A stretch of 64,000 nt of DNA from Rheinheimera sp. SA_1. GTDB taxonomy: Bacteria; Pseudomonadota; Gammaproteobacteria; Enterobacterales; Alteromonadaceae. The stretch is taken from the NCBI RefSeq assembly GCF_001669775.1, contig NZ_LXWK01000015.1, positions 1 to 64,000 on the forward strand, written 5' to 3'. Both the position numbers and the translations under genes were made by a program. Position 1 is the stretch's first letter, and every line of letters starts with the position of its first letter. Positions 1 to 64,000 of the stretch are shown here, one piece after another. Under the pieces are notes generated by a model, which saw nothing but the letters and a program-made list of their open reading frames with translations, made no database searches and was not told the origin of the DNA.

Positions 1-56
1 TCAGCTTGTTTAAGGATTGCCATGATTTGGCTATCGGTGAATTTTGATGTTTTCAT
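1..56 (-). CDS. IS3-family transposase OrfA, N-terminal fragment (runs off window)
   Basis: The start codon is at 54-56 on the minus strand, preceded by GGAGATTC, a plausible ribosome-binding site. The first residues read MKTSKFTDSQIMAILKQA, the typical beginning of the small helix-turn-helix protein (OrfA) of IS3-family elements, which binds the terminal repeats and is fused to the DDE catalytic OrfB by frameshifting. Only 18-19 codons are inside the window, so nothing can be said about whether the element is intact. The family call rests on resemblance of this short stretch. Confidence 0.6.
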   Translation of the reverse strand, partial: MKTSKFTDSQIMAILKQA

Positions 57-130
57 AGTGAATCTCCTGCGTTTATGTTACGAGAAAATTCTACTTTTGA
101 CGTCAGTTAATTTGAGGGGGGATTACCCCC
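1..130 (-). mobile_element. IS3-family insertion sequence, 5' end only
   Basis: Read on the minus strand, the first 56 bases encode the start of an IS3-type OrfA. The next roughly 70 bases are a leader and terminal region that includes a run of G/C next to the receptor gene. Receptor homology on the plus strand begins abruptly at about 131-139, so the element end must lie around 110-138; I cannot fix the exact terminal base or a target duplication because the rest of the element is outside the window. Family membership is inferred from the OrfA start only. The insertion has removed the promoter, signal peptide and TonB box of the receptor gene. Confidence 0.6.
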
Positions 131-2238
131 GGCTGCAACCTTCTATCCAGTTGATTTCATCCAATCCGCGCAATACTGCGGTGACTATTCGTGGCCTGGG
201 GAGCGTGATTGGCCTGACCAATGACGGTCTGGAATCTGGTGTTGGTTTTTATGTCGATGACGTCTATTACGCTCGTCCAGGCTCAGCCATGGTTGACTTG
301 TTAGATATCGAACGGGTCGAAGTATTACGTGGCCCACAAGGCACGCTTTTTGGTAAAAACACCACGGCTGGTGCATTAAACTTATCGACCGCGGCGCCGA
401 CTTTTACCCCGGAAGGTAAAGCCGAACTTACCCTTGGTGAAGATGGTTATACCCAGGGTAAAGCCATTATTTCAGGTGCCTTAGTGGCAGATAAAGTTGC
501 CGGTCGTTTGGCAGTGTCAAGCACCCGTCGTGACGGGACAGTGAAAAACGTCACCAACGGCGCTAAGCAAAACGATACCAATAGTCAGGCACTGCGTGGT
601 CAATTATTGATCGAAGCCTCGCCTGTAGTGAAAATTAAACTTTCCGCTGATTACGCTTATCAGGATCCAAATGCCAATACCCAGGTATTTGTGCGGTATG
701 GCGCCACTAAACGCTCGGCGGCCTCGCAGTTCCCGGCTTTGGCGACAGCGCTCAATTACAAGGTCGCCAGTGAAAACCCTTATGATCGGTTAGTCGATGT
801 GAATTCGCCAATTCAGGCCCGGCAGATTTTAAAAGGCACCAGCGCTAAGGTTGATTGGGATCTTGGTGATTTTAGCTTCACCTCGATCAGTGCCATTCGC
901 GCCTGGGACTGGACACCACAAAACGACCGCGATTACACCGCGCTGGCGGTACGGACAAAATCGAATAACCCGTCACAACAAGACCAATGGAGTCAGGAAT
1001 TCCGCCTCTCTTCCAACGGCAGCAGCGATTTTGATTAGGTGGCCGGTTTATACGCCTTTAGTCAGGATGTTGAAACCCATGGCACTGAACAATGGGGTAA
1101 AGATGGCGCGCGTTGGTTGATTGGTGCCAATGTGCCTTCCAATCTGATCGATGGTTACACTTCAAATACTGACGTTTATACCAGTACTGATTCTTATGCA
1201 GCCTATGCCCAGGCCACCTGGCGCGTGACCGACGAGTTACGGATCACCCCGGGTGTGCGTTATACCAAAGAAGAAAAATCCGGTGACTTTACTCAAATTG
1301 CCAGTGGCGGTTTAGCGACCACAGAAGCGGCGTTGATCACAGCTAAACGTGGTATCGCCCGCGATCAGAAATATCAGGCCGACTTCTCTGACTCCAGCCC
1401 AACTGGCCAGCTGAATATTGCATACGACTTAGCCGAAGACCAACTGGTATATCTGAACTGGGCGCGTGGTTATAAATCTGGTGGTATCAACGCCGCTGGT
1501 ATTCCAACCGATGCTGCGGGCAACCCATCGCTGGTCAGTGCCACAGTGCAACCCGAGAAATCGACCACCATCGAAGCGGGTCTGAAAACCCAATGGCTGG
1601 ATCGGCGTTTAACGGCAAACTTCGCCATTTACGATACGCAAGTCACTGACTATCAAGCCAACGTAGTGGACGCAGGTCCGGGAGCTCTTCGTGGTTACCT
1701 GGCCAATATCGAAAAAGTCAGTGTCCGTGGTTTTGAATTTGACAGCCGCGCCCAGCTTGCTGACAACTGGTCAATCTATGCCACTTACGCTTATACCGAC
1801 GGTGAATATGATTCTTTCCGCAATGGCCCACCACCACTGGAAGAACTGGCATCTGGCACTTCAGCCTTTGATTTGTCAGGCCGGGCATTACCTGGCGTTT
1901 CGAAAAACGCCGGTTCAGTCGGCACCGAATATAGCTGGGGCGGTGTGGTGAGTGGCGTCACTGGCGAGTGGTACAGCGCTGCGGATCTAAGCTTCCGCTC
2001 AGATTGGAACTCAGATGCGTCGGTGTCGAAGTATCTGGTGGTCGAAGGGTCAACCTTAGTCAATTTGCGTCTTGGCTTTCGCACCGACAACGGCACTGAT
2101 GTATCACTGTATGCCCGCAATGCCTTCGACGAAGATCACCTGAGCTTTTTAAGTATTCAAGCAGGTAACTCTGGCGCTGTCTACGGCCACGTTGGTGACC
2201 CGCGTAATATCGGGATCCGGGTAAAGGCTGAGTTTTAA
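131..2238 (+). pseudogene. TonB-dependent receptor, 5'-truncated and interrupted by an in-frame TAG
   Basis: These are outer-membrane gated-channel proteins that take up siderophores or other large nutrients with TonB energy. The plug domain is recognisable (VEVLRGPQGTLFGKN at about 313-357), followed by a long beta-barrel and a C-terminal phenylalanine (VKAEF) that fits the outer-membrane assembly signal. There is no signal peptide or TonB box because an IS end sits where they should be. A TAG at 1036-1038 splits the barrel in one unchanged frame (FD-stop-VAGLYAF); the position is normally an aromatic, so TAT/TAC to TAG is the simplest origin. The substrate is unknown; the neighbouring sbp remnant hints at sulfur compounds, but this is inference. 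Two defects make function very unlikely. Confidence 0.85.
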
Positions 2239-2271
2239 GTAAGTTGCGCTAATCACTAAGTGTGAACAACA

Positions 2272-2300
2272 GCCCTGCGGCAAGACTGCAGGGCCTTTTT
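2272..2300 (+). terminator. Intrinsic terminator after the TonB receptor
   Basis: A 7-bp stem GCCCTGC (2272-2278) / GCAGGGC (2288-2294) with a 9-nt loop is followed by CTTTTT. It lies 33 bp downstream of the receptor stop codon. Confidence 0.75.
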
Positions 2301-2351
2301 AAACCCACTATTTTTAAACCGACTATTTTGTAAACCAACTATCTTATTAAC
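2301..2351 (+). repeat. Three degenerate copies of TAAACC-ACTAT
   Basis: Three near-identical short units (TAAACCCACTAT, TAAACCGACTAT, TAAACCAACTAT) separated by a few T-rich bases fill the gap between the terminator and the next start codon. They look like slippage or local duplication products; no protein-binding role is apparent. Confidence 0.6.
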
Positions 2352-2362
2352 CGGAGCACAGC

Positions 2363-2927
2363 ATGAGCAAGTCAGGTCATCCACTCAAATTAGCGACATT
2401 GATCCTGTCGCTCGGCGCCATCCTCGGCAGCAGTCTGCTGGCGAGCCAGGCCATCGCGAAAGACATCACTTTACTCAACGTATCCTACGATCCAACCCGC
2501 GAACTGTATCGTGATTACAACCAGGCTTTTGCCAAATACTATCTGGCAAAAACCGGCGATACCGTCAAGATTGACCAATCGCACGGCGGCTCCGGCAGTC
2601 AGTCACGTGCCATCATTGATGGATTAAAAGCAGATGTGGCTACTTTGGCATTGGCGGGTGATATCGAACCTATTTCCGCATCTGAATGCGCTGGATAACC
2701 TGTGTTTATCGCCGGTGGTGGCCAAAGGCGAAGCCCGCGCTGTCGTAGAAGCGCGCGCCCCGGCGGTGCAAAAAGGCAATGACAGCCTACGAAACTGGGT
2801 TAATAGTGAACTGGTGAAACTTGGTGAGGAAAAATTCCTGCATCAGCTGTATCAGCAATATCTGGCCCCAAACCTGGCGGCGGATACTAAACCAGAAAGC
2901 ATTATTGTCGAAGGTGGCCGCTGGTAA
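2363..2927 (+). pseudogene. Chimeric solute-binding-protein remnant (sbp start joined to another binding protein's end)
   Basis: From 2363 the frame encodes a signal peptide and the first part of the periplasmic sulfate-binding protein Sbp ([37 protein letters not shown]), matching the mature start of E. coli Sbp closely. Homology stops near 2665, the frame closes at 2698, and about 240 residues of a normal Sbp are absent. In another frame, about 2680-2927, the sequence ends with NSELVKLGEEKF and KPESIIVEGGRW, which resembles the C-terminus of family-3 (polar amino acid) binding proteins. The simplest reading is a deletion that joined two transport genes out of frame. The second assignment is weaker than the first. 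Confidence 0.7.
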
Positions 2928-2960
2928 GCTGCGGCTACTTTGTTGAAAATTCCATGCAAA

Positions 2961-2994
2961 GAAGCCGGGCGCTTGCCCGGCTTCGCTATTTTTT
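2961..2994 (+). terminator. Strong intrinsic terminator
   Basis: A perfect 10-bp stem GAAGCCGGGC / GCCCGGCTTC (2961-2970 / 2975-2984) has a GCTT tetraloop and is followed by GCTATTTTTT. It is placed to end the transcript of the binding-protein remnant. Confidence 0.85.
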
Positions 2995-3016
2995 GGTTTG
3001 CTATTTTAGTGGTGTT

Positions 3017-4360
3017 TTATGCTGTCTTTAACAATTGTGCCAGCAACTCACAGTCAATTTTTTGCTGCTCTGCGTAGTCCACACAAGCCTGGACTAATGC
3101 ATCCGCAGCTTTAGGCAAATACTTCACTAAGGTTTGCTCAAAACGAAACGAACGTCTGTCGCCTCTGCTGTGGGATAACGCCAGCGTACGGCCACAGGCC
3201 TCGGCATACTCTGCCAGTTCTTCACCCGGCGCTTTAGCCGCAAAACAAACATCTTCGGGGTCAACATCGACATTGGCATGATGCAGTGAGCGCACCAGAT
3301 AATGGGCGCCATTCCAATAATGCTCATCTAACACCAGATCTGGACGACGCTGCATTAATCGTTGGCAGTCCACCGTTAAATGGGCGGCATTTAAACGGTT
3401 CACCGGGCTTAAATCCGGGAAAAAATACAAAGGTGCAGAATCACGTTGTTGTTTGGCTTCAATCAGGTGACACAGCGCCAAATCGTTGTCACCACTGATT
3501 TCTGCTGGACCGACTAATAAATAGTATCGCTGCATATTGAGTGAACCGGTACCAGCACCCTGCCGGGTGACAATATCTAATATATCGTCACTGACATAAG
3601 GCCGGAACGTAAACTCGACTTCTTTATAAAGCTCCGGACTTAGGCGGCTGAATTTAACCGGGTCTTGTTTAAACTTCAGTGGCCGCGCTGATAAATCCGC
3701 TACTTTGGCCAGGGTACTTTTACGTAAAAAATCTTCGCCTTTGGCAGAACGTTTAATCGCTCTTTTCAGCACTGGCTTTAAAACATGGTTTTTCGGAAAA
3801 TCGTCCAGCACTGCATATCGAAGTTCTGGCTCGTCTATAATAGCCTGGCATTGCGCGGCATAAGCGGTTAAAAAACAGCGCACTGCAGCCACTGCATCTT
3901 TTGCTGTGACCACTTCTAAGGAGTCCAGTGTTAACGCTTCTTCATTGGCATACCGCAGCTGCTTTACCCCCTGGCAATAATCCGCTGCCAATAAAATACT
4001 GACAGCAAAACGGCTCCAGTCCCAGACTGCATGACCAACACAGGCGTCATCAAAGTCATTCGGAGCAAAAATGACCCGATCACCAGACGAACCTTCTTCG
4101 GTAAAAAAGCCAAAATTGGATAAATGGCAATCCCCTATCACTGTCGTCAATGGGATTTTGGTCGTTAATAGCTCTGGCAATTTCAGCACAGAGTTTTTGA
4201 TATCAGCATAAAACAGCCCGGAACTACCCCGTAAAAACCGGAATGGGTTCATTGCCATTTTCTGATGTTTAATCAGTAATGGATCGATGCCCGGGGCTAC
4301 CGCATCTGTACGTTTAAATTCCTGCTGTAATTGTTCAAGACGTTGTTGCAACTGCGGCAT
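3017..4360 (-). CDS. DUF2252 family protein
   Basis: A 447-residue member of the DUF2252 family (COG4320), which has a kinase-like fold resembling aminoglycoside phosphotransferases; no substrate is established. Visible family marks are NPFRFLRGSSGLFY (about residues 37-50), the loop GDCHLSNFGFF (about 77-87) and the metal-binding-like NDFDDACVGHAVWDWSRFAVS. Length and ends fit an intact gene. It starts with ATG at 4358-4360 and stands alone between a pseudogene and the RAYT region. The 647 bp upstream (4361-5007) hold only a gene fragment and REP-like repeats, so its promoter must lie in 4361-4580. The cellular role is unknown. Confidence 0.85.
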   Translation of the reverse strand: MPQLQQRLEQLQQEFKRTDAVAPGIDPLLIKHQKMAMNPFRFLRGSSGLFYADIKNSVLKLPELLTTKIPLTTVIGDCHLSNFGFFTEEGSSGDRVIFAPNDFDDACVGHAVWDWSRFAVSILLAADYCQGVKQLRYANEEALTLDSLEVVTAKDAVAAVRCFLTAYAAQCQAIIDEPELRYAVLDDFPKNHVLKPVLKRAIKRSAKGEDFLRKSTLAKVADLSARPLKFKQDPVKFSRLSPELYKEVEFTFRPYVSDDILDIVTRQGAGTGSLNMQRYYLLVGPAEISGDNDLALCHLIEAKQQRDSAPLYFFPDLSPVNRLNAAHLTVDCQRLMQRRPDLVLDEHYWNGAHYLVRSLHHANVDVDPEDVCFAAKAPGEELAEYAEACGRTLALSHSRGDRRSFRFEQTLVKYLPKAADALVQACVDYAEQQKIDCELLAQLLKTA

Positions 4361-4581
4361 AAGGTGCTCTTTTCACTTACTTTTAACTGAGTATTGTTCG
4401 CCTAGATAGTACGCTACCTCAGCCGGAAGTCGAAAGCGGTTCTGGCATGTATTTGTAACAAATCGCTACCGGTTCATTGAGTAATGGGTTTGCAGACTCA
4501 GTGGCTATATAACCCAGCTGAGTCGAATCAACGGTGCCTGCCTGATCAATAACTTTTGCTACGTCAAGCTGGTTTAGTATT

Positions 4582-4710
4582 TTAAAATGCTTGTTGCACG
4601 GTCCGGACTTGAAGTGTGCACCCTTCAGGGACTGCAAGATGTGTCCAAACCCAGTTGTGATGTTCAATGATCTGCTTCGCACTCAGATGTGGTCTGTCGC
4701 CTGTGGTGCG
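4582..4710 (-). pseudogene. Possible 3' end of an unidentified gene, cut by repeats
   Basis: On the minus strand a frame open from about 4710 to a TAA at 4582-4584 reads RPHLSAKQIIEHHNWVW followed by THLAVPEGCTLQVRTV and QQAF. It has protein-like composition and no upstream start, and it is cut where the REP-like repeat block begins (4708). I do not recognise the family. A different overlapping frame (4419-4682) is also open but less protein-like. The rest of 4361-4581 shows no gene. Confidence 0.3.
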
Positions 4711-4919
4711 TCAAAAGCCGGATAGCAAAAGCCGGACACCCACCCATTTCTAGAAACAGAGAAACTGGAAAAGCGTCAAAAGCCAGAGAAACTGGACACC
4801 CACCAACTGAGAAACCGGAGAAACCAGACACCCACAAATTTCTTTAAAGAGAAACTGGACACCCACCAACTGAGAAACCGGAGAAACCGGAGAAACCAGA
4901 CACCCACAAATTTCTTTAA
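4708..4919 (-). repeat. RAYT-linked REP-like tandem repeat block
   Basis: The block is built from GGTGGGTGTC plus TTTCTC / GGCTTTTGACGC motifs (minus-strand reading). GCGTCAAAAGCC occurs at 4708 and again at 4773. A 63-bp unit (4785-4847) is followed by a 72-bp near copy (4848-4919) that differs mainly by one extra 9-bp GGAGAAACC step; this step itself is iterated two and three times. The block sits directly upstream of a RAYT gene, and such transposases are known to be associated with REP/BIME repeats starting with GTGGG-like motifs. Confidence 0.75.
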
Positions 4920-5007
4920 TGGCAAGATAAACAGCATACGAACTTGACATTAACTTTTTTATTACCATTTTTAAAGCTACAGGATTTTTGATTGTCAGGA
5001 TGACGTC

Positions 5008-5979
5008 ATGCCAAAACCACGTAATCAGCAAATCAGCGTTACAGAAACACCTTACTACCACTTAGTTAGCCGCTGTGTCCGGCGTGCATTTTTATGTGGC
5101 ATTACAGAAGCTTATAACTTTGAACATCGCCGTGACTGGATACTTGAACGCCAGACATTACTTACACAGATGTTTGCCATCGACATCGCCGCATTCGCTC
5201 TTATGTCAAATCATTACCATCTGGTGGTCCGGGTCGATGCGGCAAAAGCGGCAAGTTGGAGTTATCAGGACATTGCTAACCGCTGGAAGTTTTTATTTCG
5301 GCTGCCTGTTTTGGTTGAACGTTATCTTAGCGGTAATTCAAGCGGAGTTATTGAAAGCCAAGTTACTGAAACTATTATTGAAAACTGGCGTACCAGACTC
5401 TGTGACATCAGCTGGTTTATGCGCTGCCTCAATGAACATATCGCCAGACGCGCCAACTTTGAAGACCGTTGTACTGGTCGATTCTGGGAAGGCCGCTTCA
5501 AATCACAGGCGCTACTGGACGAAAAAGCCCTGCTCACAGCAATGGCATATGTCGATTTAAACCCCATTCGCGCGCAGATTGCTTTAACACCAGAATCTTC
5601 AGACTACACCAGCATTCAGCAACGACTTGGCAAAGCCATACACTGTGCCTTTCATGGCAAGCTTTTGCCATTTGCCGGAGATAGCCATCAAGATAACGCT
5701 CAACACCATATTCCTTACCACTTTATTGATTATATTGAACTTATAGACTGGACCGGTCGCCAGATACGTGATGATAAGCGAGGTGCCGTCGACGCATCAG
5801 GACCACCTATTCTGGCTCGACTGGGAATTCCCGTTGATTGTTGGCTGCAAAATTGCCAACAACTTGAAATCATCTTTCACCAAGTGATTGGTTCCATCAA
5901 TTCGCTTAAACAATTCTGCAAGAAACTTGGTCGGCGCTGGCTTCACGGCCAAACCGCCTGCCAGCGAAGTTTTGGCTAA
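5008..5979 (+). CDS. REP-associated tyrosine transposase (RAYT, Y1_Tnp/IS200-like domain)
   Basis: A 323-residue single-strand DNA transposase of the kind thought to spread REP elements. The N-terminal half carries the HuH metal motif SNHYHLVV (about residues 67-74), preceded by the family start VTETPYYHLVSRCVRRAF. FWEGRFKSQ and YVDLNPIRA near residue 190 supply the conserved Tyr expected to act as nucleophile. Start ATG 5008 follows a weak purine stretch. It is flanked on the left by tandem GTGGGTGTC repeats and on the right by 38-bp duplications containing GGTGGGTGGCC. It lacks the paired terminal hairpins of a free IS200 element, so it is best seen as a domesticated RAYT with its repeat cluster. 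Confidence 0.85.
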   Translation: MPKPRNQQISVTETPYYHLVSRCVRRAFLCGITEAYNFEHRRDWILERQTLLTQMFAIDIAAFALMSNHYHLVVRVDAAKAASWSYQDIANRWKFLFRLPVLVERYLSGNSSGVIESQVTETIIENWRTRLCDISWFMRCLNEHIARRANFEDRCTGRFWEGRFKSQALLDEKALLTAMAYVDLNPIRAQIALTPESSDYTSIQQRLGKAIHCAFHGKLLPFAGDSHQDNAQHHIPYHFIDYIELIDWTGRQIRDDKRGAVDASGPPILARLGIPVDCWLQNCQQLEIIFHQVIGSINSLKQFCKKLGRRWLHGQTACQRSFG

Positions 5980-6163
5980 TCACTTCATTTTAATCAACCC
6001 ATTTATCTTCCGAACTGTGTGAGCATCGTACACAGCTGGGTACATTTTGGTTTTCCCCTGCCAAAGCACTGTTTCGACATCATATCAGACGGTTTACCCC
6101 TAAGAATTAGCCTGCAGATTGACCAATTCTTGTAGCAAAAATCAACGTGTAGGAACGCATTTT
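5980..6163. other. Gap after RAYT, no gene seen
   Basis: There is no convincing reading frame, RNA gene or terminator on either strand in this stretch. It is probably decayed or spacer sequence linking the transposase to the 38-bp duplications. Confidence 0.5.
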
Positions 6164-6260
6164 TATGGCTAGTTTAAAAAGGTGGGTGGCCTTTTATTAG
6201 TTATGGCTAGTTTAAAAAGGTGGGTGGCCTTTTATTAGTTTTATTAGCCGCCTTTTATTA
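6164..6260 (+). repeat. 38-bp direct duplication plus trailing short repeats
   Basis: Two exact 38-bp units (6164-6201 and 6202-6239), each containing GGTGGGTGGCC and CTTTTATTAG, are followed by further partial copies (TTTTATTAGCC twice up to 6263). The GGTGGGTG core resembles the motif in the block on the other side of the transposase gene, so the two repeat clusters may be related. Each unit happens to spell a short ATG-to-TAG peptide frame, which I regard as chance. Confidence 0.7.
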
Positions 6261-6353
6261 GCCATTGATGAAGTCAGTACACCAGCGACTGCTTCTTTCA
6301 TGTTGCTGGGTATTGCAGCCGTATTTTTACGCCGGCGACGTCGCAGTCATTGA
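6243..6353 (+). pseudogene. Orphan PEP-CTERM-type sorting signal (3' end of a lost gene)
   Basis: A frame ending at TGA 6351-6353 reads AIDEVSTPATASF, then a hydrophobic stretch MLLGIAAVF, then LRRRRRSH. A Pro-Ala-Thr motif, one membrane segment and a short arginine cluster at the very C-terminus are the signature of PEP-CTERM exosortase substrates. Upstream of about 6243 the frame runs into the 38-bp duplications and there is no start or body. It is therefore the tail of a surface-protein gene whose remainder was lost. The exosortase itself is not in the window. Confidence 0.55.
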
Positions 6354-6724
6354 TTGCAACGTCGGAATTAGGGTGATGAATTAACGAATAAATAAGCGGC
6401 AAAGTATATTTCCTCCCTGCCGCAGTTTAAAAATTAGTTTCTTCATTACCTATTTAAACTGCCACACGTACAAACCCACCGAGTCATCAAATGGCTGCCC
6501 ATTTTTCAATGAATGTACACCTGCCAGAATGACCTGCCAAAGGCCGTAAATATTCTGTCACCTCAGGCATTCCTTTACTGGCAATAATCCAGTGACCGAT
6601 TAAAATTCAACTGATGGTTTAAACATAACCACCAACAAACGGCAAGGATAGCGTCGGGCTGCTGCAGTCGATTACTCACCCAACTGCAGTGTCGTTGCCC
6701 TCATTTGAAACAAGGAATTTTGAT
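6354..6724. other. 371 bp without a recognised gene
   Basis: The stretch between the PEP-CTERM tail and the phosphatase gene has stops in all frames at short distances. No terminator with a clear T-tract was found. The ribosome-binding site AAGGA of the next gene lies at 6712-6716. An upstream in-frame GTG at 6689 is possible but lacks a good ribosome-binding site. Confidence 0.5.
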
Positions 6725-8179
6725 ATGGCGCTGCATGCCCCCTCTTACGGTCCGGTGCTCGGACTTACCACCGTGAACTCTGTCAGACTGATGGCTGGTA
6801 TCGACGACAGTACCGCCACAACACCCAAACTGAACTCCGGTTTTTTGCGTTTTAAAAAAACGTCCGATAGCAGGTGGAGCACTGCGAAGAAGTTTCGGTT
6901 TAATCATAATTTTTATTGGACCGGCGTGATTGAATTAACTGATCTCATGGCAGATACCGAATACAGCTATCAGCTTGGATATGATCCGAAAGATTCAGGT
7001 CTGGAACCTGCAGCTGCAGACTGGAAAAAAATCCCCGTGCACAGCTTTAAGACCCTGGCTTCGTCGCCAAAATCCGTGCACTTTTGTTTTGGTTCTTGCT
7101 TGCGTCAAGACGATGACGACGATCGGGTCGGAAAAGTACTGCACAACGTCAGTGCCTTGCATGCAGAGCGACCGCTGGATTTTATGTTGTGGATGGGCGA
7201 TCAGATTTACAACGACAAACTGCTGTTTTTAACCACCAACAATTCGTCCAGAGACGACTTTTTCAAGGTGTATAAACATTTTTTAAATAACCCTTACGTC
7301 AAACCGGTACTCGCCAATATTCCGAATTATATGGTGATGGACGACCATGAAATAGAAAACAGTTTTACCGATGGTGCTGCTGACTATGCCAATAGCGGTT
7401 TTTTCAGTTCAAAAACAAAAAATGAACGACTGATCAACGGCATCCTCGCCATGTATTGTTACCAGCTCAGTCATGGTCCAATTTACAGCAGTGTTGCCGA
7501 CCCAGACCAGCCAGGTGTCGCATTTATTAAAGGTCAGGCAGATAACCAGGTGCCGGTTCGCCATTATGCTGCCGTCACTTTGGGTGATGTAGGGTTGTTT
7601 CTGCTCGATTGCCGCAAAGAGCGCAGTAAGCATAAAGCACAGCTTATTTCGCAAACTCAGGAGAATGCACTGCTGACCTTCTTATCCGATCCACAGTATC
7701 GGGTGCGATTTGTAGTGTCTTCCGTGACCTTCTTAGCTGACGATGACAGCAGCAAAAAACGTGCAGACAACTGGAAAGGTGCGGCAGATCAAAGAAATAG
7801 GATCATCAGTCATCTTACGACCAATCAGATCCCAAATGTGTTTTTCTTGTCAGGTGATGTGCATTCGCATTTTGCAGCACGGTTGGAAATCAACAAAAAA
7901 CCCAGCAGTATTTATCAGTTGGTATCAGGCTCATTGTTCTGGCCAACTTCATTTATCATCGATCAAATCCGCTGGTTCCGCGACGATGTGATGTTTAAAG
8001 AACCTATATTTGGTTGCGATAAAAAAATCGTGCTCAGTAACCCACTCTCCGATATCGACACTGACTTTTTTGCCAGTAACGGTATTGGTTATGTTGCGGT
8101 TGAACAAAATGAGGTGTTGTTTCGGATCCTGAACGAAAAAGGCACCACCATGATTGAAGCCCGGCTGCCCTTGCAATAA
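6725..8179 (+). CDS. PhoD-like alkaline phosphatase / metallophosphoesterase
   Basis: A 484-residue enzyme of the PhoD family, which hydrolyses phosphate mono- or diesters with a Ca/Fe-type metal centre. Metal-site signatures appear in the right order: FGSCLRQDDDDD, MLWMGDQIYND, MVMDDHEIENSF and FFLSGDVHSHFAARL. An N-terminal Fn3-like domain typical of PhoD precedes the catalytic part (TVNSVRLMAG, then ELTDLMADTEYSYQLGYD). The chosen ATG has AAGGA eight bases upstream. No Sec or twin-arginine signal is visible, unusual for secreted PhoD and suggesting an intracellular member. The substrate is not predictable. The next gene lies about 100 bp downstream, so co-transcription is possible. Confidence 0.85.
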   Translation: MALHAPSYGPVLGLTTVNSVRLMAGIDDSTATTPKLNSGFLRFKKTSDSRWSTAKKFRFNHNFYWTGVIELTDLMADTEYSYQLGYDPKDSGLEPAAADWKKIPVHSFKTLASSPKSVHFCFGSCLRQDDDDDRVGKVLHNVSALHAERPLDFMLWMGDQIYNDKLLFLTTNNSSRDDFFKVYKHFLNNPYVKPVLANIPNYMVMDDHEIENSFTDGAADYANSGFFSSKTKNERLINGILAMYCYQLSHGPIYSSVADPDQPGVAFIKGQADNQVPVRHYAAVTLGDVGLFLLDCRKERSKHKAQLISQTQENALLTFLSDPQYRVRFVVSSVTFLADDDSSKKRADNWKGAADQRNRIISHLTTNQIPNVFFLSGDVHSHFAARLEINKKPSSIYQLVSGSLFWPTSFIIDQIRWFRDDVMFKEPIFGCDKKIVLSNPLSDIDTDFFASNGIGYVAVEQNEVLFRILNEKGTTMIEARLPLQ

Positions 8180-8246
8180 CATGCAAAGTTGTGGGTGATT
8201 CTGGTAAAAATGTCGCGAATTTACAAGACAGTCGCCGGCTTCAGTG

Positions 8247-8286
8247 CCAGACTCCGGACAGTGATGTTTATCTGGAGTCTGGTATG
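8247..8286 (+). promoter_or_regulatory. Hairpin burying the ribosome-binding site of the TlpA-like gene
   Basis: CCAGACTCC (8247-8255) is perfectly complementary to GGAGTCTGG (8274-8282), with an 18-nt loop. The GGAG at 8274-8277 is the only ribosome-binding site for ATG 8284, so the whole site is in the stem and the start codon is one base beyond it. This arrangement could hold translation off until the stem opens. A regulatory function is inferred. Confidence 0.5.
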
Positions 8287-9213
8287 AAAAAAATGTTCAG
8301 CTTGCTGATTTGGATCAGTTACTTAGCGCTGGCAGCACCAGCCAAGAGCGCCGATTTTGCCTCGGTGCAATTACAGCAATTTCCCACCTTGCAACCCGTC
8401 AGTTTACAAGGACTTACCAACAACAAACCCACTTATGTGAAGTTGTGGGCCAGTTGGTGCCAGCCTTGCCTGGAGCAAATGCCGCATTTTCAACAGTTAC
8501 AACAAAGCTACGGCGACAAAGTCAATTTTGTCGCGATTAACATCAATATCAATGAACAACGTGATGCTATTCGGCAGGTGATCCAACGTTTTGGGCTGAC
8601 GATGCCAGTGTGGTTGGATCAACAAGGAAAAATCGCCGTGGCGCTGGGGCTGGTCGGTACGCCGATGTCGGTGCTGATTAACAGTCAGGGGCAACTGGTG
8701 TACACCACGCATGAATCTGATCAGGCGCTTGATAGTTTGTTGGGTAAACTCGCTGCCGGGCAACAGCTGCCGCCTGCCGACGATACCAGCATCTCAATCG
8801 CTGCCCAGCAGCAAATATTGGCACCTTTTGCCACAGGTGAACATCTGCTGTTTTTTACTGCCAGCTGGTGTGACTGGTATCTGGCAGAATCGCGGCCGGT
8901 CATGTCAGCCCACTGCAAACAGGCACAACAGGGTTTGAATAAGCTGGCAGCAGAGTTTCCCAAAGCGCATTGGCAAGGTGTGGTCAATCATTTATGGACA
9001 GATGACAAAGCACTGACCGATTTTATCGGGTTATATCAGCTGAAAGTGCCGTTTCAAATTGATACCGGCGGTGTGTTATTCCAGCATTTTAATGTACGTG
9101 AAATCCCGGTATTGCTGAAAATTAAAGATGGCAAAATAGTGACGCGGATCACTGATTTTAAAGATATGGCAAAAGTCCGTCTATCGGTGCAGCAGCAGTC
9201 AACATCGCTTTAA
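8284..9213 (+). CDS. Exported TlpA-like protein with two thioredoxin-fold domains
   Basis: 309 residues. An N-terminal signal peptide (MKKMFSLLIWISYLALAAPA, cleavage near SADF) is followed by a TlpA/ResA-type thioredoxin domain with the active site WASWCQPC. A second thioredoxin-like region starts near residue 180 with FFTASWCDWY, in which the CxxC is replaced by Cys-Asp-Trp-Tyr, and has later cysteines (SAHC) and a typical cis-proline strand (REIPVLL). The first domain should act as a periplasmic disulfide reductase; the second may be a non-redox or single-cysteine module. ATG 8284 is chosen over an upstream frame start (8191) because it gives a clean signal peptide and has GGAG. Partner proteins are unknown. 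Confidence 0.8.
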   Translation: MKKMFSLLIWISYLALAAPAKSADFASVQLQQFPTLQPVSLQGLTNNKPTYVKLWASWCQPCLEQMPHFQQLQQSYGDKVNFVAINININEQRDAIRQVIQRFGLTMPVWLDQQGKIAVALGLVGTPMSVLINSQGQLVYTTHESDQALDSLLGKLAAGQQLPPADDTSISIAAQQQILAPFATGEHLLFFTASWCDWYLAESRPVMSAHCKQAQQGLNKLAAEFPKAHWQGVVNHLWTDDKALTDFIGLYQLKVPFQIDTGGVLFQHFNVREIPVLLKIKDGKIVTRITDFKDMAKVRLSVQQQSTSL

Positions 9214-9249
9214 TTCCGGTACTGAGCCATCAACAAACGGCCTTATCAG

Positions 9250-10308
9250 CTAGTCGCCGAGTAGTCGTTGTTTTAAAGCCGCCGGCGATAAACCTGGCTT
9301 TTCGCCCTGCTCCAGATGTTTTATGAGTTCGACAATAGCGGAATTTACCGGCGTCGCAACGCCGGTTTGAATGCCAAGACGTTCAACGGCGCCATTCAGA
9401 TACATAACTTCGGTGCGCCGGCCGGCTTGTATATCGTCCCACATCGACGATCGGGCAAAGGGGTCGATCCGCAGCATTTGCCCGGCCAGTAATTTAAACA
9501 GCGGTGTGGGTAAGCGCAGCAAGGTGGGTAACCAACGGTTTGGCAAGCGGGTTAAGCTGCCAGGTGAGATCTGTAGCGCCTGGCAGACATTCAGCCATTC
9601 CTGCATCGCGGCCGCCAGCACCTGGCGTAAATCACGGTTTTGTAGTTGTTGCTTCAGCGGTAAATCACTAATGGCATTCAGTGCATTGTTTAAATTTAAC
9701 AACAGCTTACCGTATTCCACTGCCTGCATATCGGCTGCGAACACCAGCGGCAGCCGGTGCCGTGCCAAAATAGCCGCCAGATATTGCAGGCGGTGATCAA
9801 CACTAAGAGGCCAGATTAAATCACCTCCACTGGCCATCGAAAAGGTGCCGGCACTGGTTTTCACCACGTTAAAAGGCACTATGGCGCGATAAATCGGGTT
9901 TGGCAGTTCATTTTCCAGCATCACACTGATGCCAACGCCATTTTGCAGCGCTATCACCGGTACATCCGGACGGATAAATTTTTTCAGTTGTGGAATTAAA
10001 TGCGGCAGGCTGGTGGCTTTGACGGTCAGCAGAACTACATCACATTCAATCAGACTGACCATCGAAGTAAAAAAGGCCGGTGCATTGACCGTCAGATTTT
10101 GCCCAGCAAAACTGGCGGTCAGGCCGTAAGCAGCCAGTTCAATCGCTAAAGCTTCACGGCCGAAAAACTGCACCGCTAAGGCTTTATCCTGACTCAGCAC
10201 TGCCCCCAAAAAACAACCGACAGCCCCGGCGCCGACAATACCCAAGGTACTGTGAAGTGCCGCACTTTGGGTTTGTTGCTCCGGTAAACTGTCGGTATGA
10301 CTGGGCAT
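9250..10308 (-). CDS. Ketopantoate reductase family protein (PanE/ApbA-like)
   Basis: 352 residues. The dinucleotide-binding loop IVGAGAVGCFLG lies at about residues 24-35, followed by VVLLTVKATSLPHLIPQL and ALQNGVG, as in PanE, which reduces 2-dehydropantoate to pantoate with NADPH in coenzyme A synthesis. The C-terminal domain contains the family stretch FARSSMWDDIQAGRRTEV, with the conserved Ser and Asp near the substrate. Length is about 50 residues more than E. coli PanE, mostly at the N-terminus (about 20 polar residues before the Rossmann fold, so a later start is possible). It lies 12 bp downstream of the DAHP synthase gene on the same strand and is probably co-transcribed. It could also be a paralogue acting on another 2-oxo acid. 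Confidence 0.8.
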   Translation of the reverse strand: MPSHTDSLPEQQTQSAALHSTLGIVGAGAVGCFLGAVLSQDKALAVQFFGREALAIELAAYGLTASFAGQNLTVNAPAFFTSMVSLIECDVVLLTVKATSLPHLIPQLKKFIRPDVPVIALQNGVGISVMLENELPNPIYRAIVPFNVVKTSAGTFSMASGGDLIWPLSVDHRLQYLAAILARHRLPLVFAADMQAVEYGKLLLNLNNALNAISDLPLKQQLQNRDLRQVLAAAMQEWLNVCQALQISPGSLTRLPNRWLPTLLRLPTPLFKLLAGQMLRIDPFARSSMWDDIQAGRRTEVMYLNGAVERLGIQTGVATPVNSAIVELIKHLEQGEKPGLSPAALKQRLLGD

Positions 10309-10320
10309 AATGCCTGCTGG

Positions 10321-11670
10321 TTATTTACGAACGCTTTGCAGAGTATCCGCAATCAAAAACGCTAATTCCAGTACCTGATCAGCATTTAACCTTGGGTCAC
10401 ATTGCGTCAGGTAACGTTTGCTTAAATCGTTTTCAGACAAACCATAAGCACCACCGGTACATTCGGTGACGTGCTCACCGGTCATCTCCAGGTGGATACC
10501 ACCGGCATGGCTGCCTTCGGCCTGATGTACCTGAAAGAAGTTGCGGATCTCACGCAAAATTGCTTCAAAATCACGGGTTTTATAATCGTTGCTGGCTTTG
10601 ACGGTATTACCGTGCATCGGATCTGAACTCCAGACCACCTTCCGTCCTTCCCGCTGCACCCGACGTACTAAAGCTGGTAATTTATCTGCTAATTTATCGG
10701 CGCCCATCCGGGTGATCAGTGTCAGCCGTCCAGGGATATTCTCCGGGTTAAGCTGGTCAATGAGCCGGATCAGATCCAGTTCATCCATGCCAGGGCCAAC
10801 TTTCACCCCGATAGGGTTATGAATACCACGGAAGAATTCGATATGCGCGTGATCAAGCTGCCGGGTACGTTCGCCAATCCACACCATATGTGCCGAGCAG
10901 TCGTACCACAAACCGGTCAGCGAATCACGGCGGGTCAAAGCCTCTTCGTAATTCAATAACAAAGCTTCATGCGAGGTATAGAGCGTAGTTTCGCGAATTG
11001 AAGGCGAATTTTGCGCACTGATGCCGCAAATTTCCATAAAACGCAACGCTTCCTGAATACGCTGCGCAATATCCTGATACCGGCCTTTCAGTGGGTTCGA
11101 CTCGACAAAACCCATATTCCAGCGGCTGACCTGATGTAAATCAGCCAGACCACCTTGGGCAAAAGCCCGCAGCAGGTTCAGCGTTGACGCCGAATGATGG
11201 TACGCCGTTAATAACCGGTTTGGATCCGGTTTACGGGCTGCCGCATTAAATTCAAAGCTATTGACGATATCGCCACGATAGCTTGGGTGACTGACGCCAT
11301 CGATGGTTTCTAAATCACTCGAACGTGGTTTGGCATATTGCCCCGCCATCCGCGCCACTTTCACTACCGGACAACCACCGGCGAATGTTAATACCACCGC
11401 CATTTGCAATAACACTTTAAAGGTATCGCGAATTTTGGGCGCATTAAAGTTACTAAAGCTTTCCGCACAATCGCCGCCTTGCAGTAAGAAGGCTTTGCCT
11501 TCGGCCACCTGGCCTAACTGACTAAAGAGATCACGGGTTTCCTGAGCGAATACTAAAGGCGGAAACGAATGCAGCTGTTGCTCCACGTTTGCCAATAAGT
11601 TCAGGTCATCGTAAGAAGGTTGTTGTTGGATGGGAAGTGCTCGCCAACTTTGAGGCGTCCAGGTGTTCAC
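10321..11670 (-). CDS. Class-II 3-deoxy-7-phosphoheptulonate (DAHP) synthase
   Basis: 449 residues. It catalyses the first step of the shikimate pathway, joining phosphoenolpyruvate and erythrose-4-phosphate. The plant/type-II family marks are [12 protein letters not shown] (metal-binding Cys), [60 protein letters not shown] and [10 protein letters not shown]. The start is GTG at 11668-11670, preceded by AGGAT at good spacing. Type-II enzymes are not related in sequence to E. coli AroG/F/H, and feedback control cannot be read from sequence. The 199-bp leader to the next gene contains a TTAGCG/CGCTAA palindrome near 11760 but no clear attenuator. Confidence 0.9.
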
Positions 11671-11869
11671 GTTGTGTATCCTATTAAGGTTATGATCGGT
11701 GCTAATAAATGGGTTATTTAATTCACTTTGGCTGTTAATCCGCAGACAAAGTAAATTTATTAGCGGCCAATTTCAATCGCTAAATGAGGTTACCTGGCAA
11801 TTTAGCCGTCTATAGCTGAATTAATAACCAAAACACCAGTTGCAAAGGACCGCTCTTGCTACTTTCGCC

Positions 11870-12349
11870 TTACTTTTTGGAAAGCATAGCTTGTTGCTGC
11901 AGCGACATCAGCAAGTGTTCACAGCTGGTCTGAATCATCTGCAGCACCAGTTCAAAACCACGAATACCACCGTAATATGGGTCCGGTATTTCCTGTTGTT
12001 TGGCAAAATCCGGATGGTAACTCATCAGTAATTTCAGTTTATGCTGCTGCTCTGGTGGACAACGGCGTTTCAGCGCCGCAAGGTTTTCCAGATCCATCGC
12101 CAGAATCAAATCGTAATAAGCAAAGTCCGCAGTTTGCACCGGCCTGGACTGAATGCCTTTAAAGTTATAGTCGCTGGCGGCATTGATACTTCTGGGATCC
12201 GGTGCCGCTCCTTTATGACTAGCGCTGGTACCCGCCGACTCTACTTCACAGCGGAAGTTTTCAGCAGCAGCCAGTTGACGGAATACCGCATGGGCGGTTG
12301 GTGAGCGGCAAATATTGCCAAGGCAAACAAAGAGTAATTTCATGGACAT
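11870..12349 (-). CDS. Low-molecular-weight protein-tyrosine phosphatase
   Basis: 159 residues. The phosphate-binding loop FVCLGNICRSPTAH (C-x5-R-S near the N-terminus) and the general-acid loop DPYYGG (near residue 121) define the LMW-PTP family. Such cytosolic enzymes either remove phosphate from tyrosine in bacterial tyrosine kinases (Wzb/Etk-type pairs) or act on small phosphate esters. There is no tyrosine kinase or capsule gene nearby, so this looks like the stand-alone housekeeping type. Start ATG at 12347-12349 is divergent from the MoxR operon across a 154-bp spacer. Confidence 0.9.
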   Translation of the reverse strand: MSMKLLFVCLGNICRSPTAHAVFRQLAAAENFRCEVESAGTSASHKGAAPDPRSINAASDYNFKGIQSRPVQTADFAYYDLILAMDLENLAALKRRCPPEQQHKLKLLMSYHPDFAKQQEIPDPYYGGIRGFELVLQMIQTSCEHLLMSLQQQAMLSKK

Positions 12350-12503
12350 CTATCCCTAATGACAGAGCGGCCAGTATACGAAGTTTAGACTCTGTTGCCA
12401 AAAATTAACCGCCAAATTAGCCGCCAATTTTACCTAAATAGCGATGGTTTTGCTAAGCTGGCAGATAACCGTGTTTTCGTCAGTTTTCTAAACAGGTGAG
12501 TCA

Positions 12504-13412
12504 GTGCATACAGAAATTCAGCTCGTCGAACAACAACTTAACCGGATTATCTTAGGTAAACCGCAACAAATCCGGCTGGCGTTAACCTGCCTGCTGGCCG
12601 AAGGGCATTTACTGTTGGAAGATTTGCCCGGCATGGGCAAAACCACGCTCGCCCATGCGCTGGCCGAAAGTCTTGGTTTAAGTTACCGCCGGGTACAGTT
12701 TACCAGCGATTTATTACCGGCCGATTTAACCGGTTTCAGCATTTTTGATGCCCGTTCACAGCAATTTAGTTTCCAGCCCGGCCCGGTTTTCAGCCAGGTG
12801 TTGCTGGCCGATGAAATTAACCGCGCCAGCCCGAAAACCCAAAGTGCATTGTTAGAAGCAATGGAAGAACATCAGGTGTCGGTTGATGGTGAAACCAGGC
12901 CGTTACCGGCACCGTTTTTTGTGATTGCGACCCAAAACCCGTTATTTCATAGCGGAACGAACGCACTTCCGGAATCACAACTCGACCGGTTTTTAATCCG
13001 TCTGAGTCTGGGCTTCCCCGACCGCGACGCCGAATTACAGTTATTGCAACAAGATGCCAGCGCCAGCCAGCATCGAATAGTGCCGGCATTGCTGAGTACC
13101 GAGCGCTTAATTGCGTTACAGCAACAAATTCCACGGCAGCAAATTAGCGATGAAGTACTGGGGTATGTACTGGATTTAATTGGTCACAGCCGTAAACGCA
13201 GTGACATGTTGCCGCTTTCCCCCCGCGCGGCCAAAGGCCTGGTGCGCGCCGCCAAAGCTTATGCATTTTTACAGCAGCGCAGTTTTGTCACTGCTGACGA
13301 TATTCAGGCGGTTTTTCCGGCCGTGGCCGAACACCGCTTACAACCAAGGCAGCAACAACAATATGCCGGTCTTGCCCAGCAACTGTTGCTGGAAACGCCA
13401 TGTTTGGTTTGA
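12504..13412 (+). CDS. MoxR-family AAA+ ATPase
   Basis: 302 residues. Walker A LPGMGKTTLAHALA (about 41-54), Walker B VLLADEINRASP, sensor FFVIATQNP and the C-terminal lid RAAKGLVRAAKA are all intact. MoxR ATPases are chaperone-like and usually encoded with DUF58 and transglutaminase or VWA proteins, exactly as here. GTG is the start, with AGGTGAG upstream. The 3' end overlaps the DUF58 gene by 13 bp, showing a tight operon of three genes (12504-16332). What the system assembles in this organism is unknown. Confidence 0.9.
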   Translation: MHTEIQLVEQQLNRIILGKPQQIRLALTCLLAEGHLLLEDLPGMGKTTLAHALAESLGLSYRRVQFTSDLLPADLTGFSIFDARSQQFSFQPGPVFSQVLLADEINRASPKTQSALLEAMEEHQVSVDGETRPLPAPFFVIATQNPLFHSGTNALPESQLDRFLIRLSLGFPDRDAELQLLQQDASASQHRIVPALLSTERLIALQQQIPRQQISDEVLGYVLDLIGHSRKRSDMLPLSPRAAKGLVRAAKAYAFLQQRSFVTADDIQAVFPAVAEHRLQPRQQQQYAGLAQQLLLETPCLV

Positions 13413-14326
13413 CCTTACAACAACCAAAACGCTGGTTTAAACAACGCATGTGGCAGTGGCTGGCAAAGCGTCAGCCCGCTGCTTCCAAGCTGAAACTGCA
13501 GCAACGGTTTTTATTTGTATTTCCAACCAGCTATGGGTTTTCCCTACTTGGTTTAGTTTTGTTGTTGTACTTGCTTGGTACCAACTATCAGAACAATCTG
13601 ATTTTGCTACAAAGTTACTTTTTAATTGGATTGCTGCTGCTCAGTATTATGCTGAGTTTTCGTAACCTCAGTGGTTTAACCCTGAGTGCGACGTCGCCAC
13701 CGGCAGTGTTTCAGGGGGAAGATATCAGCGTTACCCTGCTTCTGACCGAGCAACAACACCGCCAACAAATTCTGTTTCAGCTCGACGCCTTCTCACTGCT
13801 ATGCCCTCAATTGCCCGACACTTTGATGTTAAAACTGCCCGCAACAGCCCGCGGTTATTACCAGCTGCCAAGAATTGCCGTTAGCACCGTGCATCCATTC
13901 GGGTTGGTGCGCTGTTGGTGTTATCCATTATTACAGCAACATTATTGGGTCTATCCGAAGCCGCAACATCAGGACAATTATCTGCCACCTGATGCTGATG
14001 CCGGCGAATTACAATGGTCGCATTTAAGCCCTTATCAGGCAGGCGACCCGCTACAGCGCATCGACTGGAAACGGCTGGCTCGTCAACCACAACAGCCGGT
14101 GGTGAAAGTCTTCAGCAATGTGTTGCCGGAGCAACAGCGGCTGCTGACATTACCGCCATTAACCGGTGTTGCATTGGAAATAGCGCTGTCGGATCTGTGT
14201 GCGCAGATCATCGAACTCAGTCAGGCGCGGCAAAGTTATGCCTTGCAGTTACCCAATCAACTGATTGAATTTGGGACAGGTCCAGAGCATCGCCGCCGTT
14301 GTCTGGAGGCGTTAACTTTATGCTGA
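13400..14326 (+). CDS. DUF58 domain membrane protein
   Basis: 308 residues. Two adjacent membrane segments (about 45-90, GLVLLLYLLGTNYQNN and LIGLLLLSIMLSF) are followed by a cytosolic or periplasmic region. The DUF58 hallmark YQAGDPLQRIDWKRLARQ lies near residues 213-230. DUF58 proteins carry a VWA-like fold and work with MoxR ATPases. The gene starts inside the end of the MoxR gene and ends inside the start of the transglutaminase gene (ATGCTGA overlap), implying translational coupling. The function beyond the complex is unknown. Confidence 0.85.
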   Translation: MFGLTLQQPKRWFKQRMWQWLAKRQPAASKLKLQQRFLFVFPTSYGFSLLGLVLLLYLLGTNYQNNLILLQSYFLIGLLLLSIMLSFRNLSGLTLSATSPPAVFQGEDISVTLLLTEQQHRQQILFQLDAFSLLCPQLPDTLMLKLPATARGYYQLPRIAVSTVHPFGLVRCWCYPLLQQHYWVYPKPQHQDNYLPPDADAGELQWSHLSPYQAGDPLQRIDWKRLARQPQQPVVKVFSNVLPEQQRLLTLPPLTGVALEIALSDLCAQIIELSQARQSYALQLPNQLIEFGTGPEHRRRCLEALTLC

Positions 14327-16332
14327 GCAGTCCTTTACAGCTGCGGTTGTGGCTGGTGCAACTGGCGTTACTGGTACTGTTAGCCGATGCTTTTATGCTG
14401 TGGAGTCTTGGTATCTATGCCATGTTACTACTGGCAAAACTGCCACAGCTGTATTCGCCGCAACCACAATCGTTGCGGCCGGTCTGGAGTTTAACGCTGT
14501 CGAATGTGATGGCGACGTTGATTGTTGCTGCTTTGCTGCTGTTTAATCTCAGTGGTGGTTTATTGCATCTGATGATCCATTTTTTACTGCTGGCAGCAAT
14601 ATTGCGGTTACTCGGCTTTCGAAATAACGAACTGGCGGATTTTCGCCAGCTCAATTGGGTACATTATTTTTTAATCGCCTGCTGCTTTATCCTCAATCAG
14701 TCATTAGCCATGGCGTTATTGATTTTCGCTCTGTTGCTGCTGCAGCTGTCCTGTCATTACCTGGGTTTTGCCGCGAACGGCAGCCGCCTGCCACTGAACA
14801 ATGCATTAAAATTGTCATTGTGGTTTGTACCACTGTGGCTGGGATTGTTTTTGGTATTCCCACGCTTGTCGCCGTTGTGGCAGCTTCCCCTCAGTCAGCA
14901 GGCCACCACCGGATTGGGCGACGAGCTCAATCCCGGTAGCATCGAGCAACTGGTTGAAAGTGATGAACTGGCATTTCGGGTCGAATTTAGCGGTTCGCGG
15001 CCGGGTCCTGCGGAACTGTATTGGCGGGCGCGGATTTACGACCAGTTTGACGGTCGCAGCTGGCGCATGTCCGAGCGAGCCGAACCGGCTCGTTTTGATG
15101 GTTTGCGGGCACCACCACCTTCGATCACCGGCTACCGGCTAGTGGCGGAACCGCATCAGCAACGGCATCTTTTCAGTTTGGGGATTCCGCTGCAGGTGCC
15201 TGGAGACTTGCGTGTGAATACTCAGGGTTTGTTATCAACCCGTCAGCCGCTGAGCCAACGCAGCAGTTTCAACTTGCGCAGTGCCTTGTTACCGCTGCCA
15301 TCGGAGCCTGGATTGCAATATTCCTGGATTGCGCCAGCCAGAATTACAGCAAAAAACCGACCCGCGAAGACCCCTCCTTCGCTGGCACAATACCTGGCGC
15401 TGCCAGACGGCAATCCGGAAACCCGGGCGCTGGCGGCAAAACTGGCCAGTGAAGCACAAACCCCCCAGGCTTTGGTCGCTTTAATTGGTCGGCACTTGCA
15501 ACAAGGTTATCGTTATACGCTGACGCCGCCACCACTCACCGGCCAGCAAATCGATCAGTTTTTATTTAAAAGTCAGGCTGGTTTTTGTAGTCATTATGCC
15601 TCCGCCACTAGTTTTATATTGCGCGCTGCCGGGGTTCCCAGCCGGATTGTCGGAGGCTACCTTGGCGGAGAATGGCGGGACAATGCCAGTTATTTGCAGG
15701 TTCGCCAGCGTGATGCTCACGCCTGGGTCGAATATTTACAGGACGGCCAGTGGCGACGATTTGATCCAACGTTGATGGTCGAGCCAGATCGGTTAAACAG
15801 CAGCCTGGATCAGCTGTTATCTGCAGCTGAGTTGTTAAGATTGCAAGGCAATTGGGCAGAGCGGATGGCCTGGAGTAAACGACTGTTGCAACAGCTGGAA
15901 GACTTAGATTATTACTGGTCACGTTGGGTATTGGGGTTTGACACGGATCGACAACAGGATTTATTAGCAACACTAAAACAGTGGTTACAACAATTACAGC
16001 TACTCGACTGGCGTTTTTTAATGAAGATTTTGTTGGTGCTCCTGACTTTGCCATTGTTGTTGTTGGCTTTGCGTCACTGGCAGCAGCGGCGCCGGCAACC
16101 GATACCGCTGTGGCTACAACAGCAATTATTGCCGTTTGCCCGTAAATCACCAGAGTTGACGATGCAGCAGTTTTTAAGGCAATTATCCAGTTCGTTTCCA
16201 CAGGCACAGGACGAAATTAGAGCGGTTGATGAAAGTTATCAGCGGTTGATGTTTGCTGAAGAAACAACTGTTTTGCCGCAGTTAAAACGGCAGACAAAAC
16301 AGTTGCGAAAAGCGTTACGACGGCCAACTTAA
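14320..16332 (+). CDS. tgpA: TgpA-like transglutaminase with DUF3488 and DUF4129 parts
   Basis: 670 residues from ATG 14320 (CTGGAGG ten bases upstream). About six N-terminal membrane segments (DUF3488) precede a periplasmic transglutaminase-like core with the catalytic triad: Cys in AGFCSHYASATSF, His in RDAHAWVEY and Asp in RFDPT. One further membrane helix (KILLVLLTLPLLLLAL) is followed by a short cytosolic tail like DUF4129. It matches Pseudomonas TgpA, an essential inner-membrane protein encoded after MoxR and DUF58 genes. Predicted role: a protein- or peptide-crosslinking or peptidase-like step at the cell envelope. Confidence 0.85.
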   Translation: MLSSPLQLRLWLVQLALLVLLADAFMLWSLGIYAMLLLAKLPQLYSPQPQSLRPVWSLTLSNVMATLIVAALLLFNLSGGLLHLMIHFLLLAAILRLLGFRNNELADFRQLNWVHYFLIACCFILNQSLAMALLIFALLLLQLSCHYLGFAANGSRLPLNNALKLSLWFVPLWLGLFLVFPRLSPLWQLPLSQQATTGLGDELNPGSIEQLVESDELAFRVEFSGSRPGPAELYWRARIYDQFDGRSWRMSERAEPARFDGLRAPPPSITGYRLVAEPHQQRHLFSLGIPLQVPGDLRVNTQGLLSTRQPLSQRSSFNLRSALLPLPSEPGLQYSWIAPARITAKNRPAKTPPSLAQYLALPDGNPETRALAAKLASEAQTPQALVALIGRHLQQGYRYTLTPPPLTGQQIDQFLFKSQAGFCSHYASATSFILRAAGVPSRIVGGYLGGEWRDNASYLQVRQRDAHAWVEYLQDGQWRRFDPTLMVEPDRLNSSLDQLLSAAELLRLQGNWAERMAWSKRLLQQLEDLDYYWSRWVLGFDTDRQQDLLATLKQWLQQLQLLDWRFLMKILLVLLTLPLLLLALRHWQQRRRQPIPLWLQQQLLPFARKSPELTMQQFLRQLSSSFPQAQDEIRAVDESYQRLMFAEETTVLPQLKRQTKQLRKALRRPT

Positions 16333-16347
16333 CATTGGAGCTGCAGG

Positions 16348-16587
16348 CTATTCACCAGCAGACAGGATCCGCAGTGCCGTCTGCACATGCTCGGCACAGT
16401 GTCTTCCAAGATCCGTCAAATAACCGCCATCTTCATGGGTAACCAGGCCTTTTTTGTATAGTCTGGCAACGGCCGCCAGACTTTCCGGATCAGCAGATTT
16501 ATGTGCTTTGATCCCTTCCAGACTTGTATCGAGATTAAATAAATTCAAAATCCGGATCTCAGCATTTAATTCGGCATTAACTGGCAT
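16348..16587 (-). CDS. TIGR02647 family small protein
   Basis: 79 residues. It resembles the TIGR02647 family of small gammaproteobacterial proteins (ELNAEIRILNLFNL at the start, then a winged-helix-like ARLYKKGLVTHEDGGYLTD, GRHCAEHVQ). The family is predicted to bind DNA but has no demonstrated role. It starts at ATG 16585-16587 after an AAGGAG ribosome-binding site and converges with the tgpA-like gene, 15 bp apart. Confidence 0.7.
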   Translation of the reverse strand: MPVNAELNAEIRILNLFNLDTSLEGIKAHKSADPESLAAVARLYKKGLVTHEDGGYLTDLGRHCAEHVQTALRILSAGE

Positions 16588-16649
16588 ATCGACTCCTTAA
16601 AATGATTGCAGTTCAACCATAGCCGCAGCAGGCGGCAAATGGCAAGCAA

Positions 16650-17207
16650 TTAATTCAATGCATCGTCACGCCAGAATTTGGTGCCTTTTATCGTCGCCTG
16701 CAAGGCCAGACCCGATTCAGTCAGCTGATAAATAGTGATGTTATCAACGGTAATCTCGCCGCCGATGGCATCTCCTTTATCTTTGGCTTTGGCCGCAGCG
16801 TCCAGCTGTCCGCCAAAAGCCCAACCATGATCGACAAAACGGCGTAAGGCATCGGCATTGTGGAACACAAACACCAACCGGTAATCTTTGGCGCCGATCC
16901 CAAGACCCACACCTAACTCGCCCATTTTCATGTAAGTGACAGCGCCATTATTGCTGTGCACCACACCATAACCGCCGCCGGCACTGGCAAATATAAGATT
17001 GATATTGGCGTTACTGAACACCGCATAACCGGCTGCACGTTCAATGGTGTCGGCGGCATAAGGTTTGTCCCGGTAGAGCTCGTTTAAGGTGTTAGCGCGC
17101 ATATTTTCAATTGACTGGCGCTGCTGCGCGACCGATTTGCCATGATGACTGGCACAACCGCTCAGCAGCAACATCACAGATATGCATAGGGTAAGCATAA
17201 ACTTCAT
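16650..17207 (-). CDS. SYLF/Ysc84-domain lipoprotein
   Basis: 185 residues. An N-terminal signal with lipobox LLLSGC (lipidated Cys near residue 18) is followed by a SYLF (Ysc84) lipid-binding domain: AAGYAVFSNANINLIFASAG, GYGVVHSN, TYMKMGELGVGLG and YRLVFVFHNADALRRFVDHG. Bacterial SYLF proteins are periplasmic lipoproteins thought to bind phospholipid. It is transcribed on the same strand as, and 9 bp after, the tricorn-like protease gene, so the two probably form one transcript. Partners are unknown. Confidence 0.85.
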   Translation of the reverse strand: MKFMLTLCISVMLLLSGCASHHGKSVAQQRQSIENMRANTLNELYRDKPYAADTIERAAGYAVFSNANINLIFASAGGGYGVVHSNNGAVTYMKMGELGVGLGIGAKDYRLVFVFHNADALRRFVDHGWAFGGQLDAAAKAKDKGDAIGGEITVDNITIYQLTESGLALQATIKGTKFWRDDALN

Positions 17208-17216
17208 GGTGGTTTC

Positions 17217-20200
17217 CTATTTTATAGTTGTTGGACCTGTCGCATCAGCAGCGCTACCTAAGGGTAACGGCAATGCCTGCATTTTGACCGGCGGATGTTG
17301 TTTAAGTTGCTGTTGCAAATAACTAATTGCAGCGGCTAATTGTGCATCATGCCCGTTAAATGTTGCCCAAGGCAAATTTTCCACCACCAGATCCGGGCTC
17401 ACGCCCCGTCCTTCAATCAGCCAACGCCCATCCATCGCGTGCTGCGCCGTTTCAGCAACCCGTGCTACGCCATAGTCACTCAGCAAATTACGGCCGGATA
17501 ACCAGACCCCGGCACCGGCGGTTTGCTTGCCAATCAAAGTGCCAAGACCTAAGGTTTTAATCCCGGCAGCGAAGGTTTCGCCGTCGGAATATGTCAGTTC
17601 ATCTGTAAGTACCACCAGTTTTCCATTAAAACTTTGCTGCATATTCGGGTAAGCTTTGCCCCGTACTGGCTGCCAGAACGCCCAGGCCCGGCGCAGCAGT
17701 TTTTCAATCAGGATGCTGTCGATATTGCCGCCACGGTTACGGCGTACATCAATGATCAGCCCCGGTTTCTCCAGTTGTGAATAAAAATCACGGGCAAACC
17801 CAGCCAGATCCGGTGGCGTCATCGCATTAAGGTGTAAATAACCCAGCTGCTGCTTGCTCAGACTAGCTACATGCTGCTGATTGCTCTGTACCCAATGGCT
17901 GTAGCGCAGCATGGTTTCCTGCTGTGGACTGATGGCTTCTGCGACCGTTTGCAGCACCTTGCCCTGGCGCTTGAGCGTCAGCAGCACTTGTTTATTTTGT
18001 TGTTGCAACAACGCCTGATGATAAGAAGCAGCATCGGTCACCGTCTGGCCATTAATCGCCATGATTTGATCGCCAGCCTTGGCATCAACACCGGCTTTGG
18101 CTAATGGCGCCGCCAGCAAAGGTAAATCGGCATCAGTCCGGTAAATTTGTTTAATCCAGACCGCGTTGTCAGCAAAACTTAACTCAGCACCTAAGGTCGC
18201 TTGTAGTACCGGCTCCTGCGGTTTTGCAAAGTCGTTGCCACGCACCTGCGAATGCAGAGCGTCCAATTCGCCCATCATCTGGCTGAACAGATCATCGAGC
18301 TCATAACGGTCGCGGACCCGGCTCAACAGTGGCTGGTATCTTTGTTTACTGGCTTGCCAGTCCACCCCCCTCGTGTTCGGGTCAAATAATGAATCACGGT
18401 GCATGATCCAGGCGTCATTAAACATTTGCTGCCATTCAGCGGCAGGTTGCAGTGCAATACTTAGATCTTTAGTCGCTAAAGCTTTGCCTTGCAGGCTTTC
18501 AGGCGCTTTGGCTGCGGCATCCAGCAACAACAAATCGGTTTGATCAGGTGTTGGCTTTTTACTGAGGAGTAGCTGTTTTCCATCGTGCTTTAACGAAAAA
18601 TCGACCACTTGTTCGCTGAAGGTGGTCATTTCAGGTTTGAGGGCGTCAATCGCTACTGTTTTCAGGGTTCCGGTATTGGCGCCCTGGGCTGAGTCCAGTA
18701 AAAACAAAAACTTATCATTGAGTTCCAGTTTTTGATAATTCCCTGCAGCGACCGGTATTGGGTATAGCTGACCGGGTAATTGGTTTAAGGGCAGTGGCGT
18801 ATGGTTGTCGGATTTACTTGCCACCTGGTCAGACTTATTGGCTTCGTTGTGAGGCTTAGCCGTAGGTTCGCCGGTTAACTCAGTCGGCGCTAAAAATGGT
18901 TGTTTGGCGCCCTGGGTTAATGCAATCGCATAAACCTGAGTGCGTTTATCAAAGGCAGGCCCCATATTGCGATCGCCCCAGGGCGATGCCGGATTGGCCT
19001 CAAACTGGCGCTGCGATAAAAAATACAACCAATGTCCATCCGGGCTAAACGCTGGACTAAAGGATGAATAATTTTCACTGGTCAACAGCTGACTTTGCTT
19101 AGACTGCAACTGATACAGCATCAGTTGTGGCCGTTCGCGGTCTTTGTGCTCGAAGGTAAACGCCAGTTGCTGGCTATCGCCAGACCACACCACCTGCGGA
19201 TAAGGTGACAAACCAGAGCCGTCCTGATAGATCAGCTGGTTGGTGCCAGCAGTCACATCCAGTAGCCACAAATTGCCGGCTTTATCATCATGCGCCAGAT
19301 AACGGCCATCCGGCGATGGGTATAAGCCCCAGCGAAATGTCACGCCATCGTTCGTGAGCTGCTTTGCCACAGCACTGCCATCGGCCTGGAACCGCCAGAT
19401 TTCGTTTTCGCCGGACTGGTCATTTATCGCGTATACAAATTTGCCATCGGGGCTTAATACCGCAGTTCTGGAGCGACTGGTATCCGGGGTTGCGATAGTC
19501 ACAGTGCGAAGTGGCGGTTTACTCAGCACGGCCAGTTTACCACGCAGGGTCACTACCGCTTTGTCGGCCTTTGCCGCCAGACTAGCCGAAGTCAGATAAG
19601 TCAAAGGTTTATCAATAAAACGCTGACGCTGATAAGGCGCATCGGAACGTAAAGTCAGCTGAAGTTTTTCCGGCTTAGCTGATGGAGTCGCATTTAGTGC
19701 TAACTGATACAAGTCAGCACCTAGTTGGAAGACGGCATTATCGCCATCCACCCTGAAACTACGCAGCTGAAAATCCTGCTCAGCGGTCATGGCTTTGCCG
19801 GCTGAACCATCCAAAGCAAACTGCCATAAGTTCGGGTTGCCGCTGGCATCGCTGACGAGCAGAATGCTGTCGCGCCATAATTGCACCTGCCGCACTGAAC
19901 CAACATGATCAGCCGCCAGGCGGATTGCTTCAGATTTACGGCCTAAATGGTAACGCCACAGCTGCCCCATAGCGCCGCCGCGATACACCCTGGCATTATC
20001 GCCGGTCAGTTGCAGGCCATATCGGATGAAATACAAGTACTCGCCTTTGGCATCAATCACACCTTCCACCGCATCGGCTAATGGCAAGGTTTCAGTTGCA
20101 AGCGTCAGCGGATCCACCATTTTCAGCAGCCATCTGTTGGCCGGGCCAACTTGATGGTCGGTGCTGTACAAAACTTTGCCGTCCGCGGTCCAGCCCTGCA

Positions 20201-20600
20201 CTTTCACTCTGCTGTTGTCAAAACTGACGCGTTTGGGTAAACCACCGTCTTTACTTAAAACATAAACTTCACTGACCCCCTCATAATTGGCCTGATACGC
20301 CAGCCACTGGCCATTCTTTGACCACTGCGCATTGATTTCTTCTGCCGGATGGGTGGTCAGCCGTTGTGCAGGCTTGGCACTGCCAAGCTGCTGCAACCAC
20401 AAATCGCCCTCGGCGGTAAACACCAGTTGGTCCTGATGCAAAGCCGGCGCCCGGTAATAACCCTGTTGCGGCGAGGCCATGGCTGGCAAAGCGCTGAGGC
20501 AACACAGCACACCTAAGGATAACTTAAAGACGGGCAACGACAATTTAAGGGTGGACGAAGACAATTTAAGGGTGGACGAAGACAATACAAACCTGGCCAT
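17217..20600 (-). CDS. Tricorn-type periplasmic protease (S41 family)
   Basis: 1127 residues. A signal peptide (residues 1-43, ending ALPAMAS) precedes two WD40/TolB-like propeller regions (repeats such as LSPDGKFVYAIND, PSPDGRYLAHDD, FSPDGHWLYFLSQ), a tricorn core domain, a PDZ domain (DAKAGDQIMAINGQTV) and a C-terminal S41 domain with DVRRNRGGN and the nucleophile in TYSDGETFAAGIK. Tricorn proteins degrade peptides fed through the propeller. ATG 20600 was chosen; frames starting at 20636 or 20675 would add 12-25 residues before the signal peptide. The signal peptide contains a duplicated SSSTLKL, caused by a 21-bp tandem repeat. Confidence 0.85.
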   Translation of the reverse strand: MARFVLSSSTLKLSSSTLKLSLPVFKLSLGVLCCLSALPAMASPQQGYYRAPALHQDQLVFTAEGDLWLQQLGSAKPAQRLTTHPAEEINAQWSKNGQWLAYQANYEGVSEVYVLSKDGGLPKRVSFDNSRVKVQGWTADGKVLYSTDHQVGPANRWLLKMVDPLTLATETLPLADAVEGVIDAKGEYLYFIRYGLQLTGDNARVYRGGAMGQLWRYHLGRKSEAIRLAADHVGSVRQVQLWRDSILLVSDASGNPNLWQFALDGSAGKAMTAEQDFQLRSFRVDGDNAVFQLGADLYQLALNATPSAKPEKLQLTLRSDAPYQRQRFIDKPLTYLTSASLAAKADKAVVTLRGKLAVLSKPPLRTVTIATPDTSRSRTAVLSPDGKFVYAINDQSGENEIWRFQADGSAVAKQLTNDGVTFRWGLYPSPDGRYLAHDDKAGNLWLLDVTAGTNQLIYQDGSGLSPYPQVVWSGDSQQLAFTFEHKDRERPQLMLYQLQSKQSQLLTSENYSSFSPAFSPDGHWLYFLSQRQFEANPASPWGDRNMGPAFDKRTQVYAIALTQGAKQPFLAPTELTGEPTAKPHNEANKSDQVASKSDNHTPLPLNQLPGQLYPIPVAAGNYQKLELNDKFLFLLDSAQGANTGTLKTVAIDALKPEMTTFSEQVVDFSLKHDGKQLLLSKKPTPDQTDLLLLDAAAKAPESLQGKALATKDLSIALQPAAEWQQMFNDAWIMHRDSLFDPNTRGVDWQASKQRYQPLLSRVRDRYELDDLFSQMMGELDALHSQVRGNDFAKPQEPVLQATLGAELSFADNAVWIKQIYRTDADLPLLAAPLAKAGVDAKAGDQIMAINGQTVTDAASYHQALLQQQNKQVLLTLKRQGKVLQTVAEAISPQQETMLRYSHWVQSNQQHVASLSKQQLGYLHLNAMTPPDLAGFARDFYSQLEKPGLIIDVRRNRGGNIDSILIEKLLRRAWAFWQPVRGKAYPNMQQSFNGKLVVLTDELTYSDGETFAAGIKTLGLGTLIGKQTAGAGVWLSGRNLLSDYGVARVAETAQHAMDGRWLIEGRGVSPDLVVENLPWATFNGHDAQLAAAISYLQQQLKQHPPVKMQALPLPLGSAADATGPTTIK
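20539..20586 (-). repeat. 21-bp in-frame tandem duplication in the protease signal peptide
   Basis: Two exact 21-bp units (20539-20559, 20560-20580), with a partial third starting at 20581, encode SSSTLKL twice at the n-region of the tricorn-like protease. A multiple of three keeps the frame. Confidence 0.85.
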
Positions 20601-20905
20601 GCTGATGATCCAACTGAGTGAAAAGTGCTCCAACATAACAAAGCATTGACAATTCCTACAGCCGCCGATGGGCAAAACTCGTTCAACGGCAGGGATTTAA
20701 CGTTTAAATTCTGCGCACAGTGCAACATTCAGCCGAAAAAAAGGGGCCGCTACTGCGACCCGAAAAGGTTGGGAACTGTATTGCTGCCAAATGCGAACAC
20801 AGGTTCAATCCAACTTTACTGCGATTTAGCATCCGCGGCGGTTAAAAACACCGCCGGTTTAAAAATCATCGATTTAAAAAGCTATTGAATTAAAAAGCCA
20901 TCGAT
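20601..20905. other. 305-bp spacer with short duplications
   Basis: This is the spacer between the tricorn protease gene and htpX, both on the minus strand. A GGCGGT/ACCGCC hairpin (about 20837-20856) lacks a T-tract. From 20861 to 20908 the motif ATCGATTTAAAA / TTGAATTAAAAAGC recurs three times and runs into the htpX stop codon. An open frame on the plus strand (20625-20888) has no ribosome-binding site or recognisable protein character. Confidence 0.5.
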
Positions 20906-21781
20906 TTAAAATCCTGAGCGTAACGCGGCAATCCGTTTTTCCAGCGGCGGATGGCTCATAAAGAGTTCAGAAGCAGCCGGTTTGTTGGCGATCCCAAAAG
21001 CCATCATCGAACCTTCTAATTGGCTTTCGTGGTTGTTTCGCAGGCGCTCCAGCGCTGCAATCATTTTGTCGGCACCCACCAGTTTGGCAGCTCCGGCATC
21101 CGCACTGTATTCACGTTTGCGTGAAAACCACATCACAATGATGCTGGCCAGCACGCCAAAAATCATTTCCAGTACAAAAACTGTTGCCATGTAAGCCAGG
21201 CCGCCCTGCACCGGTTCTTCGCTGTCGCTGCTGCGGGTAGCGTTGGAAATTGCACCGGCTATCAGCCGCGCCATGAAAATCACAAAGGTATTTACTACAC
21301 CCTGGATCAGCGTCAGCGTCACCATATCGCCGTTCGCAACGTGAGAAATCTCATGCGCCAACACCGCTTCCACTTCATCTTCGCGCATATTGCGCAGTAA
21401 GCCGGTACTGACGGCAACCAACGAGCTATTACGGCTCATACCGGTCGCAAATGCATTCATTTCCGGTGAATCATAAATGGCAACTTCCGGCATTTTAATA
21501 CCAGCTTTGGCCGATTGATTTTTTACAGTAGTAAATAACCATTGCTCGGTAGCGTTACGCGGTTGCTCAATAACGACTGCGCCCGTTGAACGTTTCGCCA
21601 TCCATTTCGACATCGCCAGTGAAATAAATGAACCACCAAAACCAAACACCGCAGCCAGCGTTAATAATCCACCCATGCTGTTACGGCTGATGCCAAATAC
21701 CGAAAAGACGATACTGAGCACAATAGACAACACCAGCATTACTGCTAAGTTTGTCAATAAAAACAGCATTATACGTTTCAT
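20906..21781 (-). CDS. htpX: Membrane zinc protease HtpX
   Basis: 291 residues. The M48 motif [10 protein letters not shown] (about 142-151) supplies two zinc ligands and the catalytic Glu; the third ligand lies in [10 protein letters not shown]. Two N-terminal and two internal membrane segments match E. coli HtpX, an inner-membrane quality-control protease acting with FtsH on damaged membrane proteins and usually induced by the Cpx envelope response. It starts at ATG 21779-21781 with AGAGGTAAAC upstream. The gene stands alone and I did not identify a CpxR box. Confidence 0.93.
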
Positions 21782-22009
21782 GTTTACCTCTTTACTTCTG
21801 AAGTTAAAACCAGCTAATTTAAATTTACTGACCTTACTATATGGCCTGATTTTTGATTTTCAATCGGCAGTCTGCACTGATTTGTAAGCAATGGTATCAA
21901 CACCATACTGCAGCGCACTATCACCACAGACATTATTACAGCTGTAAAAGCCTGCTGCATTCGCGCCAGCACTGCCGTAGAATTGATTGCAAATCTACCG
22001 GAGTCCGTT

Positions 22010-22714
22010 ATGCAATTATTGCTTTTAAGCTCGTCCCGCGCTGATAACAGCGACTATCTGGCCCCTGGCCTTGGCCATATTGATGCCCTGCTTGGCGACA
22101 TTCGCCGGGTGCTGTTTATTCCGTATGCCGGCGTCAGCATAGGGTATGACGCATACCAGCAAATGGTACAAACGGCGCTGACGGCCATTTCGATCACTGT
22201 TGACAGTATTCACCAATTTGCGGATCCGAAAGCAGCGGTAACAGAGGCGCAGGCGATTGTGATTGGTGGTGGCAATACGTTTCACTTGCTGCAGCAGCTA
22301 TATCAGCATCAGCTGATTGATTTAATTAGCAAAAAAGTCACCAAGGGAACACCTTATATCGGCTGGAGTGCCGGCTCGAACGTGGCTGGACAAAGTATCC
22401 GCACCACCAACGATATGCCAATTATTGAACCGCCATCCTTTACTGCGCTTAATTTATTACCCTTTCAGCTCAATCCGCATTACACCGACTTTAAACCGGC
22501 CGGTTTTCATGGTGAAACCCGTGATATGCGACTGAATGAATTTATGCTGTTAAACCCAACAACACCTATTGTCGGTCTACCAGAGGGCACGGCGCTGCGC
22601 CGCGATGGTAATCATTTGCAGTATCTTGGTGCCGTCAATGGGTATTTGTTTGTCGCTGGCGAAAAAACGCCAGTGGAACCTGGAGCGGATTTATCCAGCT
22701 TGTTGCAGCGTTAA
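22010..22714 (+). CDS. pepE: Dipeptidase E (alpha-aspartyl peptidase)
   Basis: 234 residues from ATG 22010 (CCGGAG seven bases upstream; an upstream frame start at 21983 has no support). The S51 family marks are present: VFIPYAGV-like FIPYAGVS, IGGGNTFHL, the nucleophile Ser in IGWSAGSN, IRTTNDMPI, LNPHYTDF and GETRDMRL. The enzyme cleaves dipeptides with N-terminal aspartate in the cytosol. It converges with bioD, 20 bp apart, with no clear terminator between. Confidence 0.9.
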   Translation: MQLLLLSSSRADNSDYLAPGLGHIDALLGDIRRVLFIPYAGVSIGYDAYQQMVQTALTAISITVDSIHQFADPKAAVTEAQAIVIGGGNTFHLLQQLYQHQLIDLISKKVTKGTPYIGWSAGSNVAGQSIRTTNDMPIIEPPSFTALNLLPFQLNPHYTDFKPAGFHGETRDMRLNEFMLLNPTTPIVGLPEGTALRRDGNHLQYLGAVNGYLFVAGEKTPVEPGADLSSLLQR

Positions 22715-22734
22715 TTGCTGCTTGAGTAACCCCG

Positions 22735-23418
22735 TCACTGCGGTTGCTGCAGCTGTTGTAGCACCGCTTCCGCCAGCTGAAGTGCCACCTGCACCGGCGC
22801 TGCCGTTTGAAACGGTAGTACAGCCAGCCGTGGCCAGGGTAAACGTAATGTCAAATCGTCGATGCTTTCCGTCAGCAGTAACATTTTCGGATCTATCACA
22901 TTGGCCACCCAACCGAGCACTGTCACCCCACTGCGCTGCAACTCACGAGCCGTTAACATCGCGTGATTTAAACAACCGAGTTTCATGCCAACCACCAATA
23001 TCACCGGGAACTGCTGCTGTTGCACCCAGTCGGCGAAATATACGGTTTGATTGATTGGTAATAACCAGCCACCGGCACCTTCAATTAACCGGACACCGAC
23101 CGGTAGCTCGGCAGTATCAACCAACTGCTGATCCAACACTGAAAAATCCAGATTTATGCCTTCACTGGCTGCCGCCAGGTGCGGTGCCACCGGTGCTTGT
23201 AGCAACAAAGGATTGACTACTTCGTACGACAACGGCATCGCGGATAATGCCTGCAGTCGTTTTGCATCGGCGTTTTTACCGTCGTCATCCACGCCAGCCG
23301 CAATAGGCTTTAAGCCAATGGCGCTGATGTTTTTCGCAGCAAAGCCTTTTAACAGCAAGCTACTGACATAAGTTTTACCGGCATCGGTATCAGTACCGGT
23401 GATAAATACGGTTTTCAT
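22735..23418 (-). CDS. bioD: Dethiobiotin synthetase
   Basis: 227 residues. P-loop ITGTDTDAGKTYVSSLLLK at the N-terminus; then LKPIAAG, LIEGAGGWLLPI and the MKLGCLNHAMLT stretch are as in BioD, which makes dethiobiotin from 7,8-diaminononanoate, CO2 and ATP. It is the last gene of the bioBFCD series, one base after bioC, indicating translational coupling. Confidence 0.93.
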   Translation of the reverse strand: MKTVFITGTDTDAGKTYVSSLLLKGFAAKNISAIGLKPIAAGVDDDGKNADAKRLQALSAMPLSYEVVNPLLLQAPVAPHLAAASEGINLDFSVLDQQLVDTAELPVGVRLIEGAGGWLLPINQTVYFADWVQQQQFPVILVVGMKLGCLNHAMLTARELQRSGVTVLGWVANVIDPKMLLLTESIDDLTLRLPWPRLAVLPFQTAAPVQVALQLAEAVLQQLQQPQ

Positions 23419-23419
23419 A

Positions 23420-24283
23420 TCAGGCTGTTGTGTCCTGTTCTATGCTGGCTGTCTCTGTTACACCGTCCAATAATGCTGGTTTAGTAACCACCAATTGCAG
23501 GACCTGATAACTCAACGGCAACCCCCGGGCGCCCCGGTACTGCTCATAGTTGTTGGCAAAAGCTAACCAACGCCGCTTGCCCATTAAACCTTGCCCCTGC
23601 CGGCCTTGCACAAAGTTGGCGCCTATCTGTTTAAAACCACGTGCCAATGCCCAGACATCCGGATAAAACACCTGATATTGCCGTTCTTGACTCCCAACAG
23701 CTACACCAAGGTTTTGAAACTGCGCCAAGACCTCAGTAGTGGCTAACAATTGCAGCTGATGCACATCGTCATCCACCCCTGCCCAGCTTTGCTGAAATTC
23801 CGCCAGCGATCCTTGCACTAAAGTGCTGAGCAACATAGTGCCGCCAGGTTTTAGCACCCGGCAAAGTTCCTGGAAAGCTTGTTTGGGTGTGGCACACCAT
23901 TGCAACATCAGACTGCTGAAAATGAGATCAACACTGTGATCCGGTATCGGGATCTGACAGACATCAGCCTGCAGATAACGGCTGGCACAACCCAAAGTTT
24001 GTGCCTGAGCCAGCATCGCAGCACTTAAATCCACTGCCCATAATTCGCTGCAGTGTTTAATTAATTGCGGATGATACCAACCCGGGCCACAACCAACATC
24101 CAGTAATACCCGGCACTGCTGCGGCGCTGTCGCAGGTAATACTGCTGCAAGGTCCAGTGCCACTTGTTGCTGCAAAGCTGCCGCACAGACATAACTGCTG
24201 GCCGCTTTATCAAAATGAGCAGCAATGACCGGGTTTAATGATGTTTGCACACCTGACTCGGTTTGCTGACGCAGGGCTGTCAT
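23420..24283 (-). CDS. bioC: Malonyl-ACP O-methyltransferase
   Basis: 287 residues. SAM-binding motif I LLDVGCGPGWYHPQ (about 60-73) is followed by LWAVDLSAAMLAQA, VDLIFSSLMLQWC and LCRVLKPGGTMLLST. BioC methylates the free carboxyl of malonyl-ACP so that fatty-acid enzymes can build the pimeloyl chain; a BioH-type esterase would be needed later and is not in the window. It lies 24 bp downstream of bioF and runs directly into bioD. Confidence 0.92.
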   Translation of the reverse strand: MTALRQQTESGVQTSLNPVIAAHFDKAASSYVCAAALQQQVALDLAAVLPATAPQQCRVLLDVGCGPGWYHPQLIKHCSELWAVDLSAAMLAQAQTLGCASRYLQADVCQIPIPDHSVDLIFSSLMLQWCATPKQAFQELCRVLKPGGTMLLSTLVQGSLAEFQQSWAGVDDDVHQLQLLATTEVLAQFQNLGVAVGSQERQYQVFYPDVWALARGFKQIGANFVQGRQGQGLMGKRRWLAFANNYEQYRGARGLPLSYQVLQLVVTKPALLDGVTETASIEQDTTA

Positions 24284-24307
24284 AACAAATCCTTCATAGC
24301 AGCACCT

Positions 24308-25501
24308 TCACAAAAGCGCCTTTAAACTCTGAAATAACAAGGCTAAATCCGCTTTTTGATGTAAAGCTGTTAACGTGATGCGCAGGCGCGCCTGCTGCTG
24401 CGGTACTGTGGGTGGACGAATCGCACTGAGCCAAATACCCTGCCCGGCTAAACCTTGGCTGACCGCCATCGCTTTATTGCTGTCGCCAATCAGTAACGGC
24501 TGAATAGCGCTGTCAGACGGCAATAGCGGCAAATCATATTGCTTTGCAAGCTGCTGACAATAATGGATATTTTCATTCAAACGCTCACGACGCCACTGAT
24601 TTTTACGACATAACCGGATACTCTGCGTCATGGCGACCGCTATGGCCGGCGATAACGCGGTGCTGTAAATAAAATGCCGCGCGCTCTGGGTTAAATAATC
24701 TGCCACCAGTTGTGAGCAGGCTAAAAAGCCCCCTTGGCCGCCAAGTGCTTTGCCAAAATTGGCCATCAGACACTGTGCGGCACTGCTACTAAGTCCGGCA
24801 TTTACCAGTGAGCCTGCACCTTCGGCACCATGCACACCGATGCCGTGCGCGTCATCCAATAACAACGGCGCCTGATAGTGTTGACAAAGGCTGGTGAGCC
24901 CGGAAAGATCGGGTGAATCGCCATCCATACTGAACACCCCTTCGGTGGCGACCACTGCTGATTTTTCAAGGCTCAGACCGGCTTGCTGCTGCGCATTTAA
25001 TAACTTCTGCAGCGAACCAACGTCATTATGTAAAAACCTTTTGTAACCACCCGGTAACTGCAAAGCCGCATCAATCATCGAGGCATGGCTGAGTTTATCC
25101 AGCAGCAACAGCTCGTCTTCGCCACAAAGCCCCAATAACATGGCCTGATTGGCAGCAAAACCAGAGCTAAACAGCATCACCGCTTCGACATTCAGCCAAT
25201 CACAGATTTCATCACACAGTTGCTGGTGCGGCAGTTGCTGACCACTGATTAGCGGCGAGCCGGTACTGCCCACACCATAATCGCTGGCGCCTTGTTGCAG
25301 CGCTGCCACCACAGCCGGATCACCAGACAGGCCAAGATAGTCGTTACCGGAAAAATTTAAGAAAGATTTACCCTGAAAGCGCAGGCTGGAACCTTTAACG
25401 GAGTCCAGCACTTTGAGCTGACGTAATAATCCGGCTTGTTGGCGCTGCACCAGCAACGCCTGCATTTGTTCAGCACGCATCAGCAGCGCCTTACCGGACA
25501 A
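24308..25501 (-). CDS. bioF: 8-amino-7-oxononanoate synthase
   Basis: 397 residues. A fold-type I PLP enzyme that condenses pimeloyl-ACP and alanine. Visible marks are FSGNDYLGLSGDP, GSTGSPLISG, LLLDDAHGIGVHG and the PLP lysine in ANFGKALGGQGGF (about residue 245). Length is close to E. coli BioF. It starts at 25499-25501, 12 bp after bioB. Confidence 0.93.
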   Translation of the reverse strand: MSGKALLMRAEQMQALLVQRQQAGLLRQLKVLDSVKGSSLRFQGKSFLNFSGNDYLGLSGDPAVVAALQQGASDYGVGSTGSPLISGQQLPHQQLCDEICDWLNVEAVMLFSSGFAANQAMLLGLCGEDELLLLDKLSHASMIDAALQLPGGYKRFLHNDVGSLQKLLNAQQQAGLSLEKSAVVATEGVFSMDGDSPDLSGLTSLCQHYQAPLLLDDAHGIGVHGAEGAGSLVNAGLSSSAAQCLMANFGKALGGQGGFLACSQLVADYLTQSARHFIYSTALSPAIAVAMTQSIRLCRKNQWRRERLNENIHYCQQLAKQYDLPLLPSDSAIQPLLIGDSNKAMAVSQGLAGQGIWLSAIRPPTVPQQQARLRITLTALHQKADLALLFQSLKALL

Positions 25502-25513
25502 CCGAAGTTTTCA

Positions 25514-26569
25514 TTAGTTTGCCGCATGAAACAACGACGGGGTATTTTGCTCTTTAATCGCATCGGCCATCGCCGCTTCGTAGGCTTCATCCGACACATC
25601 ATGGCGCTGCTCTGGCACCAGGCCCAGTTTTGCGAACAGTTGCATATCGGCATCAGCTTCCGGATTTTCGGTGGTCAGCAATTTGTCGCCGTAAAAAATC
25701 GAATTGGCACCGGCCATAAAACACAGCGCCTGCATTTGCTCGTTCATCCGTGAGCGTCCTGCGGATAACCGCACGTGGCTTTTAGGCAACATGATCCGGG
25801 CAACCGCAATGGTGCGGATAAACTCAAAACCATCTAAATCTTCGACATTTTCCAGTGGCGTGCCAGCCACTTTCACCAGCATGTTAATAGGCACACTTTG
25901 TGGATGCTCCGGCAAATTGGCAATTTGCATCAACAGCGCTGAACGGTCATTGGCACTTTCGCCCATGCCGACGATGCCACCACAACAGACTTTCATCCCG
26001 GCATCACGCACATGCGACAGTGTATCTAACCGGTCCTGATAAGTGCGGGTGGTAATAATTTCGCCATAAAATTCCGGCGAGGTATCGAGGTTGTGGTTGT
26101 AATAATCAAGACCCGCGCCCGCCAGCTCCTGTGCCTGACCGGCATCGAGTTTGCCCAGTGTCATACAGGTTTCCAGCCCCATCGCTTTCACGCCTTTGAC
26201 CATTTCCATGATGTACGGCATATCGCGCTGCTTTGGGTTACTCCAGGCGGCGCCCATGCAAAAACGGCTGGCGCCTTTGTCTTTGGCTGCTTTGGCCTGG
26301 GTCAGCACTTTTTCTACTTCCAGCAAGCGCTCGCGCTCCAGACCAGTATTATAGTGGCCACTTTGTGGGCAATATTTGCAGTCTTCGGCGCAAGCACCGG
26401 TTTTGATTGATAACAAAGTACTGATTTGCACTTCGCGTGGATTAAAATTGGCGCGGTGAGTCAGCTGGGCCTGAAACATCAGTTCATGAAAAGGTAACGC
26501 AAACAAGGCGTTGACCTGCGATAAAGTCCAGTTATGACGCACTTCTGCATTCGGCATGTTAAAAGACAT
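25514..26569 (-). CDS. bioB: Biotin synthase (radical SAM)
   Basis: 351 residues from the ATG at 26567-26569 (CAGGAT upstream; the frame extends to 26599 but the chosen start gives [14 protein letters not shown], typical of BioB). The radical-SAM cluster motif [11 protein letters not shown] is intact, as are [23 protein letters not shown] and the second-cluster Arg/Cys region RLSAGRSRM. It inserts sulfur into dethiobiotin. First gene of bioBFCD, divergent from bioA with a 129-bp shared control region. Confidence 0.95.
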
Positions 26570-26618
26570 AGATCCTGGTTTCCTGTGGCGTTTTTGCATT
26601 GTAGTTCGAGTGATTTGT

Positions 26619-26650
26619 CGTTAGTCTAACGGCCTGCCCTTTGAAGTCAA
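26619..26650 (-). promoter_or_regulatory. Predicted bioB promoter with palindrome on the -10 box
   Basis: On the minus strand, TTGACT (26645-26650) and TAGACT (26623-26628) are 16 bp apart and form a plausible sigma-70 promoter for bioBFCD. A 13-bp palindrome CGTTAGTCTAACG (26619-26631) covers the whole -10 box. I see no standard BirA operator (TTGTAAACC spaced from GGTTTACAA) in 26570-26698, so the palindrome is the best operator candidate. Function is inferred. Confidence 0.4.
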
Positions 26651-26698
26651 CGCCAACCAGTTTGCAAAGTTTACCACTGGTTATTTATTGAGCATTTT

Positions 26699-27994
26699 AT
26701 GGCTATTGATCTGCAATTTGACCGTCAACATATCTGGCATCCTTATACTTCCTTGCAAAACCCGTTGCCGGTCTACGCCGTCACTCACGCATCTGGTGTA
26801 CACCTTTATCTTGAAGATGGCCGTTCGCTGATAGACGGTACCTCCAGTTGGTGGTCGGCGGTGCATGGTTACAATCATCCGGTGTTGAATGCCGCGGTGA
26901 CTGAGCAGCTCAGCAAAATGAGCCATGTGATGTTTGGTGGCATTACCCATCAACCGGCGGTCGATTTAGCCAAAACGTTGTTGTCGCTGGTACCAGCTTC
27001 ACTACAAAAAGTGTTTTTCGCCGACAGCGGTTCGATTGCGGTAGAAGTGGCGCTGAAAATGGCGCTGCAGTTCTGGCTGTCGCAGGGTAACCAAAATAAA
27101 ACCAAAATCTTAAGCCTTGCCAAGGCCTATCATGGCGATACTTTTGCTGCGATGGCGGTGTGTGATCCCGATGATGGCATGCATAGCCTGTTTCGCAGTC
27201 AGCTGACGCCACAGTTATTTGCGCCTGCACCACAAAGCAGGTTTGATGGCGCATGGTTACCTGAAGATGAAACCGCGTTACGGTCGTTGTTTCGACAGCA
27301 TCATGCGGAACTAGCGGCAATGATTGCCGAGCCCATTTTGCAAGGCGCTGGTGGCATGCGAATGTATCACCCACGATATCTGCAACTTTGCCGCGAATTA
27401 TGCAACGAATTTAATGTGCTGCTGATTTGTGATGAGATTGCCACCGGTTTTGGCCGTACCGGCAAGTTATTTGCCTGTGAACATGCCGCCATAGCACCAG
27501 ATATTATGTGTGTTGGTAAGGCGCTGAGTGGCGGTTACATCACCTTGGCTGCCACTTTATGCAACGACAAAGTCGCCAATGGTATTACCGGCGCCTTGAT
27601 GCATGGGCCAACCTATATGGCCAATCCGCTGGCCTGCAGCGTAGCGAACGCCAGTTTGCAGTTAATTGCCAGCGGACAATGGCAAACCCAGGTTGCCGCG
27701 ATTGAACAACAACTTACATCAGAACTGCAATCGGCAAAAAATTTGCCACAAGTAGCCGATGTGCGGGTGCTGGGTGCTGTGGCCGTGCTGGAAATGACGG
27801 CTACGGTGGATGTGGCGTTATGTCAGCGGCTATTTGTGGATTTGGGCGTTTGGATCCGACCTTTTGGTCGATTGTTGTATTTGATGCCGCCTTTTATCAT
27901 CAAACCGGCGGAACTCAGTCAACTCACCAGCGCAATATTACAGGTGGCGGCACAGCAGATTTTTACCGCGCAACCGCCACTGCCGGGAGCCTGA
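26699..27994 (+). CDS. bioA: Adenosylmethionine-8-amino-7-oxononanoate aminotransferase
   Basis: 431 residues. A PLP aminotransferase that uses S-adenosylmethionine as amino donor to make 7,8-diaminononanoate. Family marks are HIWHPYTSLQNP at the start, DGTSSWWSAVHGYNHP, YHGDTFAAMAVCDP, LLICDEIATGFGRTGKLFACEHA and the PLP lysine in CVGKALSGGYITLAA. Start ATG 26699 has only a weak ribosome-binding site (TTGAGC). It is divergent from bioB and ends 3 bp from a convergent lipoprotein gene. Confidence 0.95.
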   Translation: MAIDLQFDRQHIWHPYTSLQNPLPVYAVTHASGVHLYLEDGRSLIDGTSSWWSAVHGYNHPVLNAAVTEQLSKMSHVMFGGITHQPAVDLAKTLLSLVPASLQKVFFADSGSIAVEVALKMALQFWLSQGNQNKTKILSLAKAYHGDTFAAMAVCDPDDGMHSLFRSQLTPQLFAPAPQSRFDGAWLPEDETALRSLFRQHHAELAAMIAEPILQGAGGMRMYHPRYLQLCRELCNEFNVLLICDEIATGFGRTGKLFACEHAAIAPDIMCVGKALSGGYITLAATLCNDKVANGITGALMHGPTYMANPLACSVANASLQLIASGQWQTQVAAIEQQLTSELQSAKNLPQVADVRVLGAVAVLEMTATVDVALCQRLFVDLGVWIRPFGRLLYLMPPFIIKPAELSQLTSAILQVAAQQIFTAQPPLPGA

Positions 27995-27997
27995 GGG

Positions 27998-28288
27998 TTA
28001 ATTAAAAGGAGATGGCTGTTCGCTGTTGATGGCCGATTCTAGCTGCGAGCGGTGTCGTACCTTTTCGATCGCTTGATCAAGTTGTTTGACCTTTGGATCG
28101 TTGGATTTAAAAATATCTGATTTAGCGGATATTGCTTTTTGTTCATCAATTTCTTTTTGCATATAAACCCCAGTGATCACTGCAGCTGTTGCATTAAACA
28201 CGTCATTATCGGTGTCTATCAGCACACAACCAACCGTCGCTTGCATCATCAATCCAAGGGTTAAAATTCGTATCAAATTCAGTTTCAT
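27998..28288 (-). CDS. Small putative lipoprotein, unknown function
   Basis: 96 residues from ATG 28286-28288. A signal-like stretch MKLNLIRILTLGLMMQATVGC ends in a cysteine that could be lipidated (imperfect lipobox ATVGC), then VLIDTDNDVFNATAAVITG and a charged, probably helical remainder (KAISAKSDIFKSNDPKVKQ). An upstream in-frame ATG (28316-28318) adds ten residues. I do not recognise the family. It converges with bioA. Confidence 0.55.
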   Translation of the reverse strand: MKLNLIRILTLGLMMQATVGCVLIDTDNDVFNATAAVITGVYMQKEIDEQKAISAKSDIFKSNDPKVKQLDQAIEKVRHRSQLESAINSEQPSPFN

Positions 28289-28416
28289 CGTGAGCTCGCT
28301 GTTAGAAGACCGTTTCATAATAAAACCGGAAATCTAAAACAATGAAACTGACGCGTAGCTGAATTGTATTTTATGCAGCAAAATTGCAGCAGAAACTGTA
28401 ACAACTATCAGATACG

Positions 28417-28791
28417 TCAAACCACCTGATACAAATAAGCTAACAAGGCTGCAGACATCGCTAACAGCACCAGCACGTTATAGCGCATCCGATCATGAGC
28501 CCGGCGTAATCGGGCACGATTAAGCAATAAGCTGAGTAAACTGATGCCACAGCACCACCACAATAGATACATCAGTTGCGGCGTGAGATCCGGATGCCAA
28601 TATTCACGAATTGAAATGCCCCAGTAACGCACTAACCCCGAATTAAACTCCGGTTTTGCCATATGGGCAAAACCTAGTGCGGCAACAAAACCTACCCAGC
28701 CAGCGATCGATAATAAGCTCAGACAATGTAATAACCAGTCTGGGCCTTTACGGCGATTTTTCGGTGGTGCTGCTTGGTTTTGCTCAGTCAA
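28417..28791 (-). CDS. Small membrane protein, unknown function
   Basis: 124 residues. A polar, Lys/Arg-rich N-terminus ([13 protein letters not shown]) is followed by three predicted membrane segments: [39 protein letters not shown] and [15 protein letters not shown]. No catalytic motif is visible. It is divergent from asnS, with 118 bp between, and preceded by a 98-bp gap without features. Confidence 0.6.
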
Positions 28792-28857
28792 ATCGGGCTT
28801 CCTGTCAATTTTTGCTTGTGTTGAAACGCGGCCTGCGTATGATTACACCTCTTTAGC

Positions 28858-28881
28858 GAAATTCAAATCGAAATTCAAACC
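28858..28881 (+). repeat. 12-bp tandem duplication in the asnS leader
   Basis: GAAATTCAAATC at 28858-28869 is repeated at 28870-28881 with the last bases changed. It sits between the predicted promoter area (TTGTGT 28816-28821, TATGAT 28838-28843, weak) and the asnS start. Confidence 0.5.
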
Positions 28882-28909
28882 ATTCAAGCAGCAAGTTGGA
28901 GCCTATTGC

Positions 28910-30310
28910 ATGACACATGCAGTGATTAAAGATATTTTGGCCGGCAAATATGCAGTCGGCGACCTGGTTACCATTAAAGGCTGGATCCGCACCCGTCGCG
29001 ATTCCAAAGCTGGTATTTCTTTCCTCGCCGTACACGACGGCAGCTGTTTTGATGCACTGCAAGCCGTCGCTCCGGCTGAACTGAATAATTACGAAACTGA
29101 AATTAAACGCCTGACGACGGCTTGTTCAGTGATTGTCAGCGGTACCATCGCCAAATCTGAAGGCCAGGGCCAATCCTTTGAAATTCAAGCCAATCTTGTT
29201 GAAGTATTGGGTTGGGTCGAAAATCCGGATACCTACCCAATGGCGCCAAAACGCCATTCGATGGAATATCTGCGCGAACAGGCACACTTACGCTCACGTA
29301 CCAACATGGTAGGTGCTATTACCCGGGTTCGCCACTGTCTGGCCCAGGCCATTCACCGCTTCTTCCATGAGCGTGGTTTTTACTGGATCAGCACACCAAT
29401 TATTACCGGTGCCGATGCTGAAGGTGCAGGTGAAATGTTCCGCGTCAGTACTTTAGACATGGAAAACCTGCCGCGTGATGACAAAGGCAAAGTTGATTAC
29501 AAGCAAGACTTCTTCGGCAAAGAAACCTTTTTAACGGTGTCTGGTCAGCTCAACGTTGAAACCTACGCTTGTGCGCTGTCCAATGTGTACACCTTCGGCC
29601 CGACTTTCCGTGCAGAAAACTCGAACACCACCCGCCACTTAGCCGAATTCTGGATGATTGAACCAGAAGTGGCCTTTGCTGAATTAAAAGATGTGGCGCA
29701 GTTGGCCGAAGACATGCTGAAGTATGTATTCAACGCTGTATTGACTGAACGCAGCGATGACATGGCGTTTTTCGCCGAGCGTGTGGACGATAAAGCCATC
29801 AGCCGCCTGCAAGACATTATCAATTCTAGCTTCGTGCGGATGGATTACACCGAAGCGGTGGATATTCTGAAGACCTGTGGCAAAAAATTCGACTACCCGG
29901 TGGAATGGGGTGTGGATTTACAATCTGAACACGAGCGTTATTTAGCCGAAGTGCATGTTGGCGCGCCGGTTATTCTGCAAAACTATCCAAAAGACATCAA
30001 AGCGTTTTACATGCGGATGAACGAAGATGGTAAAACTGTCGCCGCCATGGACATTCTGGCACCAGGTATCGGTGAAATCATTGGTGGTTCACAGCGTGAA
30101 GAGCGTTTAGAGCAACTCGATGCGCGAATGGATGCAATGGGTCTGTGTAAAGAAGATTACAGCTGGTACCGCGACCTGCGCCGTTATGGCACAGTGCCAC
30201 ATGCCGGTTTTGGTCTGGGCTTCGAACGTCTGGTGTCTTATGTGACGGGTGTGGGTAACGTGCGTGATGTGATTGCATTCCCACGGACCCCGGGTAATGC
30301 CGATTTCTAA
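28910..30310 (+). CDS. asnS: Asparaginyl-tRNA synthetase
   Basis: 466 residues, the same as E. coli AsnS. An N-terminal OB-fold anticodon domain ([20 protein letters not shown]) precedes the class-II core with motif 2 [21 protein letters not shown]-type residues (about 223-243) and motif 3 [15 protein letters not shown] near the C-terminus. Loads asparagine on tRNA-Asn in the cytosol. Starts at ATG 28910; ends before a clear terminator. Confidence 0.96.
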
Positions 30311-30350
30311 GCGTTGTTCAACACACTGACATTCGTCAGTTGCTAAAAAT

Positions 30351-30380
30351 AAACCCCACTTTTCAGTGGGGTTTTGTTTT
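30351..30380 (+). terminator. asnS terminator
   Basis: AAACCCCACT (30351-30360) pairs with AGTGGGGTTT (30365-30374) around a TTTC loop, followed by TGTTTTT. It begins 40 bp after the asnS stop. Confidence 0.85.
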
Positions 30381-30456
30381 TAGGAATAATTTTAGATTTT
30401 AGGTTTCGTCCGCATCATCAGCTTGCCGGTAATGCCGCTGATACCTCAATAAAAAA

Positions 30457-31017
30457 TCAGATAAAATCTGAGAAATACTCGCTGCAATCGACCAATTTAC
30501 GCTCCGGAGCTTCCGTAGCACAGGTGCCTAAATATAAATATCCGACAATTTCGTCATCTTCGCCTAAACCTAAGGTTTGTTTAACAAACTCATACTGGGT
30601 GTAAGCGCCGGTGCGCCAAATTCCGCCAAACCCAAGTGCAAAGGCCGCTTGTTGCATCGCCATCACCGCGCAAGCCGCTGATTGCACTTGCTCTTGCACC
30701 GGAACTTTATGATGCTCGGTACATTTGGCGATACAGGCAATCACCATCGGCGCGCGCAGCGGTAACTGGCGTGCCCGCTCTAATAATTCATTGGCAATCG
30801 ACGGGTCGTCTTCCACTGCCGCTTCGGCGAAAATATCACCGAGTTTTGCCAGTGCAATACGGCCACTAAATACAACAAAACGCCATGGTTTTAAACCGCC
30901 ATGATCCGGTACCCGCAATGCGGCTTGTTTAATCAGAGTTAATGCTTCACCACTCGGTGCCGGCTCAGTCAGTCGCGGCGAAGAATAGCGGGTGGTTAAT
31001 AAGGTGATCGCATCCAT
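30457..31017 (-). CDS. Nitroreductase family protein (YdjA-like)
   Basis: 186 residues from ATG 31015-31017 (CAAGGGCAG upstream). A flavin-binding nitroreductase fold is suggested by TTRYSSPRLTEPAPSGEAL, AALRVPDHGGLKPWRFVV (family phosphate-binding segment), and AALAFGGIWRTGAYTQ-like residues. It matches the short YdjA branch of E. coli. An FMN enzyme using NAD(P)H is expected; the natural substrate is unknown. It lies 70 bp after the DoxX gene on the same strand. Confidence 0.85.
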   Translation of the reverse strand: MDAITLLTTRYSSPRLTEPAPSGEALTLIKQAALRVPDHGGLKPWRFVVFSGRIALAKLGDIFAEAAVEDDPSIANELLERARQLPLRAPMVIACIAKCTEHHKVPVQEQVQSAACAVMAMQQAAFALGFGGIWRTGAYTQYEFVKQTLGLGEDDEIVGYLYLGTCATEAPERKLVDCSEYFSDFI

Positions 31018-31087
31018 AAAAAGCTGCCCTTGGAGAAAATTCTCTGTAAGGCTAGCAAATAAAGTTAAAGCACGACAACAGTTTTCA

Positions 31088-31768
31088 TCAATCGCGCCCT
31101 CGTTTGCTGATCCAATAATCAACACTCAGGTATCGCCCGCCGCCTCTGGTCAGTAACTGCCACAGCATCAGAAGATAAATAACGGCAAACTCGGCACCAT
31201 TGTTGAGAATAGCGACGGGCCCCTTGGCCAACAGCCAGTCTATATCGCCATACTCAGTAAGCAATTGCCGGATTTTACTGAGTCGGTTCGCTATTTCGGC
31301 ACTTTGTTGCAGACTTTGTTCCGCCTCTGACAACCCAAACCAACTGAAAAATTGCGCCGCACTGCTGGCGCCATCCGCCGGTGCGATGGCAAACCAGCCG
31401 TGAGGCAGATGCACGGTCAATATGGCGACCAACATCGTCAACAGCAGCGGCAATGCAAACAACCGCGTTGCCAACCCCAGCAATAACGCAAAACCGCCGA
31501 CTAATTCAATATATCCAACAAGCGTGGCTAGCAACATGGGTGCGGGTAAACCTAAACCCCACTCCTGATTGCCAAACCATTGCACGACTGCGGGATCGGC
31601 CAGCACTCTGGCCAAGCCATCCAGCTCCGGGTTATTCCAGCCAAGTTTACTAAAACCCGCTACCGCCATGACCGGCGCCAGCAATAACCGCACCGCCAAT
31701 AACAATATAAATTCCGATTGCCGGCAGCAGCGCAGAAATTGCAGATGATAAAATTTGAGGACAGCCAT
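31088..31768 (-). CDS. DoxX family membrane protein
   Basis: 226 residues. The DoxX pattern is visible: RLLLAPVMAVAGFSKLGWNNPE (first membrane segment with the family Arg/Lys), LLATLVGYIELVGGFALLLGLATRLFALPLLL and a last hydrophobic segment FAVIYLLMLWQLLTRG. The middle region (about 120-175) is longer than minimal DoxX proteins. DoxX relatives are inner-membrane proteins linked to redox processes; no specific role can be given. Transcribed toward the nitroreductase gene. Confidence 0.8.
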   Translation of the reverse strand: MAVLKFYHLQFLRCCRQSEFILLLAVRLLLAPVMAVAGFSKLGWNNPELDGLARVLADPAVVQWFGNQEWGLGLPAPMLLATLVGYIELVGGFALLLGLATRLFALPLLLTMLVAILTVHLPHGWFAIAPADGASSAAQFFSWFGLSEAEQSLQQSAEIANRLSKIRQLLTEYGDIDWLLAKGPVAILNNGAEFAVIYLLMLWQLLTRGGGRYLSVDYWISKRGRD

Positions 31769-31904
31769 TAAACAGTTTCCGAAATTGATTCATTCGGAAT
31801 ACCAGACCGGATGGACGTGTTTTTACTTTCTGCAGGCACCGCAACCGAACGACCGTTAGCCGTTAACAATAAGCAGCCAGATAGGCTGGCCGCCGTGTTG
31901 ACGA

Positions 31905-33326
31905 TCAGAAACTCAATGCTCTTTGATATAACTGCTGATACAACAATGCCGCCTGATCCCAGCCAAAATACTGTTGCATACCACGCTGTTGCATGGTTTT
32001 GTATTTACGCTGATCGGCATACAAGGCAATAGCTTGCTGCAAAGCGACCATGACATCTTCAACCGATGGTTGTTCAAACGAAATACCGGTCGCGCCACGT
32101 TTGCCAAGCCCCACCACGGTATCCTTCAGGCCACCGGTGGCGCGAACAATCGGCAAGGTGCCATAACGCAAACTGTAAATCTGATTCAGGCCACAGGGTT
32201 CAAACAAACTTGGCATCAGGAAAAAATCGCCTGCCGCTTCTAACTGATGCGAAAAATCTTCATCAAAACCTTCAATAAACCGAAATTTCTCCGGAAATTG
32301 CTGCTGTAGTTGTTTGAGCGGCCCGATAAACTGCTGCTCTCCCGTCCCCATCATCACCACTTGAGCCTGTGCCTCACCGAGCCACTGCGCCAGCGCCGGA
32401 ATGAGATAACTGAATCCCTTCTGGCCAGTCACCCGGCTGACCGCCACAAACAGCGGTGCTTTCGTTTCAGCCAGATTGACCTGCTGCCGCAGCTGCGCTT
32501 TACAAAGGGCTTTGCCGTGCAAGTCATCCGCACTGTAATGGGCAATTAACGAATGATCGGTCTTCGGGTCCCAGCGACTGTAGTCGCAGCCATTCAAGAT
32601 GCCGCTAAAATCGGCTTGTCGCGCCTGATAAAGTTGACTGAGCCCATTGGCAGCCGGTTCAGATAACAACTCTTCCCGATAGCCCTGGCTTACGGTATTG
32701 AGTTGACTGGCGTTCATCACGCCAATGCTTAACATCGACAACTGCACCTGCTCTGGCACTTCATGCGGACTCAGGCCAAGCACAGGTAAATCGTGCCAGC
32801 CAAGCCCTTGTTGATAAGCTGCATTATGAATACTGAGCACAAAACGGCTATTGAGCAATTTGCCTTGTTGTTGCAACTGCTTCAGATACACCGAACCTAA
32901 TGCCGACTGCCAGTCATGGCCATGAATGATCGCCGGGCTTTGTGCTTCAGGTAGTGTTGCCAAATACGCCAATACCGCTTTACAGAAAAATGCAAAACGT
33001 AATGCGTTGTCCGGATAAGCGTGCTCACCATCGTCATAAGGCCGTGGCCGGTGAAAAAAATCATGGTGTTCAATCAGCGCGATGTCGATATCGTCGTGCT
33101 GCAGATGACGAATGGCAGCGCCGATATGCTGCCCGTTCATCTCAACATAAACTGACTGCCACTGATCGAACAGTGGCAAAGAGTACAACGCGCCATAGCG
33201 CGGCAGCAGGATGGTCAACTGATGCCCTTGCTGGCGCAGGGCTTGCGCCAGGCCACGGGTTGCATCAGCCAGGCCACCGGTTTTCAGCAAACCTTCGTAT
33301 TCACTACATAAAAACACTACTTGCAT
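31905..33326 (-). CDS. glgA: Glycogen synthase (ADP-glucose type)
   Basis: 473 residues, a GT5-family glycosyltransferase. N-terminal ADP-glucose binding KTGGLADATRGLAQALRQ (about 16-33), then IIHGHDWQSALGSVYLK, FVLSIHNAAYQQG, FVAVSRVTGQKGF and the C-terminal LMPSLFEPCGLNQIYSLRYGTLPI. Extends alpha-1,4-glucan from ADP-glucose. It follows glgC by 95 bp on the same strand; branching and debranching genes are not in the window. The 136 bp downstream shows no strong terminator. Confidence 0.93.
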   Translation of the reverse strand: MQVVFLCSEYEGLLKTGGLADATRGLAQALRQQGHQLTILLPRYGALYSLPLFDQWQSVYVEMNGQHIGAAIRHLQHDDIDIALIEHHDFFHRPRPYDDGEHAYPDNALRFAFFCKAVLAYLATLPEAQSPAIIHGHDWQSALGSVYLKQLQQQGKLLNSRFVLSIHNAAYQQGLGWHDLPVLGLSPHEVPEQVQLSMLSIGVMNASQLNTVSQGYREELLSEPAANGLSQLYQARQADFSGILNGCDYSRWDPKTDHSLIAHYSADDLHGKALCKAQLRQQVNLAETKAPLFVAVSRVTGQKGFSYLIPALAQWLGEAQAQVVMMGTGEQQFIGPLKQLQQQFPEKFRFIEGFDEDFSHQLEAAGDFFLMPSLFEPCGLNQIYSLRYGTLPIVRATGGLKDTVVGLGKRGATGISFEQPSVEDVMVALQQAIALYADQRKYKTMQQRGMQQYFGWDQAALLYQQLYQRALSF

Positions 33327-33364
33327 GTCAAACCTTATTCAGCTGAAGCGCTGTTGGCCTGCCG

Positions 33365-33438
33365 GTCAAAACCAATTTTGTTAAAACCAACTCAATCCAA
33401 ACCAACTCAATCAAACCCTACTTAATCAAACCCAATCA
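33365..33438 (-). repeat. AAACCAACTCAATC-type short repeats at the glgC end
   Basis: Five degenerate copies of a 12-14 bp unit (AAACCAA plus CTCAATC or TTAATC) run from the glgC-glgA spacer into the last codons of glgC; the terminal GFD-stop of GlgC is itself written in this repeat (ATCAAACCC on the plus strand). Confidence 0.55.
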
Positions 33439-34654
33439 GGGCGCCTTTCGGGATCACCACCACGCCATCCGGCGAGACGTGGAACCGCTCTTTATCCAGC
33501 ACCGGATCTTCGCCAATCACCGTACCCGGCGCTATCTTCACGTCTTTGTCGATAATAGCGCGACGAATACGGCAACCGCGGCCAATGTCGTTATTACCCA
33601 TCAACACGCTTTTCTCGATGTAACCATGGCTGTGCACATGCACGTTGTAGCCAAGGATCGAATGATAAACGATAGAGCCACTAACAATACAGCCGGCAGC
33701 CACCATCGAACTAATGGCCTGACCGGTGCGGTTTGCTTCATCGTGCACAAATTTCGCCGGCGGCACTGGTGGCGTGTAACTGCGTAGCGGCCAGTATTTG
33801 TTATATAAATCAATCGGTGGCACGACTGAGATCAAATCCATATTGGCTTCATAATACGAATCGATGGTGCCAACATCGCGCCAGTAACCCCAGGCTTCTT
33901 CTTTTTCACCACGAATAATATTGGTAGAAAAATCGTAAACGTAGACGTCACCTTGCGGAAACAGCTTTGGAATAATGTTGTGACCAAAATCATGTTTGGA
34001 ATCATGCACTTTGGCATCTTCTTCCAGCACATCTACCAGACACTTCGCTTCAAAAATATAGTTGCCCATGGAAGCCAGTACAAAACCAGGTTTACCCGGT
34101 ATGGTTTTCGGATTTGATTTTGGTTTCTCTTCAAACCCAATCATTTTGCCGTTGGCATCCACTTCAATCACGCCAAATTCATGTGCCTGCGCAATAGGCA
34201 CCGGAATAGCTGCAACTGTTAATTTAGCATTATGCTGGCGGTGAAAATCCAGCATTTGCCGGACGTCCATTTTGTAAATATGGTCGCCACCAAATACACA
34301 AACATGTTCCGGATCAAGACCATGGATTAAATGCAGGTTCTGGTACACCGCATCGGCAGTGCCCAGATACCAGTGCTTACCGGTTTGCATTTGCGCCGGA
34401 ATAGGGTCGATAAACCTGTTGGTTAAACCTGTCACCCGCCAGGAACGGCTTAAATGCTTCATTAATGAATGCGACTTAAACTGGGTGATGACAAAAATCT
34501 GCAATAAATCTGAATTGACGAAATTGTTCAGCACAAAGTCGATAATCCGGTAGTTGCCACCAAATGGCACTGCGGGTTTGGCGCGGATCCCGGTTAACGG
34601 AGCCAGTCTGGTGCCTTCACCCCCGGCCAAAATCATTGTTAATACACCTGACAT
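33422..34654 (-). CDS. glgC: Glucose-1-phosphate adenylyltransferase
   Basis: 410 residues from ATG 34652-34654 (GGGAGTCTC upstream). Makes ADP-glucose for glycogen. The signature MILAGGEGTRLAPLTGIRAKP sits at residues 6-26, followed by PFGGNYRIIDFVLNN, HVCVFGGDHIYKMD, GFEEKP and the C-terminal left-handed helix domain (VHSHGYIEKSVLMG, IGRGCRIRRAIIDKDV). First gene of a glgC-glgA pair. Confidence 0.95.
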   Translation of the reverse strand: MSGVLTMILAGGEGTRLAPLTGIRAKPAVPFGGNYRIIDFVLNNFVNSDLLQIFVITQFKSHSLMKHLSRSWRVTGLTNRFIDPIPAQMQTGKHWYLGTADAVYQNLHLIHGLDPEHVCVFGGDHIYKMDVRQMLDFHRQHNAKLTVAAIPVPIAQAHEFGVIEVDANGKMIGFEEKPKSNPKTIPGKPGFVLASMGNYIFEAKCLVDVLEEDAKVHDSKHDFGHNIIPKLFPQGDVYVYDFSTNIIRGEKEEAWGYWRDVGTIDSYYEANMDLISVVPPIDLYNKYWPLRSYTPPVPPAKFVHDEANRTGQAISSMVAAGCIVSGSIVYHSILGYNVHVHSHGYIEKSVLMGNNDIGRGCRIRRAIIDKDVKIAPGTVIGEDPVLDKERFHVSPDGVVVIPKGALIGFD

Positions 34655-34739
34655 CTGAGACTCCCTGTTACTGATCACTGTGACGGCTCAAGCAGTTGCG
34701 ATGTTGACCCGCCAGCATTATCCCCTTCGATTTTCAATC

Positions 34740-34997
34740 TTATGCCTGAACTGCGAAGAGTAAATAGGTACTACCAACAAGGTATAGCAAAGCTGATACC
34801 ATGATTGTCATAACACCGATAAATCCTTGTATAGGCGGAAATAACTGCGCGGTGTGCAGCTTAATGTATGTCCCGGGTATGGCATCCGTATGACAATCTG
34901 CGCCAGATTGGTGCAAACTGAAATATTTGCACCAGCACGGCACAACAGCAAACTGTGTTGATTGTAATACCGCCAACGATGCACAAATGGCAAGCAA
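34740..34997 (-). CDS. Possible small membrane protein after fadH (start unresolved)
   Basis: A frame with two hydrophobic segments (LILLAICASLAVLQSTQ and FIGVMTIMVSALLYLVGSTYL), linked by a Cys/His-containing loop (CWCKYFSLHQSGADC), ends at 34740. It looks protein-like, but no ATG or ribosome-binding site is found after the fadH terminator. The nearest usable codons are TTG at 34997 and others just upstream; the open frame continues back into fadH. It may be a real gene with an odd start, a remnant, or chance. Confidence 0.25.
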   Translation of the reverse strand: MLAICASLAVLQSTQFAVVPCWCKYFSLHQSGADCHTDAIPGTYIKLHTAQLFPPIQGFIGVMTIMVSALLYLVGSTYLLFAVQA

Positions 34998-35025
34998 AAT
35001 CAGCGTTTTTAAGAAAAATCTGTAG

Positions 35026-35054
35026 AAAAACGGGCGCTCAGTGAATTGAGCGCC
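35026..35054 (-). terminator. fadH terminator
   Basis: Minus-strand stem GGCGCTCA / TGAGCGCC (35047-35054 / 35033-35040) with a 6-nt loop, followed by CGTTTTT. It starts 26 bp after the fadH stop. Confidence 0.8.
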
Positions 35055-35079
35055 GATGTGAAATATTACCGATAGTTGA

Positions 35080-37122
<2,043 letters not shown>

Positions 37123-37256
37123 TTAGTGGCAAGACTTTAGCCGCTTTTAACTGCACTGACAAGGAATATACATTTACTTACAAATTCCGTTTAAGTTCAT
37201 TGGGCATTTTCGGTATCTTAAGCGATTGATGAAGTTGTTTTATAAGGTGAATACGT

Positions 37257-39137
37257 ATGTCAGTAGAAAGGCCTGGCCTGTTCCGTCGGTTATTTGGTGC
37301 CATTTGGGGCGGATTTAAACTGGTTCGTAATCTGGTTTTAAACCTGATTTTCCTGGTGTTTTTTATTGGTTTGATCAGCGTGATGTTTTCTGGCGACGAT
37401 AAAGTACAGGTACCGGACACAGCTGCATTAGTGTTGGAGCTCAATGGTGATTTAGTTGAAGAGCAAAGCTGGGTTGACCCGGTTGAAGCCATGATTAATG
37501 AAAGTGCCGGTGGCAGCGAAGAAACCCCGGAAATTCTGGTGCGCGATTTAGTTAAAGTGATCCAGAACGCTACCAAGGATGACAAAGTTAAAGTCATCGT
37601 ACTGGCACTGGCTGATTTACGCTCAGGCTCACTCGACAAGCTACAAGCGGTGGGTGTGGAACTTGAGAAATTCAAAGCGGCTGGCAAAAAAGTCTTTGCC
37701 ACCGGCAGTTTCTACTCTCAAAACCAATATTTCCTGGCCAGCTTTGCCGACTCTATCAACCTGCAACCTGGTGGCACTATCTTACTGGAAGGTTATGGCA
37801 GTTACCCAATGTACTACCGCAGTGCACTGGAAAAACTCAATGTAACCACCCATGTGTTTAAAGTAGGCACCTACAAATCGGCGGTGGAACCTTTCCTGCG
37901 CGACGATATGTCGCCTGAAGCCAAAGAAGCCAATAGTTTGTGGTTAGGTGAACTGTGGAGCACATACAAAACACAAGTTGCGGCGCGCCGTGGTTTTGAA
38001 GTGACTAATTTTGATGAAACCTTTGCCAGCCTGAATGAAAAACTGGCGGCGGTTCAGGGTGATATTACCCAATACGCTTTAAATGCCAAGCTGGTCGACA
38101 CTCTGAAAACACGCGAAGGCTTTCAGCAAGATATGATTGCGCTGGTCGGTGCGGATGAGAAAGAGCATACGTTTAATCAGGTGCATTACGAAGACTATCG
38201 CAAACTGGTGATCCCACCGGTGAATGTGGTGAATCCACTGACCGACAAAGTCGCGCTGATCATCGCTCGTGGCAACATTGTGGATGGTTCGGCTAAAGCC
38301 GGCACCATCGGCGGTGACAGCACTGCCCGCTTACTGCGCCAGGCTCGCCACGACGAAAAAGTTAAAGCTGTGGTGCTGCGCATCGACAGTGGCGGCGGTA
38401 GCAAGTTTGCTTCAGAAATTATCGCTGAAGAAATCAAACTGTTAAAAGATGCTGGTAAGCCGGTTATTGCCTCAATGGGTGCTGTTGCTGCATCGGGTGG
38501 TTATTGGATTGCCGCTTCAGCTAACGAAATCTGGGCTGCGCCAACAACTATTACTGGATCTATCGGTATTTTCGCCATGTTCCCAACTGCCGAGAAAGCG
38601 TTCAGCACCCTGGGTATTAATGTTGACGGCGTTGGTACCACTGAAATGGCTGGTTTTAACTCTGGTTTACCGTTTTTCCGGGGTCTGACACCAGAAGCCG
38701 CAAAACTGATGCAGCTGACGGTTGAACGTGGTTATGACGACTTTATCAGCTTTGTCGGCACCAGCCGTAATCTGGAAAAACTCGCTGTTGATAAAGTCGG
38801 TCAAGGTCGCGTCTGGACCGGCACCAAAGCGCTGGAATTCGGCCTGGTCGACAAACTGGGAACGTTGGATGATGCTATCGCTTCAGCCGCTTCTAAAGCC
38901 AGTCTGACACATTTTGATGTAATGGTCGTGGAGCAGGAACTTACGCCACAACAACAAATGTTAAAACAGCTGTTTGGTTCAGCAAAAGCCAGCGGCTGGT
39001 TACCAGAAATGCACAGCCAGTCGAAATTGAGCAGCCTTGGTGTATTACGTCAGCTGGACAAAGAGCTTGGGCAATTCACCCAATTTAATGATCCAAATGG
39101 CGTTTACTCTTACTGCTTTACCTGTGCGGTGCAATAA
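37257..39137 (+). CDS. sppA: Signal peptide peptidase A (protease IV, long form)
   Basis: 626 residues with one N-terminal membrane helix (LVLNLIFLVFFIGLISVMF). Two tandem S49 domains: the catalytic Lys is in FKVGTYKSAVEPFLRDDMS (about residue 208), and the nucleophile Ser is in GAVAASGGYWIAASA (about residue 409), as in E. coli SppA. It degrades cleaved signal peptides in the inner membrane. The start ATG has AAGGTG upstream. A terminator follows. Confidence 0.94.
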   Translation: MSVERPGLFRRLFGAIWGGFKLVRNLVLNLIFLVFFIGLISVMFSGDDKVQVPDTAALVLELNGDLVEEQSWVDPVEAMINESAGGSEETPEILVRDLVKVIQNATKDDKVKVIVLALADLRSGSLDKLQAVGVELEKFKAAGKKVFATGSFYSQNQYFLASFADSINLQPGGTILLEGYGSYPMYYRSALEKLNVTTHVFKVGTYKSAVEPFLRDDMSPEAKEANSLWLGELWSTYKTQVAARRGFEVTNFDETFASLNEKLAAVQGDITQYALNAKLVDTLKTREGFQQDMIALVGADEKEHTFNQVHYEDYRKLVIPPVNVVNPLTDKVALIIARGNIVDGSAKAGTIGGDSTARLLRQARHDEKVKAVVLRIDSGGGSKFASEIIAEEIKLLKDAGKPVIASMGAVAASGGYWIAASANEIWAAPTTITGSIGIFAMFPTAEKAFSTLGINVDGVGTTEMAGFNSGLPFFRGLTPEAAKLMQLTVERGYDDFISFVGTSRNLEKLAVDKVGQGRVWTGTKALEFGLVDKLGTLDDAIASAASKASLTHFDVMVVEQELTPQQQMLKQLFGSAKASGWLPEMHSQSKLSSLGVLRQLDKELGQFTQFNDPNGVYSYCFTCAVQ

Positions 39138-39164
39138 CTTTAAAGTTGTTGTAAGTTAACAGTA

Positions 39165-39197
39165 AATAACCCGGCGCCTTGCCGGGTTATTTTTTGG
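39165..39197 (+). terminator. sppA terminator
   Basis: An 11-bp perfect stem AATAACCCGGC / GCCGGGTTATT (39165-39175 / 39181-39191) with loop GCCTT, followed by TTTT. Confidence 0.9.
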
Positions 39198-39222
39198 CGG
39201 AAGATGAATGCTAAGGACTTTT

Positions 39223-40800
39223 ATGAAACTTGTACCGACTTTTCTTATCCTCAGCTGTTTACTGAGCGGCTCGGATGCTGTTGCAACTTCAGTCCATCAG
39301 GCTTCTGTAGCGGCCACGCTCGACCTTAAAAAAATAGATCAGATTGTTGCATCGGCCATGGCTGAGTTTCAGGTGCCTGGCCTGGCGATAGCGGTAGTAT
39401 CACAGGACAAGTTGTTGCTGGCCAAAGGTTACGGCGTGCGGGATATTGGCAATAATCAACCGGTAACAGCACAAACTTTGTTTGGCATTGCTTCAAATAC
39501 CAAAGCTTTTACTGCAGCCGCGCTGGCGATGTTGGTCGATCAGGGCAAATTATCCTGGGATGACAAGGTCATTCAGCATATTCCTGAATTTCAGTTATTT
39601 GATGCTTACGTTAGCCGCGAAATGACCATCCGCGATTTATTAAGCCATCGCTCGGGCTTAGGCCTGGGCGCCGGCGATTTGTTGATTTGGCCTGATACCA
39701 ACAAAAGCACGGCTGACATCATCAAAGCACTGCGTTTTATCAAACCAGCCAGCAGTTTTCGTTCCGAATATGCCTATAACAATCTGATGTTTGTGGTGGC
39801 CGGTGAAGTGGTAGCCAGAGTGTCAGGTCAAAGCTGGCAGCAATTTGTCGAACAACAACTGTTCAGCCCGCTAGGCATGACAACAACAGCCGCCGGTTAT
39901 TCCCGAATTGCCGCCAGCAACCAAAACCGCGCCGTCGGCCATATTCCGCTGGACAACAAGCTACAACGTTACCCGCTGGATTACCTGGAAGATTTCCGCG
40001 GCGCTGGTGCTATCGCATCGAATGTCAGCGAGATGAGCCTGTGGCTGCGCACGCAACTGGCCAATGGGGTGATGCCCGATGGCAAAAGGCTATTTAGCGC
40101 TGCACAACAACAGCAAATGTGGCAACTGCATATCAACTCACAGGTATCGCAGAACAGCTTTCATAGCACCCGTCAGCAGTTTGCCGGTTATGGCCTCGGC
40201 TGGTCGATTGATGATTATTTTGGCTATAAACGTTTAAGCCATGGTGGCGGCATTCTGGGCATGGTGTCGCAGGTGACGCTTATTCCTGAGAAAAGGCTGG
40301 GCATCGTGATCTTGACCAATCAGCAGGCATTTCCCGCCATTACGGCTATCAGTCGTGAAGTGCTGGAACAAACTTTAGCGTTACCGGATAAAGATTGGCT
40401 GAAGGAGCTCAGCAGCAAATACCACAGTGGCCGCGAAAAACTGTATAAAAACGCCGGTCCAATGCAACTGACCGAAATACAACCGGCTTTAACCAATTCA
40501 CACTACAGTGCCAACTTTGCCAGCGACTGGTACGGGCATGTCAGTATCAAAGAGATCGATGGCAAGCTGCGGATTAAATTTTTGCACACGCCAAAATTGC
40601 AAGGCTGGCTGGTACACCACAGTGGTAACAGGTTTGTAGTGCAATGGGATGACCGACTGATGGAAGCCGACGCCTATATCGATTTTCAACTTGATGCCGG
40701 TCAGCAGGTACAATCAGCTAGCATGCAACTAGTCAACCCAGAGATCACCGACTTTAGCTTTGATTTTCATGATTTAGTTTTAACCGTGACCAAACCATAA
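39223..40800 (+). CDS. Secreted serine hydrolase of the class-C beta-lactamase family with DUF3471
   Basis: 525 residues from ATG 39223 (AAGGA upstream). A signal peptide (TFLILSCLLSGSDAVA) precedes the penicillin-binding-protein-like domain with the SxxK motif in IASNTKAFT, the Tyr motif YAYNNLMFV and the third motif HGGGILGM. A C-terminal DUF3471-type beta domain (about 420-525) follows. Such proteins act as D-aminopeptidases, esterases or peptidoglycan-related hydrolases in the periplasm rather than true beta-lactamases; no specific substrate can be given. Confidence 0.85.
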   Translation: MKLVPTFLILSCLLSGSDAVATSVHQASVAATLDLKKIDQIVASAMAEFQVPGLAIAVVSQDKLLLAKGYGVRDIGNNQPVTAQTLFGIASNTKAFTAAALAMLVDQGKLSWDDKVIQHIPEFQLFDAYVSREMTIRDLLSHRSGLGLGAGDLLIWPDTNKSTADIIKALRFIKPASSFRSEYAYNNLMFVVAGEVVARVSGQSWQQFVEQQLFSPLGMTTTAAGYSRIAASNQNRAVGHIPLDNKLQRYPLDYLEDFRGAGAIASNVSEMSLWLRTQLANGVMPDGKRLFSAAQQQQMWQLHINSQVSQNSFHSTRQQFAGYGLGWSIDDYFGYKRLSHGGGILGMVSQVTLIPEKRLGIVILTNQQAFPAITAISREVLEQTLALPDKDWLKELSSKYHSGREKLYKNAGPMQLTEIQPALTNSHYSANFASDWYGHVSIKEIDGKLRIKFLHTPKLQGWLVHHSGNRFVVQWDDRLMEADAYIDFQLDAGQQVQSASMQLVNPEITDFSFDFHDLVLTVTKP

Positions 40801-40827
40801 GGTGTAAATGGATCACACACAACGAAA

Positions 40828-40854
40828 AAGCCCAGCGGTTAAGCTGGGCTTTTA
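40828..40854 (+). terminator. Terminator after the serine hydrolase
   Basis: AAGCCCAGC / GCTGGGCTT (40828-40836 / 40843-40851) with loop GGTTAA, then TT. It ends just 5 bp before the CCA end of the convergent tRNA gene. Confidence 0.8.
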
Positions 40855-40858
40855 AATA

Positions 40859-40949
40859 TGGCGGAGAGAAAGAGATTCGAACTCTTGAAGGGCTACTAAC
40901 CCTCGCCGGTTTTCAAGACCGGTGCATTAAACCACTCTGCCATCTCTCC
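40859..40949 (-). tRNA. tRNA-Ser (anticodon UGA)
   Basis: 91 nt including encoded CCA. Minus-strand reading starts GGAGAGATGGCAGAGTGG; the acceptor stem GGAGAGA pairs with TCTCTCC. The anticodon loop CTTGAAA gives UGA, which reads UCA (and by wobble UCN) serine codons. The long variable arm (GCGAGGGTTAGTAGCCCT) and GTTCGAATC T-loop are typical of tRNA-Ser. Confidence 0.95.
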
Positions 40950-40959
40950 AATGCGGCGT

Positions 40960-40988
40960 ATCTTAATCAGATCATTCCTGAAAAGGAA
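40960..40988 (-). promoter_or_regulatory. Predicted promoter of tRNA-Ser
   Basis: Minus-strand TTCCTT (40983-40988) and TAAGAT (40960-40965) are 17 bp apart. The -10 box is followed by a GC-rich discriminator (ACGCCGC), usual for stable-RNA promoters under stringent control. The -35 box is weak. Confidence 0.4.
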
Positions 40989-41170
40989 GTGTTTTTTTCA
41001 GTTTTAACATCTTGAATTGATTTATAAAGATCAAGCGTTTGTTTTTTAGCCTTTTCTTTGCACCATTCGTCGCAGCCAAGGAATTATTCTGCCCATGGCT
41101 GGTCAAAAATGCTGACTTCAATCCCGGATACTTGTATAGTTTGCCGGTATTAACAATCACAGGAGTGCTT

Positions 41171-41836
41171 ATGTCTTACCAAAACCAACAGATCCTTACT
41201 GGCTCAGACAGCTTAAGTATCAACAAAGTACTGCGCAATACCTACACTTTACTGGCCATGACGCTGACACTAAGTGCGGTGACCGCAGGCATCGCGATGA
41301 TGCTTGATTTTGGTCCGATGGTTGGCCTTGGCTTAACGCTACTGGCATTGGTGCTGGTGTTTGTTGTGATTAAAAAAGCCGATACCGCAGCAGGTTTATT
41401 CTGGGTCTTCGCTTTCACCGGCGTGATGGGTGCTTCAATTGGCCCGATGCTCAATCGTTATGCTGCAATGCCAAACGGTCCGGAAATTATCATGCAAGCC
41501 TTTGGCGCTACGGCCTTAATTTTCTTCTCGTTGTCTGCTTACACCTTAACCAGCAAAAAAGATTTCTCATTTATGGGCAATTTCCTGTTTGTTGGTCTGG
41601 TTATGGCGGTGATTGCTGGTATCGCCAATATCTTCTTCCAGGTTCCGGCGTTACATTTAGCAATTAACGCTGTTGTGGTGCTGCTGATGTCTGGTTTTAT
41701 CCTGTATGACACCAGCCGTATCGTTCAAGGCGGCGAAACTAACTATATCCGTGCGACGGTTTCTTTGTACCTGAACATCTTTAACCTGTTCACGTCATTG
41801 TTATCGTTACTTGGTTTTATGAACAGCGACGACTAA
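41171..41836 (+). CDS. yccA: Bax inhibitor-1 family membrane protein YccA
   Basis: 221 residues from ATG 41171 (AGGAG seven bases upstream). Seven hydrophobic segments, including TYTLLAMTLTLSAVTAGIA, FWVFAFTGVMGASIGPML and LYDTSRIVQGGETNYIRA with the family's conserved Asp. YccA is an inner-membrane protein that modulates FtsH protease in E. coli. Followed by a terminator and the tus genes. Confidence 0.92.
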   Translation: MSYQNQQILTGSDSLSINKVLRNTYTLLAMTLTLSAVTAGIAMMLDFGPMVGLGLTLLALVLVFVVIKKADTAAGLFWVFAFTGVMGASIGPMLNRYAAMPNGPEIIMQAFGATALIFFSLSAYTLTSKKDFSFMGNFLFVGLVMAVIAGIANIFFQVPALHLAINAVVVLLMSGFILYDTSRIVQGGETNYIRATVSLYLNIFNLFTSLLSLLGFMNSDD

Positions 41837-41867
41837 TAGTTGCAGCAAAACTGAAGTTGGTTAAAAT

Positions 41868-41890
41868 GCCCCGCTGGTCGGGGCTTTTTT
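41868..41890 (+). terminator. yccA terminator
   Basis: GCCCCG / CGGGGC (41868-41873 / 41879-41884) with loop CTGGT, then six T. It separates yccA from tusD. Confidence 0.85.
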
Positions 41891-41959
41891 ATGTCCGTGG
41901 ATAAATGAACGTCAAAAAATGCATCAGCACTTTTTGATGAACTACGCAGGTGTTCGCCA

Positions 41960-42322
41960 ATGGCAGTTTTTGCTTTATACGTTCAATCAAGCACTTATGC
42001 CTGCCCTACTTTGGCCTCAGTGTTACGCTTCGCCAAGGCCGCCCTGTTACAGCAACATCAGCTTGACCATATTTTCTTTTACCAAGACGCAGTACAAGCC
42101 ATTGTTGCAAGCATTGATTTACCTGCTGATGAGCCCGATGTCGCTACAGATTTGATTGCCTTTTGCCAGCAGCACGATATTCCGTTGTTATATTGCGTCA
42201 CCGCAGCCGAAAAGCGTGGCCTTGCGACATTAGCTGTCCCGGCCAGAACTGGTTTTATCGCGGCAGGTCTGGCTGAATTTGCGATGCGACTGGATGCAGT
42301 GGATCAGGTGGTGCAATTTTAA
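41960..42322 (+). CDS. tusD: Sulfurtransferase complex subunit TusD
   Basis: 120 residues. DsrE-like fold with the persulfide-carrying cysteine in DIPLLYCVTAAEKRG (near residue 79) and the N-terminal Cys in STYACPTL. TusD accepts sulfur from TusA within the TusBCD complex for 2-thiouridine synthesis on tRNA. Its stop overlaps the tusC start (TAATG). Confidence 0.92.
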   Translation: MAVFALYVQSSTYACPTLASVLRFAKAALLQQHQLDHIFFYQDAVQAIVASIDLPADEPDVATDLIAFCQQHDIPLLYCVTAAEKRGLATLAVPARTGFIAAGLAEFAMRLDAVDQVVQF

Positions 42323-42678
42323 TGAAAAAAATAGCGGTAATACTCAGCCATAGCCCGTTTGATGGTGCGATCAGTCGCGAAGCACATGACATGATTATGG
42401 CGCTGGCAGCGGTTGAACATCAGGTGACGGTGATTTATCAGGACGCGGCGGTGTTGCAACTGCTCCCGATACGTAGGTCTGCCGCACTTGGCTGTAAAGA
42501 TTATACCCCTGCGCAGAAACTATTTGAGCTCTATGAAGTTGCCGCTGTCGTCGCCGATGCTTGCGCGTTACAGCTGTATCAGATATTGCCTGAGCAATGT
42601 TTAATTACCGTCACCGTAATGTCCGATCAGGCCATCCAGGCGCTACTGGCACAGCAACAGCATATCCTGAGGTTTTAG
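42322..42678 (+). CDS. tusC: Sulfurtransferase complex subunit TusC
   Basis: 118 residues. DsrF/TusC family start KKIAVILSHSPFDGAISREA and AHDMIMALAAVEHQVTVIYQDAAVLQLLP. A structural subunit of the TusBCD heterohexamer. Encoded by the middle gene, overlapping tusD by one base and abutting tusB. Confidence 0.9.
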   Translation: MKKIAVILSHSPFDGAISREAHDMIMALAAVEHQVTVIYQDAAVLQLLPIRRSAALGCKDYTPAQKLFELYEVAAVVADACALQLYQILPEQCLITVTVMSDQAIQALLAQQQHILRF

Positions 42679-42942
42679 ATGATTTTGTATCAATGTACTG
42701 GTCAAAGTACCGCTGCATCACCCCGCTTGCTCAGCCTGATCACACCGCATGATGCGTTGTTATTCCGCCAGGATGGTGTTTATCAGCTGCTGACTGATCA
42801 GCAGTGGCCGACATCAAAGCTCTTCGCTTTACAGCAGGATATCAATGACCGGCAGCTGCCATGCCCGCCCAAAGTGCAACTGCTGAGTGATGCAGAGTGG
42901 GTAGAGTTATGCCAAAAAGCGCAACAGGTGTTGTTATGTTAA
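42679..42942 (+). CDS. tusB: Sulfurtransferase complex subunit TusB
   Basis: 87 residues. DsrH/TusB family: [52 protein letters not shown]. Third subunit of TusBCD. Overlaps the tusE start by 7 bp (ATGTTAA), so TusE is translationally coupled, unlike in E. coli where tusE lies elsewhere. Confidence 0.88.
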
Positions 42943-43271
42943 GTCTAACTGTTGAAGGGCTTGTTATACCACTGGATCAGCATGGTTATCTGGCGGACCT
43001 TAATCTGTGGTCAGAAAAGCTGGCGCTAGAATTTGCCCGGTTGGAACAAGTCAACATGAGCGCTGAACACTGGGAAGTGGTGCTATTTGTGCGTGATTTT
43101 TATCAGGAATTTCGAACATCACCGGCGATCCGGGTATTAGTGAAAGCAATTGCCGCCAAATTAGGGCCGGATAAAGGGAATAGTAAGTATTTGTTTATGC
43201 TGTTTCCGGAAGGCCCGGCAAAGCAGGCAACCAGAATTGCGGGTTTGCCAAAACCGGCGCGTTGTTTGTAA
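42936..43271 (+). CDS. tusE: Sulfur relay protein TusE / DsrC family
   Basis: 111 residues from ATG 42936. DsrC-like: [18 protein letters not shown], [20 protein letters not shown] helix ([18 protein letters not shown]), [19 protein letters not shown] and the sulfur-accepting cysteine next to last (ARCL). It takes persulfide from TusD and hands it to MnmA. The usual second DsrC cysteine of sulfite-reducing organisms is absent, fitting the Tus role. Confidence 0.93.
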
Positions 43272-43312
43272 ATTGCCGATCGTTGTCATCGTAACATGAT
43301 TACAAGCGGGGG

Positions 43313-43492
43313 TTAGGCGCGGGTGTTGGAATACCAGAGCCAGGCAGCTTCAAAAATAACGAATCCAACGACACCAACCACGGCCAGAATAATCAACCAA
43401 TACGCCCAGCGCAGCATCAACTTCGTCATGCTAACCCGCTCTTTGCGAACCACTTTTTTAATGACGGCAGCAGGTTTTGTTGTATTAGGCAT
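43313..43492 (-). CDS. 59-residue single-pass membrane protein
   Basis: A short gene from ATG 43490-43492 to TAA 43313-43315. It reads MPNTTKPAAVIKKVVRKERV, then a membrane segment WAYWLIILAVVGVVGFVIF and a short tail. TTGGAG lies 6 bp before the start. The positive N-terminus predicts an N-in, single-pass topology. I do not recognise a family. It lies just downstream of the serS terminator on the same strand, and the terminator T-tract runs into its ribosome-binding site, so it may be expressed by read-through. Confidence 0.65.
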   Translation of the reverse strand: MPNTTKPAAVIKKVVRKERVSMTKLMLRWAYWLIILAVVGVVGFVIFEAAWLWYSNTRA

Positions 43493-43504
43493 CTATTACT
43501 CCAA

Positions 43505-43531
43505 AAACGCAGCCGGCGTAAACACCGGCTG
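43505..43531 (-). terminator. serS terminator (overlaps leader of the small membrane-protein gene)
   Basis: Minus-strand CAGCCGG / CCGGCTG (43525-43531 / 43510-43516) with an 8-nt loop, then CGTTTTT followed at once by GGAG of the next gene. Confidence 0.7.
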
Positions 43532-43548
43532 TTTCAACATAGAACAAG

Positions 43549-45216
<1,668 letters not shown>

Positions 45217-45230
<14 letters not shown>

Positions 45231-46566
45231 GGCCGTCTCCGTTGGCTTTGGCAGCTTGATCCAGTTGCCACAGGTAATTCATTTTTTCCTGCAACTGTTT
45301 TTCCAAACCCCGATCACTTGGCTGATAAAACTGCTGCCCCGCAAGTTCTAGCGGTAAATATCGCTCACCGGCGGCATATGCTCCTGGTTCATGGTGCGCA
45401 TAACGATAACCATCGCCATGCCCCATTTCCTTCATCAGCTTGGTTGGCGCATTGCGTAAATGCAGCGGCACTTCAAATGAAGGCAACTGCTGCACTAATG
45501 CCCGCATCTGCTTAAAGGCACTGTAGACGGCGTTACTTTTTGGCGCTAATGCCAGATAAATCAATGCCTGAGCAATGGCTCTTTCGCCCTCAGCCGGACC
45601 TACCCGGCTAAAGGTATCCCAGGCATCTAAGGCTATAGTGAGCGCTCGAGGATCGGCATTACCAATATCTTCCGAAGCAATGGCCAGAAGCCGGCGCGCA
45701 ACATAAAGCGGATCGCCACCGCCTTCTAAAATCCGGCAATACCAATACAAAGCACCATCCGGACTGGAGCCACGCACCGATTTATGCAACGCCGAGATCA
45801 GATCGTAAAACTGATCGCCCTGATTATCAAAACCTGGCAGTTGCCGTGGCACCAGCTGTTTTAATAACGCTGCGCTTATATAATTTTCGCCTTGCGCCTG
45901 CACCGATTGTGCGGCTAGTTCCAACAAATTCAGTAATCGTCTGGCATCACCATCGGCCAGGCTCAGTAATAACTCGGTTGCCGCCGGCTCCAGCGTCAAC
46001 TGCTGCGCGCCTAAGCCAGATTCAACATCAGTCAGTGCACGGGTCAGAACGCTTTGCAGCTCATCTGCCGCGATTTTTTTTAGAATGCACACCCGCGCCC
46101 GCGACAACAAAGCGTTATTTAATGAAAACGATGGGTTTTCAGTAGTCGCACCAATAAAAATAATGGTGCCGTCTTCAATATGTGGCAAAAAGGCATCTTG
46201 CTGACTTTTATTAAAACGATGCACTTCATCGACAAACAACAAGGTCCGTTGCTGGCGTTCCAGCAGCCGAAATTTGGCTGCGGTAATTTCTTCGCGGATT
46301 TCTTTGACACCGGCAGTAACGGCCGAGATTTTCGCCAGATAAGCATCGGCATGGCTGGCTACCAATTCGGCAAGGGTGGTTTTACCGGTACCAGGCGGCC
46401 CCCAGAAAATTAGTGAGGTGACACGTCCAGCTTCAATTGCCTGGCGCAGTGGTGTTCCCGGCCCAACTAAATGCTGCTGGCCGACATAGTCGGCCAGTTT
46501 TAAAGGCCGGAGTCTGGCAGCAAGCGGCCGGACATCAGGCAAAAAGTCAAAACTTAAGCTGGTCAC
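45217..46566 (-). CDS. rarA: Replication-associated recombination protein RarA (MgsA)
   Basis: 449 residues. AAA+ clamp-loader-like ATPase with Walker [15 protein letters not shown], Walker [25 protein letters not shown] and the C-terminal tetramerisation region ([17 protein letters not shown]). Acts at stalled replication forks. It starts 4 bp inside the lolA end. Confidence 0.95.
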
Positions 46567-47177
46567 TTGTTGCGTAAATCATCCACTTCGACACCTTTAG
46601 GTGCCTCAAATTTGAACAAACTACTTTCGATATTGACGTTATTCTGGATCGCCAAAAATTCGAAATCGCTGCGCTGACCGTTGTTATCCAGCACTGCCAT
46701 ATGTGATAAGCCCACGCCAGAGAAGGTCAAAGTGAGTTGGCGTACCGGATTATCATCACTTTTCGGGGTGATAATAAACTGCTGACCTTCGCCGCTGACT
46801 TCATATTGTTGCCACAAGCTGGCATCGTTAGACGTTAACAGCACAAACGGCGTACGGTTGACCTCTTTTGCGGCGTCATACAAGCTGACTTGTTCCAGTA
46901 ACTCGTTGTAATGCCATAAGGTTTTGCCATCGCCAATAAACAGGTTTGGCTCGGGGCTTAAGGTCTCAAACCGAAATAAAGACGGTTGCTTCAGTGTCAG
47001 CACGCCTTCACCAGCTTCTTGCACCGGCTGATTTTTCGCATCAACCACGGTTTGCACAAAGCTGGCCTGATAACTATGCAACCGCGCCAGTTTATTTTTC
47101 AGCGCATCCGCTTGTTCAGCGGCAGCTTGCACACCACCAGCGAACAATAAACCCAATACAACAACTAACTTTTTCAT
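46563..47177 (-). CDS. lolA: Outer-membrane lipoprotein carrier protein LolA
   Basis: 204 residues with signal peptide [20 protein letters not shown]. The LolA pattern [49 protein letters not shown] and the hydrophobic convex sheet follow. Ferries lipoproteins across the periplasm from LolCDE to LolB. One of the conserved ftsK-lolA-rarA series; ATGA overlap with rarA. Confidence 0.93.
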
Positions 47178-50081
47178 TTAAAACCCTTTTGGCGGTGGAG
47201 GAGCTAAAACTTCGCGATTTCCGTTGTGGCCTGGACCGCTGACAATGCCGATCTGCTCCATGGTTTCAACCAGTCGAGCAGCGCGGTTATAACCAATCCG
47301 GAAGCGGCGTTGCACGCCTGATACCGAAGCTTTACGGCTTTCAGTAACAAAAGCCACCGCTTGATCAAACAGCGGATCGGCTTCAGCGTCTTCGTCTTCC
47401 AGCGTCTCACCCGGTAACAGATTTTCTTCAGTGGTTTCACCATTGAGAATTTCCGGAATGTAATTTGGCCGACCCCGTTTTTTCCAGTCGGCAACCACTG
47501 CATGAACTTCGTGGTCGTCAACAAAGGCGCCGTGCACCCGATTTGGTACCCCAGAGCCCGGCGGTAGATAGAGCATGTCGCCCTGACCTAATAAACTTTC
47601 GGCGCCTTGCTGATCTAAAATAGTTCTGGAGTCGATTTTTGACGACACCTGGAAGGCAATCCGGGTTGGAATATTGGCTTTAATCAAGCCGGTAATTACA
47701 TCAACTGAAGGACGTTGTGTCGCCAGAATCAAGTGAATACCAGCTGCCCGCGCTTTTTGGGCAATCCGTGCGATCAACTCTTCAACTTTTTTGCCCACGA
47801 TCATCATCATGTCAGCAAATTCGTCGATGACCACCACAATCGAAGGCAATTTCTCCAGCAGTGGCGGCTCAGTACGCATATCGTCAGCCGGTCGCCAGAT
47901 TGGGTCGCGCAGTGGTTTGCCTTCAGCAATCGCATCTGCCACTTTCACGTTGTAGCCTTTGAGGTTACGTACACCAAGCGCCGACATTAACTTGTAACGC
48001 CGCTCCATCTCACCGACACACCAGCGCAGGCCATTGGCTGCTTCTTTCATATCGGTGACCACTTCAGTCAACAGATGTGGGATGCCTTCGTAGACGGAAA
48101 GCTCCAACATTTTCGGGTCAATCATTAAGAACCGCACGTCTTCCGGTGTTGATTTATACAGCAGACTACAAATCATCACATTAACGCCAACTGACTTACC
48201 AGAACCGGTGGTACCAGCTACCAGCAAATGCGGCATCTTGGCTAAATCTGCCACCACCGATTTACCGGCGATGTCTTTACCCAAAACCATGGTGAGTGGT
48301 GATTTGGATTGTTCAAACACTTCATCGCCAATCACTTCAGACAAGCGGACGATTTCACGATGCTGATTCGGCAGTTCCAAGCCAATAAACGATTTACCCG
48401 GAATAACTTCCACCACCCGCACACTGATAGCAGAAAGCGAACGGGCTAAATCTTTGGACAAACCAGTGATTTTACTCACCTTGACGCCAGGCGCTAAATC
48501 AAGCTCAAACCGTGTCACCACCGGGCCTGGACAAACCCCAACCACTTTGGCATCGACATTAAAATCGAGCAGTTTTAGCTCCACCAGGCGCGATACTTTA
48601 TCCAAATCTTCCTGCGAAATTGGATTAACGGTTCTATTGGGGCGGTCTAACAAACTGAGCGCTGGCAGTAATTCAGCCAGTGTTTGTGGTTGGACAGCTG
48701 CAGAGCTTGCAGGCTCGTCGTCATCGTCCAGATCAAAGGGTGGTTCGTCATTTAATGCCGGTGGCGCATAAGGGCTTTGGGTATGGGCAAAACTTTGTTG
48801 TAAATCAGCGGCATCGTAACGATCATCAATCGCACTGTAACTTAATTCGTCATCAGCCAGTTCATCCACACTGACAAAAGCACGGGCTTCGGTATGGGCG
48901 TCCAGTGGCTGAAACGGCAATGGTTCGACATGTGCATTAGCTGCTGGGAAAAACGCCCGGCTTTGCAGCTGTGGGTCGATTTTAATTGACTGTGCATCCG
49001 AAACCACCGGTGTTGCTGGTACAACCGCAGACTCAGCGTAACTGTATTCTGTATGTTCGGCATGCGCATGTTCAGAGTAGTGAAGCTCGGCATACGTCGG
49101 TTCGGCCTCAGCTTTTTGAGCTGTCGTCGACGAAGGGTCGGCATTTAGCGCCGCCATATCAAAGGTCGGTTCCACCATCTCGCGCATATCAAAACTAAAG
49201 GCTGGTTCTTTACGCTCCTGCACCGGTGGGATCACCTGCACTTTAGCACTGGCGGCTTCTGGTTCACTGGATTCAGCAACACCATCGTACGCCGGAATTT
49301 TATCTTTACTGCGCGCAACAGCTTTCACCGCTGGAATTTCAGCGGTTCCAGGGAACGCTGGTTGCTGATCCTTCTGGAATCGTGCTGGTAACTGTCGTAA
49401 AAAGTGATAACTGTCCATCACAAACCGGCCAAGCTCATCGGCAACTGTCAACCAGGAAATACCGGTGAGCATGGTCAGCCCCATGCAGAAACCGCAGAGT
49501 AACAACAGGCTGCTGCCAACAAAATTCAGATTGGGTAATAAAATGCCGACAATGACATCGCCGACGACGCCACCGGAGGAATAGATAAAAAAGTCATCAA
49601 AATTAATGCTGCTGATGGCACATGCTGTGATGACCGTGACCAACAAACCTAGCAGGCGTAAGCCAAGGATCAGATAATCAATCGAAATCAGGTCTTTAAA
49701 GCGTTTGAACAGCAAATAGCCGCAAAAACCAAAAAACGGCGGAAACAAATAAGACAACCAGCCAAACACCGCAAACAACACATCCGCAGTGCGAGCGCCA
49801 ACCGGCCCGGCGAAATTGTGAATATCGGTGTGGTATCCGGTTTGCGACCAGCTCGGGTCTGCCGGGTCAAAACTTAACAGTGCCAGCAACATAAATGCTG
49901 ACAAACCGATGAAGATAATTAATCCAACTTCAACCAGCCGTTGGATACCATTGAGTGAGAATACGGTTTTAGCTTGCAAGCGCCAGGCCCTATCAAAAAG
50001 TCGAAAAAAATACCCTGCCAAGATACCAGAGTGCTGGCAGCCATGCATCTGTTTCAATGCTGCGATACCGGCGTTATCCAT
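47178..50081 (-). CDS. ftsK: DNA translocase FtsK
   Basis: 967 residues. Four or five N-terminal membrane segments ([18 protein letters not shown] onward) are followed by a roughly 250-residue acidic, Glu/Ala-rich linker and the motor with Walker [16 protein letters not shown], Walker [13 protein letters not shown] and [17 protein letters not shown]. The C-terminal gamma winged helix ([24 protein letters not shown]) reads KOPS sites. Couples chromosome segregation to septation. The residues before the first membrane segment (about 45) are unusually long and a later start is possible. Confidence 0.94.
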
Positions 50082-50116
50082 GCTATCTGTTTGTTATTTA
50101 ATCAATGAATACAACT

Positions 50117-50605
50117 TCAACCACTGACAGCAACAAAAGTGGTTTGTTTCACTTCTTCCATCACCACATAGGTCCGGCTTTCACGGACACTGGGCAATCG
50201 CAACAAGGTTTCCCCTAATAATTCACGATAGGCGGCCATATTGGCAACCCTGGTTTTTAATAAAAAGTCGAAACTGCCGGACACCAGATGACATTCCAGG
50301 ATTTCATCGAGCTTTTGTACGGCTTTGCTGAATTCATCAAAATCTTCCGGCGACGTTTTACTTAAAGTAATTTCGACAAACACCAACAGCGCTGCGCCGA
50401 CTTTATTCGGGTCCACTCTGGCGTTGTAACCTAAAATAAATTTGTCCAGTTCCAGCTTGCGCACCCGCTCCAGACAAGGCGTTGGGCTGAGCCCTACCCT
50501 TTTTGCCAGTTCGACATTCGACAACCGCCCATCTTTTTGTAATTCGACCAGAATTTTACGATCGATCCGGTCGAGCTTTTTTGCACTGTTATTTTCCGCC
50601 TGCAT
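50117..50605 (-). CDS. lrp: Leucine-responsive regulator Lrp
   Basis: 162 residues. N-terminal HTH LDRIDRKILVELQKDGRLSN and VELAKRVGLSPTPCLERVRKLE (close to E. coli Lrp), C-terminal RAM domain (LVFVEITLSKTSPEDFDEF, CHLVSGSFDFLLKTRV). A global regulator of amino-acid metabolism. The leader has no classical ribosome-binding site; instead a near-perfect Lrp box lies at 50608-50622, suggesting self-repression. Divergent from ald. Confidence 0.95.
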   Translation of the reverse strand: MQAENNSAKKLDRIDRKILVELQKDGRLSNVELAKRVGLSPTPCLERVRKLELDKFILGYNARVDPNKVGAALLVFVEITLSKTSPEDFDEFSKAVQKLDEILECHLVSGSFDFLLKTRVANMAAYRELLGETLLRLPSVRESRTYVVMEEVKQTTFVAVSG

Positions 50606-50607
50606 GC

Positions 50608-50652
50608 TAGTGTATTATTCTGCCAAATATTCTATGTCAGATTATTATGCTA
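50608..50652. promoter_or_regulatory. Two Lrp boxes between lrp and ald
   Basis: TAGTGTATTATTCTG (50608-50622) and CAGATTATTATGCTA (50638-50652) each match 14 of 15 positions of the E. coli Lrp consensus YAGHAWATTWTDCTR. They are spaced exactly 30 bp start to start, about three helical turns on one DNA face. The first covers the region just before the lrp start; the second lies upstream of the ald -10 box. Control of both genes by Lrp is inferred. Confidence 0.7.
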
Positions 50653-50695
50653 CATAATTGCTTAACTTCAAACATTCATTCTGCAAATTACCCAC

Positions 50696-50701
50696 TATAC
50701 T
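50696..50701 (+). promoter_or_regulatory. Predicted -10 box of ald
   Basis: TATACT lies 50 bp before the ald start codon. No good -35 box is present at 16-18 bp (CATTCA at best), as expected for a promoter that needs an activator such as Lrp. Confidence 0.45.
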
Positions 50702-50750
50702 AGCCGAATATTTTTACCCCCCCTACAGCTCTTACTCAAAGGCGATTTTT

Positions 50751-51872
50751 ATGATTATTGGCGTGCCAAAAGAAATTAAAAACCACGAATACCGCGTCGG
50801 TATGACTCCGGCCAGCGTGCGCGAACTTGTTGCACATGGTCACACCGTTTTTGTAGAACATAATGCTGGTTATGGCATTGGTTTTGGTGATGCCGACTAC
50901 ATCACAGCTGGCGCGACAGTGCTGGCAACTGCCAACGAAGTTTTCGCCAAAGCCGACATGATCGTGAAAGTAAAAGAGCCACAGGCCGTTGAACGTGCCA
51001 TGTTACGCGAAGGCCAAATCCTGTTTACTTACCTGCACTTAGCTCCTGATTTACCGCAAACTGAAGACCTGATTAAATCTAAAGCTATTTGTATTGCTTA
51101 CGAAACTGTCACCGACAACCGTGGTGGTTTACCACTGTTAGCGCCAATGTCAGAAGTGGCTGGCCGCATGTCAATCCAGGCCGGTGCCCGCGCTCTGGAA
51201 AAATCATGTGCCGGTCGTGGCATGTTGTTAGGTGGCGTGCCAGGTGTTGAACCGGCTAAAGTTGTAGTGATTGGTGGTGGTATGGTTGGTACCAACGCAG
51301 CGCAGATGGCTGTTGGTTTAGGTGCTGATGTTGTAGTTCTGGATCGTAGCGTTGACGTATTACGTCGCATTAATGCCCAGTTTAACGGTGCGGTAAAAGC
51401 AATTTATTCAACTGCTGATGCACTGGAAAAACACATTCTGGAAGCTGATTTAGTGATAGGTGGTGTATTAATTCCTGGTGCTGCGGCGCCGAAATTAGTG
51501 ACACGCGAACATGTCCGTAAAATGAAAGCCGGTTCAGCGATTGTTGACGTGGCGATTGACCAGGGCGGTTGTGTTGAAACGTCTTATGCAACGACACACG
51601 CTGAACCAACCTTTATCGTTGATGACGTGGTGCATTATTGTGTAGCAAACATGCCTGGTGCAGTACCACTGACTTCGACCTTTGCCCTGAACAACGCCAC
51701 CCTGCCATTTATCATTAAACTGGCCAATAAAGGCTACAAAGCAGCTTTACTTGAAGACCAGCATTTAATGAATGGTCTGAACGTGATTGGAGGCAAAGTG
51801 GTGAACCAACACGTGGCAGAAGCACTGAACCTGCCATTTGTTGATCCACGTCTGGCGTTAAGCGCTAACTAA
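50751..51872 (+). CDS. ald: Alanine dehydrogenase
   Basis: 373 residues from ATG 50751 (AAAGGCG upstream; the frame extends to 50658 but without support). [20 protein letters not shown] at the start; catalytic Lys in VKVKEPQ (about 74) and His in FTYLHLAPD (about 95); NAD site [20 protein letters not shown]. Interconverts L-alanine and pyruvate plus ammonia with NAD. Divergent from lrp, with Lrp boxes between; followed by a terminator. Confidence 0.96.
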
Positions 51873-51928
51873 TCAATGTCTTAGTTTCTGCTCTACGGCC
51901 GTTTAGCGTGCGACGAGCCTGCAATAAT

Positions 51929-51951
51929 AGCCAGCGAAAGCTGGCTTTTTT
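51929..51951 (+). terminator. ald terminator
   Basis: AGCCAGC / GCTGGCT (51929-51935 / 51940-51946) with a GAAA tetraloop, followed by a T-run. Confidence 0.85.
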
Positions 51952-52004
51952 GTGCGCCGGATGTTTTGATAACCTTCTGCTACTGCTACACAAAGGAAAT
52001 GCTG

Positions 52005-52520
52005 GTGAAAATATATACAGGTCTTGTTGTGGCCGGATTAATGATCAGCGGTTGTCATGCGCAGCCACCACAAACACAATTTCCTGAAAAGTTTGAACTG
52101 GTGCAGCTTCGCATTGGCTCTTCAGTCCAACAAGTGCAGCTTGCCGATACTGAAGCGAAAAGACGCCAAGGCTTGATGGGACAAATTCCGCTGCAACACG
52201 GCATGCTGTTGTTACATCAGACACCCAAACGGATGGTGTTGTGGATGAAAAACACCCCCAGCGCGCTGGACGTGGCCTTTATTGACGCCAAGTGGAACAT
52301 CGTCGGCATGACCCAGATGCAGCCATTTAGTGAAGATTTACATGAATCACCGGGACCGGTGTTAGGTGCGCTGGAAATGCCTCTAGGCTGGTTTGCTAAA
52401 GCGAATATCGCAGTTGGCCAACAACTCAGTATATGTAAAGACGATTGCGTACCCGTAGCTAAACCCAAAATCATTGAAGATGCAGGTAGGCGACAAGTGA
52501 GCGAGACCCCAGGAGCATAG
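52005..52520 (+). CDS. DUF192 lipoprotein
   Basis: 171 residues from GTG 52005, chosen because AAAGGA lies eight bases upstream; ATG 51999 is only one base after that site. Signal MKIYTGLVVAGLMISGC with lipidated Cys, then the DUF192 domain (RRQGLMGQIPLQHGMLLL, MVLWMKNTPSALDVAFID, SPGPVLGALEMPLGWF). Function of the family is unknown. Its C-terminal end, roughly from KPKIIEDAG to ETPGA-stop, is encoded by copy A of the 121-bp repeat (52463-52583), suggesting that repeat insertion replaced the original end. Confidence 0.8.
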   Translation: MKIYTGLVVAGLMISGCHAQPPQTQFPEKFELVQLRIGSSVQQVQLADTEAKRRQGLMGQIPLQHGMLLLHQTPKRMVLWMKNTPSALDVAFIDAKWNIVGMTQMQPFSEDLHESPGPVLGALEMPLGWFAKANIAVGQQLSICKDDCVPVAKPKIIEDAGRRQVSETPGA

Positions 52521-52583
52521 TTGTCCTATGTGACTGGGGCGAGCGAGCGAAGGCAACAACCCTGCAACTTCAAGGATGAAGGG
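52463..52583 (+). repeat. 121-bp palindromic dispersed repeat, copy A
   Basis: About 85% identical (18 mismatches in 121 by hand count, no gaps) to copy B at 60957-61077 in the opposite direction. Outer arms 52470-52486 and 52561-52577 pair at 15 of 17 positions; the inner hairpin CCCCAG-GAG-CATAG / CTATG-TGA-CTGGGG lies at 52507-52539. It fills the whole space between the convergent DUF192 and DUF2960 genes, starting inside the DUF192 reading frame and ending one base before the DUF2960 stop codon. Confidence 0.9.
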
Positions 52584-52835
52584 TTAGATATCTTTGTCGT
52601 CTTTATGCAGGAAAATCTCGGTAAACCCAAACCGGATAAACTCTTTTTGGCGGAAATCTTTAATTGCAGCAGTACGTTTTGCGGTCATAGCCACTTGCTG
52701 CTCCATTTTTAGAAACTGCGTTAGATCAATACCTTCAGCTGCGGCAACTGCTTCATAAATATCATGATACTTGTCGTAGCTAAACGGGATCTGCCGTGGC
52801 TGGCCTTTAAATTTATAGGTAATAGCACGCGCCAT
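52584..52835 (-). CDS. DUF2960 family protein
   Basis: 83 residues. ARAITYKFKGQPRQIPFSYDK-type start and FRQKEFIRFGFTEIFLHKDD match the small DUF2960 family of Alteromonadales and Vibrio, function unknown. Its ATG overlaps the stop of the acyltransferase gene by one base (TGATG), so both are co-translated. Its stop codon directly abuts repeat copy A. Confidence 0.8.
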   Translation of the reverse strand: MARAITYKFKGQPRQIPFSYDKYHDIYEAVAAAEGIDLTQFLKMEQQVAMTAKRTAAIKDFRQKEFIRFGFTEIFLHKDDKDI

Positions 52836-53968
52836 CAGTGTTGCTCCTTGCTGCGGGCAGCGTTTAATAGCGGATTAGCATACATCTGACAAAGAACTGG
52901 CCGAATTTGTTCCGGCACAGCCGCTAACCGACGTTTAAACTGCTCAACAGTACTGTCGTTTGCATCCACCGCATCAGCCTGATCCGCAGCCAGATAATTG
53001 GCCGGATACAGCTGATAACCCTGATAAATTTCCCGGTCAATAGCGGCGGCCATTGTTTCCGGACTGGCTAAATCTTCGGCATTTTTAATCACAGCCCCAA
53101 AATGGACATGCACCCGGCCTTTTTCACCAACAATGCCCTGTACAATACTCTGAATATCTTCAAACTCAGCTTTTTGATAATTACCTTCGGTCTGACGCTG
53201 ATACAATTCCTGTGCTTTTGCTAAGTCACAAGGGTCAAATTCATACGACAAACAGACCGGTACGATCTGCAACGATGCCATATAGTCCGGAAAAGCCAGT
53301 TGTTGCTGCTTACCTGCGATATAGAACATTTTCAGAATGGCCGGATCGGTCAGATCATTGCCATCTTTAGCCCGGCCTTCTTTTTGGGCAATCCAGATAT
53401 GGTTATTGGTCTGCAGTGAATGGCGAATATAACCAGACAACTGCCCCAAAGCCTTTAACATCTCCCGTGGCCCCTTGGCCGAGCGTTTGACGATAAAGCT
53501 TTTATTCAGTTTCATCAGCTCGGTGACACAGGTTTTTTTCAGTAAATTGTCGCCAATGGCAATGCGGGCGGTGGTGAAACCATGTTGATGTAAACACCAG
53601 TTGACCAGCGCCGGATCCATCGCGATATCACGGTGATTCGACACAAATAAGTAAGCTTGATTTGGATTGAGCGCCGCCAACCCACTACAGGTGACCCCTT
53701 GGGTGGTGCGTTTTAAGGTGTTATCAAGATAACGCGAAACATAACGTTGCACCGATTCAACGGTTTGAAAACCTGACCAATGGCGACGTAGATACCAGGT
53801 GAGCAAAGGCGCGGCAATCGCGCTCAGCCAGGAAGATGAACTGCCAAAACGAAATCGGATCACCGCCCGGATAAATTCCGGATCGGCAATAATCCGCTGC
53901 ACTGCGGCCGGCACTTCAGAGTCGTTATAAGGGCGGATGTCATCAAAATTGTCGGTTACTTCAGTCAC
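52835..53968 (-). CDS. 1-acylglycerol-3-phosphate acyltransferase-like protein
   Basis: 377 residues. A PlsC-type acyltransferase core with the HxxxxD box as VSNHRDIAMDPALVNWC (His near residue 131) and the later EGRAKDGNDLTDP in place of the usual EGTR motif. No clear membrane helix other than a hydrophobic stretch near residues 46-60. Probably transfers an acyl chain to a glycerol-phosphate-type acceptor at the inner membrane; the exact substrate is unknown. Operon with DUF2960. Confidence 0.75.
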   Translation of the reverse strand: MTEVTDNFDDIRPYNDSEVPAAVQRIIADPEFIRAVIRFRFGSSSSWLSAIAAPLLTWYLRRHWSGFQTVESVQRYVSRYLDNTLKRTTQGVTCSGLAALNPNQAYLFVSNHRDIAMDPALVNWCLHQHGFTTARIAIGDNLLKKTCVTELMKLNKSFIVKRSAKGPREMLKALGQLSGYIRHSLQTNNHIWIAQKEGRAKDGNDLTDPAILKMFYIAGKQQQLAFPDYMASLQIVPVCLSYEFDPCDLAKAQELYQRQTEGNYQKAEFEDIQSIVQGIVGEKGRVHVHFGAVIKNAEDLASPETMAAAIDREIYQGYQLYPANYLAADQADAVDANDSTVEQFKRRLAAVPEQIRPVLCQMYANPLLNAARSKEQH

Positions 53969-54093
53969 GCTACAGGCCTTTATTAAATCAACCCGGCTAT
54001 TTTACTGATTAACGGCCAACTGCCTAGCAGATTCGACCGATTTGGCGGAAAAAGCCCAAAACAACATTTGCACTGGTGCCAGATCAGACCAGA

Positions 54094-54633
54094 TCAGGCT
54101 GACTTAGCGAAATGGCGGTGTGGTGCAGGTTTTTGTTGCAGAGCCGGTTGTAAGCGGTCATTTAGCACCACAACAGCTTGCCCGGCAAGTAATTGTTTCC
54201 CTTGCAGGTTTTCGCCACTATCTAATAACAACAGCTGACTGCTGGCGCCATAATTGTTGGTCACAATCGCCAGCATCGAGGCACGCCCTGCCAGAAACAC
54301 CAGCTCGGCTATTGTTGGTTGAAAGTGTTGGGATACCTGGTTAAAACCCCAGCTTTTATGGCCGGTTTGCCGGACAAACTGCTGACAACAGAGCGCATCG
54401 ACGGTGGCAGCAAAACAAGCAGCTTCACTGAAATGCAACTGCTCCAGTGCATGCCAGAAGGTCCAGTAGTACTGAGCCTGCTCCAGCGTAAAATGGGTTT
54501 CTTCGATAGTAACAAGCTGTTGCGGTGAAAATGGCGTTGTCTGAACTGCAACACCGGTATCGAGTTGCAGTTGCGAATGCTCTTGCGAAGGCACAAGCCA
54601 TTGCCACTTAGCTGATGGAGTGGAAGCTGACAT
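54094..54633 (-). CDS. zapC: Cell division protein ZapC
   Basis: 179 residues. Resembles ZapC, which bundles FtsZ at the Z-ring: KWQWLVPSQ near the start, LDTGVAV, HKSWGFNQ, LLLLDSGENLQGKQLL and the C-terminal VVVLNDRLQPAL, close to the MNDRLKP end of E. coli ZapC. Overall divergence is high, but position directly after pyrD, as in E. coli, supports the call. It starts at 54631-54633; the 125 bp after it shows no gene. Confidence 0.8.
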   Translation of the reverse strand: MSASTPSAKWQWLVPSQEHSQLQLDTGVAVQTTPFSPQQLVTIEETHFTLEQAQYYWTFWHALEQLHFSEAACFAATVDALCCQQFVRQTGHKSWGFNQVSQHFQPTIAELVFLAGRASMLAIVTNNYGASSQLLLLDSGENLQGKQLLAGQAVVVLNDRLQPALQQKPAPHRHFAKSA

Positions 54634-54737
54634 GTCATTTCACCTGAAAGATTCATTACATATCAGCGTTTTACACTTTGCCGATCAATAAGTTAAAGAT
54701 TAATTTGCTCTAACTAACAATGATCCGCGCTGGATCG

Positions 54738-55748
54738 TTATAAGCTATTTACGATCGAACGGATCAAGTCAGGCCCTTGATAAATAAAGCCGGTATAGAC
54801 CTGGACCAACTGCGCACCAGCGGCAAATTTTTCTTTTGCAGCATCAGCACTATCAATACCACCGACACCAATAATCGGGAATTCTGGCCCTACTGCAGCA
54901 CGCAATTGCGAGACCACACTGGTACTTTTCGCCCGCACTGGCGCGCCGCTCAATCCGCCCATTTCTTCAGCAAATTGAAGACCTTGCACTAAACTTCTAT
55001 CCAAAGTGGTATTGGTCGCAATAGCGCCATCCATCTTACTTTGCAATAAAGTATCGGCGACTTGCTGCACCGCTACTTCATCCATATCCGGCGCAATTTT
55101 CACAAACACTGGCACATACTTTTGATATTTCGCGGCTAAATCCAGCTGTTCGTTTTTAACACTGACCAATAAGTCCATCAGCGCATCACCAAACTGTAGA
55201 TCCCGAAGTCCCGGGGTATTTGGCGAAGAAATATTTACTGTGATATAACTGGCATAGGGATAAACCTTGCGCATACAGTGCACATAGTCGTCTTTGCCCT
55301 GCTCGTTTGGTGTGTCTTTGTTCTTGCCAATGTTGATGCCAAGCACGCCTTTATAGCGAGCCTTTTTGACATTCTCGACCAGATAATCAACACCTTTATT
55401 GTTAAAACCCATCCGGTTAATAATGGCGCTGGCTTCTGGCAGACGGAAAATCCGTGGTTTGTCATTGCCAACTTGTGGCCTTGGGGTCACGGTCCCCACT
55501 TCAATAAAACCAAAACCCATCTGCGAAAATGCATCAATACAGTCAGCATTTTTATCAAGACCTGCTGCAAGCCCAACCGGGTTATCAAAGCGGATCCCGG
55601 CGACAGTTACCGGTTTAGCCGGCAGTTGCTGGCGCCACAACGCCGATAACGGTGTATGTTGCAACGTTTTTAAACTTCCCAGCGCAAAATGATGCGACTT
55701 TTCGGCATCCGCACAAAACATCAGTTGTCTTGCAAGTTGATAAAACAT
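54738..55748 (-). CDS. pyrD: Dihydroorotate dehydrogenase, class 2 (quinone)
   Basis: 336 residues, same length as E. coli PyrD. N-terminal membrane-associating helices ([22 protein letters not shown]), [28 protein letters not shown], and the catalytic serine in [19 protein letters not shown]-dependent oxidation of dihydroorotate with quinone in pyrimidine synthesis. 104 bp upstream of zapC. Confidence 0.96.
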
Positions 55749-55823
55749 AACAAACCTATTTGTTGTTGAAAATAATCAGCGGCATCGACTTGATCTATCG
55801 CGCCAAAGCACACCATTAAACGC

Positions 55824-55853
55824 TAAAAGAATGCCCCGGATAAACGGGGCATT
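55824..55853 (-). terminator. gdhB terminator
   Basis: Minus-strand 9-bp stem AATGCCCCG / CGGGGCATT (55845-55853 / 55830-55838), loop TTTATC, then CTTTTA. It lies 33 bp after the glutamate dehydrogenase stop. Confidence 0.75.
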
Positions 55854-55885
55854 CAGCGGTGTTCACTTAGTTCAGCAGAACAGTA

Positions 55886-58800
55886 TTATTTAACGCTGTC
55901 GCAGTGGTGGCTTAACAACATCAGCTCACGCAGTGCCACGGAGAACTTGGCAAACTCGTGACTCTTGGTTGTTTTGAACTCAGCCAGCATAAGACTCCAG
56001 CGTGCCAACACCAGTTCGTTTGAGGTTAACCAACGACTGATCACCTCTTCCGCCTGGCATTGACCACCACAGGTTCTGACCACAACCTGGCTCAGCGCCC
56101 GTTGTTGCCAATCCAGCTCTTCGCGGTATGACGCGCGGGCCAGTGCCTGCCAGTGGTTGGTGACCGGCTGATGGGTAATTTGCTCCAGGAACCAGTGCAG
56201 ATCCAGCTTGTCGCCAAGCTTGAAGTAGATTTCTGCCACCAGCAGTAAATCAGTTTTTTCACTGTCAGCAACCTGCGCGATATCCATCACTGAGAACACC
56301 GTGCTTAACTGCGCCAGGTAACGGGCGACATCGGCTGGAATTTGCTGGGCGGTCAGTTTGTCCTGGTGCGCCTGCAATGACTCGGCTTCATTCGCAGCTA
56401 ATAAACGCGGTAATTCAGCGGCAATTTGCTGGTAAGCCGGTTTAAAGAACGCGACCGATTGCTCAATACCCAGCGCTTTATTGCGATGACGCAAGAACCA
56501 GCGAGTGGCGCGGCGCATGGTGCGACGCAGCTGGAACAATAACCGCGTTTGCAGCTCTGCCGGTATGGTGGTGTCTAATTCTTCCAGCTTGTGCCAGATG
56601 ATCTCAACATCAAACAAGTCACGCGCAATGGCATAACAAATCGCAACTTCAGAGACCGTCGAACCGGTTTCTTCCATCATCCGCTGGGCGAAGTTAGCGC
56701 CCATATCATTCACCAGCATATTGGCCAGTTTGGTGGCAATAATTTCGGCTTTCAGCGGATGGTTTTCCATCTCTTTGGCGTACTTGTCTTGCAGCACTTG
56801 TGGGAAAGCCTGGAACAACTCTTGTTTAAAGTAATTGTTCTCATAGATTTCCGGCAGCACCAGCTGTTCTTTCAACACCATCTTGCCATAGGCGGTCAGA
56901 ATGGCCAGTTCAGGACGGGTCAGACCCGCGCCTTTGACCATCCGCTCAGCTAATGCATCATCAGATGGCAGGAATTCCAGCTCGCGGTTCAGCTTGCCGT
57001 CTTTTTCCAGCGCGTGAATAAAGCGCGTGTATTCCTTCATCTGCTCGGCGCCGAGCAACGAAGATACTGAAATACTTTGCGTCTGACGGTAACAGTCGTT
57101 GATCACGATATCAGCGACATCGTTGGTCATGCTGTACAGCAATTCGTTGCGTTGTTTCAGCGTTAAATCACCACTGGCAACCAAAGCGTTCAGCAGAATT
57201 TTGATGTTCACTTCGTTATCCGAACAATCCACACCACCAACGTTGTCGATAAAGTCGGTATTGATCCGGCCACCGTTGCTGGCATATTCAATCCGGCCAC
57301 GTTGAGTAGTCCCTAAGTTACCACCCTCGCCGATGATCTTCGCTTTGACTTCTTTTCCATTGACCCGCAGTGGTTCAGAAGCGCGATCGCCAACTTCGGC
57401 ATGCGATTCATCGGTTGCTTTGACGTAAGTACCGATACCACCGTTCCAAATCAGGTCGACTTCCATCATCAGCGCCGCACGAATAAGTTCGTTCGGCGTT
57501 AAGGTGGTTTTGTCAGTGCCCAGCATTTGTTGCATTTGCGGGCTTAACTTAATAGCTTTAGCGCTACGCAGGAAAATACCACCGCCTTCAGAAATAAGCT
57601 CGCGGTTGTAATCATCCCAGGTGGAGTTTGGCAGTTTAAATAACCGGTCACGTTCCACAAACGATGTTGCTGACACCGGATTAGGATCCACAAAAATGTG
57701 CATGTGGTTAAAAGCAACCTGCAGGCGGATATGTTCAGACAACAGCATGCCGTTACCAAACACGTCACCGGCCATATCGCCGATCCCAACCACGGTAAAA
57801 TCAGTGCTTTGACAATCGATACCCACTTCTCGGAAGTGGCGTTTCACCGATTCCCAGCCGCCACGTGCGGTAATGCCCATGCCTTTGTGGTCGTAACCGT
57901 TCGAGCCACCTGAGGCAAAAGCGTCACCTAACCAGTGGTTGTATTCCAGCGAAATACCGTTGGCGATATCAGAGAACGTTGCGGTGCCTTTGTCGGCTGC
58001 AACTACTAAGTACGGGTCGTCTTCATCCAGGCGCACCACGTTTTTCGGCGGTACAATCTGGCCTAATACGATGTTGTCAGTGATATCCAACAGCGCGCGG
58101 ATAAAGGTACGGTAACAGGCTTTACCTTCGTTGAGCCAGGCTTCGCGGCCACCGGTTTCCGGTAGTTTTTTACAAACAAAACCACCTTTGGCGCCAACCG
58201 GCACAATCACAGTGTTTTTCACTTGTTGCGCTTTGACCAGACCCAGCACTTCGGTGCGGAAATCTTCGCGGCGATCTGACCAGCGCAGACCACCACGGGC
58301 TACTTTACCAAAACGTAAATGCACACCTTCGACTTTTGGCGAGTACACAAAAATCTCGAAGAATGGCAATGGCAATGGCATATCCGGGATCATCGCCGGA
58401 CGGACTTTAAACGAAATATACGGCTTGTCGCTGCCATCTTCGGCAGTTTGGAAATAGTTGGTACGGACAATCGCCTGAATAATGGCCAGGAAACGACGGA
58501 TGATCCGGTCGTCATCAAGGTTGGCCACGTTTTCCAGCTGCGCCAGAATCTCAGTTTCCAATTGTTCTGCAACTGCAGCATCGGCATTATCCAAAGCGAA
58601 TTTGCTGTTAAACAGCTGCACCAATAAACCCGCTAATACCGGGTAACGGCCAAAAGTCGATTCGATATAAGCCTGGCTAAAGGTCCCGCCGATTTGCCGT
58701 TTGTATTTGGCAAAAGAGCGCAATAACGACGCTTCACGGCCAGTTAAACCAGCGCCTAAAATCAGTCGGTTAAAACCGTCATCTTCTAAATCGCCTTTCC

Positions 58801-60721
58801 AGACTTTGGCAAAAGATTCCTGGAACAACTGCTGCGCCGCTTCAAAATCCAGTGGCACTTTGCCGTTCAGTTCCATGCTGAAGTTTAAGATCCAGCTGAC
58901 TGAACCGTCCGGGCAACGCACAGCATAAGGCGTTTCACCAATCACCCGCAGACCGAAGTTTTCCAGCATTGGTAATACGTCGGACAAATGAATTGGGTGG
59001 TCTTTATGGAACAGGTTTAACCGCACCGCTTTGGAATCGTCTTTCTCTTCCTGAGGCCGGTAGAACAGCATTTCCAAAGTGTTGTCTTCGGTCAGCGCTT
59101 CCAGTTTGGCAATATCCACCAGCGCATCGTTTGGCAACATTTCTTCTTTGTAAGAGCGCGGGAAAGCGTTGATATATTTCAGGCCAAGCTCACGACCAGT
59201 CAGCTCTCCGAAGCGGCCGATTAAGGCGCTTGCCAGCTTATCTTCCCAGGTGCGGGCAGCTTCAATTAAATTATTTTCGATGTCTTTCACATTGAACTCG
59301 ATATTGCTGTCGTTGATCCGGACAAAATAATGGGTCCGGGCCAGCATGGATTCAGAGAAATAAGTGGTAAATTCCACCGGCTCGGTACTGCCTAAGAAAC
59401 TTTGCAGGATATTCTGAGTTTCTTTGCGCAACTGCGTGTTATAACGCTCACGTGGCACATACACCATGGCCGAAACAAACCGACCAAAGGCATCTTTACG
59501 CATAAAGACCCGGGTCATGTCCCGTTCCTGCATTTGCAGCACGCCGGTCGAAATATCTAACAGTTCGTCGGCTTCAGCCTGAATAAGCTCATCACGTGGA
59601 TAAGTTTCCAGAATATTCAGCAGCGCTTTGTAAGCGTGGGTGCCAACGGCAAAACCAGAAGCTGCCATCACTTTAGAAAGTTTGTTTTTCAGCAGTGGAA
59701 TATCACCGGCACTGTTGTTATACAGCGATGATGAATACAAACCGATGAAACGATCCTCACCCACCACATGACCTTCAGCGTCAAAGCGCTTGATCCCGAT
59801 ATAATCAATATAAGCCGGGCGATGTACCCGGGATTTATTATTGGTTTTAGTCAGGATCAAAGAACCGGTGCTCAGCGCTTGTTTGCGCGCAACATCAGGT
59901 AAATCTGACAACATTAAATCGCGGGAAACGCTACGGCGCATTAGCCCTAAAGCGGTATCGGCCATGCCTTCGATGCGGTAGTCACCCTGCACCGGCACAA
60001 TGCTGTATTGCCGGTAGCCGAGCAGCGTAAAGTTATCCTTGGCCAGCCACTTTAAAAACTCAGTGGTTTCTGCCAGTTGCTCTGGCGTTGCTTTACCGCT
60101 GTTGGCTGGTAATTCTGCAATCACCTGCTCCAGCTTGGCTTTGGTAGGTTTCCAGTCCTCAACCGCCAGTTTCACGTCCTGCATTACTGAATCAAGTTCA
60201 GCAATCAGGTGATCCATGGTGGTTTTGTCAGTCATCCGGTCGATTTCGATATGAAAGACCGTTTGCTGAGTCGAAGGATTTTGCTTAGTGCCGAGTTTAT
60301 GGAATTCAGTGATATCGCCTTTAGCATCGCGGAATGTCTGCAGTGGATAATGCAGCAGTAAATGCGCGGTGATGTTGTGGCGGTTTAAGGCGATCCGGAC
60401 TGAATCCACCAGAAACGGCATATCCTTCACCACGATTTCGACAATAGTGTGTTTTGATTCCCAACCGTGACGGGCGATTTCCGGGTTAAACACACGAATT
60501 TTTGCGCTGTCATCAGCATGGGTATTAAAGGTTTGCCACAGACTTAACGCAGCACCATATAAATCGCTGTCGTTACGGCCGAACATATCTTCGTTGGCAA
60601 CATTGCCATAGAGAGTGAAAGCAAATTTCTCAACCTGTTCAACCTGATCTTTTACTTTTTGTTTGATGAGTTTACTTACGTTTTGTAGAAGTACAGATGG
60701 TTGACCGTCTATCAGTGCCAT
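55886..60721 (-). CDS. gdhB: NAD-specific glutamate dehydrogenase, 180-kDa type
   Basis: 1611 residues, the size of the large GDH family (COG2902; Pseudomonas GdhB). N-terminal regulatory half with ACT-like parts (TIVEIVVKDMPFLVDSVRIA), then the catalytic core with FGKVARGGLRWSDRREDF, VIVPVGAKGGFVCKK (substrate lysines) and the Rossmann part with GIGDMAGDVFGNGML and KIIGEGGNLGTTQRGRIE. Converts glutamate to 2-oxoglutarate and ammonia, linking with Lrp/alanine metabolism. AAGGAT precedes the ATG. Stands alone with its own terminator; 178 bp upstream carry the promoter and a CTGGT-TGT-ACCAG palindrome (near 60847). Confidence 0.93.
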   Translation of the reverse strand: MALIDGQPSVLLQNVSKLIKQKVKDQVEQVEKFAFTLYGNVANEDMFGRNDSDLYGAALSLWQTFNTHADDSAKIRVFNPEIARHGWESKHTIVEIVVKDMPFLVDSVRIALNRHNITAHLLLHYPLQTFRDAKGDITEFHKLGTKQNPSTQQTVFHIEIDRMTDKTTMDHLIAELDSVMQDVKLAVEDWKPTKAKLEQVIAELPANSGKATPEQLAETTEFLKWLAKDNFTLLGYRQYSIVPVQGDYRIEGMADTALGLMRRSVSRDLMLSDLPDVARKQALSTGSLILTKTNNKSRVHRPAYIDYIGIKRFDAEGHVVGEDRFIGLYSSSLYNNSAGDIPLLKNKLSKVMAASGFAVGTHAYKALLNILETYPRDELIQAEADELLDISTGVLQMQERDMTRVFMRKDAFGRFVSAMVYVPRERYNTQLRKETQNILQSFLGSTEPVEFTTYFSESMLARTHYFVRINDSNIEFNVKDIENNLIEAARTWEDKLASALIGRFGELTGRELGLKYINAFPRSYKEEMLPNDALVDIAKLEALTEDNTLEMLFYRPQEEKDDSKAVRLNLFHKDHPIHLSDVLPMLENFGLRVIGETPYAVRCPDGSVSWILNFSMELNGKVPLDFEAAQQLFQESFAKVWKGDLEDDGFNRLILGAGLTGREASLLRSFAKYKRQIGGTFSQAYIESTFGRYPVLAGLLVQLFNSKFALDNADAAVAEQLETEILAQLENVANLDDDRIIRRFLAIIQAIVRTNYFQTAEDGSDKPYISFKVRPAMIPDMPLPLPFFEIFVYSPKVEGVHLRFGKVARGGLRWSDRREDFRTEVLGLVKAQQVKNTVIVPVGAKGGFVCKKLPETGGREAWLNEGKACYRTFIRALLDITDNIVLGQIVPPKNVVRLDEDDPYLVVAADKGTATFSDIANGISLEYNHWLGDAFASGGSNGYDHKGMGITARGGWESVKRHFREVGIDCQSTDFTVVGIGDMAGDVFGNGMLLSEHIRLQVAFNHMHIFVDPNPVSATSFVERDRLFKLPNSTWDDYNRELISEGGGIFLRSAKAIKLSPQMQQMLGTDKTTLTPNELIRAALMMEVDLIWNGGIGTYVKATDESHAEVGDRASEPLRVNGKEVKAKIIGEGGNLGTTQRGRIEYASNGGRINTDFIDNVGGVDCSDNEVNIKILLNALVASGDLTLKQRNELLYSMTNDVADIVINDCYRQTQSISVSSLLGAEQMKEYTRFIHALEKDGKLNRELEFLPSDDALAERMVKGAGLTRPELAILTAYGKMVLKEQLVLPEIYENNYFKQELFQAFPQVLQDKYAKEMENHPLKAEIIATKLANMLVNDMGANFAQRMMEETGSTVSEVAICYAIARDLFDVEIIWHKLEELDTTIPAELQTRLLFQLRRTMRRATRWFLRHRNKALGIEQSVAFFKPAYQQIAAELPRLLAANEAESLQAHQDKLTAQQIPADVARYLAQLSTVFSVMDIAQVADSEKTDLLLVAEIYFKLGDKLDLHWFLEQITHQPVTNHWQALARASYREELDWQQRALSQVVVRTCGGQCQAEEVISRWLTSNELVLARWSLMLAEFKTTKSHEFAKFSVALRELMLLSHHCDSVK

Positions 60722-60898
60722 TTTTGTATCCTTGTTTTAATCTCTGCGTAGGGTGAAGCAGGATTGTGCATTACATACAGAGCGTGTCAGGTGCGAAGTT
60801 TATTGCCAATTGTAGTGCTTTTCGAGCTTTATTTCAGGCTTTCATACTGGTTGTACCAGCGCTAAAATCCAGATTTGACAAGATATTCAAGCTTATTA

Positions 60899-60926
60899 AA
60901 TAACAAAATGGCCCGCAGGCCATTTT
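60899..60926 (-). terminator. Terminator of the RND/MMPL transporter transcript
   Basis: A perfect 9-bp stem AAAATGGCC / GGCCATTTT (60905-60913 / 60918-60926) with a 4-nt loop; on the minus strand it is followed by GTTATTT. It lies beyond repeat copy B, so copy B should be part of the transporter mRNA. Confidence 0.75.
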
Positions 60927-60956
60927 CATTAGATTAATTGCATAAACATGCGATTC

Positions 60957-61077
60957 CCCTTCATCCTTAAAATTGCAGGGTTGTTGGCCGCTTTCTCTCA
61001 CCCCAGTCACATAGAACAGCTATGCTCCTGGGGATTCGTTCAATTGCCGCCTACCTGCAACTTTAATGATTTTGGGT
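60957..61077 (-). repeat. 121-bp palindromic dispersed repeat, copy B
   Basis: Inverted relative to copy A. Reads in the same direction as the transporter gene and begins 13 bp after that gene's stop codon. The outer arms pair at 15 of 17 positions plus one G-U. Compared with copy A, one G-C pair is replaced by A-U (both sides changed), one mismatch is repaired and one C-to-T keeps a wobble pair. Confidence 0.9.
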
Positions 61078-61090
61078 AATTACTTAACCA

Positions 61091-63409
61091 TTATCGGTTT
61101 TTACGCCAAAAGAATGCCGCCAATGCTGGTAATACAAACACCGCACCCAGCATATTGACGATAAACATAAAGGTCAGCAGGATGCCCATATCGACCTGGA
61201 ACTTCAGCGCCGAGAATACCCAGGTACTGACGCCAATCGCCAAGGTGATTGCCGTAAACAGCACCGCACTGCCGGTTGATTTCAGCGCATTGTAATATGC
61301 TTCCCGTAACGGCATACCATCACGCAGCGGTTGCGTCATATTGGTCAGGATATAAATTCCATAATCCACACCGATACCCACACCCAGTGCAATCACTGGC
61401 AAGGTCGATACGGTCAGACCAATGCCGAGCAACGTCATTAAGGCCGTTGCCAATACAGTCACCAAATACAACGGCAGGATCACCGCGACGGTCGCCCGCA
61501 CCGAACGGAAACTGATTAAACACAATAAGATCACTGCGCCATACACATACAAGGTCATTGGATCTTGTGCTGCTGCCACCGCTTCATTGGTGGCGGCCAT
61601 CACGCCAACCGGACCGGATGCCAGCATAAATTTGGTGGTGTCGGTCCCCAGCTCAGCGCCGACTTTTTTCGCTTCGGCGATGACTTTTTCGATGGTCTCG
61701 GCTTTGTGGTCGTTTAAGAACAAAATAACCGGCATCACCGAACAATCGCCATTGAGCAAACCGGTACTGGTTTCAACGCGCGACGAAGATTGCACCAGCG
61801 ATTCGGTGGTCCGTGGCAAAATGCGCCATTTCACGTTGCCTTCGTTAAAAGCAGCGTTGATGGTTTTTGACACTGAAGGCAAGGACACCGCACTTTGCAC
61901 GCCCGGCACGTTTTCCATCCGCCACTGGAACTGGTCAATCTTGTCCATGATCGGGTGGAAGGTACAGCCGTTGGCATCGGTTTCTACCATCACATTGATA
62001 TAGTCAACGGAAATAGCGTAGCGGTCGGTAATTAAGAAAGTGTCCTGGTTATAACGGGAATCTTCATGTAAAGACGAAGCACCCGGTTGCAGATCACCAA
62101 TTTTCAGCTGTTTGCTTTGATAATAACCACCGGCAAATAAGGCGGCTGATATCAGCAGGATCACTGCAGCGACTTTCGGCTCAGCACTGGCCGACAACGC
62201 CCGCCAGAATTTATCCGCTTTTGGTGTTGGAGCCGAAACCGCCTCAACATACGAAGGTTTAAAACGTACAAAGGACATCAGCACCGGTAATAAGAACAAG
62301 TTGGTCAGAATAATCACGCCCACACCCAAACTTGCGGTGATCGCCAATTCGCGGATCACCCCAATCTCGATGATTAACAAGGTGATAAAACCAACAGTGT
62401 CCGACAATAACGCCACGCCGCCCGGGATCATTAAATGACGGAAGCTGGCCTGCGCAGCCGTTTTGGCGTCAAGACCAGCGGCTACGTTTTTGCCGGTAGC
62501 GTTGATCATCTGCACACCATGGCTCACGCCAATCGCAAACACTAAAAACGGTACCAGAATCGACATCGGATCAATGCCAAAACCGAGCACTGTTAATAAT
62601 CCCATCTGCCAGATCACCGCAATCAGTGAACAGGCAATAGGTAATATTGTCAGGGTTACAGATTTGGAGAACAGGTAGACCATCACCGCCGTAATGGCGA
62701 TAGCCACCGCGAAAAACGCCAGTACGCCTTTAGCACCATTTGCTACATCGCCGACCATTTTGGCAAAGCCGATGATATGCACTGAAATTTGTTCGTTTTC
62801 ATACTGGCCACGGACATCGTTTTCCAATTGATTGGCAAAAGCGATGGTGTCGAGCTTTTCATTGGTATCCGGATTAATTTCCTGCAACTGCGCCGTGACC
62901 ATAGCGCAGCTGTAATCGTCTGCAACCATCCGACCAACAATACCGGCTTTGTCGACATTCTGCTTAACGATGGCCAGGCCATTGGCATCGGCGGCAAAGT
63001 CAGCCGGGATCACCGGGCCACCGGCAAAACCGTCTTCCACCACTTCGACAAAACGGGTGCTTGGGCTAAACAAGGATTTCACTAACACCCGATCCACCCC
63101 TGGCATGTAATACACCTGGTCATGGATTTTCTTGAAGGTATCGAAAAACTGCGGGTTAAAAATATTGCCAGAGGCGTCACACACCGAAATCAGAATATTG
63201 TTAGCGCCGCCAAAATCTTTGGCGTGCTTTAAATAGGTCTGCATATATTCGTGTTTTAACGGAATATTTTTGGTAAAAGCTGCGTCGAGTTTAATCTGGC
63301 TGGCTTTAAACAATAAAAATAACGTCATGGCGACAAACGCCAGGATCACAAAACCGCGGTGACGAAACAGCGCATATTCGCACTTATTAATAAAACGACT
63401 GGTACTCAT
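61091..63409 (-). CDS. RND/MMPL-family exporter
   Basis: 772 residues, two homologous halves each with one membrane helix, a large periplasmic loop and five helices (HRGFVILAFVAMTLFLLF at the start; LAFFAVAIAITAVMVYLF; LPLYLVTVLATALMTLLGIGL; VLFTAITLAIGVSTWVF). Conserved GxxxD motif as IALGVGIGVDYGIYILTN and FAIGVSHGVQMINA. COG1033-type RND exporters move hydrophobic compounds by proton energy. The start overlaps the stop of the partner gene (ATGA), forming an operon. Substrate unknown. Confidence 0.88.
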   Translation of the reverse strand: MSTSRFINKCEYALFRHRGFVILAFVAMTLFLLFKASQIKLDAAFTKNIPLKHEYMQTYLKHAKDFGGANNILISVCDASGNIFNPQFFDTFKKIHDQVYYMPGVDRVLVKSLFSPSTRFVEVVEDGFAGGPVIPADFAADANGLAIVKQNVDKAGIVGRMVADDYSCAMVTAQLQEINPDTNEKLDTIAFANQLENDVRGQYENEQISVHIIGFAKMVGDVANGAKGVLAFFAVAIAITAVMVYLFSKSVTLTILPIACSLIAVIWQMGLLTVLGFGIDPMSILVPFLVFAIGVSHGVQMINATGKNVAAGLDAKTAAQASFRHLMIPGGVALLSDTVGFITLLIIEIGVIRELAITASLGVGVIILTNLFLLPVLMSFVRFKPSYVEAVSAPTPKADKFWRALSASAEPKVAAVILLISAALFAGGYYQSKQLKIGDLQPGASSLHEDSRYNQDTFLITDRYAISVDYINVMVETDANGCTFHPIMDKIDQFQWRMENVPGVQSAVSLPSVSKTINAAFNEGNVKWRILPRTTESLVQSSSRVETSTGLLNGDCSVMPVILFLNDHKAETIEKVIAEAKKVGAELGTDTTKFMLASGPVGVMAATNEAVAAAQDPMTLYVYGAVILLCLISFRSVRATVAVILPLYLVTVLATALMTLLGIGLTVSTLPVIALGVGIGVDYGIYILTNMTQPLRDGMPLREAYYNALKSTGSAVLFTAITLAIGVSTWVFSALKFQVDMGILLTFMFIVNMLGAVFVLPALAAFFWRKNR

Positions 63410-64000
63410 AAGGCTTTGCTTTCTTTTAACTGTATGGTTTTAATTCCGGTTTCGGTTGCCAGTACCAATTGGTTGGCAATCACCACCGCATTTAAAATGG
63501 CTTTGCCATCTTGCTGATTCATCGCAGCAAAAGTCTGGCCATCATCATCACTGAATAATAAAGTTCCGGCATTGCCCAGCAGATAGACCCGGCCGTTTTC
63601 ATCGTTGATTACACTGTTCAGTGTAGATGGCGACGGTACCGCAATTTGCTGCCAGCTCAGGCCCTGGTCAGTACTGCGAAACACGTGCCCACGCAAACCA
63701 ACGGCAATCAAACTTAGTGCTTTGGTTCTGGTGATGCCAAACAATGAGCCGTTATAAAATTCTGTTTGTCGTTGCCAGGTCAAACCGAAGTCCTGACTTT
63801 TGGCAAAAAAGCCGGCTTCACCGACCAGATAAAGCGTGGTGCCATCGGCATAAAGCCGGTTAAAATGTGGCAGCACCGAAGACATTTCGACGGCGAACCC
63901 TTCAGGGTCCGTTTCTTTTAACTCGGCTAACAGTTGTTGATCATCAACACTTGCCAGTTCCAGATGGAATTCATTGACCCAGGTTTTGCCTGCATCGCTG
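63406..64000 (-). CDS. YCF48/BNR-repeat beta-propeller protein, partial
   Basis: The frame is open to the window edge; an internal ATG at 63885 is not the start, because the sequence before it (SDAGKTWVNEFHLELASVDD) continues the same repeat pattern. Sialidase-type repeats SDAGKTW, SQDFGLTWQ, STDQGLSWQQI and SDDDGQTF mark a photosystem-assembly-factor-like (YCF48) propeller. In proteobacteria such proteins often stand next to COG1033 exporters and may act as their periplasmic partners; this link is from known neighbourhoods and the 4-bp gene overlap seen here. The true N-terminus is outside the window. Confidence 0.85.
   Translation of the reverse strand, partial: SDAGKTWVNEFHLELASVDDQQLLAELKETDPEGFAVEMSSVLPHFNRLYADGTTLYLVGEAGFFAKSQDFGLTWQRQTEFYNGSLFGITRTKALSLIAVGLRGHVFRSTDQGLSWQQIAVPSPSTLNSVINDENGRVYLLGNAGTLLFSDDDGQTFAAMNQQDGKAILNAVVIANQLVLATETGIKTIQLKESKAL

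Follow-up and report, generated by a model that had tools for sequence, protein, structure and literature searches.

Two similar sequences, each able to fold into a long hairpin, lie in inverted orientation in a 64,000-nucleotide stretch of the Rheinheimera sp. SA_1 genome (contig NZ_LXWK01000015.1, positions 1 to 64,000; hereafter the window), and they raise the question of what this repeat is, how it came to be there and whether its fold is of any use to the cell. A repeat search recovered them at 52463-52583 and 60957-61077, equal in length (121 nt) and 85% complementary, as a preliminary description made from the sequence alone had reported. At full length, copy 1 occupies 52460-52587 on the + strand and copy 2 occupies 60953-61080 on the - strand; each is 128 nt long with degenerate ends (TAAACCC...GGGTTAG and ATTACCC...GGGGAAT), and they score 149.5 and 140.1 bits, respectively, against R1, a covariance model built from 36 copies of the element in this genome. 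The left outer arm of copy 1 (52470-52486; columns 11-27 of our alignment A1) pairs with the right outer arm (52561-52577; columns 102-118) at 15 of 17 positions to form helix 2, the mismatches falling at columns 14 and 21. Alignment and covariation place the inner hairpin at 52507-52520 (columns 48-61) and 52526-52539 (columns 67-80); it contains a GA/GA internal loop, invariant in A1, with its left GA step at columns 54-55. Other differences between the copies were also as previously described: a G-C pair becomes A-U by change on both sides (column 17), an A.A mismatch becomes a U-A pair (column 21), a G-C pair becomes G.U (column 20), and the inner stem is conserved while its loop varies (TTGTC versus CTGTT). 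For copy 1, the fold of the + strand has an energy of -53.1 kcal/mol (z -7.0), and the same element strand of copy 2 has a z of -5.6, neither equalled by any of 200 shuffles; the opposite strands fold more weakly relative to their own shuffles (z -3.7, equalled by 1/200, for copy 1; z -4.1, 0/200, for copy 2). Elsewhere in the window, two 44-nt direct copies (98% alike, spaced 63 nt) lie at 4785-4900 inside an internally repeated stretch, and an AT-rich 42-nt inverted repeat pair (2295-2336 and 20840-20881, 76% complementary) has 18.5 kb between its members.

Comparison with described repeats answers the first part of the question. Using the 127-nt E. coli ERIC consensus as given in Table 1a of PMC2759123, full-length alignment yielded 93 identical columns of 128 for copy 1 and 94 of 128 for copy 2, with scores of 55 and 57 against best values of -12 and -14 among 500 shuffles; the opposite strands reached 67/129 and 69/132. 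By this comparison both sequences are ERIC elements (IRU/RU-1), and sequence support for membership is as good as it could be. The proposal that the repeat belongs to no named Rfam or IS family was thus wrong in substance, since it matches a family already described and credited, in the account of PMC2229807, to papers of 1990 and 1991. The core of the window copies is similar to the ERIC-PCR primers given in PMC3359277, and the long hairpin expected of ERIC is evident both in the folds of the window copies and in an alignment of 49 copies in which 96.0% of cells are paired.

Scanned against Rfam at the gathering threshold, the window returned tRNA alone and no match at the repeat. At an E-value threshold, RF02818 V_AS5 matched copy 1 (window 52459-52580, model positions 1-129) with 45.2 bits and E 5e-9; the default scan is silent on this copy because its score lies below the curated cut-off of 96 bits. 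Copy 2 (locus L037) scores 50.0 bits, so that neither window copy reaches the cut-off. In all 16 of the ERIC-bearing loci scanned (L031, L037, L124, L258-L263, L266, L271, L276, L278, L279, L281, and L285), V_AS5 matched the ERIC + strand, 15 of them below 96 bits and one just above at 96.1. We infer from these end-to-end matches that a copy of ERIC underlies the V_AS5 family. A match to CssrA (RF02798) in the window (16 bits, E 0.38) was judged to be due to chance.

To assess the abundance of the element, we searched this and related genomes with R1. The Rheinheimera sp. SA_1 genome holds at least 136 copies, a lower bound because 150 of 1827 candidates were scored; all are 51-189 nt long and carry no gene of their own. 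Matches were present in all 22 genomes of the genus examined (own included), at 6 to 144 per genome, and in at least 65 of 295 genomes of the order, covering at least 32 of 99 genera and 13 family labels (own included), in a survey that filtered more strictly and scored few candidates in each genome. The earlier suggestion that relatives may often contain similar sequence was therefore borne out. Within the family, plain blastn found matches in 12 of 118 genomes. With copy 1 as query, blastn matched 4156 of 5426 E. coli genomes, 35 of 72,556 plasmid records (Vibrio, Salmonella, Klebsiella, and Rahnella among them) and 10 of 50,697 phage-collection records, every one named Salmonella or Escherichia. 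A literature search for ERIC together with Rheinheimera, Shewanella or Alteromonadales found no account among the papers judged by listing. The work of Zo in 2011, reportedly on ERIC among Gammaproteobacteria, may already cover part of this wider host range.

Copies within the genome fall into length classes near 128, 143, 158, 174, and 188 nt, in addition to forms of 51-85 nt and a few others. Judged by eye, the steps reflect a module of 15-16 nt, present in the left arm and, as its reverse complement, once or twice in the right; a further step is due to a small hairpin, GGCCACGGTGGAACCGCGG, located in the outer part of the left arm. Some copies have modules in one arm, left or right, and others in both, so that several combinations are represented (for example, loci L183, L213, and L182).

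To examine whether pairing is maintained, as the earlier claim of a covarying hairpin implied, we aligned copies from this and other genomes. In A1, which consists of 40 BLAST-picked copies from this genome minus four with arm modules, both partners had changed in 19 of 35 pairs, a result matched by none of 500 shuffles, and 95.9% of cells pair, compared with 30-48% in slid controls. The 49 copies noted above came from 44 loci, each genome contributing a single locus; here two-sided changes affected 29 of 35 pairs, again matched by none of 500 shuffles, and the covariation claim held in both sets. The two strands of the element are not equivalent in this respect. Among 57 copies that BLAST selected with no structure model involved, the + strand has 100 G.U cells and 17 A.C cells; by column, 17 favor G.U, five favor A.C and three are tied (p 0.017). 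Pair 56:72 supplies 49 of the 100 G.U cells, and excluding it and seven terminal pairs leaves 43 G.U versus 11 A.C. The 127 own copies that remain when the nine of 51-85 nt are omitted from the 136 give 188 versus 58, with 96 of the 188 at pair 56:72. An alignment picked by covariance model (A2) gives 122 versus 7, but we rely on the BLAST-picked copies because the model itself favors G.U; in all of these counts the copies are related and hence not independent, which weakens the statistics. The excess of G.U over A.C points to the + strand as the one on which pairing appears to be maintained.

Joint change of paired positions may also arise by mutation, through template switching between the arms of a quasi-palindrome, with no need for selection on pairing, and the appearance of the 15-16 nt module in one arm, in the other as its reverse complement, or in both is what such copying would be expected to leave. 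We nevertheless regard a purely mutational origin of the covariation as unlikely. Copying between arms is expected to have no strand preference, yet G.U exceeds A.C; moreover, the G.U at pair 56:72 changes to A-U or G-C, with A.C in none of 122 cells among the 127 copies and none of 49 among the 49 copies.

The placement of copies relative to genes provides a second signal that distinguishes the strands. Gene calls came from a simple home-made, codon-scored caller trained on the window rather than from curated annotation. By these calls only five of 136 copies lie within predicted open reading frames, in keeping with the mostly intergenic position of ERIC. Where a copy lies between co-directional genes, its + strand runs with transcription in 65 of 80 cases and against it in 15 (p 1.4e-8), or in 64 versus 16 under a slightly altered rule; of the remaining copies in this genome, 25 lie between converging genes and 25 between diverging genes, and one could not be assigned. 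In the sister genome G121, 40 stretches (42 copies) representing the best-scoring of 117 matches gave 16 forward and 8 reverse, and 20 stretches (21 copies) taken from the family blastn matches in seven other genomes gave 10 and 5, both in the same direction and not significant. Replication direction as the source of the bias was rejected by eye, because + and - copies are intermixed along contigs. Together, the G.U excess and the orientation bias suggest that the + strand of the element matters as folded RNA.

The window copies illustrate how closely the element may adjoin genes. A DUF192 gene (51966-52520, + strand; Pfam PF02643 at residues 56-156) runs its frame into copy 1, so that its final 19 codons and TAG stop lie inside the element, whereas the relative L044 has no element at this place and a stop of its own; genes that likewise run into ERIC and stop within it have been described in enterobacteria (PMC2759123). 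On the other side, a DUF2960 gene (52584-52835, - strand) converges on copy 1, with its stop in the last bases of the element. An MMPL-family gene (61091-63409, - strand) ends 10 bp from copy 2 and is co-directional with it, and an NAD-glutamate dehydrogenase gene (55886-60721, - strand) lies downstream of that copy.

To investigate how copies reach such positions, we examined their termini and the corresponding sites in relatives. Copies in this genome are bounded by TATACCC and GGGTATA, the terminal inverted repeat of ERIC; of 40 copies examined, 24 have TA at each extreme end and 24 have TACCC...GGGTA ends. Both window copies are degenerate there, and a TA duplication is therefore unreadable from them. 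Five tandem pairs of elements in this genome overlap by two or four terminal bases, mostly TA or TATA and in one case GATG. Two insertions are missing from G121, where the flanks are present (85 and 88% identical) with TA at the junction. The flanks of these empty sites have diverged by 12-15%, one junction is off by a few bases, and at the hisH-hisA site the left flank beside the junction is not alike; with junction bases not fully alike, the two sites do not prove a TA duplication. When the flanks of the two insertions served to fetch loci from other members of the genus (20 genomes for one, 17 for the other), R1 found no match at either place; within this set, one locus (L366) ends before the junction, the loci for the second site mostly matched on one side, and another (L372) carries an ERIC copy elsewhere in the fetched stretch. 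Among orthologous loci fetched by means of the dehydrogenase gene, R1 found a single match (L054) in 80, site 1 of the window is empty in L044, and site 2 is empty in L044, L108, L055, and L043, the last three of which have an apparent short plain hairpin in place of the element. The preliminary description had offered structure under selection and palindromic mobile DNA as alternatives; covariation, G.U excess and empty sites support the two jointly.

We also sought longer elements with ERIC ends that may mobilize the shorter ones, and among the lone ends and the one transposase family (DDE_3) examined, no transposase with matching ends was found. The lone ends were 17 picked by eye among the first 100 matches listed for each end (of 151 left-end and 166 right-end matches), with approximately 8 kb fetched around each; eight or nine proved to be 31-32 bp half arms, and the others were truncated, tandem or degenerate copies. 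The sole DDE_3 (IS630-type) locus found in this genome (L422; contig C19, 2626-3053) is decayed, being in two pieces with an internal stop, and lacks TATACCC ends. The sequence beside it resembles further transposase remains.

Half arms of 31-32 bp with TATA-like sequence at both ends number at least 15 in this genome outside the 136 copies (including L241, L245, L247-L250, L252, and L257), although the match is weak for two or three of them and another two adjoin a full copy. Their ends were partly selected because the search patterns required TATA ends within three mismatches; the lone-end search, which did not require the inner end, still contained the eight or nine described above. It is conceivable, if somewhat unlikely, that the smallest mobile ERIC unit is the half arm, TATA-CCC...GGG-TATA, and that a transcribed hairpin joins two such units into a full ERIC. 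In that case CGGGTA and ACCCCG on the inner side of each arm would be cryptic ends recognized by the same TA-specific enzyme, full elements would be retained for their + strand RNA hairpin, and half arms would be by-products.

The same half arms, together with outer arms that are near-perfect inverted repeats ending in TATACCC, are also what would be seen if the arms were just two binding sites of one transposase, whose joint change mimics covariation in an element with no role as RNA. This explanation appears distinctly improbable, in that the inner hairpin, distant from the ends, also covaries (8 of 12 pairs in 49 copies), arm sequence varies within one genome (pair 25:104 is G-C in 80 and A-T in 43 of 127 copies), and the G.U excess is confined to one strand. 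A further reading, at which its Rfam homologue V_AS5, a Vibrio antisense RNA, and the apparent plain hairpin at site 2 in three relatives may hint, makes the element a gene of the host, for a regulatory RNA or a terminator, and not mobile DNA; this is very improbable indeed given its at least 136 dispersed copies in one genome, the element-free places in related genomes (at the two sites examined, positions are not common to the genus), the tandem copies with common terminal bases, and the lack of a T run 3' of the hairpin in both window copies.

Collectively, the genomic evidence favors, with a probability of about 0.8, the view that ERIC in this genome is a TA-inserting, non-autonomous, MITE-like mobile palindrome that is maintained, chiefly in intergenic positions, as an RNA hairpin. 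Palindromes bounded by TATACCC...GGGTATA would enter TA sites, with the TA probably duplicated at insertion and the DNA moved by a putative transposase acting in trans. Once inserted, they would be retained almost always intergenically, often near gene ends, where they may be transcribed with the genes. Within transcripts, the + strand would then fold as RNA, either at their end or in their spacer, and a role for this RNA would explain the one-strand signature. We liken such a role to the effect of ERIC in yersiniae, where reviews describe an orientation-dependent alteration of mRNA decay (PMC2229807; PMC10969869).

Several known systems resemble this element to different degrees. REP palindromes are ruled out by unit size and termini: they are described as units of 20-40 bp, most of them tagged by GTAG or CGTC at one end, whereas here the units are 128 nt with TATACCC ends. 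The RUP of Streptococcus pneumoniae, in the account of PMC2229807, is likewise small and gene-free with TA at its ends, and has been proposed to be mobilized in trans by an IS630 transposase; the likeness is one of description, and the sole IS630-type remnant found in Rheinheimera sp. SA_1 differs in having no TATACCC ends. V_AS5 matches end to end and on the same strand as ERIC +, but Rfam types it as a Vibrio antisense RNA gene and not as a repeat; RF02818 thus seems to be a mobile repeat entered in Rfam as an RNA gene. The closest likeness is to ERIC itself, in length (127-128), ends (TATACCC...GGGTATA), core (CCCCAGGAGC...GTGACTGGGG), long hairpin and mostly intergenic position, and what had been an unnamed structured repeat is now a named one. 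It differs in its host, which lies outside the Enterobacteriaceae and Vibrionaceae, the two families named in a 2024 review (PMC10969869), so that the host range takes in Rheinheimera-type bacteria and 13 family labels of the order. It may differ further in that Rheinheimera sp. SA_1 also has arm-module forms of 140-189 nt and half arms of 31-32 bp, and with so many copies, in several length classes and alongside half arms, this one genome is good material for addressing which agent mobilizes ERIC and whether the hairpin serves as RNA.
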